Of a DNA stretch of 64,000 bases, positions 1 through 64,000 are shown piece after piece. The notes under the pieces were generated by a model. The model did not search any database, had not been told where the DNA came from, and saw nothing but the letters and a program-made list of their open reading frames with translations. Each line of letters opens with the position of its first letter. The stretch's first letter is position 1. The position numbers and the translations under genes were made by a program. The stretch is from Sphagnum magellanicum. Lineage: Eukaryota > Streptophyta > Sphagnopsida > Sphagnales > Sphagnaceae. The stretch spans positions 3,658,001-3,722,000 of the forward strand of contig CM038923.1 of NCBI GenBank assembly GCA_021904315.1, in the 5' to 3' direction.

Positions 1-3000
1 ATAACAAATTACAGATTTGCTGTTCACAAATTATGTTGTGGTCCAGCTGCTGCACTTAGTGCTCCTGTATGAAATCTGTACAATGTCAGAATTTGTCCGA
101 ATGCATCAAGATAAAGAGAAGTTGTTGCTGAAGCACAAGATTTACCACCAATTTTATCACAATATGCTGGTTACTGTGGGTTGTTGGGGTGGGTTTCGCT
201 AAGGTCACCTAATTGGGATGTGTCAGGAATCCATTGTTGAATTATTGGGTTTAGGGTCTATTAGGGTTTATCTGAGTCTGTCTGTGTCTAAAATTTCCTA
301 TGATAATGGATGTACAGGAGAATTCAGTCAAACTATCTTTCAGCAGTATTTCCAGTGTGGCTACCATCCTTGCCAAATCTGACCAACTTGTGAGAGCTAG
401 ACCCTGCCCTCTGCTCCTAAACTAAATTAGTTGTTCATGAACATTTTATGAATCCTGCTGTTCCAATGAGGAAACCTGAGCAAATGAATGACAAAAATAT
501 ATTCTGCATTTTCTGCTCAACTTTCAGCCTGGATATTGAGATGTCAGATTTGTAGACTTATGTATTAACCCTCATATTTTTGTGGGCTTGATGTAGGGGT
601 GTATCAAGCAATGAATTCTCTGGAACAATTCCAGAGTTCACTGAAAATCCCTCTCTTCTAGAAGCTTACAACAGCACAAATAAGACTACTTTTAATTTGC
701 AAGTAAGTCTCGCTTCAAACAGTGAAATGGATACAATCTTGGAGACTTTGTGTAGATGGGTGTTTCATGGACTGTGAGAGACGTCAAAGTTTTTACTTTG
801 TGAACTTTTCTGGTCAAATGAATTTTTCTGAACATAGAATAGTCTAGCAAGAAACCTTAACTGCAGACCCCAAGTCTTAGAGCTTTTGCTTTTAATATGA
901 CCCACTAAATAAATGTCTGTCCTGGTAGCTGATTCTGGCCATTTCTGAAGCACCCTTGAATTCCATTTGTTAACAAACTCTGATGATACTACCCAAAATG
1001 GTTGGCATTTTGGATTCAAAACTAAGCGTTGTTTGTGATTCAGAGATTGTAATTATTTCAGCAGTGTAAGCAATATGTCAGCACTTCCATCATACATGTA
1101 AGCAACGAATTCTCATCCTAAAACTCATATGAGAACACATGTTTTGGTGAATTCTATGCAAAGATGTTGAATGTGTTTCATGATGATGAACTCGGTTTTC
1201 CGGTGGAGGTGTTTGGTGAATACCTGTACAGACAAATTCTCAGGACAATCATCACTCTGTATTTTGTTTTACCATTTGATTTCTCTGTCAACGGTATAGT
1301 GTAAAGTTAGTGTACTTGACAATTTTTTTGTTGCATTCTAATATACTACTTTTCACAGAAATGTTTCAGGAAATTGCTTGACTGCAAGGACCTCAAGTAA
1401 TGTATGTCCTGGTAATTGCAACTGTAGGACGTTCCTGAGCTATCTCCCAAAAAGTGAAGGAGCTCTTTTCAAACTGAATTCTATTTTTTTCCAAATTATT
1501 ATACTGTCAACTGATTTTCAGTTATATTAGTTGATCTTACAATGAGCAAAACATATGGGTTAATCAACAAGTTATATTGCCTAATCTTGTAGGTAGGGAT
1601 AACAAATTTGGTGGTGCCATTGGTTTACATTGTCAATTTCTAATGTATATATATGGTTCATTGGGAAGATATGTATATTTTTCATATGCACATAAAGCAA
1701 TTTTTTTTTACATGATATCAAAGTTAGGTTGAGATCAACTAGGTTTAGTTATTGTGTTTAGTTAAAGTTTAATCATTATGTTTAATCAAAATTTAATCAT
1801 TAGATTTATCAACTAAGTTTAGTCATTACATTTAATTGAAATTTAATTATTATATTTAATTATTAGATTTATTTAAATTTTAGCTATGAAGTTTAATCAT
1901 TAGGTTTATCAATTAAGTTTAATCATTAAATTTAAACAATGTTTAATCATTATATTACACCATTAGGTTAATCATTTAACTTAACCATTACATTTAGTCT
2001 AATTTTAATCATTAGTTGTCACTTAAGTTTAAGCAATGTTTAATCATTATATTTAACCATTAAGTTTAGTCATTATGTTTAATTTAATTTTAGACAATAA
2101 TTGTCATTTAGGTTTAGTCACTATATTTAGTGATGTGAAATAAAAATGTGAAATAAAAAAATAACCTAAAGTTAAACACATTTGATGATATACTACAAAT
2201 GTAAAATCTTAATTTATCATTGTAAAGGTTTTGGGTTCAATTCTTTATACTTGCAACTTGTGCATGTTTAAAGGGTTAGGGTAAGTAGGTTAAACTAAAG
2301 TAACTTGATTAGATTAGGTTAAGTAGGCTAGATTAACACCTACCTACCTAAATGTCTTTTTCCAACTTACTTAAGACTATATATTAATTATTGATTTTTT
2401 AAATCATAATTTTAAAAATTATTTTAATTTAAATAAAAATTTGACCCAATCAAACAATTCATTTTTTACCAATCAAATAGTCAATCATTTTGTCAGTCAT
2501 GTTATCAATCAAAATGATAAGGTCCAAATTGACTACCCAATCACACTAACAAGTCCAAATTGACTTGTTCAAATTGACAAAATGATTTTTTTTACACCTA
2601 TCATTTTGAATTTTTTTTACTAGAAAACATATTTAAAAAATCATGAATTGTAATAATGTTTCCAAACCATGAGCTCTCCTTGAAGCTTTTTTTAGGTCTG
2701 GACCAATTGCTTTTCCCTCCAAAGTGATGCCATGTAAACTAAGTCGCAATTTGATTTGTCTTGATCTTGGATCCTTGTTTAAAGGCCTTGGGACCAATTT
2801 AAAACTCTTGATCAATAGGAATGCTCGATTTGATCAGACCCTACTCATTGGACCTTTGGTTAAAGTGGCCCTTGGTACCCCTCATACAAAAGAAAAAAAA
2901 ATACATCTTGCTTGCACTGCATCCTTCTCTTGTTTAGCATGAAAACAACCAAGTATCTTTTCATTGATCTAATTTTCCTGGACTTGTTATAGAATGCTGA

Positions 3001-4231
3001 GACATAGATCATGGTATTCAATTGTTGCTGAAAGATATTAAATGAATCCTACTCCCAATGTACAACTTTGCTGGGCTTATGTTGTGTTGTATGTTATACG
3101 ACCATAGAACTTGTAGGCAACTGCTTGATTTTGCATGCACTACTTCAGCTCAAGTATCATTGGAAACAGGTTTTCCTCGCTGTTTTCCTTGTGGTTTTAC
3201 TTAATTCCAAAGAGCATGTGGATTTTGTTTAAAGAAATGATGAAATTTCTGGCAGAGAAATATGTATTCATCAAAACAATTACCTCAAAAAGGGCTCATT
3301 CACCCTTTGGTTGGTGAATGTTTCAACCTAGGATGGAGAAGCTGTTGAATACTGAACATTTTTTTCACTGAAAATTCATTTAAGTCAAAACTAACAATTA
3401 CAGGGGAATTTGGGCTCACTTTTGGTATTGTTGGAAAATCCTTGTTAAGTAGGATTTAATGAAGATGATATGAAAATATATACACCTAAAATGAGAGATG
3501 TATTGAATTTTGAGTATTTTTTAAGGTTGAAATTTTAATTAAATTACAAAAAAATGTTTTGGCTGGGTAACCAGATCACACCTGGGCCAACTGCACAGGT
3601 TACACTAGTGGTGATGATGAGTTAAATATGGTAATGCAAATTGGATGTTGTTACCCAAGGGTATAAAGCTATCCGTAAAGTCATGCGATTAGGGGGGCGA
3701 GAACGGCCGGTTTCGGCATAATAGTGCATCAAATGAGTCACTAGGAATGAAATTTTACAAAACGAAAGAACTAGGACCCAAACTAGTTTCTCCACCAATT
3801 TTGGTGGTAAACTGAGTTTTATCCTCTCTTTCCTTTTTCCTTGAGCGCCTCCACTGCTGCTACATATATTTTCACTGTTCCTACCTGTACAACTATTATA
3901 ATTACTCTCGAACCTTGTGCATCAAATCTGAATTTCAGCATTTCATACTCAGATTTAATCAAATTTCCTTACTTTGCGACACCACTGAAACAGGGGATAG
4001 AGTGTGAAAGAGAAAGTGACTTTATGGATAACTTTTATGTAAGTAACATGAATTGCAGAACCCTTCATTTTCTTGAAGCCTTCCACCATTTCTATTTTCA
4101 CCCCAAAAAACATAAAGCAAGTGTATAATTTAGAACATTAAAGTGCTAGTTCCATGCCACAAAATAAATTCAAACCACACCATATTCTGTATTCACCCCA
4201 AATGAGCATTCAGGGGCGACTGTCCTAGGTG
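1..4231. other. Intergenic region, no supported gene
   Basis: No stretch here reads as a convincing gene. Short open frames exist (for example 17-202 +, ending in a GGFR-stop) but none has a recognisable domain or a partner exon. The DNA is AT-rich, with poly-A and poly-T runs. Within it, about 1735-2130 is a degenerate repeat listed separately. A direct statement of absence is not possible by eye: an unrecognised terminal exon in the first few hundred bases cannot be excluded. Confidence 0.6.
1735..2130. repeat. Degenerate short tandem repeat (TTTAATCATTA-like)
   Basis: The words TTTAATCATTA, TTTAGTCATTA and AAGTTTAATCATTA recur about every 20-25 bases over some 400 bases, with many substitutions and small length changes. 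This looks like an old AT-rich minisatellite rather than coding sequence. Confidence 0.75.
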
Positions 4232-4862
4232 GGCTGTAGCATTTTTACAAAAGTGCTGCTACAAGTGGCAACCAAGGAAATGCCTAGGTCTAGATGTGGC
4301 TATTTTATTTTATTTTATTTCAAAAAATGGCGAGAAAATCCATACAATCACAAATTTCTCCTTTTTTTTCATTCCTTGAAAAAAAATTCGCCAAGTTTCT
4401 AAATTTCACCACAAAAAAAAACACTGCTCCAGAAAATCTCCTCAAAATAATTTAAACCACCCAATTCTATTTCAAAAGAAAAAAAAACCATATAATCTAC
4501 AATGTTAAATTTGTTTAGTTCACTTCAGACAACTCCTCAAAGTAATTCAAACCACCAAAGCTAACAATGGTAAGGACCAAAAGATATATTCTCAACCTGA
4601 CCCAGTGTTCATTTTTCCAATTCTGTGATGTTTACTAAAGTGGCGATCATCCATATACACATTTAGCCAAATCTAGGCGATATTCAAAATATGAAAGGAG
4701 AAAATCTTAAGCACCCTTTCATATTTTAGGCAAATTGCAGGAATTTTTTGCGATTTTCTATGTAAATTATTTTCTGGCGATTTCTTAAAACATAGAATTT
4801 ATGACAGAATATTCCTTTTCCAAAATATTTGTAGCAAAATGACGCAATTCCGCCACCTAAAA
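4232..4862. repeat. Probable MITE-like dispersed repeat upstream of the plastid-protein gene
   Basis: The segment starts near a CCTAGGTGGGC word and ends near CGCCACCTA, so the two ends read as short inverted repeats (TAGGTGG). Its left end holds a small hairpin (TGTAGCA ... TGCTACA). The first 200 bases recur, in the same orientation and diverged, at about 29,847-30,040, which shows that this is a dispersed repeat. The right end lies only about 315 bases before the predicted start codon of the next gene, so it may contribute to that gene's promoter. The element boundaries and the MITE class are inference. Confidence 0.5.
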
Positions 4863-5079
4863 AATCACAGAGCAGACCCCCTTCTTTAAGGGCAAGGCAA
4901 TGGATGGAAGAGAGAGCGCGAAGAAGAAATCATCCATCCGGCCCTTTGAACAAGAGGCCGATCATCGTCTCTTCTGCAGCGCCCTACGTTCCGTTATCCT
5001 CATCAGTCTCTCTTTTTGTGTTTGCAATCCAAAGTGCCGTTCTTGTGCTCTGGTGCCAAGCGGCACCAATTCTCTTTGC

Positions 5080-5118
5080 TCTCTGTGTCTATGTCTCTGT
5101 GTGTTTCTCTGTGTGTCA
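5080..5118 (+). promoter_or_regulatory. CT/GT-rich leader segment of the plastid-protein gene
   Basis: A pyrimidine-rich stretch (repeated CTCTGTGT words) lies about 60-100 bases before the predicted start codon at 5178. Such CT-rich 5' leaders are common near plant transcription starts. An ATG at about 4900 opens a 73-codon upstream frame, which would be an upstream ORF only if transcription starts before it. No clear TATA box was seen. Confidence 0.3.
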
Positions 5119-5177
5119 TAGATTAGTCTCTGCTAAGCTTGGCACGCAGGTTTGCAGAGATACCGGAAGCAGTAGAG

Positions 5178-8100
5178 ATGGCCATGGTGCGAGCAGTGCT
5201 AGGGTTCAAGGAGCTACAGCAATGTTGCAGCAGTAGCAGCAGCAACTCTGCAGCCGGACTTCTTATTCATTTTTCTAAAGCGCATCATTCGAGTATCAGC
5301 AGGCACCTTTCTCAGGTAATGTGTTATTGTTTCTTGCCTTGCCACTCATTACGTTCGTTCTCGCGTGATTGATCGCCTAGAAATCGGTTGAAACCAGCAT
5401 CATCAGAGAATGTCTTTCCGTGCTTCTCAAAAACATCTGTCCAGATATAGGAACAATTCAGTGGTTTCTTTGTGTGTGTGCGTGTGTGTGTGGGTTTGTT
5501 TTTATTAAAAGAATTAGCTTGAATTTTTAAGACGCAGTCTCTTGTAGTCTTTTCTTCTTCTTCTTCTTCTTCTTCTTCTTTCGAGGTTTTTTTTGTTTTG
5601 TAGGTTGGAGTGGGGTTTCTCCTCCTTGACTGAAAATTTATGCGACAAAAATTCTTTTGTCGCAGGTTTTTCTTGAGAGACGAAATGTAATGAGAAAATG
5701 CTGCAGGCAGCCCTGCAGGAGATTACTGACTAGAGCCTGTTGTCTTGTTGGATTTGGTAGAATGGTAACAATGAGGAGGACGACGCATGCATTCATTCCA
5801 TGTTAGCCATGTTGTTAATTTGATACAAATTCGCAATGACTATCTCCAGAATCACTAATTCATTCTTGTAATTCACTGGTTAAACAAATGAGTGTTTTCA
5901 AGAAAAATCAGTGAAGAGATTAGTGTGTATTTTGTTTGTTTTTCTTTGTGAATGCAACCAATCACAGCTGGCGTTTCAAGGTCTTCTGATCAGATCGGTT
6001 CAATATACTTCTCTTCTTCCCTGCTCCAAGTCTTACTTGTGGAGAAGCCAATTCCATGAGTTCTAAAGAAACTCTATGAAGAGTTCACAACATTACTTCC
6101 CATTTGGAAAGAATGGCAAGTCCTGAGATGATGAGTTTGGAATTGCAGGTTCAGAGTTCAGTTTTGTTAGGTACAGCTGCTAACAGCATAGCTAATCAGA
6201 TAAATCTAATTTTACTCTGACTTTGGGCAGAATCTTTTCTTCTTCTTATGTTCAGGGTTTGTTGAGAGTCCAACAAAGTCAGAGAAAGGGTTCTGATCTT
6301 CTCATCTCTGCTTCAGCAAAGAAGCATGTCAAGGTAAGTATCATTGTCCAAAGAGAAAGAATGACAGTAGATTTGGGTCATGAAATTAATGCCCATATGG
6401 TTTTTTTATTTGGGTGCACATTGTGTAGTTCCTGCTAATGAGATTTACATCATTCAGTGGATGCAGTGAATGTCAAGTAAATTCCATTGTTGAAACCATT
6501 CAAGAAGCACACAACACTTGAAAGGCTTAAAATGTGATCAAATGTGCAAGTGAAATTAGGCTCCAAATTTGAAATTGTCCATTGCACTATGGTGGAATGG
6601 ATGTCTTGGACCCAGCCTCCACCCGCATCTGCTCAGCTGGATCCTCCTTGGGGTTCACCATAATGCACTCATATCTGTGTTCATTATTGTGATGTAACCC
6701 TAATTGGTTGCTTTGAGAATCGTGAGGTTTGCTGTGTGTGCTTGACTGCAGTTGAGGATGATTGTGGGATAGATTCTTTGGCTGGATGCAGGAAGGAGGC
6801 CGACAAACAAGGCTGCTATCCATGGGAATTTTGCCAGTCCTAGCCACAGTAGTTGTTACTCGTGGCCCTTCTGAGTTTTATCATGGCACTGAATTTGTCG
6901 ATGTTTACAATGACTGGCAACCAAGTGTACAATCAATGAAAGACCTCTGTAATGACCCTTCTCTCTTATAACCACCCCTGTACTGTGATTCTAATGGCAT
7001 ACTGTTTAGGTGAGGGAAATCCCTGCAACTTGGATTCAGTGTACTGTGAACACTGTGCCATGGGCAAGGATAGGTTTCTTGAAATCTGAGTTGTTGGGCC
7101 CAATACAGTCTGTGGTAGCAGGATTCTGGACTTATTCCTGTAGGTAGTCTCAGAGTCAGGCCGGGCTGTTCTAGTTATGAATTAATTATGATCAAATGGT
7201 CTGTATCCTTTTGGTCAACCTTTTGTAAGTGGTGGTGACAGGTTAGCTTGTGATGTGCATTGAGACTGAGTTATTAGAGTTTTGTAGTTCAATTTTCCAC
7301 TGATTCTCTACATCTGAGGCCCCATATATGACCATGTAGGCAGTAACAGGTTAAGAATTGCAATGCTTTGGCTGATGGCACTACTGTCTTTGGGGTGTGA
7401 CAGACATGCTACTTGCTATTGTTTTTTGCTGGGGCTGCTGTGTGTTTGGCTCCATGAAAGTAGGTAATCCCTCTCCAACCTTTTCAATTTCTGCTATCAA
7501 AGTTTTGCATAAGTTGTGCTTTGAATTGTAGGTAAGGAAGGCATTTGCCAGCAAATGATGTACTCACCTTTCACAGCTGCCTCCAGAAGTTCTCAAACAG
7601 GAGTGGACCAGCCTCAGTCCATACCAACTTTTCCTGTTACAGACACTGCTCTGCTATTGAAAAGAAAGTCTTGTATTATTACAAAATTTGCCATGAGGTT
7701 GAAGGAGATGATGCTAACCAGTGAGATATATTTGATTTATTTAACTGTCATAGGCTCAAGAGTCAATGTCATGTTGACATGTGCACCAAAAATACAGATT
7801 ATGAATTGGAACCAGATGTAATTGATTATTCCGGTTCCCTGGTTGATCTTGAGTGTACTGCAGGATCCATTTTATGACAGTGATGAGTACCGTAAAGATG
7901 GTGGGAATGGAACCCAGTTTTGGATCTACAACAGGGTAAGTGGAATTTTTGTTAACAAGGACAAGTTCTTACAATGGAATGACTAAGTTCCTCCCAACAC
8001 TGTTGTGAGCCAAGAAAGCTGAGCTTGAGTTGAATTGTTGACTATATTTCATATGTATGGGTTCTCTCCTTAAGTGGCATGTGGACCAAGAATTACAATG

Positions 8101-8892
8101 AAGTTTTGGACTGCATAAATCCAAAGCTTGCCAGCAGTATTGTTTAGTTTATTCCCTTTTTCTCTTTTCCAAGAAAGAGAACCTCTGCTCCAAGAGGTTA
8201 GGCAAGACCACAACACCAGGTTTCCCCCCAATGTGAAAAACTTAGCTCAATGTCAGATGAGCCTTCTGCAGCCACCTAGGTGAAGACTACCAACTGGAAT
8301 AACATTGTCTTGGCTTGTGAAGCCAAGCAAAACACTCAACTGCCTTGGTGTGGCAAAATTTTCTGGGATCTGAGAATGTCTCATCACTTGTGTGCAATGC
8401 TGGGCCATGTCTATAACTAGTACAACTCCTGATGCAGTGTGTAGTATATTGGGACTCTTGACAGGAGATTGGATTGATCAAACTGTCTGAAGTCCCTCAT
8501 TGTTCAATTTTTTGCTTTCAAAACCTCCCAAATCTTGAATATTTCATTATCAATTGAAGGGAAGTTTGGTATGTTTCTTTGTAGGCATTTTGGTTTCAGT
8601 ATCTATCGAGGATTTAATACTTGAATGAATTTAGATTGTGCCAAATCACTTTCTTCAATTTGCCAACAGAAAACCTCCAGTGGTTCTACAACTATAACAA
8701 GATATCCATTTCAGTGAGGTCACAGACATCTGTTTGCCAACATCTTTTGTGCTTGTACAGCAAGAGGTGAATGAGGAGGAGGCAAGGGAAGAGCTATTGC
8801 GGGAGGAGCTAGTGAAAGAGATTGAAGACAAGGTGGGGGAATTACGAGAACTGGAAGATGCTGACAAAGAGAAGGAAACTGAACTTGTTTAG
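5178..8892 (+). CDS. Small predicted plastid-targeted protein, four exons, 139 residues
   Basis: The exon model is 5178-5315, 6256-6333, 7864-7935 and 8761-8892. Every junction is GT-AG and in phase 0, and the stop is TAG at 8890. The N-terminus (MAMVRAVLGF, then a Ser-rich stretch with few acidic residues) looks like a plastid transit peptide. The middle exon encodes DPFYDSDEYRKDGGNGTQFW, a compact conserved-looking block. The last exon is a highly charged Glu/Lys-rich helix, probably coiled coil. I do not recognise the family well enough to name it. The role in the plastid is inferred only from the targeting-like start. The start at 5178 was chosen because the upstream in-frame codons are not ATG. 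The introns are 940, 1530 and 825 bases. It converges on the seipin gene. Confidence 0.72.
5467..5583. repeat. Microsatellites in intron 1: (GT)n and (TTC)n
   Basis: A GT-rich run at about 5467-5494 is followed by about a dozen TTC units at 5548-5583. Both lie inside the first intron of the plastid-protein gene. Confidence 0.9.
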
Positions 8893-10677
8893 AACTGCCA
8901 TGATGAGTTCTAAGACCATCTTACCTGTGTCTTTCAATTTGTTGCCTAGAATTATGTTTCTAGAGTCATTGTGGATACCATGAAAGAACAGGTTATGAAG
9001 GCTTTTGTATATTATCCTGAATATCACCTTCGTAGATCTGATTGAATAGCAATCAATTACATGTGTTTGTGTCAGCACTGTGCACTCAATTGTGTTTTGA
9101 GATTGTCATTGAGGTATTGTTGTTCCAAACCTAATGTGGTTGCCCATAACATGGTTTTTGTGTAAATTCAATTGCACTTTTTGACATGTGAATGCTACTG
9201 TGATATTTACACGAGCCTTGATCCACCAAAGGGCTTTGATTCTGTGGGCTGTTGTTTGATATTCAGTAGTATCTAGACAAAGTATGTATTGTTGGGAGTT
9301 GCGCTAAGGATGGGTATTGAATGTGTGCAACTTTGAGAAGGCAAATAATCACCACTTTTCCCTTTCTCTTTGGCATTTTGTGCACATGAAATCAATGGTT
9401 CTGAAAGTAGAAGACTTGTAATGTCAATGCACAAAGCATTTGTCCCCATCTCACAAAAACCATGATTAGAGTGAGCTCCCCCCACATTGGTAGTAAATAC
9501 GATGTGTCAATCACCCCTTTGTTCTCCTAGTGCACGGTCTCTGTCTTCAAGATATAACAAGCACAATGTTACGAAGGGAGACTTTGGTGTTTCACACATA
9601 ATTGTCCCATTATGTTTATTTGTTTCTCTCTGGCTTACCCTCTGTGGTGTTCAGTCTAGGGTGTAAGGCATATGACAAGAGCCTATAGTAGGCAAATTTT
9701 CTTGAAGTATTTTAGTTGTGAGTACATTTCTTTCTGTGACTACAGCCTTCGGCACTTGGCCACTTGAGCAAGGCATTGAAACAAAGCCAATTTTCATAAT
9801 GCCAACCTTAGGCTCATAATCAAAACTCAAGCAAGCCAAGGAACTGAAGCAAATGAAAACCTCTGGGCTTAGTGAAACGCAAGGTGAATTGACAAATCAC
9901 CTAAACAATGAAGAACTTCTGCTGTTGCTGTTGCTGAAGATTGAGGATTTCTTGCAAGATGATGCTGCTATTGCTGGTGCTGGATTATATTACAGTGCGC
10001 ATTGCAATTTTGGCACCAATTCGGCACCAAACTGAAAGATTGGGATTTATGAGCTCATTTACATTTTGATAATTAGCATCTTCATGGTCCCTACCCTAAT
10101 TCTTCCCACAGACTGGATTCATCTCATACCCTACAGTCTGGCCATCCCCACATTTCTTTGCTGTACTCCTTAGTCCAACATGTGATATTTGCTGTCACAT
10201 TCTGTGGTACATATCTCAGTTGTGGAACCTCTTGAAGCACTCTTTCAAGCAAAAGAAAATTGATCACAAGCAATATCTAACTTGTAGATCATGACTTCTT
10301 GATCAGCACAACAAGCTTTCAGCAGAGCCCATTCATGCAAATCCTCAAAATTCAAGAGACCTACTACCTCTGTCCTCATGTTTGAGTTGATCAATAGCCT
10401 GAAACCATACCCTCATTTGGGTTCTCAAACTTCACCACTTGCTTGCATGGTAACTATCTTCAGACCTTGGGCACAATAGTCTTGAATCTGTGAGATTGCA
10501 GAGAACTCCACAACACCATATTTAAAAGTTGGAGAAAAGGATTATTAGAGTGGCTGTCAAACTGTACATGAGTCTGACACAGGAGATTTCTCTACACAAG
10601 TTCTAGTTGTTGTCACCAATACAAAAAACCTAACCAAACTGAATGTTGTTGGTCTCTGTACCCAAACCCCACAGAAC
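8893..10677. other. Convergent intergenic region between the plastid-protein and seipin genes
   Basis: This holds the 3' ends of two convergent genes. No gene is supported. A 60-codon + frame at 9853-10,035 has an opening weakly like a SAP motif (GLSETQGELTNHLNNE) followed by a Leu run, but it has no start context, no partner exon and no homologous core, so it is not called. Confidence 0.55.
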
Positions 10678-13359
10678 TCAGATCGATTTCTTACCCTTCA
10701 CATCATGATTAGCTTTGAACGTAGTTGCAGTGATTCCGATGCCCTCAGCAACACCTGCTTCCCCAACATTGCGGAGCATATCTTCCACCTCTCTAAATTT
10801 TGTGTCTACAAAATTTAGACTTTCTTGCAATGGTGGTACAGTCCAACTACTGCTTGCTTCTACTGGTTTTTTAGACTTCTCGACTCTGCTTCTTTGACGT
10901 AACCTACTTCTCTCACTTGGACCAGCTAGAGTACTTGAGGACTCAGCATCCCCTCCCAAGAAAGACTCTTGCTCCCATGATTCCTCAGCAGATTTATCTG
11001 AGACTGGAAAAGCCTGAGCTGTTGGAATTTCATCTGAGAAATTGACCCTGCGCTTGTGTTTAGCCCCCTTCCTTGACCCACTGTCAACAGCAGATGACCG
11101 CTCATGAACTTCTGTGTGCTCTCCACCAAAGCCTTCAGTGAGCCCTTGTAAAAGCCTTCTCGGCAATAAAACTTGGTGGCAACAGCAAAGGACAATCAAG
11201 ACTTCAACCATAAAGAGGCCTAAGAGACTCCACACATAAAATGTCCATCTCCACTTTCGAATGAAGTCTTTCATTGGTGACAGAACTGATATGATTTGTA
11301 GTTCGGCAGAGTAAAGTTCTGGTAATCCTTCCCCAGGGGAGAGGCCAGCCTTACACTCCAGTAGAATGCGAACAAAGACAGTTGGGACTGATGTGTCTTC
11401 ATGATTCTCTATGATGCGGATTGCAAGTTTCTGTGATTCTGATGACAGGCCCATCAAGAATGGGACACCCATGAGGAGGTTTTTGGCATACCGGATGGGA
11501 CTACTGTGGAATTTTAGCATGCATGGCCGGGTGGCTCGGGTAATCACTTGTCCTCTGATTGACAGCAACTCTGCACTGACCTGCAACACAGATAAACGAC
11601 ATCAGCCACAGGGTGACCTGAAGGACATACTTTGGGCTTAGAGAGATCTTCTAAGTGGTAAGTGAGAAAACAAACATTTCTGCTCTACAGTGACATAATG
11701 TGGATTGTTACCCAGTTTACACAGTAATTGGAGGCAGATACTAAACCACCTTGGTTGTCTTCAGAAAGGTGATTCAGCCAGCCTGCCCTCTGAATCCTCA
11801 CCAAATATCAGGGAAGGCTAATAATATCTAAATTTGTTTTGCTTCAAAAATCCTTTCATTCAAGGGGATATTTCTGCTGCCAAATTCTCAAAATCAAACT
11901 TCAATAGCCAGACAGACAATAGAAAGAAGCATGAAGAAACATGAGCCAGCTGTTGTAGAGAGAGGAAAACCTGAAAAATGCCAAGCTTGCGATTATGGTC
12001 AGACTCTGGAAGTGTCAAAAATACAGTTACATGAAACTTATGAGATTTCGGAATTGCACGAAAACTGTGAGCCTTCTCAGGTTTTTTCACTGCAAGCTCC
12101 TTCGCCTTGGCCAAAACCTTGGGAGGCAACAGAGGGACAACCGCAGTTGGATGTTCTCGTGTATAATCAAAGTGCAAAGTCTGATGAATCTCAATAGGGT
12201 CCTCAATAAAGCTCCGCACAAGGAAGACATCAAGAAAAAACGCAGGAATCAAGAGGAACCCTAGAATGAAACTCACATATATGGCAGCTAAGCACCCACA
12301 ACCACATCTCTTTGTAATGTGCTTAATTGTAGGCCCTGCATGTGCAACCCCCTCTGTGACCATTGGCCTGATCTGGCTTGTGAGTGCATACACATCAATG
12401 ACTGTATTAGTGGCTAAATTTGTAGCCTCAATCGATTTCTGGAGTGGAAAGACCAATACTGCATAGGTCAAACTACAAAGCCACAGTGCAAAATATACCG
12501 ATTGCACTATCAGCTTAATCTGAAAGCTTATGGCTTGGATTATGAAGTCTGCTGGCCATACAAGAAGCTGACTTGGAGATACACCAGGCTCAACAGCATC
12601 AATATCTCTGATTGGAAACTTATAGACCTCCCTTGTTGCTGATTCCTCAGTGTAATCCAAGCCACTTGTAGAATTTTGATCCAAATCCTGTAAATCCCTT
12701 AGCAGTTCCTCGTCTTCAGCCTCCATCCCTTCATGTCTGTGTTCTTTTTCTCTTAAGTTCAAATCTTCTTCTTCTTCCATTTCAGCTTTCTTTTGTCTCA
12801 TTGAGCCCAAATCTCTTTTCAGTTCTTCATCTAACCTAGATCCCATGCTGACATCCTCAAATCCACCAGTCAAAATAGGGTAAACTTCCACTTTTTCCCA
12901 GCTCTCATCAGAGATTACAGGATATTTGGTTGATTGCAAGCTGTCATCAAACAGGTCAGAATCCTCAAGCTCTGTTTCTACCTTGTCATTTTCACCAGCA
13001 TTTGAAGTTGCACTTGTTCCTTCTCTTCCTGTTCCAACGAGAACACTTGAGCTGGATGCAGAGATCGGTCGGAGATGTCTATTTGCTTCATCTCCTTCTT
13101 CCTCAACATCTGAGGGTGATGGCCACCCTGAACCTCTAGATGTTACCTCATCTTCAAAACTCTGAATTGAAGATTGCTCAACAGTACCATCACTGTTCTC
13201 CAGAGCTTCTGAAGAGGGAGATGGCTGCTGAAAGTCAGAAGAACTTTTCTCCTCACCCTCAGAGGAGGTGTTGCCTTCTTCAGATTTCAGTGAATCCTCA
13301 GCTTTTCCCATCATCTCTTGGTCAGGGGAAGTATCCATCCCAGATAATTCTGAGTGCAT
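10678..13359 (-). CDS. SEIPIN: Seipin (lipid-droplet biogenesis protein), SEIPIN2/3-like
   Basis: Seipin sits in the ER membrane and organises lipid-droplet formation at ER-droplet contacts. The exons are 11,971-13,359 and 10,678-11,580 (GT-AG, phase 0), giving 763 residues. Residues 1-250 are acidic and Ser/Glu-rich with no fold seen. A first hydrophobic region is at about 265-305 and a second at 354-382. The lumenal seipin core starts at about 385 and continues across the exon junction (IFQ then VSAELLSIRG), with the plant-type HPC-like RPCMLKFHSSPIRY motif. The last membrane helix is at about 574-598 (FYVWSLLGLFMVEVLIVL), followed by a charged tail of about 165 residues. The long N-terminal region and the two N-terminal hydrophobic segments fit the SEIPIN2/3 type rather than the short SEIPIN1 type. 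The tail is longer than I expect for the family. Confidence 0.93.
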
Positions 13360-13761
13360 AAATCTCTACAGCATCAATTTATTTTGCACTTGAATAGTGT
13401 TGTGTCCCAAGACTGAAAACCCCAAGCAATCAGATCATCAAACTCACTTGACTCTACAAACTTCTGAAGAAGCTGGTGCATCTCTGGAGCAGAGAAAAAG
13501 CTTTCAAACAAACTCATTGTCCAAGACGCTTCCTACTAACAATTAGCAGCCAATCTACAGTAGAATCCAAAACCCTAAAATGGCATATAGAGGCAGTAGA
13601 GCATTTTATTTGCAAAAAAACCAAACGCTAAGATAGATGAAGGTATCCCATTTGGGTAAAAAATTGGGAGAGCTCTGAAGCTATGCAATCAAAGTTCCAC
13701 CCAGGATAATAACTCCAATTGAAAGAGAGAAAAAAATCAAAAGCAGCAGCATGGATTCACC
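13360..13761 (-). promoter_or_regulatory. Seipin 5' leader with a probable UTR intron
   Basis: Upstream of the seipin ATG (13,359) a TTTTCAG acceptor precedes 13,412, and a CCCAG-GTGAAT donor lies after 13,761. This gives a likely non-coding first exon ending at 13,761 and an intron of about 350 bases. It is supported only by splice-site appearance. The promoter would then lie beyond about 13.8 kb. Confidence 0.45.
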
Positions 13762-14830
13762 TGGGCAAAACCGATGATGATTTCAAAGAACCGACGACAT
13801 TTTTGCTTCCACCTGCACCTGTACCCTAAACCTTCCAAACCCTCAAGCTTTGTCCCTACTTCATCATCAACAAAAAAAACTGGCTTGAAATACGTACTCC
13901 CAGTCTCTGGACATCTGCTTCCAGAAATCAGGAATTTGTAGTTTTGAAAGAAACTTCCAAATGGGTGCTCACCAATTCTGTGTAGAAATCCAAGATGTGG
14001 GAAGAGGAGGGGTGCGGGGAACTCCGACTTCGGTAGGAAGACACCACAGCCAAGAAACCCTAATCCATGTTTCCAGAAAAAACCGAGGTCTTAATCCACG
14101 TGTCCCGATAGCAGTCGAGATTTCAGCCACGTCGACAAATTCGTGCCAATTGGCTCATTCTGTCCACACATGGCGTGGCTTTCTTTGCGCTGATATTGAC
14201 ACAGGACGTTGTTCTCCCCCAATGGAGTTTCATGGGGCTTGTTGTTTTGTGCCTTGCATGGTTTTGTGCAGAAGCATGCGGTTATGTTCTGCGCAGAATA
14301 AAATTTGACACATTTTGCAGCTCCTTGTGAGATTTGAACCAATGTTGTGCGAGTATTGATTTTTAAAGAGAACATACAATCTTGGGTATTAAAATTTTTT
14401 TTAAATATTCCAAAACCTCCAAGTATGGTTCAATTTATTTTTCTCAACTCATGGCCGTTGTCAGGTATAAGGCTTAGAGTTGTTGAAGTGGATGTGATTT
14501 TAGATACGGTTACAATTTAAGGTTATGTTTTCAAAAGTTATCATTTGATTCAAATTGTGATGGATTTTATTATTTAATTTTTCTATGTATCACATATTGC
14601 CACAAAACTTACAAAAAGATAATAAAAAAATGTTTCAAGTACATATTACATATGTGAATAATGAGTAGTATGTTTGTAACCAAAAAATTAAATAGAAGCT
14701 TCAATCTACAACTCAAAGTCTAAATATCTTATGATCATCCCTGAAGATGATTTTTTTTTGTTGAAGGTTGTAGTTGAATTCATCTTGAACTTTGCAAAAT
14801 ATTTCCTAAGAAAGAACTTTAGGGTAGTAG
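13762..14830. other. Seipin upstream region, no gene seen
   Basis: The first few hundred bases are more GC-rich and probably hold the seipin first exon and promoter. The remainder turns AT-rich. Short frames on both strands (for example 13,961-14,308 +) overlap each other without recognisable domains. Confidence 0.5.
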
Positions 14831-14834
14831 GCAA

Positions 14835-14978
14835 AATGGACATAATAGACAGGAGATAGAATAGACTTACCCACAAAATTGGACATAATGCACAATGGAT
14901 AAAAATGGACATAATGGATAGAAAGGACAAAATAGATACAAATGGATATCTAGAAAGGATAAAATGGACATAATTGAT
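14835..14978. repeat. Degenerate GGACATAATGGATA repeat
   Basis: The words GGACATAAT, GGATAAAAT and GGATAGAA recur at short spacing for about 140 bases, forming an imperfect minisatellite in non-coding DNA. Confidence 0.65.
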
Positions 14979-15599
14979 AATTATCTTGTATTAGCCAAAA
15001 AACATCTCAAACTTATGGGGAGTGGCAAAAGAAAAGAATTGAAACTTTCAAAAACCCAAAGTTGCATGCATATGACAAAGCAATGCACACATTTTCCTCG
15101 ATCAATGTTCCCCCATAAATAACACACATAGTTACCATCAAATGACCTACACATCATAAATTTAGAAGCAACAAAACCAACAAATAGCTTGAAAGTGTCA
15201 TCACATGGACAACATATTGGCCCCAAAAAGAAAACCATGCATTGCCCAACCACGTTTAAAAACCATCAAGATTTTTCAAATTCACACCCATGTCGTCATT
15301 GGATTATTGCCCAAAAAAAATTTCCAATGCAAATAATTTGCCATGGTTGAATTTTGCATCTGCACTACCAATAATTCATATGCACCTCTAACCTAATTAC
15401 AAACACAAAACCACCTTCAAAACATTTTTATAGAAACAAAATGCAAATGAAATTTCAAAACTAAAAAATAATAAAATAAATAGGAACACCAACTAAAAAT
15501 CAAAAGTTGAAATCAAGGTTCTCTTCAAAAAGGCCTTACTTTTCAATGCAAACTTCAAGGTTAAAAAATCAATGATATTCATAAGATTGCAAGCCCCAT

Positions 15600-16992
15600 C
15601 ACAACCAACGCCAACATCATTAGGCCAACTTTTGATCACCAAAATGAAGCAATTCAAATTTTTTATCCTTAATTATGACTATCAAAGGTTTGTGATGACA
15701 CCAATAACACTAAATATTCACTATATTTCAATATGTGACTCCACAATGCCAAGCACTTCAAAAGCCAAAAAGGAAACTTGTGGAAATTGCACCATATGTT
15801 GTGCCCACCAAACTAAAGGGTTCTCATGATTTGTTGCTTGCATAGGTAATCATTGAAATAATTGTGGTTTATTCTTCAAAAGTTGAAATAAATACATCAT
15901 CAACCAAATACAACTTGCCCCAAAAAAATATCATCCTCTTTAGTTGTCACTAGCTTGGCTAATATTCCCTAACAAGGTTTTTGTGATTATACACCTATAA
16001 TAAAAAAGGACATGTGATCTTAACATCATATTTTGCAACAATTTCAATAGCAATTGTATGCCCATGAAGTCTTGAATACATTTCATGTTTTGTAACAAGA
16101 GTCAAACATGATCCCCAACATGTTTTGTGCCTTAGAATGATTGTAAGCCATTGAAAGGCCAATTATGGCAACAATATCCACATAACTTGCACCATCATCC
16201 TTCACTTAAATTCTTGCAATTTTGAATCAAAATCATCACATATTATTGGTTGATTCAAAGCTTCAATGTTGGTCACAACATTTTTCATAACAATGCACAA
16301 AGTGAAAATAGAAATAAAAGCATTTGACAATAATCAATACTTTCAAGTTTGGTTTAGAACACATTGTTTAACAATAGGAAGCAATGGATTGGCAATTGCT
16401 TAAATCATGACCCAAGTTTGGCCCACTAGCACTTTAAAAAACAAATGTAGAATTTGTTGTTATCCATAACATATGGAAATTACAATTTGGTATTCAAGAA
16501 TTTCTTGAAACAAGATAATTCTAGAAGCAAAACGCATCTTCACAAAAGTTTTGAGCATCATCATTGCAACCCTATAATAATACAAGTATCTTTCCATTCT
16601 TGCCTCCCCTTCCCCATTTTTTTAGTATAAATAATAATTTTTTGCAATGATGTTTGAACTACCTTTAAGTTTGAACTTCTAAAAAACCTTGACAAATTTT
16701 AGCATCATTAGTGGCATATTGAATTGCCTTTCACATTGCATGGTCAAACACAATCCTACAAATGGGGCATGTAATATAAGGGGAAAACAAGAAACTATGG
16801 ACTTCAAAGCATTGGTCAACATGTTCAAATTTGAACTTTCATCTTGAGCATAAACAATTACCTTGTCAAGTAAACCAAATGAATCAAGTAGAATTTTCAC
16901 ATAGTTTGTCATGGTTACACTAATTGTATTTTGCACCTCAAAAAGTCCAACAATCACATGGGTGTGTTCCCAAGAACTATTGATAAAGTTAA
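15600..16992 (-). pseudogene. hAT-type transposase, C-terminal part (decayed; split from 27,670-28,621)
   Basis: Read on the minus strand, this carries blocks typical of a hAT (DUF659/Dimer-type) transposase: an HVIVGLFEV start, DSFGLLDKVI, then a run that keeps the order of a catalytic RNase H-like core, and further downstream KMRFASRIILFQE and FEAIINICYG-like pieces. Many stops and frame changes separate them, so the gene is dead. The frame stops abruptly at 16,992, where an LTR element begins, and its N-terminal continuation is found on the other side of that element. The distal end (15.0-15.6 kb) is too degraded to place. Confidence 0.82.
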
Positions 16993-17532
16993 TGTTGAAA
17001 GTACATTTTACTAAAACTAAATTTCTACCAAAGTTTTACTAGAATTGAATTTTCCCTACCAAAACTCATCTATTGAAATTTTTTCTACCGAAAACCTTGT
17101 TACTAAAACCAATTTGTAGTCCCAATTTAAATTGAATTATATTTAAGACCGATATTGGGTTAACTACCTATTCCACCGTTTCTAACTTTCTTTTTTGGAG
17201 GTACTTAAAGCTTTATACCTTTGAAGATTATACAAGAAAATATTTTTATGACTAAAATTAACTTTTTCCTGCCATACTTTTATATGTTGAATTCTATGTG
17301 TTAGTTTTTTTTTATATCTTGTGAGTATTCTGTTTTGTTGTATGCAAGGTTTTCTTCCTTGTATTTGCTTCAAGTTTATTTTTGTAAAGTTTATGAAGTT
17401 GTCCTAGGAAGATTTGATAATCCCCTTTGTGTTGAAGCTTTTCACTTACCTAAAGAGAATAAGAAGATTTTATCTTTTGCACCCTTAATTTATTCCTTTC
17501 AAAACCTCATAATTCACTAAGTAGCATTAACA
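16993..17532 (+). repeat. Left LTR of the Ty3/gypsy fossil
   Basis: It begins TGTTGAAAGTAC and ends CATTAACA, and matches the right LTR along its whole length (shared words include CTTTATACCTTTGAAGAT and TATATCTTGTGAGTAT). A primer-binding site would follow at about 17,533 (TTTGGCAACC), but the tRNA was not identified. Confidence 0.88.
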
Positions 17533-18474
17533 TTTGGCAACCATATTGCATATATTGAATCCAGAATTTCTAGTTCATCATCGTTCCTATTTGGACAAAT
17601 ATTGGTTAGACCTATTTGACTCTACCAAAACAAATTAAGGATTTATTATTATTGTTGTTTAACAAATCAAAATAAAAAACCAAAATAACCCATAGATTAC
17701 AACTTTTTCGTAATCATTTACAGTATGCCAACAATGTTAACAAGGAGTATGAAGAAGAAAATGGAGTAGGTTTTACAAGAAAGTGCTAAAGTAAGCCAAG
17801 TAAGTAACTCGAAATGATTGGAATAGCCAAAGATTGACCCAAAGGAGGCTACAACCTTTCATAGAGGGGAATATAACTAATTGGAGGACGTTACCAAAAA
17901 TATCAAACGAAACACTATACAACCTACCAAAAATCATCCACCAAAATTATGACACATTAAAATTGAATCGAAAACTCCACGAACTAATTTGGGAGCCTAC
18001 CAAAAATAATCTTTTTAATATCATGAAATCGTTGTGATAAGTCCACATGCCAAATAAAACAATATTGATCAACTCTGAAGGCAAATTGATGAACTATGCC
18101 AATTTTAAAGGAAGGAACCTTTTGATTAAATACAAAGCATGTAATCCTCAAGGATGAGTATTTTAAATGAGGAGGAGTTCTATCAAGAAATTCCAATAAC
18201 CCGTGTTTTTAACATTTGTGTTTCTCCTCATGCATTTCCAACTTGTATTTTTTGTCAAAGTTCATACCACCAAACAAAAAATTGTCCTTATCGGTCTAGT
18301 TGAGTCTTGCCTACACAACTAGTACCAACAGACCATAAACCTTATCCGATATCATGACTTGTTCAAATTTTAATTTTGAATGTTCAGAATTTGATTTATC
18401 CTTCAGCACCACCAAAATGTAACTTGTAGAAAGCCAATTATTCCACATGTTTGTATTCCATTTACAAGAAATGT

Positions 18475-19670
18475 CATGGAACAAAATTTAATAGGTTTTC
18501 CAAATTCAATGTATCTTCATGTTAGACCCTATACACCATATTTTGGTTCTGGTTATGAGGGCATAAGGAGTGTTCCTATAATGTGGCCTCTTATGTCCAA
18601 TCCTTTAACTAACCCCATGGCATTACCAAATCCAATTTGGGAATTGCATAAGTTGGGATTATAACAAATCGCCACCTTCGGATGAAGACGATGTTTATTC
18701 CAAAAGAAAGCACAACCCCAAGATGCCACGAATTGTTTTTATTGAAAAATCGTACCATGAACAAAGGGGCAAACCATCTTCGATTGGAAATGCTAGTGGG
18801 TCGCCTACTAGTGGATGAGTTGTACCTATCAATAATGGTGGTAACGGACTTTTCAGTGATGGTGGTAACAAGCTTCTAGGAGGTGGCGATAATGGCCTTC
18901 CAAAAAGTGGTGGTAACAAACCTTCGAGATACCAAAATCTAAAACCATATGTTTACAAGACTAGCATGGCCATGGATAGGGCTTACTTGGAATCCTAATA
19001 ACCTTCATGGTATCTTGTCCAACCCCCTATACCACCAAACCCTCCACCAAGTAGGAAATCTTTACCCTACCCCATCTACACTATGGGAATGGATCCCGAT
19101 GCTTGTATACAAATTTTTCATAAGGCCATTCAAGCCAATGGAGAAGAATGATGTTGATATCGTCAATTTGTTTTGTTTTACTCTTCGTGATGCCATATTC
19201 GAATGGGGAAAGAATTTTATGAAAGCCCATCTAGTTTGTAGATTTGAAGAGTTGGAGGCCGCATTTTGTAAGTTCTACCGAAAAGTACACATAGATGAAT
19301 AAGTGTACATGGCATTACAAGTGATAAAGCAAGGCGGAGATGAAAAGGTGGAAGTATATTATGAACGTATATTAAAACTAACAAACTACCTTTAGCATAA
19401 AAAAGATAACAATTTGTTGACCACTTTCTTTCCAACAAGATTATAATGATATCTCTAAATAGCCATAATGGGGAAGAAAAAGGACACCTTGTTTAAACAT
19501 AAAGAAGTTGTAGTCACTTGTGAAAAAAATATGGGAGATGCCAATGAATACCAAAAATTGTTGGAACTACCAACCAAATAGGAAAAGGCTAGTGAAAGAA
19601 GGCAAACACATGTGATCTACAATCAATGCAATAAACCGGGACATTCCAAGGAACATTGCCACTAGAATCC
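18475..19670 (+). pseudogene. gag-like region of the LTR fossil
   Basis: A retrotransposon gag-type segment (words such as FEWGKNFM and EELEAAFCKFY) lies at about 19,090-19,300. It is followed at about 19,617-19,665 by a CCHC zinc-knuckle-like motif (CNQCNKPGHSKEHC). It is broken, and given only as position and family. Confidence 0.75.
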
Positions 19671-20429
19671 AAACAACCTAAACATCAAACTTAAAGACAA
19701 GAAGGAGGTAGTAGTGAATGGAGTTTCGGCCCAAACAAATAGTGGTGTAGGAAATAAATTTAATAACAAAAAATGTTACGAAAAAACAAACAAATTTGAT
19801 TCCATCATTTACCACTAGTTCATCTGTAATTTTGTAGAACATAAAACCTACAACTATCTTCATAAGGACATAGTTCAAGCCATGTTAAGGGAAAAGGCAA
19901 CAATGACTGCACCCAAAAAGGAAAACGTTGTTGTCGACATGGTTTTGGCAATTACAACCCACACTCAGATATTCGAAAATGTGGTATTCAAAGAGAAAGA
20001 GTCTTTCAAGAACAAGAGATTGGCCAATTGGCAAGAAAAGGAAAAGCTTCAACATTTGTTTGAAGAAGCTATTAAGGACATACAAAAAAAGGAACCACCA
20101 AAAGATTTGCATGGAGCCAATATACAAATCCGGGTTAAAGCCAACTTCATAAAGAATTTTGATTTGGATACTAGACCTACTAGATCTACTTGACTTGTTA
20201 AATTTATTAGTTCTATCGGATTTACCGATTATATCAAATCTATTGAAACAACCAAAAGTTTTTTGATTTTGGAGGATATCACCCAACAACTATTGGAGAG
20301 TAAAAATACCTTTACCTTGGGCCAACTCTTCCAAATCACCCCGGATTTGAGATAATGTATTATTGCCAAACTTCTGCTTGGAAGAAAAAATATCACTACC
20401 GTAAAAGTTAATTCGATTATCACCTTGGT

Positions 20430-23400
20430 GGTGATTGATCCTCACATGGCTGTGATATAGGTTTAAGTGGGCAAGAACATTGTTAAAAACATCCTATTAG
20501 ATGGAGGATCCAGTTTGAATATCATGATGGAAGAACTCCAGAAATGGTTAAAACTTCCTAGTCGTAAACTAGCACTGTATACACTTCAAATGGTGGATCA
20601 AACCATCACCGAACTAGTTGCACTCATCAAGGATCTCAAAGTCCAATTCCATGGGATCTTATACATTGCGACGTTCACAATAATGAAGAACAATGTTTTG
20701 GATTCCAATTATTCAATGTTGTTAGCCCAACTTTGGTTGCATAATGCACCTATCACCCATGATTAGGGGAACAATTTGATCACCATTGAAGACAATGGAA
20801 TGATAACCATCATTGTGACCAAACATTTGGATAGTAATACCAAATGTCTCAAGATTTTGTTGTGTTATGATCTCACAGAAGGAGTCATAGACAAAAAAGA
20901 AAAAATACTCTTTGTAGCAAAATTAGATTTGTTTACAATTGGGACCATTACACTACCAAAATTAGAAATTTTCAATGCTGCAATTTTTAGTGAAAAAACC
21001 AATATTGAAGATCTTATGTTCAATTTTCCACACTCTAAGGGACAAATCCAAGTGGATACTACCCCATCACACAAATCAAATTCCATGATTTGGATATTGT
21101 TCATTCGACATTACCTAAAAATCACTAAGTAAGATTCCTTAATTTGGGAACTACCAACAACCCTCAAAAAATAAAACCAAATGCAACATTGGATGAATCG
21201 ATTGTAAAGAACATTAAAGCAATGCTTCAGGAGTATAAAGACATTTCCGCCTAAAATTATATTGATCTTAAGTGAATTTCGTCACATATTGCTCAACATC
21301 GCATCAAACGCGACACGACCATTCCAGTTGTTCATCAAGTAAAGTACTGGATGAACCCAAATTATGATGTAGTAGTCAAATAATATTTGGACAAGCTTTT
21401 AAGTGCAAGTTTCATTTCCCAAGTGGAAGAAGTTAGTTGGTTCTTACCAATTGTCATTGTACCAAAAAAGAATGGCAAGCTCAAGATTTGCATGGAGGCA
21501 ATTCAATGTTGTAACTAAAAAAGATCCATATCCTTTACCTGTTACTAAAGAGGTCTAAATGAAGTAACAAGTCACGAGGTCTATTCATTTTTGGATGGAT
21601 TTTATAATTATCACTAGATGATGATCACCCTTGCAAACAAACTTATAAGACTGCATTTACCACTAATTAGGGAGCATTTGTATGGGTAGTCATGCCATTT
21701 GGGCTCAAGAATGCTCCACCAACTTACCAATGGTCGATGAATATAACTTTTAAAGATTATTTTGGAATGTTCATAAAACTATTCTTAAATGATTTCAGTG
21801 TGTTCAACATTTTTGGACACCCATTTAACAAAGCTACGACTATGTTTTGATAAATGCAAAGAATTTTGTATAAGCTTGAACCTTGAAAAATGCATGTTCC
21901 TTGCGCACTCGAGTGCCATCTTGGGTTACATGGTATCCAAGGAAGGCAAGCTACTAGATCCAAAGAAAATTTCAACTATTGTCCACATGCCTACCCCAAA
22001 AACACCTAAGGACATTCGAGTTTTCAATGGCATGGCCCAATATTATCAGTGTTTCATCAAGGATTTTACTTTCATCATGGCTCCCATTATTAAACTACTA
22101 CGAAAAACATAAGCTTTTGAATGGACAACAAAGTGCCAAAAGGCTTGGGAAGAAATCAAGTAACACTACATGGACACACTAATCTTGATTTCACCTCATT
22201 GGGACCTCGAATTTCATGTTCACACAAACGCCTCTAATTTGGTAGTTGGGGTTATGCTAGTGCAGAACCTTATGAAAAATGTGACCAACCAATTGCCAAT
22301 ACATCACGGTTATTCAACAACATTGAACAAAATTATACGATGATTGAAAAGGAAACATTTGCAATGGTGTATGCTCTCCACAAATTCCGTCATTATTTGT
22401 TGGGTAACAAATTCATTTTTTATGTGGACCATATGGGTTACTATATTTGGTCGAAAACCCTATGTTTTAGGAAAAATAGCGAGGTGGTTATTTTTCTTCT
22501 TGGAGTATGATTTTTCGGTAATTTATAATCCAGGAGATTTCACTTTATGGTAGACGCATTATTTCAAATGTCCAATCTCACAAAACAAAATGGAATATCA
22601 GACCAAACAACAAATGTTACTCTCTTCTTCTTACAACTAGTGGGGCTACAAGAAATTTTTGAATACCTCGCTACCAGAAATTTTTTGGTTCATAGAGTTA
22701 TGAGCAAAAGAAAAAGTTAGCCTTGAAAGTTTTTTGCCGTTCTTTGGTACAGAGAAAATTATATTGTGAAGGTCAAGACCAAGTTCTAAAGCATTGCCTT
22801 GAGGACTCAAAAATACCCACAATGCTACACAAAATGCATGAGGGAGTTGATGGTGGTCATTTCTCATTTGAACTGACAGTTCGAAGGATCTTGGATGCCA
22901 AATATTGGTGGCCCACAATGCATAAGGATGTTTTCCAATATTCTCAAACGTATGACAACTATCAACAAACGGGGAATTTAATACAAAACAACATAGCAAA
23001 ACTAGTAACTTCATTACCAGCAAAATCTTTATGAAGTGGGATTAGTTTTTGTCTGCCCAATCAAATCAATTAGCATATATATAAGGAACAAGTATATTTT
23101 GGTAACAACTAATTATGCCACCCAAATGGGTAGAAGCAAAAGCGTTATGCACAATATAGTGGTGATGACAGCATAATTCATTTATGAATTCATTCTCATT
23201 ATTTGCTTATTTCAGTAAGTGATCAAAGCATCTCTCAAAAACATTATTTAAATTCTTACAAACAATTTTTTATTACGACATACGACCTCAACCACTTATT
23301 ACCCACAAGGCAATGGACAAGTAGCATCCACCAACAAAGTCAGCGATTTGCTTCCTACTAAGTTAGTGAATGAGAACTGCACCAATTGGGATGAGCACCT

Positions 23401-23945
23401 ACACACAATTATGTATGTTTACCACACAATGTTCAAAATAACCATTGGACACACATTGTTCCAACTGGTTTATGGCATTTGCCCTTTAATGCCAACAAAA
23501 AATTTGCTCCCCATGAACAATTCAAATTTTGATCAAGATTTTTCCCCCATCTGTATTTTCATTAGTCACATGGCAAAATTGGAACATTTGGATGAAACCC
23601 ACTAGGAGGCAATAAATTAGAAAAGTACAAAGGGGTGAAACAGAACATTATGGGCTCAACAAAACTACAAAATCAATACTCTTTCTATGGGGGACATAGT
23701 TTTTAATCTCCAAAGAGTGAAAAAAAACACACTGGAAAGTTCAAAAAATGATGGTTTGGCTCTTATAAAATATAATATTATTTCCCCAATTATATTATAC
23801 TATTAGTCAGCATTGACAAATTTGAACCAAATCCCATTTTGGTGAACATCAACAAGTTAAAACCCTACCGATACTTGGATAAAACTCCCAGAGGACTAGA
23901 AGCCACCATCGAAGGGGGAGGAAAGCGCAAGGAGGACTTATAAGA
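20430..23945 (+). pseudogene. pol region of the LTR fossil (protease, RT, RNase H, integrase)
   Basis: An aspartic-protease-like segment with LLDGGSSLNI is at about 20,490-20,530. Reverse transcriptase blocks are at about 21,280-22,110 (for example NLEKCMF and ILGYMVS). RNase H-like sequence follows at about 22,190-22,560, with an integrase zinc-binding and core region at about 22,790-23,600. The C-terminal KPYRYLDK-type block is near 23,860. The order places it in Ty3/gypsy. The region is heavily interrupted. Confidence 0.85.
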
Positions 23946-26900
23946 AGATTTTCAGGATGGTTCTACCGAACATCAATCTACACCAAAAATCATAATGAAA
24001 CAAACAAATGATTTTGGTAACCATATCCCTACCAAATTGAAAACTATTTCGTTTAATTGAATTTTGGTAGTGACCAACCGAAAAGAAGGAATTCTACTGA
24101 ATGGCATCTTTCCAACAAAAAAGTTAGAGATTATAATTCAAGTATTGCAGAAACACATTCCGACTTGGAATCAGTCAACAATAATTCTAATGTGGAATCT
24201 CCAATAGAAGATTCCACCACATATCACCTAAGATAGGTTCTAAACATTCTGTCTTGGAATCAAAACAGAGGATTTCCAATATGGAATCCACAAAAGAAAA
24301 TTTTGTCACATAATTGTTAAAGGACATTGGGGTAATCTTAATTGGGTGTTATCCAAGTTGCCAAAATGACACCAAAAGAACATAAATGGTTCATCCATAC
24401 CCATAAAACGGTTTTTACAATCAACATTGGGTTTAAGCACTTGAACTTTGGTATTAAAGGAGGCATTATTCATTCAATTATCCCTCTTTCTTTTCAATAT
24501 TATTATGTTATTGAAATTTGCACCCAAATTTTTGTGGGGATGAAATAAACATTGGCAAAAACATGGCAAAAAGAATGAAGAGGAGGGAAAGTTTAGAGTT
24601 AAAACCAAAAGGCAATCAGATTGCATTGGAAATAAATCATGAGTAAAAGAAAAAAAAGAAAGATGGTAGTGACTCTTTCTGATAAAGAAAGATAATATTT
24701 TGAAAATTTGATAAGTTCTAGCAATGGCAACTAGAAAGGATGTGGAGTGGGCAAAGAATGTTAGAGTTTTTGATTTGCTCAACATTCAATTGAATTTGAT
24801 TCAATTGTTGGTGAAGGAATTCTTATAGGCCATCACCCGTTTCAACCTAAACATCATTGAATTGGTAATATAGGAAGTTTCAATTTTCATCATTGAAAAG
24901 ATGGTAGTCAAAATGTTCTAGCTATCAAAATCAAGTATTACCAAAATACCAACCAAGCCAACCAAGGAGAAGGAAAAAGAAAAAGAAAGGGAGAAGGAAG
25001 CTACCATTTACCAAAAAATTGTGCCACCAGAAGTGTTAGTCGACCAAGAAAGGTGGAAGCTTTCCCTCCTTAAGGGGATGTATGCCACTGGGATATGAGC
25101 ATTAATTCAAGTAATCTAGCTAAAGGGTAGTTGGCTTATCTATGTAGCCAAAAAGTGGATGAGCTTGGTGGTTTTGGTAGAGCAAAGAATTCAAACAAAC
25201 TGGGTTGTAGTTGTGTTCAACATTTTATACGACTAGTTACGGGATTTGTTTGCACCAACAAAACTCAAGACAAGTAGGGACAACACCAAATTCGTTGTTA
25301 CCCAAGTTGTCGACATCCTACTCCAAAATTGGTTTTTGGTAGACCGACCTTCATAGTACTAGATTCTAAAGAGGAGGATGAAGGTGTAGCTAAGGCTCCA
25401 CCAGAAACTTAGGCTACAAGAGGTAGTAGAATTACAAGAGTCCATTTTTGGCACATAATGATTAATTGGAGATGGATGATGTTGAAGAAGTCGATGGGAC
25501 AAATACCTAACTGGAAATTTCACAACAACTAAAAATTCCACCAATGCTCCTATTGACTTTGTGATCTTGGAATTTGGGGTGATTTCATCCTAAAAATCCC
25601 ATACTATCAACGAGAAAACACACACTAACATCTATAAATCACTCGATGCATGTAATCCAAAGAAGAAAAGTAGGATGTGAAATCCAAGTCCAATTTGGCT
25701 TGCACAAATTTTCGATGCAAGGCCTCAATGAAATTGAATCCCACGACAAAAGGCATCGAAACCCTTGCCATTTTTTCTAGTAAATTACATCATTAGTTAG
25801 AGGGAGAAGAAATTCCACTAAGGAAGATACCATAATTGGATACTCCATTGGAATATTTTTCCAATGGAACTTTGCCACACAATTCAAGAGAGGTAACTGA
25901 AGACCACCAGCCCCTTGACACTTCCTTTTCAGTATGTAACAAACTTTTTACACTTCCTATTGAAAACAAAATGACAATAGCCCCTTCAGTAACGACATCA
26001 CTAAAATCTTTAAAAGTGCATTTGCTTCATACCAAGGATTATGCCCAAATCATGGGCAACATCTTAAAGGCTTTTTGGTTAGCCACAACCGAAAAGGAAA
26101 CCATAGAGGGTGTGCTACAAAAAAACTTGCAAGAGGTGGCTGATTTGAAAAAACAGTTGCAATAGTTGCAAACTACCAACTAATTAGATGCCTTGACGAT
26201 CCAATATTTGTAATCAGAGCTACCAAGTGTGGAAAGGACAAATAAGAGAGTGCATGAGTTGGAAATCAAAAACTCCAACTTCTGGAATGAATTACCAAAA
26301 TTACACAAACGGCTTATCAAAATCAATAAGACTTTGAATTCCATTGATTTAGAATAGGCTAGGCTAAAACAAACTTTTGAACAAAAGCAAGCCAACTAGA
26401 AAGTTGTCAAGAAATCTTTGAGCTTCATTGACAAGCTGCTCAAAACAATAAAGGTGAAGGTGGAGCAGCTATAGGGCTAAAACAAAGTGCTTACCAAAAA
26501 AACACAAAAATAGCAATTGGAGTTGCAAAAATCTAGTTGCTACAACAAGATTTAGAGGAAATGAAACAAAATTTGGGCATGGTTCTAGAGGAATTTGAGG
26601 CTTTAAAGATGGAGATGTGGACGTTGCAATAAAGGGCCAAACTCACCAATTTTTACCACAACCAAATGGAGGAGTTTGACAACTTCAAGATGGAATATGC
26701 CTTCATGAAAGCATAATTTGTCATTTATCAACAAAGGAGTAAGAAGAATCAAGTCGAGCAATGGGAATTACACAAAGAGTAGGTTGGTGAGATCATCTTA
26801 GAGGCATACCAATTCAAGCCCCTACCTTGTAAAAGTTAAAGCATTTTCTGGTGATGTGACTAATTTGACACTTTCTAGTACAATAGTTAAAAACAAACAT

Positions 26901-27134
26901 AAGGCTTCGATGGTTGGAATCGGTACAAAAGGTGAGGCTTCGATTTCAATACAACTAGAATCAACTATTGTCCTTGCTACTAATGTACTAAGTTTTGGTA
27001 TCATATCAGAAGATGTAGAATTAAATGTTAGGGAAGAAATGGTAGATGTAATAGAGGTTATAATTATGGAAAAATAATGTAAACAATATAGACTATAATT
27101 ACAAGGATGTAATCCCAATTAGAAAAGGGGATGA
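23946..27134 (+). other. 3' internal region of the LTR fossil, between integrase and right LTR
   Basis: About 3.2 kb without a pol domain. Parts of it (25.8-26.8 kb) read as Lys/Glu/Leu-rich, coiled-coil-like sequence with interruptions. Extra sequence in this place is known for Tat/Athila-type elements. A polypurine tract (AGAAAAGGGGATGA) at 27,121-27,134 directly precedes the right LTR. Confidence 0.7.
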
Positions 27135-27664
27135 TGTTGATGGTAGATTTTACCTAAACCAAATTTTTACCAAAGTTTTACCAAAATTGAACTTTCTTTA
27201 TCGAAATTCATTTATTGACTTTTTTCTACCCAAAACCTTGTTAACGAAATTGGTTTTCACTATTGGTTTAAATTGAATTATATTTAGGACCAATTTTTTT
27301 GAGATTGGGCTAACTACTTGTTCCATCATTTCTGACTTTATTTCTTAGAGGTACTTAAGGCTTTATACCTTTGAAGATTGTACATGAGAATATTTTTCTA
27401 AGTAAAATTAACTTTTTCATGGCATACTTTTGTACATTGAATTCTATGTGTTGTTTTTTCTTTATATCTTGTGAGTATTTTGTCTTGTTTTTTATTTGCT
27501 TCAGGTTTCTTTTTGTTAAAAATTTATGAGGTTGTCCTACTTAAATTTTATAATCCCTTTGTGTTGAAGGTTTTTGCTTATTTAAAGAAAGTAAGAAGAT
27601 AAAATCTTCTACTCCCTTATTTTATTCCTTTCAAAACCCGATAGTTCATTAGGTGGCCTTAATA
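27135..27664 (+). repeat. Right LTR of the Ty3/gypsy fossil
   Basis: Begins TGTTGATGG directly after the polypurine tract and ends CCTTAATA. It is the diverged copy of the left LTR. Confidence 0.88.
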
Positions 27665-27669
27665 GTTGA

Positions 27670-28621
27670 CAACCATAACAAATGTGTCATAGCTAGTGCA
27701 CAACATCCAAAGATCAAAAGTGGCCATGCATGTAATACAAAAACCAAAAGTTGGGGGAACATATCTCTCATTGGTTTTTGTCACAATATTTGGAAAGACT
27801 TCATTCACCAATGGTTGTCAAAATGGAAATTGTATCTACTCACATCGATAGAGGTTTTAATGCCTTGACCATGGATTTCAATGGATAACGAAGCACAATG
27901 TCCTTTAGTAATGTACAACATGAAATCTTCCAAAAACATTTGTTGTGTTGGGTCAAATTTGATATAAGGTCTTTGAGTACCAAAAAAAATTATAATCTAA
28001 AAAGGAAGGATAATTTATTTTTTATTTGCAACTGGTCTTTCATTGACAATTTTCACCATTGTCTATAGCAAAAACAACCCCCACCTCCTATACACCATTA
28101 GAACCAGGTTTTTTCAATGAACTTGTGCCATGGTCTTTGTTATAGCTTAAAAGTTTTTTATTCTTCCTTTGGGACAAATTTCTAACATCAATTTGCACTA
28201 TAGAAAGGTGACATAAAACATATTGTAACATTTGTGGATTGCAAGAATTTATTATAACAACACCATTAACAACAAACACTAAAACAAAATCCATCCTTGT
28301 ACAACACGTGATTTCATTAGTCCCAATGAACAGGAGTTAATGGGGATGCAATGAATTCATCGATTTAGTGAACAAGGACTAGTGAACTACATTCACACAA
28401 TTTTATAGCAGTGAAAATCCCTAATAATAAAAAATGCAATGAGGGTAACACAATTTATGATTAACTTGGAGTTGTGAAATAAAAAGTTGCCAAATTATCT
28501 CCATATTAAGTCTAGATACATCTTTTGATTGAATTAAATGTGATCCAATTGGGATGTTTGTTGATGACATAAATTGATCTTGTTCATATGAGAACTCAAA
28601 TGTTGCACTTGTTGATGCCAT
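27670..28621 (-). pseudogene. hAT-type transposase, N-terminal part (decayed)
   Basis: On the minus strand a frame starts with MASTSATFEF at 28,621. After several interruptions it reaches ERYVPPTFGFC, CMATFDLWM and YDTFVMVVN, which normally stand immediately before the block found at 16,985 on the far side of the LTR element. The gene is broken in several places besides the LTR insertion. No terminal inverted repeats were found by eye. Confidence 0.8.
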
Positions 28622-29110
28622 CCTTTAAGTTACATGCATAAAACACCCAAAAAAATGAAAATATAAAACAAGTGAATCACTAATCCACTTCAAACCTATA
28701 AACAATTGTAACAAAACGATATAAAATATAATTACATTGTTCCACAAAAGTACACTAGAAAAGAATGAAACACATAATAAATGCAAAAGAAAAATGATTG
28801 GGAAAACTTACTTCGATGGAATTTTGATGAAGTGCAAGTGTGAATGCTTCAAAATGAAATTGTTGTTGCAAAGCAATACATAATTGGGTGACCACAAATG
28901 CAAAATGAAAATGTGAAAAAAACTAACAAAAAAGTGAAGCTAAAAACACAAATAACTATCACAAAATTGCAAAAAAATGAAGCTATCAATAGGAAATACA
29001 AAAGTAAAAAGTTGCCAAAAGCAGAAACTCAAAGTGTAAAAAAAAAAAAAATTCAAAAGGAAAGTGAAGGGAAAAACCCTAAAGCTTAATAGTAAAAAAC
29101 TCCAGTAACT
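28622..29110. other. AT-rich flank upstream of the hAT transposase
   Basis: No gene is supported. It probably includes the 5' non-coding end of the hAT element. Contains A-rich runs (for example near 29,040). Confidence 0.45.
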
Positions 29111-29114
29111 GCTG

Positions 29115-29375
29115 TGAAATTTCCAGGTGCCAATTAAAACTGACTGCGGCTTTTCCTTTTGGTACATTTCCAAGTGCCAATTAAAACTGACTGCGGCTTA
29201 TCCTTTTGGTAAATTTCCCAGGTCCCAATTAAAACTGACTATGGCTCAACCTTTTGGTAAATTTTCAGGTCCCAATTAAAACTGTGACAGCTCAACCTTT
29301 TGGTAAATTTCTAGGTCCCAATTAAAATTGCGACCTTTTTTCCTTTTGGTAAATTTCCAGGTCTCAAACTGCGGC
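29115..29375. repeat. Tandem repeat, unit about 50-58 bases, about five copies
   Basis: The unit contains CCAATTAAAACTGACTGCGGC followed by CCTTTTGGTAAATTTCCAGGT. It recurs five times in a row with small changes (for example 29,131, 29,177, 29,225 and 29,273). It is sharper than the other minisatellites in the window, so it is probably younger. Confidence 0.9.
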
Positions 29376-29846
29376 TTTTTCTATAGAGTCATTATTAGGT
29401 AGAGGGAAAGATACGGGTACCCGGGGTGACTAATTAACCACGTGTCGAGATTTGGAACGTTGACTGACATCTTAATTGACGGATTACTACTACACAACGG
29501 ACTCCAAAATCCAAGTGCCAAAAGCGTTGCCTGACCGACTTTCCTTCCCTCTCCAGAACGCTTTGGGAATTAACACACCTGTGCATTATGCACAGGGTTA
29601 CCACTAGTTTGGATCTAATCAAGTCATGTCCTTAATCAATTCATGTTCTTGATACCAAGATCTAGAACAACCAGTTTTAACATTTAAATCTAGGTACTTG
29701 CACAACACCAAGTTGAACCTACCACCATAGGGAAGTAAGATCCAATTATTATCACCAAGTTTTTTTTTTCAAATTTCTCAAATAGGTTCATTGGCAAGGA
29801 TCTCTAACATTAATTAACATTGAATGACAACTATATGAAATGAGTT
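29376..29846. other. Less AT-rich spacer with a CACGTG-type box
   Basis: No gene seen. It has a distinctly higher GC content than its neighbours and a CCACGTGTC G-box-like word at about 29,438. The box may be a relic of a promoter or chance; no reading frame follows it. Confidence 0.35.
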
Positions 29847-30040
29847 GTAGCATTTTTACAAAAGTGTTGCTACAAGTGGCGACTTAAGAAGTGCCTAAGT
29901 CTGATATGATTAATTTATTTTTTAAAATTCAAAAATGACAAAAAAATCCTTAAATTTGACAAAAAATTTGTGTTTTTTTCATCTTGTAAAAATAGTAAAT
30001 TGCCAAATTGTGAAAATTCACCCCAAAAAAATAAATTGCC
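29847..30040. repeat. Second copy of the dispersed repeat seen at 4,237
   Basis: It opens with GTAGCATTTTTACAAAAGTG and the same hairpin (TGTAGCA ... TTGCTACA). It follows the 4.2-kb copy for about 200 bases through AATGCCTA/AGTGCCTA, a T-rich stretch and a CACCCCAAAAAA-type segment. The orientation is the same and the two copies are clearly diverged. Confidence 0.75.
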
Positions 30041-32028
30041 AATAGCTTATTTCCTACTTTGTAAATGGTTGCATCAAATTTGTATTTATTTTTCACTTTT
30101 CAAGTTAATAATCAAACCATGCAACAAAACTACGCATGTTACCAATCTTTTTCCAACACTGCCACAAAGTTCAATGGGGGAGGTGTTTAATATTTTCTGT
30201 TTTGTCCTTCATTCTTCCATCCCATTTCATAATAACAATGATCTTTTGAAGAATTTTGGACTAACAACCAAAAACACTATGCCCCCAACTTGTTCTTTGT
30301 GTGTTTCCACCAGTGTTGTGTACTTGTCAATAGCCATATATATAATGTGTAAAATACAATGTTTTTGTAATTCATTTACACAGCCTTGTGTAAATGTTTT
30401 GGGGCATGTAATGTAAATTCATATATTATATACCCTTAACACCATACTTTCTTGCAAATCCATATTAATTAATTGTGGGTGCATCTCAAAGCTCAATTTA
30501 TTTTTTTGCAATGGGCCATTTTTATTGGTCCTTCACGAAAAATCATGATACTTTGATACTCCCCAAACATTAGCATTTTTTATCAATATGGGACTATGGT
30601 GATGTTATTCCAAGAAATATCTTGAATGCACATTTTGCCCCACCCCATTGCTTGAATACAACTTTTATTACTATTATTACTTTTATGATTTGTACTCAAT
30701 AATATTTTATTATTATTGAGTACCATTTATTGTAGCTTTTACAAGAACTTGGGTATTAATTGTACTTATTGTGATTCATATTAATTAATTAAATTAGTTG
30801 TGATGCATCCCAAAGCACAAATGTTTTGATAATTTTTTTTTTGGTGCCATGGGCCATTTGGTTGACCTATCCCCAAAAACATTATGAAATCCCCCCCTCC
30901 CCAAATAGAAATCTCATTTTTTACATTGTTTTAGAATTCCACTGTTTCACACAACCATGTAAAACCAATGTATTTGTTTAGACTTACACTATTTTACATG
31001 GTTGCATAAAATCGATGTAAGTGTATTTATTTTTACACTTACACGGACATATCTCACATTTAGACTTACACTATTTTACATGGTTGCATAAAATCATATA
31101 AGTGTATTTATTTTTACACTTACACCTACATCCCTCACATTCTAGATTTACACTTAACACGTAGTGTAAGTCCTAAACCACTTACACACACAACATTGGT
31201 TTCCACTATCCTAGCTTGCCAAAATAGCCAACTCCACATACTTTGGTCAAATACTTTGGTCAAAGAGAACACAAACAAACAAAATTTTCAGAAAGGTTGT
31301 CTCATATTGCAAGCTTGGATATTCCACACTAAATCTTGACCACATCTTGATAAGGCTTTTGCAGAAGCCATATGGATGTCTTCAAAGCAAAACATGGTCA
31401 TCTCATGTTGGGACTTTTCAAAACGCCATATGGGAGAAGAGACGCAAACAAATGAGGCCTAATTGTCAAGTTTGTGTATCATTTCTTCACTAAACTTTGA
31501 GCACATAGGAGTAGGAAAAAAGGCAGGCTTCCAGATTTCACCATTTTCTCCACTAAAAAAGTTAATGGAGAGAGAATCAGATATACCATTGAAAATTGAA
31601 AGCAAGGGAAAGTGTGTGTAATAAACTATAATAGAAATGTTACATTCCTGAAAAACTGCACTCGTCCAGTTTGCACAAATTCTGGCAAAGGAGTGAAAAC
31701 TGATATTCTTGGGTGAAGAAAATTAAAAATAAGCCATCTTTTTTCTAGCCTGGAGTAGTACTCCATAGTCTTCACAATGGATGTGTGAGAATCCTCAAGG
31801 ACAATGGAACCAAAGTGACAAGACAACTACAAAGATTTGAGCAACCCAAAGGAGTGAGAAGGTAGGTGTAAGTGAAAATGAACATTGTTGGGTTATGGGA
31901 ATGCTGTTGATTCAAGGTCAGCCATTCAACATTAATTTCAAACAACAAGCTAATAAAAAAAAGGCTAAGTTGGATATATTTCAGTATTTGACTTATTGGC
32001 TAACCATAAGCTGAAGCTAAACTTGCCA
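30041..32028. other. Intergenic region downstream of the amylase gene
   Basis: No gene is supported. A 148-codon + frame at 29,970-30,416 overlaps the dispersed repeat and has a low-complexity composition, so it is not called. A short duplication at about 30,978-31,140 is listed separately. The 3' UTR of the amylase gene lies in the last few hundred bases. Confidence 0.55.
30978..31140. repeat. Tandem duplication of about 80 bases containing a hairpin
   Basis: Two adjacent copies contain ACACTATTTTACATGGTTGC and TAAGTGTATTTATTTTTACACTTA. The second word is nearly palindromic and would form a stem-loop in each copy. Confidence 0.8.
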
Positions 32029-35000
32029 TTAGGCAGTCAATAGCTGCTTGGGTTTCTGCCAGATAGCATAAGATTGACCAGATGTTGCAAGCTGCCAATC
32101 ATCCCAACATGGGCACCACTCACCTTCACCCAATTTCATGCACACTTTGTTGTCTATCATCGCTGCATAAACACTTGAATTTGCCTCCAATATCTCCACC
32201 TTTGACCTGCTATGAACTCCTTGCCATTTGCGTATAGAGATCTGGCCACCATAACATTTTTGTTGATTATAATTTGTGCACAACACCCTGGCTCACAAAC
32301 TAGTGTAGCAATTAGGTTCTTGTTTCTAGGTATCACAACACCCTCTCAAATTCTGACAAGACATTTCCATAGTATATGGGCAGCTTCAACATATGTCTGT
32401 CAAATAATTAATTAATTTTGAAGACTCAATGTTGAAAAATAGGATATCCCAAAAGATTCTCTATGTTTCTTCACAAAAATTTGGTCTTTAAGAAAAGTAC
32501 TTTTTGAAAATTTCAATAAATTTCAAAAAAAAAATGATTGGTGTCCAAGCGGACAAGGTACTACAGGTAGTAGTAGTTCTAGATTTTTACAAGGTTTTAA
32601 AGTGCGTACCATGTTGAGTATGGCATCCCGTAAGCCCTCACCCCACTCATACACATGGTCATAGAAGACACAGGGTTGACCTGGATGTGTGAGGATATAT
32701 GCATAGCCCTGCACGAGACAACAAAGCAAGGGGGTCACAAAAATTGCCACATCTGACCTGGACCCACTACTCATACAACTTCCCGTTATCTGGCTTTAAA
32801 ACTGTTTTTAGGACTGTAGTTTTAGGACTACAAAGTCATTAGGGCATCTCCACCCCACACCTGCAAACACCCCTTTTCATTAAATCCTGCTGCGCTCCTG
32901 TATTGATGTCCATTTTGCAGTGGTCATTTTAACCCCTTTAAAATCTTTTTTCTACTATGGATTTGGACAGTGACTATTATTCGTCCAGATGTAAAGACAT
33001 AAATGGTCTTTGAGTATTTAAATGGACTTTTATGATGTTTGTAGGTGGGGACAGTAATCATTAAACACTATTCTATTTTAAAATAAAGGAGTTGTTTACA
33101 GTTTTGGGGTGGAGATGCTCTTAGTCAGGGTTCCTGTGGGGGTATCCTGATTGTGACAGTGGCCATCTACTGCATCTAATTGTCTGTGCAACTTTACCCT
33201 TCATCTGGCTTTAGAACTGTTTCCTTTGTATCTTTTAGTCCTTGGCCGGGGTATTTGTAGGAGTACCCTGATTGTGACTGCGGCCATCTAATTGTTTGTG
33301 TTGTACAAATGTTTGTTGGGTGAGATGTGATCAAGGAAGTTTACCTGTACAACATGGTCACTTGGGAAAGGCCATTGAGCCTGTGTTTCCAAAGCAATGT
33401 ATATGCCATTATTAGTTCTTTCAGCGAAAAACTCAGAAGCATTTTAAGCACCTACCTATATATCTGTAGGGAATAAAACTCTTCACAACTGAGACAAAGT
33501 TATGTGTTGGGTGGTGTATACCTGAGTTGATCCTGTGTCATGGTTGTCTACGAATGTGACAGCTCGGGATGGCCACATGCCCAATACACCAGGGGGTCGA
33601 CCTTGTGCATCACGTAATCTCCACCATTCTCTCTTTCTCACTGCTTCCTGTGACAATGCCAAAACAAGAAAGCTCAGTGACTTTTTCACTTCACTGCCAA
33701 ATGATGACAGTAGGACAAGGAATTTCTCATCAAAAAATTGCCAATCAGGTAGGTAAAAAAATTCAGGTTCAAACTGAGAAGAAGCTTGAAAGTGCTGTGA
33801 GAAAGACATATATATATTTATGTACCTGCAGTATGGCTTTGGTAGTGAAATCAAATGCACATGATAAACCTCCACATCCATCAATCCAGTTAACAGTTCT
33901 CTGCCTGTGGGCATCTTCAAGGACCCAAATCACATATACACAATTACTACCACATATGCAAATCACACCAAGAGGTACTGAAACCTTGGAGCCAACTAAG
34001 AATCTACTAACAGAATTTAACCATCTGCGGGAAGGAGTATCATCAAAGGTGTGATGCACACATCTAGCATTTCTTTTTCTGGAGCCTGAAAACTACATTC
34101 AAACTCTCCACTTTTGTACAGAAATTTTCCTCATGCAAAACCCCCCAAATGCTAAGCATTGATTCTCTGCCATGTTCATTGTTCATCCAAGCATGAGCCT
34201 GTGCAATGAATTTAGATTTGATAGAGCTGAAACTTCCTTCTTATGTTATGAAACTGCTGACCTTGGTTATAATCAAGAGCATAGTCAGGACCGACATAGC
34301 TACAATCATCCCAGTACTCTCCAATCGATAATTTAGGCCATGATGCTTGAATGTACTCCATCACAAATCTAGCACTATAACTGCAGCACAGGCATTTACA
34401 AAAACATTTTCAAATCATTCCTCACAGGTGCTACACTTTCATATGTTATGTATTTCACATGTGAAATTAATTTGATTCCATAATTACCTTAATTCAACTA
34501 ATTATATTGGAATTCATTTGAAATTAATGTAATATCTTTGCATTTTGAAATTCAAAGCATTACCAAAAATATACATATCTATTAACATGCAAAATTACAC
34601 AAAATATAATTATGTAAATTAGACATGTGAAATTGATTTCATCATGGAAATTGCAAATTTGGCATTGACATGGTGGTACTCACCCCTTGGCAAAGTCAAA
34701 TCGAAAATCACTGAAGCCAAGGTTATTGCGGAGCCAGTTCATCCAGTTTTTTAGGTCATTCCGCACAAACTCTTGGGTGTGATCAATGTTGGGTACCCCT
34801 TCAAAAATTGCCCCTGTGCTTGGATTCCCCTAAAATTACAGAAAGAATAAAACAAACAGAAAATTTTAGAAAGGAAGAATTACCAACCTGGTTTACAAGG
34901 TTCATTGGTATGACTAGCAACCCAAACAACTTCTGTCATGGGGGATAGTAATGCAGAATGGAATCAAAGAAACCAGCAGAACATGTTCAAAGGAGAACTT

Positions 35001-37367
35001 GGAAGTTCAAACCTTTTGTTGTCATGTAAATTAGAACATTTTTCAGGACTTCATATATGGGTATTTTGAATTATTTGCAGCAATTGAGAATGCTAGAACT
35101 TATAAGGTGTAAAGCTATTGTTCTAGTTCTGGTTTGGCAGATTACGTCATTTTCTTGACCACATTATATGACATAATCGTCTATTGATGATCACACACTT
35201 GTAATAGTGACCAACAATTGTCTGTTGGAACATGAATTCTTTTCTAAATCATTGAATCTGCAACCCCAGACCTTAATATCATGGAATGGCCTCACCCTTG
35301 CCGATTATGTTGGGTGAGTCACCTAGCTTGCCCTAACAGTCTCACTGGGCAGGGGCTTGACCATTCTATAGTAGTAGATACATAAAAAGGCTAGCTCTGA
35401 TGGTAGTGATCAATGAAGGGAAAAAAGAAGGATTGGGGAGAAGGGGGAGGAGTGAGAAATATTACCAGGCCACCAGTATCGCAAGTGACAGCATGCTCAT
35501 CCCATGGCATGGGCATTCCATCATATCTGTTGTATAGACCACCAATCCCTTGACAGCTGCCGATGCGATGGTTGATGACTACATCTGCCATTGCCCGCAG
35601 ATTCCTTCGATGCATTGTCTGCAGCAAATTTCTCAGCTCCCCTTCACTACCATATGCTGTGTTCAATGAATAAAGATCTCTCGGAAGATATCCTGAACTC
35701 AGCAAAATAACACACACATTCCAATTGAAAAGTTACACAAAAAGTCTGAACAAAATTACTGTTGATTTGCTGCCACCAGTGCCATTACTGTTGGCCCCCC
35801 ACCCAGTATCTGTGGCCTCCTTAAAATCTTCCTCTTTGTGCAGGAGACCAAAATAAAATCTGCCAGCGCATCACCATATGCTGATGATGACTGAGACCTA
35901 CTAAGTAAAGCATGGGGAAAGGAATGATCAAGAATTGTGTGCAGACATCCATGATGGGTTACACAAAAATTGGCAAAAAGCTGTAAATTTGGAGTAAGAC
36001 AAAAACCTTGAGGGGCAAGAGAATCAAATGCAGGAGGAAGCCACATTGAGGTGAAACCCCATGCTGAAAGTTCAGAAACCTTGTCTTTCAGCCTATTCCA
36101 CCATGATTGCTGCTTATGTGATTCCCAATTAAAGCCCTGGACACCACATCCACCAAACCAACTATAATAAAAATGACATCAGACCCAGCAATTTTTCTCC
36201 TTTCAGACATCAGCCGGAAAACACTCATGATCCACTTGTGACATACCATCTAAATTTTTTTAGTGACAGTGAACTTGTTGAATTCATCATCAAGACCTGG
36301 ATATATAAATAAACTCATCAAGAACCCATTTTGCATCAGAAGAACAAGCGCAGAGGACGGAGGAACTTATTACCTGGAAAAAAATTTCTCTGCCATTACG
36401 AAGTATATCATCATTGCCTGTTAGATAAAATTAGCTCCACATTTTTAGTGGAGTGATGATGATGTGCACCACATTAACCATTCATTGAAGAGAAGGATAA
36501 GAGGATCGCAGAGAGCTTCTTCCTCAACACAAGTCCATGGTGTTAGAACGGGTGCAATGTCTTTCTTACCATTCAAGATTTCATTTTCTAATTGTCGTGT
36601 GTCCGTTTGTTCCACCATCTGAACAATAACACCAAAGGACAAAATCTGATCTTATTATTACCCGCATGATAAATAAATTTGCAACTGGAAAAATCAAAAT
36701 GATGCAGGAGAGTATTTTAATTACAAGGATGTATCTTGAGCACCCATGTTGGACTTTGTCTGCAATATTGTACCTGTAGCTCCTCATCATCAGGGAGAGA
36801 ACTTTGGTCCCCTACTGACTCAAGCTTGTAGTGAGAAGGGTTTTTGGGTCTAGTTTTCTGAGCTCCATCTAGCTGCTGAAATATATACAAACCCTAAGTT
36901 TATATTAGCTGTTTTCTCAACTAATTAATAAGGATACATAGATCAGGTGAGAAAGTGGTTAGTCTTCAAGAAATAGCTGAAACATTTTTTAAAAAAATTT
37001 AATGACAGCAAAAGAAAATTGAGCAAAAATTAGAACTCCTAGCAAATTGATGCCAAAGTTCAACAAAAAGATCCTTACTGCTTCCTGTATGTCATCCATC
37101 AGCTGCTCTTTGGAAATTGGGAAGTAAAATTAGGAATTCTCAAACCCGCTGCTGCATCACAATGTAGACTTCTTTCTCTCTCTCTCTCTGTATGTTGTGT
37201 AAGAACTACACCCAGAGTTAGTCAGACTTTGTGTGTGTGTGTGCGTGTCTCTGTGAAACTTGATCATCATCTGCGTCAAATTGAGCACCACCCACTTTGT
37301 TGTTGTTGTTGTTGCTTTTTTCCCTTTTGACATTCAATTGAAGTTCCTGACAAATGCTCAACATCAT
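32029..37367 (-). CDS. AMY: Alpha-amylase (glycoside hydrolase family 13), 14 exons, 503 residues
   Basis: It hydrolyses internal alpha-1,4 bonds of starch. The exons, 5' to 3', are 37,367-37,260, 37,105-37,079, 36,872-36,774, 36,618-36,570, 36,417-36,374, 36,136-36,007, 35,692-35,466, 34,829-34,684, 34,380-34,262, 33,914-33,826, 33,647-33,522, 33,380-33,345, 32,708-32,610 and 32,241-32,029. All are GT-AG, phases match throughout, and the total divides evenly. The GH13 barrel starts at about residue 103 (EIFFQGFNWES). DVVINH is at about 188. The catalytic acids are D273 (FRFDFAKG), E298 (IGEYWD) and D383 (FVDNHD). A C-terminal beta domain ends with YAIWQK. The RPPGV and NHDTGSTQ blocks are plant/algal AMY3-like. 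No starch-binding CBM45 and no clear plastid transit peptide precede the barrel, so a cytosolic form is possible. The first two exons are the weakest part, and further 5' exons may exist. Confidence 0.9.
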
Positions 37368-38300
37368 CAAAACCAGAATGATTCCATTCCAGTATGAATA
37401 TATTTTACTCGGTTGAAGAACCAAGAATAATAATAATCCACAAACATTTGTTTCACGGGCCAGCTCCTGAAGGTTGATTGATTGATGAGAAATTGCAAAG
37501 TAGCACTCAGGTACTATGATTCATCCTAGATTCAAACTAGAGATCATGCTGCTGCTGCTGCTGTTACCTAGCTAGCTAGATTCTGTCTAAGATTGCATAA
37601 GCAAACTGTTGCAATTATGGCAGCAATTGTGAAATTGCAAATCTTCCTCAGACCAAATTAAGGGCAACCTCATGAAATCCCAGCTCCCCGCAACTTAATT
37701 CCTTTCAAACATTCCTCCCCGACGCCCCCAAGAAAACAAAAAAATCTCGAACTCCGTGGCAGGCACATCTCAAAAAAAAATTCTCCCTTCTGAAGAATCT
37801 TAAGGTCATGGATGATGATGACTCTTACATGATGGAAATAAAATTAGCGGCCGCAAATTCTGTATGATGATACAGCAGCAGCAGCAGCAGCAGCCCCCTG
37901 CAGCGCTCCATCTGCCATATAGACAACACCCACTTATCTACAATCACCGCTGCAGCAGCGGAATAGAAAAATAGCCGCTAGGCTACCACCAACAACAGAA
38001 ACAGCAACAACAAGAATCCTTTTCCTTCTTCACAACAAATCCGTGAAAAGAATCAGTACAAAAACTATGTAGTAGCGAGGAGGCTGGGAATTGGGAAGTA
38101 GGGTTCAGCTGGATTTGGCGACAAAACGCAGCCCGACACAAACAAACGTGCCATCCCTCGATTTGTGGCTGCATTTGGGCGCTGCGGATTTGGCGCGACT
38201 GGAAATCTTCCCGCACATTCACACAAACAGTACACTAGGGTAGACACGCTCAACACCCCAACGCACGCCTACCAACGAACGCCCCATTAGTTTAGTTTAG
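37368..38300 (-). promoter_or_regulatory. Amylase 5' leader and promoter region
   Basis: It is richer in GC and simple repeats than the surrounding DNA: CAG units at 37,874-37,895 and CTG units near 37,550. A short minus frame starting MARLFVSG at about 38,150 ends quickly and has no clear splice link to the amylase. No firm TATA box was found. This stretch could hold untranslated exons. Confidence 0.4.
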
Positions 38301-39189
38301 AGGAGGGCCTTCAAGGAAACAGCCCTGTTGCACACTCGACTGCTTATGATTGAACAGAACGTCTGGTATGAAATTGATGTGCTCACTTTATTATTTCAAA
38401 AAGTGGTCAAAATATTGCCTTTTATCTTCACTGATGGGTGTAAAACTGAAGGGGCATTGATAATTCTCACTCATCTCATTGTCTTGTAATGTTTAGTCAT
38501 TGGAGATTTTGTGAACACAATCGAGAATAAAAATGATTATAAATCATGGACATGTGGGAAAGGGGAGAGGTTTGTTATTGTTTTGTGTTGGGGCTGTTGG
38601 GGTTCATTTTTAGAAAGTCATTGAACATTTGTAAAATTATTGTGTAATATTGGGGTTGAGTGTTCATTAAATTAGGAAAAGGTTGAAAGGGTTTTCCTTT
38701 TTTTTGTTATTTAGTGTTTGGGGTGTTTCGGGGCAATTTTATATACAATACAAAAAATTGGCATAAACTTTGTTTAGTATTAGACACATGGGTTGTCCTA
38801 TTAAACATGAGTTATCCCATTAAACCAAGGCAACTAAGCACAAATCTAAATAATGTTTCAAAGTTTAATCATGGGCTCCTAAATTATCATCAACAAAAAG
38901 GAGCCCTAACTTAGGACACTAAACATTGGACATTAATGAACCACTTAAAGCTCATACTTTGCAAATTCCCTTCAACTGTATGCACATTTTTCCTCCAAAA
39001 AATTGCAACATATTCACAAGCATTTGGGCAACCCTCAATATAACTCATAATTTTTCTTTGTTTTACATCACTTTTCTCAGGATGTTATCTTTAGAAGCAA
39101 AAACAAATTTGAAAGCATTCCAATATTCTTTTAGGAAGGTTAAACTTTAGTTTAAAAGTCTTGAAAGATAGAGTAAATACAATAGACTA

Positions 39190-39460
39190 GTGCAAGAAGT
39201 AACCATGAGAAGAATGTAATCAAATATGTCTAGAGATGTAAAAAGTGAAAGAAGTAACCACAAAAGAGTTGAAATCAAATCTAACTAAAGATGCAAAAGT
39301 GCAACAAATAAACATAGTGCAATTGTAATCAAACATTGATTACAATTGCAAACTTTCTAGAAGTAGCCACAAAACAATTGCCATTAGATTTTATCAAAGA
39401 TGTAGAAATGCAAGAAATTAACATAGAAGATTTGTAATAAGATTTGAAAGGTAAGGGAGA
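39190..39460. repeat. Degenerate tandem repeat, unit about 70 bases
   Basis: A unit with AGAAGTAACCA, then AATCAAAT or TTAGATTT, then AAAGATG-AAAAGTGCAA returns about four times between 39,190 and 39,460, with many changes. Confidence 0.65.
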
Positions 39461-39479
39461 GGAATAAAAAATCTTGCAA

Positions 39480-39499
39480 GGGGAGGGGGGAGGGGGGGC
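39480..39499 (+). other. G-run with quadruplex potential
   Basis: Three long G-tracts separated by single A bases (GGGGAGGGGGGAGGGGGGG). With more than 16 G bases it could fold as a G-quadruplex. It lies in AT-rich non-coding DNA away from any gene. Confidence 0.6.
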
Positions 39500-40324
39500 A
39501 CTAGTAAAAATAATAATAATAATACATGAGTAAAAATATAGGGTGAAATATATTGATTGTTGGGTTAAAATTATAAGTTAATTATTTTTTAAAATGGTAC
39601 ATTTCATTCAAATAATCAATTTAATTATAATATAAGGTATGTATTAATCTGAAATAATGGATTATAATTAATATAGGGTGACTTTTATATATATATATAT
39701 ATAAGAAAATTAAATAATAATAAGATGATAAAAAATTTGCTGAATAATTATTTTATACCCCCTCTAAAAATGGTCATTTGATACATGTAGATCCCAAACT
39801 TTATACTAAATGGAAGTGAAAAGCGAAACAACATAGAGATCGAAGTTTTGGACAAAATTTATAATGAAAAGTATAACCAATACCTTTACAATTGTTGGGT
39901 TTCCAAGTTTGTAACTAGTCCCACCTTTTCTACCTAGTAATTCAAAAAGGGACAAATTCCAACAAGCTCAAGCTCCATGTTCATTGAAATTTATTTCCAC
40001 AACCTACACAACAACATATCACAATTTGGTTTGGGAAGATTTCTCATTTAAAAAAAAATTGTATTCTAGATTTAACATTATAATGTGGCATGCATATCAA
40101 ACATATCCAACATTAACAATTTTTTGTTCTCTTGGGTAGATTACAAAAAGAATAAAAATGTACCTCTTGTAGGGGCAAAGCCTACTCCACCCACTAGCTT
40201 GAAGCTAAGACCAAGAGGGAAGGGGAGTCCATGATGTTGCATATGCCTTGCAAAAGACAAAATGGAGTGGCACTAAACAAACAATCAAACAACAACAAAG
40301 AAAACATCCTACCAAAGTCAAACC

Positions 40325-43030
40325 TCATACGTAAGCCTCCGAGTGCTTATAGAATCTTATTAGTGAGTGGGAAGGGAAGTGGATAGATGAAGCACTTGAG
40401 AAAACAATGGATGCAATAGAAAGTAACAACACCACATTGAGGAAGGCAAGTAGGTTATGGAGCATACCTTTAAGCTCTTTATGTAACCATTTAAATGGTA
40501 AAACATGAATGAAAAAGGTTAGGTTAAAATGAGTACTAATAATAAAAAAAGATGTTGCAGTACTTACTTGGATTTTGGCTATGCAAAAAGTAGGTTTATC
40601 AATTAACATACAACAACTAAATCTAAAGGTAATAGAAATCACCAAACCAAACCAACACCATTTCAAAATGAGGTTCCATAATATAGTTGGTGGTATTGTT
40701 TTAAATGGCGTCATCTAAATATGTCTATTCGTCAAGCAAAAGGATTGAAGGTGTGTAAAGCATAAGGATTAATTCAACAATCTTGCCAAACATTTTATAA
40801 CAATTTGCAACTTTTATACAACAAAAAAATTACCCAACATATCACACATGGAATAATGATGAAAATAAAATTCAAGCAAGCAAACAAGTAAGGGCGAAAA
40901 TGTTAGCCAAAAGGTGGTTCATAACAAGTCTATAGCACCATTTGAAAATCTAAGGTTATGCACCCCCAAGCTCCTTAATGGACTCAAATGTGAATATAAA
41001 CTGAAAACAACGGAAAAGTAAGGAGTTGGGGCACGTTCCCTGACTCGCAACACTTTGAGCGGTAGAGGGGCATGCTGGAGCTCCAGGATGGGATTAGGAA
41101 GAGTGATAAGCATCAAGTACTCACACGGACCTGCACAAAACCAACACAAGGTTAGTGCATAATTGGAGCACTTTTGGTGCTAGGACAAGCCATGGGCAAA
41201 TTCAGACTCACAAGACTCACCACGGCCCAAACTTGGGGAAAACCATCACTTTCCCCCTTATAGTATACTTTATGCCTCTCCACAAGACTCACATCCAAAT
41301 GGCTTTTTGTCTTAGGACTCCCAAATGGGAGTCCCGAAATTACCAAAGTTGAAACTCCCGCGACTTTGGGACCCCATAACTTTGTGTGCAGACCTCTGAT
41401 TAAGATGAGGTCTATAACAAAGTTGTAGCCCTCGTTGAAATCTTCCCAATGATATTTTTCACACCACCTACATGCAAGGAAATCAGGGCGATTCCTGACT
41501 TTTAGTGGTCGAGAGTCAAACTGCCAATTTGACTCTCGGCCCTTCTTTTGGTCATAACTTGTGTTTAGATGTCCAAATGGGTCATGTGAGCCCATTTTAG
41601 ACATCTATGTTTCAAGATATTTCCAATGGTATGAAAAACTCTTCAAGCCATTGGGTTTTGACCCTTGCAATCACCCTTTGAACATTTGGGAGTCCACTGC
41701 AACTCCAACCCCCAACATGGGAGTTCACGTGGGAGTGTGAGGGTTCTTTCCTTCACATTTTTTTGCACTTCTGGGGGCATGAGAATGTGACTCCCAAGCT
41801 TAGTCTTGGCCCGCACCTTTGCAAGCCCTTTGCCTTGGTCACGAGCCCAAGGCTAAGGTTGCGACATAAAGAATGGCTCACTATGAATTTTGTAATTAAT
41901 GTGCAAGAGGATTTCTACTAACATTTTCTATCTTTAAGGGTGGAAGGCTGCGCAAAAATTACATCAAAAACTATAAACCAAGCACATGTATGGCAATGTA
42001 AAAAAAGGCTTGGATGACAACAATTTTATTCAAAAAGTTCTTAAGTATTCTCAAGAGATTAATTCCTAGTGGGATCTCTTTAACCAACTGTCACCCATTA
42101 ATTCTAGATGGGCATGGATCACATGTTATTCTACAAACAATAAAACAAGCCCATCAATTTGGTTCAAACATGGTTATTTTACCATCATATATTTCACATG
42201 TTTTACAACCCTTGGATGTTTCATGCTTCAAATCATTCAAAACTACATTCGAAAAGGAGAAAGATGGGGCCATGGTAAAAAATAATTATAATGCACCAAA
42301 CAATCTCACATTGGCTAGCTGAGTAAATAAGGTGCTAGACCAAGGATTATCAAAATAAAAATTAGATCTGGGTTTAAAGTTATAGGGATTTAACCATTAA
42401 ATCCAAAAGTTATGGATGAAAAAATCAACCATGTAAAAGTGTACATGGCACAACCTATAAACATGGAGGAAGTAAAACAATATAATTCAAAATTTGAAAG
42501 AAAAAAAAATCAATAATGGGGTGAAAAATTAATAGCAAAAGAATTCCTCAACATATCAATTACATTTGAGAATACAAACACAATTAATGAATAAGATAAA
42601 AAAAGTTTTGTTATTATGTGCACATGCCAGAAACCCTATTACCACACAAGTGGAAGGACCGGCAAACATTATTACACTAGTAGTAGACCTAGAAGACCTT
42701 TTAATGCAAAAAAAAGGAGAAAAACAAAGTTCTTTAGGTTCAACACTCTTTGGCCATGTCCCTTCACAAGTTGTTGCCACCCCATTTACTTGTAAAACAA
42801 ATGAAAGAAAAATCCAACTAATAGTTGATTATAACATGTCCCATGTGGTCACTTTTGAAGAGTATTTAAACATGATGTGATAAAAAACAATGGCCAAGGC
42901 AACAACAAATGAAATTTAAAATGTAAATGAAAGGAAAAGGAAAAGAGGGGGTCCAAAAGGCTAGTTGAAATGTGGGTGCCACAAATAAGAGCCATAATAA
43001 GTGTAATGATTCCTTACATTAATACAAAAT
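40325..43030 (+). pseudogene. Pogo-like (DDE_1) transposase gene, decayed and split by a solo LTR
   Basis: The psq-type helix-turn-helix lies at about 40,390-40,500 (NNTTLRKASRLWSIPLSSL). A first catalytic-aspartate block with WNNDEN (usually WNTDET) is near 40,865. The frame is cut near 40,955 by a solo LTR and resumes at 41,872. The second aspartate is in LDGHGSHV near 42,105 and the third in LQPLDVSCFK near 42,205. The C-terminus trails off with GFKVIGIWPLNP-like text to about 43,030. Both halves contain stops and frame changes. The HTH plus DDE_1 architecture is that of pogo/Tigger/Jerky-type transposases. No terminal inverted repeats were recognised. Confidence 0.85.
40956..41866 (-). 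mobile_element. Solo LTR (family A) inside the pogo-like transposase
   Basis: About 910 bases. On the minus strand it begins TGTCGCAACC and shares most of its length with the repeat at 45,145-45,949. It interrupts the transposase exactly where the coding match stops and resumes. The flanks TAAGG (40,951-40,955) and TAAAG (41,867-41,871) look like a 5-bp target duplication with one change. No internal retrotransposon sequence is attached, so it is a solo LTR. It lacks coding sequence. Confidence 0.8.
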
Positions 43031-43099
43031 GGGGTGCAATTCATTGCCCTAAATCGCTATGAGACCTTAAAAGTGAAATAGGTTCACTACACGTTACTG

Positions 43100-44930
43100 G
43101 TTAAAATTATTTCATTATAAGGTCACTACATAAAGATCATGTTTTTATTATTAGTTGACATAATTCATTATTATAATTTACTATGGTAAATAGGTTTATT
43201 TTTATGTTGTTTTAAATACCATTGGCTATTTTAGACTATACCCAATATTGTTTTAGGTTAGTGTAGTTATTTTAAATTAAACCCTAAGTTATTATAGGTC
43301 ATTATAAGTCATTATACCATTGATTACACTTTATATGATTATAAATTCTTATACTTTAAAATATCCTAGCTTATTATAAGCTTTCTACCTTAAGTTATTT
43401 TAAGTTAAACTATTTAATTAACCCTAAATTATACTTTAAGTTATTTTAATTTAAATTAATAAATGTTATTTTAAATTATATTTTAGGTTATTCAAGGTCC
43501 TTTTATTTTATATTATTATAAGTTATTTTATTCTAAGGTATACTCATTTAAAATAAAATAACATATAAAAAATTGTAGATTATAATTTAAGGTGGAATAA
43601 CCTAGGGTATAATAATCTAAAATAACCAATAACAGTTTAAAATAACTTGTAATAAAATAATTTAAAATAATCAAAAATAATTTGTGATATAATAATCTAA
43701 AATAACCAATAATAGCCAATATTAACCTATGATTAATATCATAGAATAATTAATAATGATTATGATATAATAATTTACAATAACCTATGGTAATTAACAT
43801 TGAATAACCACAAATAACCTATGATAAAATATCCAAAATAACATATAAAAAAAGATTAAAATAATAATCAATAGGCTACGATAAAATAACCAATAATAAC
43901 TGGTAAATACCTTAAAATAGTTAATAATAACTTAACGTAGAATAACCAAAAATAACCTATGGTAAATAGCCTAAAATAACCAACAATAGCCAATGATAAA
44001 GTAGCAAAAAATAGTTTAAGGTAATAACATATAATAGCAAGCAATAACCTATGATAAAATAACCAATATTAATTTAAGGTAAAATAATTTAAAATAACAA
44101 GAAATAATTTATGATAAAAATATAACCAATGACAATTTATGATAAAATAATTTAAAAAACCAATAATAGCTTATGATAAAATATTCAAGAATAACCTAAA
44201 GTAAAATGATCAATAATAGTTTGAGATAAAATAACCAATAATAGCCTACAATAAAATAACCAACAATAACCTATGGTAAGTGGTTTAAATAGCCAAACAT
44301 AGCTTACAACAAAATATCCAACAATAACTTATCATATAATAACTAAAAATAATTTATGGTAAGATAACCTAAAATAACCAACAATAGTCAATGGTAAAAT
44401 AACCTAAAATAGTTAAGAATAATTTATGATAAAATAGTCAACATTATCTTATGATAAAATAGCCAAAAATAACACATGATAGAATATCCAATAATATCCA
44501 ATGGTAAAATAATTTAGAATATCTAATAATAGTTTATAATAGAATAACCAACAATAGTTTAAAGCAAAATAACCTAAAACAACCAACAATAACCTATGAT
44601 ATAATAACCAATGATAATCTAAAGCAAAATAGTTTAAAAGAATCAACAATAACCCACAATAAAAATAACCAACAATATCTTACGATGAAATAACTTAAAA
44701 TAACCAACAATGGCGTACGATATAATAACTTAAAATATCTTATGGTATAATAACTAAAAATTTGTTAAGAATTTCCCAGGATAACCAATAGGCCTACGAT
44801 AGAATAACCTAAAATAACCTATGGTAAAATATCATAAAATAACCAATAATGGCCTATGATAAAATAACCTAGAATAATTTATGGTAGAATAACTAAACAT
44901 TATCAAGAATAATTTAAGGTAAATAAGAAT
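43100..44930. repeat. Degenerate AT-rich minisatellite with a strand switch near 43,540
   Basis: From about 43,545 onward the words AATAACC, AAAATAACCAACAATAACCTATGATA and close variants recur about every 20-28 bases for 1.4 kb. Before 43,540 the complementary words (GGTTATT, TAAGTTATTTTA) are seen instead on the same strand. The array thus reads in one orientation on the left and the other on the right. No coding potential is supported; frames called here would be low-complexity repeats. Confidence 0.8.
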
Positions 44931-45144
44931 GTGCGTAATGATATGTGATGACAAAAAAATATCATTCATTTAAACAATGGTTCAATGGTTTAAAACTTAT
45001 TTTTTAAAACCTAGAGGTGAAAGGACGTGAAAGGTTCAAACCTTCACACTTACACCTTAAGTTGGTGTGCAAAATGTTTAAATGGGCTAGGTTCCTAATT
45101 TAGGCTAAGTAACTTAGTGAAGGTTCCTGGGTGCTTAGCCTAGG

Positions 45145-45949
45145 TGACGCGCTCCCAAGTCCTTAGTTAGTCCCAAGTTGGGCCTAAGTTACTCAAGTTG
45201 TGAAATTGTGGAGGACTTGGGGCACGCTCCCAACTTTTAGCACTAAAAGGGGTGGAGGGGTGTGCTAAAGTTCCAGGATGGGACTAGGAAGAGTGACAAG
45301 CTATTCACTTATTCAAACCTGCGTAAAACCAACTAATAAATTAGTTAATTCATTTTCTAGAGCACCTTTGGTGCTAGGACAAACCAAGGGCAACTCTAGA
45401 TTCACACGACTCACAACGGCCCAGATTCGAGGGAAGCCACCACCTTCCCCCATATAATATATTTTGTGCCTCTCCATGGCACCCACATTCGAATGGTTTT
45501 TTGTCTCGGGACTCCCAAGGAGGAGTCCCAAAATTGTCCTAGTTTGGACTCCCAAGACTTTGCAAGATCATAACTTTTTGCTCAGACTTCTGATCGGGAT
45601 GAGGTCTGAAGCAAACTTGTAGATTTCCAATGGTGTGTCACACTTCACCTGCATGCACCGGGGTCGGTTCGGTTCCCTGACTTTTAATGATCGGGAGTCA
45701 AACTACCAATTTGATTCCTGGCCTTGTTTTTTGCCATAACTTGTGCTGCATATGTCCAAATGGTTCATGCGAGGCCATTTCGACATCTACACTTCAATAA
45801 CTTTCCAATGATATAGAAAACACACTAATGCGAGGTGTTTTGACCCCTGCAATCGAACTCTGAAGTTTTGGGAATCCTGGAGGACTCACAAGTCCCCATT
45901 TCGGGAGTGTGAGTTTCATCCTCACACACTCTCAAGGAGGGTTGCGACA
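45145..45949 (-). mobile_element. Solo LTR (family A) with perfect 5-bp target duplication
   Basis: The 805-base segment begins TGACGCGCTCCC and ends GGTTGCGACA on the plus strand (TG...CA ends), with CTAGG on both sides (45,140-45,144 and 45,950-45,954). It matches the 41-kb repeat along most of its length (for example GAGCACCTTTGGTGCTAGGACAA-type words in both). There is no internal region, so it is the product of LTR-LTR recombination. The orientation is taken from the TGTCGCAACC end. Confidence 0.85.
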
Positions 45950-45954
45950 CTAGG

Positions 45955-46600
45955 TTCATAATTAATAATGAATGAATTTATTATTAATGATTTAAGTAAT
46001 AATGAATTTGATTAACTATTGGTGGATTCAATTAGCTATTAATGAACTATTAATGAATTCACCTATTCGTAACAACTAATCCCTATTTATTAAGGGGTTG
46101 TTCATTTTCACCATGGTAAATTTGTTCAATTACACTCAAAATTTAATGAATCACATAGTGAATTTGGAAACATATTGGTATGATGTTAGTTTTTCACATT
46201 TAGAAGTGGTGATTTAATTTGGTGTTGAAAATATAAGACTTATATGTATATTGTAAGGTTTTTAATATATCATTGGAACATGTAAATTAATTTGAAATAT
46301 ATCCAATGAACAAAAAAAATTCAAAATCATTCATTAAACACCGTAATGTTTGTTTTTAAGCACAAAAATGACTTGCAAATGAATTTCAAAACTTTGATTA
46401 TGACATTTTTTTGAAATCTTTTACATAAACCTTGACATAATAATATTTTTAAAATTGATATTTTAAAAGATTTTTTTGAGGACTTTTGTGAAAATATTCT
46501 TGCAAAATTAATCCCTTAACTAAACAAATGTGATTTGTGTTATCCCATTGGCACCCACCTTGATTATTGGTAAACGTGCAACTCAAAAGTAGGAATCAAC
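45955..46600. other. AT-rich spacer between solo LTR and Helitron remnant
   Basis: No gene seen. The first 120 bases repeat the words AATTAATAATGAATGAATTTATTATTAATGA-like in short form. The right part runs into the Helitron remnant, and the exact border is not visible. Confidence 0.5.
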
Positions 46601-49600
46601 AAGGGCAATGTTCATGCAAACATGGTTTTAATGGCAATAATACAAATGTTCTATCTTGTTATTGACATGTGTTTATAAATTGAAATGATTTTGTTGAATG
46701 GTATAATGGTATGGATAATGCTATATGTATAGCTTGTTGTGTAAACATTTGTTGTGCGTTTAAAAATGCATTTTTCAACTTTTTAATGTTTTCAAATGTT
46801 TTTGTTTTTTTTGTGTTTACACTTGTTTAATATGATTTTCATTTCTAGAGTTACATATTTATCTATTTTTGTTAAATAAAAAGTACAATACGATGTTGTT
46901 GCATATGGATTAAAAATATATTATGCATTTATATTTGTTCACCATAAAGGTCCTGCATGTATGCCAAATACATTTGTACGTATATCATTCAATGTTCATT
47001 TAAAAAATAAAGTTAATTTTTATATTGTGTATCATAATCCAAAAATATATGTTTCTTCATCTATTTTTAAATCCAATAAAATTTGTTCAAAAGAAATATC
47101 TTCACTAAATCCCATGTTGATAAGTTTTTTATAAATTTTAATACTAATTTCACCATGGTTTGGCATACGATCTTATTCATCTAAAGGCAATAATTTTTTG
47201 TATGTTTCATTAGTTGTTTTGGATACTAAAATTGTACAAATTGGTTGATTTTTTTTTACACGTTCTTTTATGCTAATGTATTTGCATATCAAGAATTTCA
47301 TTTCAAAGCATTATTTGATCAATTGTTAAATATTTATTTGCAAATCATTTAATTTTTTCATTTTTTGAAACACCAAATGGAGGAGCATTTTGTACCCATA
47401 ATAATACATGATCATGAGGCAAACATGGTGATTGAAATTCGATTATGAAAAAATAATCCTTCACTTTACCAAATATCAAATCAGTATTTCAAATAAATTT
47501 ATGAATTAATATTCATTATATGTTCATAATGTGCACAAGTGACAAGATCATTTCTAACAAGTTCCCTAATACTTAATGAATCATCTTTCTTTATTCCTAA
47601 TTTTTCACCAATGTATTGATCATATAATTCTTTTAATGTTTTTACAAAAATCAACAAATTGTTTACACTTGTTGTAAATATCACAAATAATGTTAATGGG
47701 CCAAGTTGCTTAATCATTGTAAACACATCTTTACGAAGATGATCTAAATAATTTGGAAATGTTCTTATTAGATTCGATTTTTTATATCCTAAATTTGATT
47801 TCAATATTTTATTTAGATTCAATTTAGTTGAAACATCATTATCTTTTAAAACATGGTCTAACAATTTTGCTTTACAAATACGAATCCATGCATAAGATAA
47901 TATGAATTATAATTTTGATTGTTTTTAAATATATATTACTTATATGATATGCAATTAAAAATTTTATACTAGTTAATTTTACTTGCACAATCTTTTGATA
48001 GAAACATGTAAGTGATGGTTTTGGATGCCCATAAAATAATGTTGAAAAATTGTATTATTTAGAATGTGCATCACAAAATAATCTAAGAGGTTGAGAACCT
48101 TTTCTAGGAACTATTATTATTGATTTATCATTATCATTAATAACATGTTTAGGATTTAAAATATTTTGCATTAATGTGTCTCTGCAATCTTCATCAACTT
48201 TTTCAAACATGTTTCGTTTTTTATTTCAAATTTTGCATCAATTGTGTTTCTTTTAATTTAGAGTTTCATTTATATTTGCGAATTCCATTAAATTTTGCCA
48301 ATATGGTCTAATCAAAACTTTAAAATATATATATAATGGAATTTGGAAAAGTTATTGTAAAGGTTTTATCACTATGTTAAAACAAACATAACTTGACATG
48401 TATATGGATTTGTATTCTAATTTTTTTTCAAAAATACTACAATTGAACTATCATCATATGGTAATTGAGGCAATATTATTTGTACCAAATTTAAATTTGT
48501 TGGAAAATTAATAACATTTCCATGCATTCCATATTGTCCACACTTTTTTAGTTGGAATATTTGTGTGAATGTAAGACGTGGTGCAATCAAACATTCTTCA
48601 ATTTTATTTAAAATTGGAACAAATTTAAATTTTGATTAATTATTTGTAATATGTTCACGTAAAATCATGTTCAATTGTTTGGCACAATCAATTTTCTTTT
48701 GAAAAGAATTACATATGAATATAAGATCTTCTATTTTTCATTTCTTAAATCATTAGGAAATTTGTTAAAATATAATTTAGAAACAAAATGAATTTGAAAT
48801 GCAAAACACAATGTTTTAGAATAATAACATGCATGTCTAGCAATGTCTTCAATATCTTTTTTATATTTGATAATATTTTTGTCATCATTTTTTTGGTCAA
48901 GGTTTTTTTGGGGTTGTTGAAGTTAGATTTTCTTTCATTAATGGGACAAAATTATTAAGATGATTTTCATTTCTACTAGTCCCATTGAATGGTTTTAAAA
49001 CATCTTTGTTAAGAAAATCACAACCCATATTTGTTTCTTTTTTATTCAAAACATGACATGGATTATTTTTACTTGTAGGACCAATGACATTATTTTTAAT
49101 ATTTTGTATGTTTTCAATTGGATTTAGTTTTTCTTTAATTAGAATAGGATTTGAAATTTTCTTACAAGTGTTAAATCAATAAGATTGTCTTTAACAATAT
49201 TATCACATTTGACATTACATTTTATTACCATCATTTGATTGCCATCATTAAATTTTTTTTTGGACAATTTTTCTAATTTCACATGTTGAATAGTAGGTGG
49301 AACAATTGGTGAATTAAATGAAACATGTGGAAGAAAATCCATAATATTTTTAGGGTTTTTTGGTTTTTTTGTTGAAAAAGATTAATTTCATGAACATGAT
49401 CTTCTTGGGATATGCATTTAAGATGCTTAAAACAACATTTAATTTGTGATGTGTTTAAACCTAAATATGGATAATTATGAATAAAAGCTAATGCAGTATC
49501 TTGTGATAACCATTCATGATGAATTTTTATTATTTTTACCAAATTTTTATTTAATTCAACATTCCAATTAAACTTTTTTGTTTATGTTGAACCTCATTAT

Positions 49601-49800
49601 TTTCATTATTGATATTATGATTTTTTAAAATTTGTGTCATATGCATCATAAGTGTGAAAATTTGAAAATTTATCATGGGATCACATGTTATAGTAGGTTC
49701 AAAATTGTTGTTTGCATATAATATGTTTAAAACATGGCTTGCATTTTCATTTCCTATTTTCATCATAATTTGACAATTATTTTTGTTTCAAACGTGAACT
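46600..49800 (-). pseudogene. Helitron Rep gene remnant (decayed; helicase part missing)
   Basis: Read on the minus strand. A DUF6570-type block with PRLTFTQIFQL, GQYGMHGN and LPQLPYDDSS is at about 48,430-48,600. The Helitron_like_N domain follows at 47,864-47,500 (DVFTMIKQLGP, SIRELVRND). The HUH nickase motif, as PHDHVLLW, is near 47,410. The Rep tyrosine block with YATTSYCTFYLTK is near 46,870-46,910. This is the order of a rolling-circle transposon Rep protein. Many stops interrupt it, and the Pif1-type helicase that normally follows is not found downstream, so the element is truncated. Frames between 49,139 and 49,766 probably belong to the same protein's upstream part but were not matched. 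Confidence 0.82.
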
Positions 49801-51010
49801 GGATGTTGTAATTATTTTGATATTCAATATATGGCAATGAAATCACCCCACAATCCTCCATTCAAAGCATGTAATGACACTTTTTTGTATATAAGTAATT
49901 TCATCTGTTATTTCTCCATGATATAAATCATGAAATTTTTTTGGATTTAATTTACATTGACGATACTCCAATGTTTGAAGCATATTAATTGTTAAACATT
50001 TTTGTAAATAACACATGCTAGTTTTTTAGATTAATTTTGAACTTATTGAATAATTTAATAAATATGCTATTGAATCAAATAAATAATTTCTTACTTTATA
50101 TTCAAAATTTTGAACTTGTTGCAAACCATGTTTGGCTAATTCAATATCTATTTTCATTATGTGTTATTTCCAAATTTCAATTTGATTATCTTTAACTTTG
50201 GGATTTGAAAATTATGTGAAATTTATCTTTGCAATTGATAGTAAACCAAATGAGAATTGAAATCAATCTAAATTGTCCAAAAAAAAAGAGTTAAAAGTTA
50301 TTTAATTTTAATTTTTGTAATCCACCTAGTTTTTTCAATTAAAATTTATTTTTGAAATCAAAATTTAAATTTTACTTCAAAATATTAAAATCTTCACTTG
50401 AATTTTAAGAACTTTTTATTTTTATTTATGTTTGTCAAATCAATTTTAAAATTTTACTTCAAAACATATTTTAGAAATTATGTTTTTAATATTTTATTTT
50501 ATTTTCGGTTCTTCTAATTAAATTATTTATTTATTTATACATGGAAAATATTTTTTCCAATTTTAGTTCAATTCTTTTCTTTTAATGTTATCTAAATAGT
50601 TCAAATGTTATCTTTAAAAAATTAAATTTATAGATTTTTTAATCAACTTTTTCAAATTTTTATGATATTTTTATATTTAAAAATATTAATACTTTGAGTT
50701 TTCACTATCAATGACAAGGTTTAATTTTCAAATCAAGCTGCAAGTTTTTCAAAACAAGTTTTTAAATCATCAAATTACATATTTAATCAAAATTCCCACA
50801 AGAAGTTGTAGATTCAAACAAAGTTCCAATTTCAAAACAAGTTATAATAAATACATATTCAAGTTTAAGTTGCAGGTTTTCAAAAATTAGTATATTATGT
50901 ACATACAAAATATGTATAATAAATTTTTGTGCACAAAAACAATAATATGTCAAACTGTACAAATTATATTTCAAAATGTGATCCTTCGACTAAACTATTA
51001 TTTGGACATA
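49801..51010. other. AT-rich region upstream of the Helitron Rep remnant
   Basis: No gene is supported. It is strongly T-rich on the plus strand (50.2-50.8 kb). It may be part of the Helitron's 5' portion. Confidence 0.45.
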
Positions 51011-51509
51011 TTAATTTGAATTACAAACTTCTTTTGCTTCTTCACTTTTTCCTTTGGAATTTTTTTCTAGTTCTTTTATTGCTTTTGTACTTTTTTTTGT
51101 TCTATTTTTTTTCAAGCTAAAGTAACCCATCACCTTTGTTGTGAAACTTAAGACAAATTTGCCTTCAAGTTTTTTTTCTTTAAATAGGCGAAAGAAAAAA
51201 CTTTGATTTGATTTGAAATCTTCAAAATTGATGAGCTTGTGTCCAAGCCATGGCTTAATCCATGGGTCACACAATGTGTAATCAAATTCTTCACTATTGA
51301 CTTGTTTGATTTTGCAAGTAATGCAAGGTTGAGATTGAGTAGAAACAATACACTTACAAACTTGGCAATAGTAACTAACATATCTATTTGTGAGAAATAG
51401 GAAATGACATTTTTCACAAATGTTCTTGAATCAAGTTACACCAATTGGGATTATCAATGTCCCCACAACTTGCAATCATAACATTAAAATCCATGGAATC
51501 AACATCCAT
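51011..51509 (-). CDS. Small unrecognised Cys-rich reading frame, possibly frameshifted or split
   Basis: One frame is open from 51,430 down to the stop at 51,011 (139 codons). It has a C-x2-C-H, then C-x2-C-x-C, then C-x2-C cluster (ICEKCHF, YCQVCKC, PCITCK), which looks like two zinc-binding knots. A WIKPWLGHKLINFEDF block follows, then a Lys/Glu-rich tail. An ATG (51,509) opens a second frame, offset by one, that runs into it (MDVDSMDFNV ... NWCNLIQ). A single frameshift or a very small intron would connect them. I do not recognise the family. It lies just upstream of a Helitron Rep remnant on the same strand, so it may be cargo or part of that element. An AG acceptor at 51,427 would also allow it to be a terminal exon. 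Confidence 0.4.
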
Positions 51510-53400
51510 AACTCACTTCATTATTTTTATTTCCTAATAAGAAAGTTTTGGACACATAAATAATTCAAATTTCAACATTCCTTAAAATTAGTTGTGAAAT
51601 TTTGACCTCTATCCTCTTGTTGTGGATTTCAATCAACCTTTTAACAATCGTAGCATCAAGAGCAAGAATCACAAAGATGTTTAGTTACCAACTAATATTC
51701 ACTAAACCAATAGCTTCCAATGTTTTGACCAACATTGTTGCAAGGTTGCTAGTATTATACAACTTAACCAACTACATGTATTGTGCATAGAATTCATGAT
51801 AAAATGACAATGCATGTGCATTATTATAACCTAACCCATTTGCAACCCACCAAGATAAAAGTCTTGATAGATCAACCATATATCCTAGTGACCACTAACT
51901 CCATGGTGTTTAACTTTTCCAAATTTTCCCTTTGCATGAAACCTTGGACAAAATGTGTAGGGACGAAGCATAGGTAGACAAGGAAAAGGTCAATCTATTA
52001 ATAACAGTAGTAAGCCCAACTTTTAATACAAATTCCCAATCTCTTCTTTCAAACTTGTTTATGAAAGTGACCCTAAAATTGAGGACCCATGTGAAGGACC
52101 CCACATTCAAGCAAGGGAAAAAGGTAAAAGCAAAGCTGAACCCTACAATTAGAATCATTATCAAGTATTTAATTGGATCTACCAAGTCACAGTGGATATA
52201 TTTTAACCCACTTCTAAGAACATCCGCAAACCCATACTTGTTGACAATCTAACCTTCAAAACAAACACCAAACATTTTTTGTTGCACGTCAATGATGCCA
52301 ACAACATTCACAAGTGCAATTCTTTTCTTGCTTGGGCTAAGTATTAGTTGAACCATACAACACAATTCAAAAACTTCCCAACAACAACTTGATTACAAAC
52401 AGATCAAATTGCTTGTACACTACACATTGTAATATGCACAACAAATAGAAAATTTACTTATATTTTGCACTAAAATATACACAAGAGACTAAAAACTTCA
52501 TGAAACTAAAGCTCAATGTAGTTATGGAACACTTATAAATCTTTGGTGTGCTATGGTGTGCCAAAGTACAAACAAAAACTCATGAAAAGAAATCAACAAC
52601 TCCAAAATTAAACTTCAAACAAGTGAACAAATGGAAAGAAGATTGTGAACAAGGCAAAATTCAAATTGCTTTAAATGTCACAAAACTTGTAGACTATAAA
52701 CAAGACAAGCCAAGATGTTTAAAATAGGTTGTACTGAACTAAGGTTTCCCTTTAAATTTGGGTTCAAGTATACATAAAGTTTGTACTAAGTCTAAGGCAA
52801 GGTTTCTAATAAATTTATTGTTTACATCTAAATCTAGGGTTTGTATTAAGACTTTTGAGCTACTTGCTGAAATGAAAGGTATTCAATTAATGGAGATGTA
52901 TTCTAAAAAAGGTATTCAATGTGACTAACCTGTGCCAGAACCTACAACAAAAACCTACAACTTACTTGCGAGCTGCAACAGTAGCAAATGAATTGGAGCC
53001 CTGGCAGAGTAGCAACAGTCATGATGCAGCAGGAGGAGCTACTACAGCAATCCTCTGAGCATCTGGAGAAGGCTAGGCACTTAGGAGGAAGAAGAGGAGC
53101 CTCCTCCATTCATAGGATCTGAGCTCTTTCTAGTACCAAATCTAGGCAAGCTCAGTATTTTTCCAATGGAAATAATTCTGAGGAGAATAATCTGGCAATG
53201 ACCCATCATCAATATAGCAAGCAAGTTGACTTTGGGCATCAACTCATGATTTGTATTTTGAGCAAAATTTATATATATAGCTTTAGAGAAATTATTTAGA
53301 TAGAATATTGTGGCGGTCATTCTGTCTCTATTGCAGGTAGGCTTCTATTAAGAACTTATTTGTTCTTGCATGCATTTGTATTCATACATCTATGCTTGAA
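51510..53400. other. Region without a supported gene
   Basis: Short frames on both strands (51,602-52,252 +) contain stops and show no domain I recognise. Around 52,990-53,320 the base composition becomes less AT-rich, with GCAGCAGGAGGAGC-type words, which suggests the edge of a gene or UTR, but no exon could be fixed. Confidence 0.5.
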
Positions 53401-53402
53401 CT

Positions 53403-53645
53403 GTGAGTAAATCCAGCGGCTGTTTAGCAAAGACCTACAAAGAACACCCAGTCTTTGAGATCAGTCGCGACATGTTTTCCATGACTAATAAAGTCTGCAC
53501 AACCTTCCCATTGCTAAAATTAAGAAATTCCAGTTCAAAAAAAATTGTTGTAATTCCAAAATTCGACCATGAAAAATTAGAAGTTCTGGAAGATAAGCAA
53601 TTAATGGACTGCTTTGTCAGTGTTGCATCCACATGGCCATTATAA
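53403..53645 (+). other. Unassigned 80-codon reading frame
   Basis: The + frame ends SVASTWPL-stop at 53,645 and has ordinary amino-acid composition (KIVVIPKFDHEKLEVLEDK). The opposite strand is also open here, ending at 53,435. No start context, splice partner or family was found, so its coding status is undecided. Confidence 0.2.
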
Positions 53646-54150
53646 TGGCCAATCATTTTCAAATGGAATAAATTGTAGCTTACCTTGCTCAGAGGGACCC
53701 CGGGAGATTCACTGCTCAAAACTTCAACATCCCATATTAGTATGAGTACTGTTTGATCAGGCAAAATGTTGACTACATTGATAGATCATGGAAACTTGCC
53801 ATGAAATCTTCCTAATACTGCCAGGGGGTTGCTAGAAAACAGATCCAGTATCAGAAATGGACACACCTGACAGGTGGTACAGGCTCTGCCACCTTTGAGA
53901 ATAGAAGATCATGTTGACTCAGACCAGCAATGCCCAACCCTTGTAGGAACACAATGTGTTTTTGTAGACATTCGTCTTTGCAAAAAAATAAAAATAAAAT
54001 AACAAGAAGCCTTTTAGATATATGTAAGAATTTGGTACTTTAGGGACACCAAATTTAAACCTAACTTCAATGTGAGAAGATACTAAAAACACAGCTAGTT
54101 TGAGCTACAACTTACATCTGATGCTGGCTAGCATGTTCTTTGTGCAATTG

Positions 54151-55498
54151 CTATTGTGTAACAGAGACATCAAAGCCTGTCCTTGGCACTTGTAACAACT
54201 CCTTAAATTCCTATGCAAAAGTCATGTGACATGCATTAACCCTCATCTCTTACTAATTGTTGAAAATAGTGTGAACAGCTGAGTTTACACCACATTACCA
54301 AGACAAAAAGATGATGAAACTCAAACCATTCTGTTTTTTTTCACTGACATTAACAACTAAAATCAAAATTGCAGACCTGGTGTTTGTACTTCCACCAAAT
54401 GATAACAAAGAATCCAAAGACCACAACAAATGCAACTCCACAACCAGCTAAACTGCTTCTAGGTGCTAAGAATCATAAAACGAACATCTACATCAGTGAA
54501 TAAGAGCAAATAATAGGAATAATAGTTACCTGCATGGTGCCATGACCAGTGTTCTGAAAAGTGGGAAAGGATTTATACTTGAATACAATCTCTTCAGGAG
54601 CTTACCCTTCTCTCTCTTTGTTGACTGCAATGTCAACATGTGACTGTTGGATGCCAATTGCACAATCTGCCACAACTTCATCAGTTCTTGATGGCATGGT
54701 ATAGACAAGTATATAATCATCAATGTATCTAGCAAACAACACATTCTCAAATTACCACAACAAAATCTTCAATGAGCCTGATGTTTCTTTCAACAATCTC
54801 TATTGCAAGCTGCAGCAAATCTAGCCTTATGCAAATGAAATGATTTCAGCAACAGCCAGCTTTCCTGTCAACTCAGTGTAACAATATGCCAAGGAAACCG
54901 CAACAAGAAAATGACATAAAAAGTGGTTATTTTGCTAACTTTGAAAAAGAAACTAACCTGAGTATAACCAGAGGTCTGCATGACTTCATTAGTGACACCT
55001 GTTTGGTCAAACTGCTCCCATAGGCCTGTAATTTCTGGCACATCAGCATCAATCTCTTCCATAGGATTAGTAATTTCTGCCATGGTTGCCATTCTATATA
55101 CCCATTTGGAACTTAGTGGGCTAGGCATCTTAGCCAGCCTCTGTGCAATGCAATTGATGGATTCTGCTTGAGTAGCTTCATCTTTCAAATCCTTCCGTCG
55201 TCTCTTGTTCCCTGCTAATGCTGCTACACCTGCATAGTGATTATAGAAATACTCTTGATAGCCATACTTTCCAACACCTAATACCAGATACAAATTCTTC
55301 ATACATATACTTGGGGCCCCCCATCCCAATTGCACAATCTTAGGGATTCCATCATTAGTCCTGACCTGGCAGAGTGTAATCTGGCTTGGCACACTACCAG
55401 CAATTGAGGGGGCATTGGGGCTGACATCCAAGATTGTACCCAGACCACAATCACAAAGATTATCTGTACCTGTGCTGCAGCGAAAGCAAGTGAATTTC
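54151..55498 (-). CDS. Unrecognised single-pass membrane protein, 3' exons (5' end not found)
   Basis: Five exons fit with GT-AG sites and continuous phase: 55,498-54,958, 54,745-54,606, 54,553-54,530, 54,458-54,377 and 54,210-54,151 (TAG stop). They encode about 280 residues. The first visible exon has a Cys cluster (CFRC, LCDC) followed by a region with GWGAPSICMKN and YGYQEYFYNHY. The fourth exon is a clear membrane helix (CGVAFVVVFGFFVIIWW) flanked by KYKHQ, and the last exon is a tail of about 19 residues. The layout is that of a type I protein with an extracellular or lumenal domain and a short cytosolic tail. The first exon starts in phase 2, so at least one upstream exon is missing; the pseudogene at 55.7 kb may lie in the intron. 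I do not recognise the family. Confidence 0.6.
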
Positions 55499-55736
55499 CT
55501 GAAACAATTGTTTTAGGTGATCAATTTCTTTACCTAGTCTGACAAAGACGTAGATATAGACAACTGTAGTATGCAGCAGCAGGAGTATTGCATCACTCTA
55601 CAACTACTGATCCTCCTCCAAGTAGTTATTTTCACCCATCTGCATCTATTCGCATTTTGGAAACGTCTTGTCCACTCAAAGGAGAGATTGACCCACCTTG
55701 CTTCAACAACCAACTCATGTAAGTTTAGACTAGCCG

Positions 55737-56675
55737 TTGCCACATGAACATCGCATGTATGAGCCAAGCCCTTTGTCTCCAACTCGACTCTCAGATCCTA
55801 CGACAAGGTCTCGGAAACCTCACTACACAGGTTCAAACCCTTTCCAAGATGACCTTGCTGATTATGAGGAAAAACATTTGTCACAGCTCAATGCAACAAA
55901 AAAGATGTATTCTAGAGCAAAGGCTGAGGTTATCAAATTGGTCTAAGAGCGCACAAGTGTCACGAGAACCTTGACAGAAAAGCAGACCGTCATTGAAGAT
56001 TTGACCAAAGGACTTGCTGCACCAACAATTGATTGGAAGCAGACGATGATGGAGATAGGTGACCTGTGAAGGAATCTGGATTCTCTGCAAGTATTGCTTA
56101 TTGAAGAGCAAGAGAAGGAGGCTGTATCGGCCAAAGAGCTAAAGGAGACGAGACATGGTCTAAACGAACTGTCAATTGAGGCTGAGTCATTGAAAGAAAT
56201 TCTTGTAGAAACCTGTGCACTTAAAGACAAACTTGAGAATCAACTTCTACAGGCGTTTGAGGAGCTTAAGGATAGCGTACCAGCTGTTACTCAATCTTTG
56301 GCTGCCAATGAGGAGGAAGTGGAGACCTTGAAACAGTCGTTGAGAGAGGAGAGTGACAATGTCATGCACCTGACTGATGAACTTGCAAAAGTAGCATAAA
56401 TGCTGCAGGATACTTAAGAAAGAGCTACATCTGGAGCAAAAGAGATGATAAAAAGTATGTCTACTCAGAAGAGACTTGAAAGGGAGTTGAAGCACACGGC
56501 TCAAGCTTTAGAGTCTACAATACAAGAAGCTGCTTCTTCACGCAGACAATTTTCTGCTGCAATTGATGTGACCAAGTACTTAGAAACTCTCTTGACTAAG
56601 GCCAGAGGAGCAACGCGGACTATCGATGCTGAGCTCACTGAGAAGTGCAAGGCAAATGCAACTACAAAAAAATAG
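55737..56675 (+). pseudogene. Intronless coiled-coil protein pseudogene (probable retrocopy)
   Basis: One frame runs about 313 codons without a frameshift, first ATG at 55,755 (MYEPSPLSPTRLSD). Interruptions are TAA at 55,944, TGA near 56,067, TAA at 56,397, TAA near 56,415 and a final TAG at 56,673. Each in-frame stop can be explained as a C-to-T change of CAA, CAG or CGA. After a Pro/Ser-rich start (residues 1-30) the protein is almost all heptad-like helix with many Glu, Lys and Leu, i.e. a long coiled coil. A short frame upstream (LQQPTHVSLD, then a stop at 55,731) may belong too. The lack of introns over 940 bases, unlike neighbouring host genes, suggests a processed copy. The parent gene is unknown. 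Confidence 0.65.
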
Positions 56676-57943
56676 TCATTTGCAATTCCAGCAACAAGCT
56701 TCCTAGACCTGAGCTTCCTCAAGATTTCTTGAGCTCAATCATCCTCGTCATCCTTCCTACCTTAAGATTTGCCTTTCAGACCCAATACCTCAACGGCAAA
56801 TTTCAAAACCCAAAAAGTTGCCACCACCCCCATCTCACGCTTTAAAACAACTCATTACATTTTCTCGCCTAATCCACCTACTATGTTCACACTCTCAACC
56901 AAAATAAAAACCGGTTTCACTCTAAACAGTGTACACATTTTCACCAAATAAACCAGTTCATTTAATGTAAAACTAATTTGAATAAGGTAAAACTTGCAAA
57001 ACTTGAATCCAATGCAACAGTCCTTGTCCCTGTGGGGGCAAGGCCCAATAAAAAGAATGAAAGTTCCCTTTGTATATGTGTATGTGAATGTTTAAATCCA
57101 CCCAACATACAAGAATTGCAAAAACCCGGTTCATTATCATTTAAGTATAATCACATCATGATTAGTTTGTTGTATGGGTGCGGATGAGTTCAAATGACTC
57201 AAAATTGATATTAAAACATGATTTTTTTTACAACTTTTATTACATTTGTTTATGTGATGCCACTTTAGTGACATGTGAATCACAAAAAGTTGTGCTTATT
57301 GAATAATATGGATATTAAAAAATTTAAAATGAATCAAACAAATTTTCAATATCAAAGTTTGGTTTGAACAAAGAATGTTTAACAACTTCATTCAATAACA
57401 TTACTTTCATGAAAGGCCTTTTAATTTTTATAATACAATTTATTTCATCTTCAAAATATTTTTTCGATTTTGTGTTTATTAAAATTTAACGTTTTAAAAA
57501 ATTTCATGAGTCTTTTACGACATATAAATGTGATGCAATGTATATGTTGTTTAATATATATATAAAATTAAACTTGAAAATGTAACATGTTTCGGTATGA
57601 TTTGAAATTATGATAATTTTTCAAGATGAAACAAAAAATTTATGCACTTTCACAAATTCATATTTATTCAAATTTTATTGTAAAAAAACATATGACCTAT
57701 TGGGACAACTATAAATACAATAAATAAAAAATTCAAAACATTTCATTTGAAATTTTTTTTTTATGAAAACATATGTTTTTGAAAAAATGACAATGGTTTT
57801 AAATGCAAAGTAAACACATTGGTTCATGTGTTGTTTGCACCCGTATGCAATATTTAAATGTATTTATTTTCATAAATAAATAAAGGGAAGGCTTCATTGG
57901 ACAAAGCTAAAGGGTTACACATGGTACGTATTTAACACATATG

Positions 57944-58090
57944 TAATACCTTCATTTGTTATTGATGACATCATGACCTTGGTAAGTAGGTGGGGGGTCA
58001 TGCATATATTAACCTCATGTGTGGTACAATACCTTCATCAATTGTCAAGAATATCACAACCTTGGTTAGTCTTTTAAATAGGTAGGTTGG
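57944..58090. repeat. Diverged local duplication of about 75 bases
   Basis: Two adjacent stretches share AATACCTTCAT, then ATTGATGACATCATGACCTTGG versus ATTGTCAAGAATATCACAACCTTGG, then GTAGGT words. An old tandem duplication. Confidence 0.5.
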
Positions 58091-61000
58091 CAAGTAAGTA
58101 GGAGTAGGTAAATAGTCAAAAAGTAAGCTAGGGTGATTGGTGTGTTAGTTTGTGGGTAGGGGCAAGTGGTAGGTGGGTGGGTGTGGTTGGATTTAAAAAG
58201 AAAATCGAAAAAGAATTTCCAAGAAAAAATAATGTGGAGGAAAAAAAAAATCAAACTATGTTGACATGTGTGGTTGGCACAAGAATGAAAACCAACAAAA
58301 AAATCATTGGCCATCCAATCACATACATCCCCAATTGGTGTAGTCATGGGGGTAGTTCATTTAGTTGTTGGTAAACATTGAATTTTTGTTCACTTTATTT
58401 TTAAAAACTTCTTGTGCTTTGAAAAAAAAAATTTTTCTAATGAAAGCTTGGTTTCTCAAATGCCATGGTTAGATGACTAATCCTATCTATGAGTGATGAG
58501 AATTTAAAGATTAAACTTTTGAGAATTAATGACACCATAAATCACATTTCATCACTTTTGTTCCCTTATTGTGTTTCTCCATATTAAAATTCTTCCATTT
58601 CACAATCAATTGTATACATCTTTGATCAATTGAAAGTGAGATTGTAATTTATATACAATTGAGTTTTAACAAAACCCACTAGTCACAAGATAATATCACA
58701 TGCGAAGACTTTTGTTACAACCTTTTATGTATATTTGAACTTTAGCCATCATGTTAGATAATGATGACCAACATTTGCAACATAGTGATATGTAATCATT
58801 TTTCACATCAACATGGTGAGAAAATTCATGCAAAAAAAAATTGAAAAGTTCGTCATGAGTTTCTTCTTTAATTTTCATGGATTCATTAGAATTTTTTTGG
58901 AAATAAATGACTATAATTTTAGTTGCACAAGACAAAATTTTAATCGTAATGCACACATGCAATTACAAACCTTATAGTTGCTTTGGACAAAGGGCAAAAA
59001 AAAACCAATCACAAAAAACTCCACGTGGCATGTACAATCACTTGTATACTCACATATCACTTGCAAATGTGGGAATTTTTCATCCATTGATTAGTCATAG
59101 GACTATGGGACTACAAATACAACTACATAAAATATTGGGCACCATTTTTTAAATAATTAAATTTAAATGATTTAATATATTCTAATTCACATTTATTAGG
59201 TACATTTTAAATATTTATATAAATAATGTAATATAATAATTCATATTATTGATAATTTCATAAATTTTTAGCTTATGAGTTGTTGACACATGTCACTACC
59301 CAACAAGCTAGGCTAAAAACTTAATTTAGGTAGTTAGATAGGCCACCTAATTACATTAGGCAAGCCTAAGTAGGCACCTAGGTTAAATAGTTTAACTATG
59401 TAAAGGTACATATGACCAACATATTGTCATTGACCACAACTATGTCATTTGTGTGGTTTGATCTTTAAATTACAAGGATGGATATGAACTCCTTTGTCAT
59501 CAAACCACCACAATTGATGTGAAAATATAGTGGAATGCATTCTATTTAGCCCATCTTCAACTTTAAATATTACACAAACATGAATTTCAATATTTCACAT
59601 TTTATTGATATTTGTCCAAATGGAAAAAATTTAAGTTGAGTTGTACATTAATTTTGTTAAATTGAATTACATTTTGATGATGATTTGTTGGATTTTTTTT
59701 TTTTTTCAAGCCCATGATTTATAAATGAAAAATATTTTATGACTATATAATGTGATAATAAATAAATAATTTACCTCTCACATATTAATCCTTCATTTCA
59801 TTACAAAAACATATTGTATAATGTGATTATAATATATCATAATATTAATTAATTCACATATAATTTTTTATAAATGGATAATATATCTATCACATTTCAA
59901 TTTTATTTTATTTCTAAATATTATTTTTAATATTTATGATGTATACTTTTTTTATATTTTAAAATTTAATCTAAATCACATTTAGTAATGTTAAATAATT
60001 AATGAATTTGATGGAATTTTAAGTTTTATATTTTTATAAATATAATAATATTTTTAAAATCTAAAATTATGGTAAAAGTCTTATGATCATTAAATGATAT
60101 ATTTCTTAAACATCTTAAACCTTTATTTGATTCAAAAAAATCATATTTGATTATGATTATAATAAGTTATAATTTTACCACTAAAATTTAATTTACATGT
60201 ATAATATATAATTAAATAATCATCATATATAATATTTATAAATAGATTATAACTTATATATATTTGTTTTAAATATAATAATAATTTTTTCAATGTCAAT
60301 GAACAATAAAAAAATATTAATAAACATGTAAACACAAGTTGATTATCAAACAAATATTGTAATTCTGAAAATGTCACATATGTTTTAATCATCAAAATAT
60401 TGTAAATGGAAAAATTATTGACCCTAGTTGCCAAAACAACTATGACCAGTTACAAAAATAATTAGGTTTTCATCCATCCAAGGATCCATTCACAATATTG
60501 GATGAAAAATGTGCATTTTCATTTTATTTTTCCATCCCAACATGTAATAGTCACAAATTATAGTCACATTTGTGACTTCATTCAATTATATCAACACTAT
60601 AGTTGCATATGTGATTATAATAGTCACATATGATTACACACATTTATAACTAAAATGACACGTAGGATTGATTCAATTGTAGTTATAAAAGTAAATGATT
60701 TGAACATTCCTCACATTTATAGTTGTAACCATATGGTTGGAATGGAAAAGATTTCTTCTAGTGATTTCATTGAGTTGTGAATGCATGTAAAAAGAAGCAA
60801 GATTCTTTTTTTTCTTTTTTCATTCTTGCTAATTTTCACTATCACTACTTTAATAAATGGCTGCAATTGTGCTAAACTGATTCATCATTAGATGTATCAA
60901 CTACGTTTTGATCCATCATCTACTTCACGTTCCTTTAATAAATTTGCTTCACCAAATTTTCAAACAAAAACATTGCAACTTGAATTTGCAAATTCCAAAG

Positions 61001-61379
61001 ACCATCAATTAAAAACACTACTAACCTAACATAGAATATTTTGAAAACAAATCCTATTGGACATGGAATATGTCTCATAGGTTACAAGTTTGATTTTTAA
61101 AGATTTCAATGGATATCACTATTTATTTATTTCCCAAAAAAAACCTTTTAAGAATTATTTGATGTTGAACATCAATTGCAAGTACAATATCAATTGGCAA
61201 ATTGATGGTGGTTGCATTTGGTCATGAAATTAATTAATTACAAATCCATTGAAAAATGTGTGTGCACATCACCCATTCCCTATTTATTCTTGGTCTTGAA
61301 ACCCACTTTTGATACCTAGCTTCAAACAATAATATCTGTAACTTGATAAATTTTGCAGAATACCAAGGACCAAGGCAAT

Positions 61380-61810
61380 TTGAATTCAAGTCTTTCTTGG
61401 AGTAAGAATATATACATTGTAAACCTTTATAGCATTAATGTGTTTTACTTTTCACAATGAAAAACCCATTGAAAGTACACTCAACCAAGATAACTTGTAT
61501 TTAACAATTGCAAGTAAGATCATGGTTGATCTCAACACACCTGGAAAGAAATTAAGCCTATGAGGTAAATCTCACCCTGGAGTTGAGATTTCAATATTAT
61601 GAAATTTGAAAACAAATCATTTTTGGAGTAAGAAATATAAAGCATACTTTCTGAACTTTTCTAGCATAAATATGTTTTTTCATAAAATGAAAAACCCATT
61701 AAAAATACACTCAACCATGCTATCTTGTATCTACTAATTAGAAAGATGAAATTCATGATTGATCTCAACAAACATGAAAAGAGATTAAATCAACTAGGTA
61801 CCTCTTGCCC
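61380..61810. repeat. Direct duplication of about 200 bases, two copies
   Basis: Copies at about 61,380-61,570 and 61,605-61,810 share GGAGTAAGAA, then TAGCATTAATGTGTTTT versus TAGCATAAATATGTTTT, then ATGAAAAACCCATT, ACACTCAACCA, CTTGTAT and TTGATCTCAACA in the same order. They are spaced by about 235 bases. Confidence 0.85.
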
Positions 61811-62148
61811 TAGTTCACCTTTTCTCCACAATTGTCAAGGATCATGAGCTGTGTACTTTACCATGCTTTCTATGTAAAACATTGTACACTTTTCTTTCAA
61901 ACTATCTTACAAGAAATTTAAATGTTTTAAAGTCCTTGTAAGATAGCTATGCATAATTCGCAGATGACAGTTGTAAGTCTAGTACATGAGGATGATCATT
62001 GCAATTCGGATTTGTGCATTACTTCTATGTACATCATGCATCTAATCACAAGACTTTGCAATATCACCCTTCTGCCATATCATTGTTAGACTACTGTTGT
62101 TCTTGGCCTTCTAAGTAGAATTGCTTGGATTGATGAGTGATCGATATT

Positions 62149-63570
62149 TTAGTTGCCATAGGCTGCCCTGAAATAGTAGCCTGCAACTGGGATGCCTAGT
62201 TTGTAGTTCTTCACAAAGTCTGCCAACGAAAAGGACACCCGACTTGGAGGAACTTCCATCACCTTGTCAGATAGCCCCCAAGACTCCTCCTGGCACACAT
62301 ATAGTCATCAAAGTTCAAACTCTTAAATGAGAATTTCAATCGTAATAGACAACTTCAATATTTTCGAAGGTATGCCTAAACTCCATGAGAACAACCCAAA
62401 AAATACTCTAGATGTAATTTGAACATTCTAGTTGCTTGAGTAGTTTTTTTAATAACAACTGACTTCTTTATGTTTTGGACTATCATAATATGCAAAACTA
62501 TTGTGAAAATTTGTCTTAATATGGACATGGTTTGAATTTCAAAAACACGACATCCAAGAAACAAACAACATTTGTAAGAACATAAAGGGGTCCCTTAGTG
62601 GTGTGAAAGCAAAGCCTTGGCCCCCAGTTGTGTGCTTCCACCTAAGATCTATGTGCTTGACGTGAAGGCAGGAAATATGAGAGCAAGCATTCATGAGCTA
62701 TTTGGTTTCAGGAGTGACAAAATTTGACATTAAAAACTGCTACAGATAATGTCTGAAAAGCTGTGCAAGGACACACCACTAGCTAACTGACAGCTGGGAT
62801 GATCATACATGTATGTACCTGTTTAAACAGCAGGAGAACATATCGATGCAGACCTTCAGGTGGGGCAGGTCCCATGTATGGAATTTTCTCTTGTCCAGTT
62901 TCCCATATTTCTGCAAGCATATATAAGCTCAAGATGTCAAAGACAGTTTCACATAATTTCACATGTTAAATTGTGCATATATACATTTCTAAGGGAATGA
63001 AGCCTTGAGAACCAGCACAGCAGCCAGAGGCATCTAGCTGCAATGGATGGGTACTTGACCTTGAGAAGCAGTTGTGGAGCCAGGGATATCGGTGACAAGC
63101 CAGTGAAGGATGTTACGGAGGACGGGATTGGAAGGGCTGGGTGCATCCGGGTCTACCATCGCCAATGTGTACTTGTCAGCATCTCCCCCAAAGCCACTGC
63201 CATAGAACTGCACACTGGGCTTGTTCTGAGTTTGAACCAACCGAATCTGCACACCGATAGGCAGCTCCACATCACCGTACAACACTCTCATGTCCAATAC
63301 ATTGTCAGGAAGTGCTGGCACGACCTCTGGCACCAAGTTCCCAGCTTTCAGCTGGGACAGTATTTGCTGTGACAAAGTACCACTAGCAACAGCAGCTGCT
63401 GCACCATCGGCTGCAACCATCTCATGACTAGAGCTTTGAAAATTCTCCTCTGCAGCTGCTGCATCATGGTGATCAACAGCAATGCATCTGCCTAACTTAC
63501 TTACATGCAGTAAGCTCAAAACAAACGTAATCACAACTGTTAAACTCCGCAGAGTTACTACTACACCCAT
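62149..63570 (-). CDS. MFT: MFT-like PEBP (phosphatidylethanolamine-binding) protein with N-terminal signal sequence
   Basis: Exons 63,570-63,060, 62,910-62,819 and 62,289-62,149 (GT-AG, phases match) give 247 residues. Residues 1-30 are strongly hydrophobic after a short basic start (TLRSLTVVITFVLSLL), like a secretory signal peptide or anchor. Residues 31-75 are Ala/Asp/Glu-rich. The PEBP fold then starts at about 78. The ligand-pocket motifs are DPDAPSPSNP (140-149) and GLHRY (190-194). The downstream PYMGPAPPEG and PPSRVSF segments resemble MFT rather than FT or TFL1. The residue at the FT-Tyr85/TFL1-His88 site appears to be Ile (LRNILHW). FT, TFL1 and MFT are known as cytosolic and nuclear regulators, so a signal sequence is unexpected. 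It acts as a lipid-binding or signalling protein by family; the secretory route is inference. Confidence 0.9.
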
Positions 63571-64000
63571 CGATGACAGCTAGCTAATTCTTGCAGCTCA
63601 GTGACTATTGGTACCTATCAGATCATGCACAATCACTTCTTACGATCTGCAAACCAAGCAAGCCTAGTGGTTGTTCCTGGCAGTAGCAAGAGTAACAAGC
63701 TCGAGGAGGCTAATGGGTCGAAGCTCAGGGGGGCTTATGGGTGCTCACACTAGCAACTACCGTTTGTGTGTTCAAAGAGGTTCTGCACTAGTCCTCAAAT
63801 AAGTATGTTTTCTGTGGGCATCTATTTAATACTGTGGCAGGACCCAGAGACACCTGCTGCAGCATGCATTCAAGTGGCTTGTGCTTCTCTGCCTGCCATT
63901 CACTCATTCATTGTCTGATCTGATGGTTTTAAGTAATTGAATCAGGAAAAAGTTTGGTTGGTGAAAGGTTCTTGTTTTGTCAGTGGGGTGGGTGAAGAAG
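63571..64000 (-). promoter_or_regulatory. PEBP gene upstream region with a TATA-like box
   Basis: On the minus strand TATTAAATAG lies at about 63,822-63,831, some 250 bases before the start codon. It is the best TATA candidate in the upstream 430 bases. The rest shows no other gene within the window. Confidence 0.35.

Follow-up and report, generated by a model that had tools for sequence, protein, structure and literature searches.

Well-studied plant PEBPs are described, in passages of PMC10610496, as working with 14-3-3 and bZIP partners in the cytosol and nucleus. A PEBP gene near the end of the window (by which we mean the whole 64-kb stretch of DNA analysed) appears to encode a product that begins with a hydrophobic leader and raises the question of whether a plant member of this family could instead enter the secretory pathway. 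Our best reading, drawn from sequence and moderately supported, is that the gene is a diverged plant PEBP and that the protein made from it would carry an N-terminal ER signal peptide.

The gene occupies positions 63570 to 62149 of the minus strand, and its structure can be read from the DNA: in our DNA-based model three exons join to encode 247 residues. Exon 1 (63060 to 63570, 511 nt) supplies the leader, a linker and the first two-thirds of the PEBP fold; exon 2 (62819 to 62910, 92 nt) opens with a six-residue insert, EIWETG, and carries the pocket motif GLHRY; and exon 3 (62149 to 62289, 141 nt including the stop codon) encodes PPSR...GIPVAGYYFRAAYGN. Joining the exons confirmed that 63480 to 63570 holds codons 1–30 of a 247-residue product, as the first-pass annotation had it. 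The product matches the Pfam PBP profile (PF01161) with E = 3.3e-17 and 63.5 bits against a cut-off of 24. It also retains the pocket motifs DPDAPS, LHW and GLHR (DPDAP at residue 140, GLHR at 190), and the profile match together with the DPDxP and GxHR motifs identifies it as a PEBP. Its closest solved structures are FT (2.4e-29), Hd3a (2.3e-28), Drosophila CG7054 (2.8e-26) and TFL1 (3.7e-24); since the matches to all four begin at query residues 69–80, these proteins have no counterpart to the stretch that precedes residue 69 or so. No second PEBP copy was found in the 64-kb window, where the search returned these three exons and two matches with E values of 1.6 and 5.8.

Plant PEBP genes of eggplant and Arabidopsis have four exons, of which exons 2 and 3 measure 62 and 41 bp, according to the available part of PMC10156061, and the pear genes share this four-exon layout and these exon lengths in that of PMC7151754. 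The present gene, with three exons in the DNA-based model, departs from this layout of FT, TFL1 and MFT: it lacks plant PEBP introns 1 and 2, and the sequence that forms the final exon in angiosperm FT and TFL1 genes is split here by an extra phase-0 intron after FKQ (62290 to 62818, minus strand, 529 nt). If exon 1 of Arabidopsis FT is taken to be 201 bp, the FT exon lengths put intron 3 in phase 1 and, with the D of DIP as residue 1, behind residue 10 (DIPATTGTTF/G). The first intron here (62911 to 63059, minus strand, 149 nt) is likewise in phase 1 and at an equal distance from DIP (DIPGSTTASQ/E), and from this equality of position and phase we take it to be plant PEBP intron 3, shared by this gene, despite the weak score (−1.37 bits) of the phase-1 donor, CAAG/GTCAAG, at which exon 1 ends. 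The insert EIWETG (62894 to 62910) directly follows the shared intron and may reflect a shifted acceptor.

With FT, Hd3a and TFL1 the gene thus has in common the PEBP fold, the DPDxP, LHW and GxHR motifs and the position and phase of intron 3, whereas the leader, the linker, the extra intron and EIWETG are found only here and introns 1 and 2 only there. Identity over the fold is highest to AtMFT (43%, the best of seven references; the identities and the tree use a sequence that we take to be that of AtMFT), followed by FT (41%), Hd3a (40%), CG7054 and TFL1 (37% each), 1a44, which we take to be bovine PEBP (34%), and Tm16 (5tvd, 33%). The likeness to MFT extends to the PPSR motif and to HRY in the pocket motif. 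In a tree of the query and the seven references (FT, Hd3a, TFL1, MFT, CG7054, Tm16 and 1a44), the four plant references cluster without the query in 94 of 100 bootstraps, whose full number also supports a cluster of CG7054, Tm16 and 1a44. The query branch measures 0.86 substitutions per site, which makes long-branch attraction a real risk. Placement as sister to MFT received AU p values of 0.027 (full, LG), 0.043 (trimmed, LG), 0.099 (trimmed, WAG) and 0.34 (trimmed, LG+C20), and placement as sister to FT/TFL1 was rejected in no run (p = 0.091, 0.122, 0.112 and 0.407). Because under the site-heterogeneous LG+C20 model the AU test rejects none of the six topologies, we refrain from proposing a new clade.

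According to the available part of PMC8408984, Trp84 is common to MFT and the PFT proteins of ferns. The residue at that position here is Ile154, within RNILHW, so the product lacks the tryptophan of MFT and PFT. The first-pass description of the protein as MFT-like is doubtful on this ground and because the best tree separates it from MFT, outside the FT/TFL1/MFT cluster, although LG+C20 allows the MFT placement. Ile stands at the position that we take to be Tyr85 of FT. At the positions presumed to be the 14-3-3 contacts of Hd3a (R64, P96, F103 and R132), P96 is kept here and R64, F103 and R132 are not, in an alignment that is gapped nearby; the lost contacts are weakly consistent with a protein that would act outside the florigen complex, and the MFT sequence used also differs at these positions. 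Nine of ten Ceratopteris FT genes fall in subfamilies absent from flowering plants, as stated in the accessible portions of PMC8408984 and PMC9477723, which make no mention of a signal peptide in the fern PFT or FT subfamilies. These fern proteins are divergent PEBPs too, with PFT having Trp84 against Ile here, and at a guess the present gene may belong to a divergent fern-type PEBP group. A scan of a viral contig collection for relatives gave three pattern matches, none of them confirmed.

The predicted signal peptide comprises residues 1–31 (63478 to 63570, minus strand), and its composition is plain from the DNA. The hydrophobic core, or h-region, LTVVITFVLSLLHV, spans residues 10–23 with a mean Kyte-Doolittle value of 2.42 (2.74 over residues 10–21) and is followed by SKLGRCIA up to residue 31, which bears out the hydrophobic segment reported earlier. 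The short basic start described with it amounts to one arginine, R8, ahead of the core, with K25 and R28 coming after; the first 32 residues hold no D or E. With a matrix of the von Heijne type, the best physically sensible cleavage falls after Ala31 (CIA31/V32) at 3.5, a borderline score at the threshold. Cleavage after Leu26 scored slightly higher (3.61), at an unlikely site. Residues 32–69 (63364 to 63477, minus strand) form the linker, which is Ala-rich as first proposed (11 of 38 residues) and, rather than a simple Ala/Asp tract, acidic with three D and three E along with three His and five Ser. A single-sequence AlphaFold run on exon 1 alone gave a poor model (mean pLDDT 38), in which residues 2–25 are a helix modelled more confidently than any other part of the chain (block values of 59 and 57) and almost all of residues 26–56 are unstructured.

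The leader was set against chance by searching ATG-initiated ORFs of at least 50 aa for a 13-residue window this hydrophobic within their first 40 residues. The hydrophobicity of the core was reached by 23 of 2135 random ORFs from a Markov model of local composition and 24 of 1108 of window composition (about 1–2%), and by 11 of the 131 ORF starts of the window itself, the present gene counted. The cleavage score alone was reached by 589 of 2135 and 154 of 1108 random ORFs and by 29 of 131 window ORFs; being so common by chance, it is not discriminating by itself. Both properties were reached jointly by 14 of 2135 and 7 of 1108 random ORFs and by 4 of 131 window ORFs. A phase-specific coding model, with the seipin ORFs of the window and codons 81–247 of the PEBP gene as its training set, gave codons 1–50 a score of +7.0 nats per 100 nt in frame 0 and between −0.6 and −5.4 in the other five frames. 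Among 1339 open frames of 150 nt sampled from 24–60 kb, 1.8% attain this score, which is close to the 8.3 of codons 81–170, part of the training set. Codons 1–31 by themselves reach just +1.5 nats per 100 nt, yet this is the best of six frames, and their GC (0.40) is closer to that of the introns than to that of the remaining exon sequence. The leader is probably translated, though not beyond doubt. The earlier proposal of a signal-like leader in a plant-type PEBP gene draws support from composition, from frame-specific coding and from an in-frame stop upstream.

That stop, a TAG, lies four codons before the ATG at 63570, which is the first of its frame and, with T at −3, lies in a weak context. 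The next in-frame ATG, Met51 (63418 to 63420, minus strand; GAG ATG G), has the better context, with G at −3 and at +4. Were translation to begin there, or transcription to begin internally, the leader would be untranslated or marginal and the product a 197-residue cytosolic or nuclear PEBP like FT and MFT, an outcome we consider unlikely. It would leave 28 residues before the first FT-aligned position, against 16 in the 1wkp chain, and would suit both the little coding signal in codons 1–31 and the share of window ORF starts that are equally hydrophobic. The coding signal of codons 1–50, present in this frame only, speaks against it, as do five out-of-frame ATGs between ATG1 and Met51 (63506, 63487, 63467, 63464 and 63425), one of them opening an overlapping 39-aa ORF with A at −3, which would make scanning from a long 5' leader inefficient. 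Further upstream there is a TATA-like motif at 63831, with two ATGs between it and ATG1 (63821, eight codons; 63626, two codons); transcription starting about 30 nt downstream of the motif would leave 63626 as the sole upstream ATG. The 14-residue core bears on two other destinations. An uncleaved signal anchor tethering the PEBP domain to a membrane would accommodate the borderline cleavage site and the lysine and arginine after the core, but the core is short for it and the best 19-residue window has an insertion energy near zero (+0.29 in sum, on a scale used without position weights), and we regard this arrangement as quite improbable. Very improbable, in our estimation, is a leader that targets mitochondria or plastids: the lack of acidic residues up to position 32, the presence of three basic ones and several Ser/Thr would be in keeping with it, whereas the long uncharged hydrophobic run would not, nor, taken by itself, would a top 18-residue Kyte-Doolittle moment of 1.16 in the first 40 residues.

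A different possibility is that the Ala-rich linker is an intron, perhaps a facultative one, from 63504 to 63367 (minus strand, 138 nt, phase 0), whose removal would take out residues 23–68 and leave a 201-residue isoform that retains residues 1–22, with the leader abutting the fold. On generic splice-site matrices, 63504 (CAT/GTAAGTAA, 5.12 bits), inside exon 1, is the strongest donor of 62140–64000 and outscores the gene model's own donors (2.35 and −1.37 bits); the top acceptor within 63504–63300, at 63366 (1.4 bits), is in phase with it, and the length is close to that of the 149-nt intron. The GC of the stretch (0.478), however, lies within the range of the remaining exon sequence (0.45–0.53 across exons 2 and 3 and the other parts of exon 1) and above that of the introns (0.36–0.40). 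The stretch also has no stop in frame, for which the probability is 0.067 in sequence composed like the introns of this gene, and the in-frame coding score of the linker, 13.1 nats per 100 nt, is the top of six frames and the highest among the segments of exon 1. From composition and coding score we argue that the linker is exon, with alternative splicing possible, and its being an intron appears somewhat unlikely. Use of donor 63504 in phase would keep residues 1–22, and with them the hydrophobic start, on the protein, so such splicing would be compatible with ER targeting, but the Ala31 cleavage site would be lost.

For an ER signal peptide, then, speak a core of signal-peptide size rather than of a full transmembrane span, the first in-frame ATG with a frame-0 coding signal, the rarity of the core and the lack of acidic residues in residues 1–32. 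The PEBP matches and the absence of cysteine from the putative mature part (C29 is the sole Cys) are also in its favour, as is the retention of residues 1–22 should the internal donor be used in phase. Against it count a threshold-level cleavage score that chance often matches, a c-region containing K25 and R28, the low score and intron-like GC of codons 1–31, the 11 of 131 window starts as hydrophobic, an ATG1 context weaker than that of Met51, and the lack of any N-glycosylation sequon in the product.

Under the signal-peptide reading, for which we infer transcription, targeting, cleavage, destination and ligand alike, the signal recognition particle would bind residues 1–31, and the chain would pass into the ER lumen. 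Cleavage after Ala31 would release an acidic protein of 216 residues (23.4 kDa, pI about 4.8), in which the linker, Ala-rich and flexible, would be joined to a PEBP domain whose anion pocket is intact. The C-terminal end has no H/KDEL, and the default route would lead to the apoplast (or the vacuole), where the mature protein might have the head groups of phospholipids, or anionic ligands of another kind, as its targets.

Secretory PEBPs are described elsewhere: animal PEBP4, the nematode Ov-16/TES-26 kin and bacterial YbcL have a signal peptide or are found in secretions, in the parts of PMC9369291, PMC2706953 and PMC8793217 at hand. They resemble the proposed protein in being secretory PEBPs and differ in being animal or bacterial rather than plant proteins. 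No plant PEBP with a signal peptide appeared among the titles, abstract openings and passages listed for the literature on secreted plant and fern PEBPs. General predictors placed 34.9% of the set of a wheat paper as extracellular or periplasmic, and of 29 B. napus (oilseed rape) PEBPs one was predicted extracellular and five periplasmic; the passages available from these reports make no mention of a signal peptide, and we give the predictions little weight against novelty. For the Ceratopteris proteome, 3,841 predicted signal peptides are reported. In its fertile leaf and sporangia this fern expresses several of the fern-specific PEBP subfamilies.

If a plant PEBP is indeed translocated, the 14-3-3/bZIP route would be closed to it, and lipids, small molecules or non-cytosolic receptors would become its targets. 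Plants, like animals, nematodes and bacteria, would then use the PEBP fold outside the cytosol, and the protein would be a test case for PEBPs as primarily ligand-binding proteins. A bolder and decidedly unlikely proposal is that a plant lineage, possibly with a fern-specific PEBP subfamily, gave rise to a secreted florigen-family branch outside FT/TFL1/MFT for apoplastic lipid binding or signalling, for example around developing spores. With the DNA of one gene as its basis, the locus is a good candidate for a PEBP gene with a secretory-type leader rather than an established case.

The remainder of the window was surveyed with Pfam on 10 of its 27 listed ORFs of at least 100 aa, of which four matched, and with Rfam (gathering threshold) and tRNA scans, which gave no matches in it. 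The Pfam matches reveal a seipin gene with two long ORFs (10678 to 13359, minus strand), an alpha-amylase exon (35391 to 35717, minus strand) and a DDE_1 transposase fragment (42014 to 42322, plus strand). Taken with the shared PEBP intron, these matches are in keeping with a plant nuclear genome. Downstream of the PEBP gene, at 61377 to 61811, lies a diverged tandem repeat with a spacing of about 226–233 nt.
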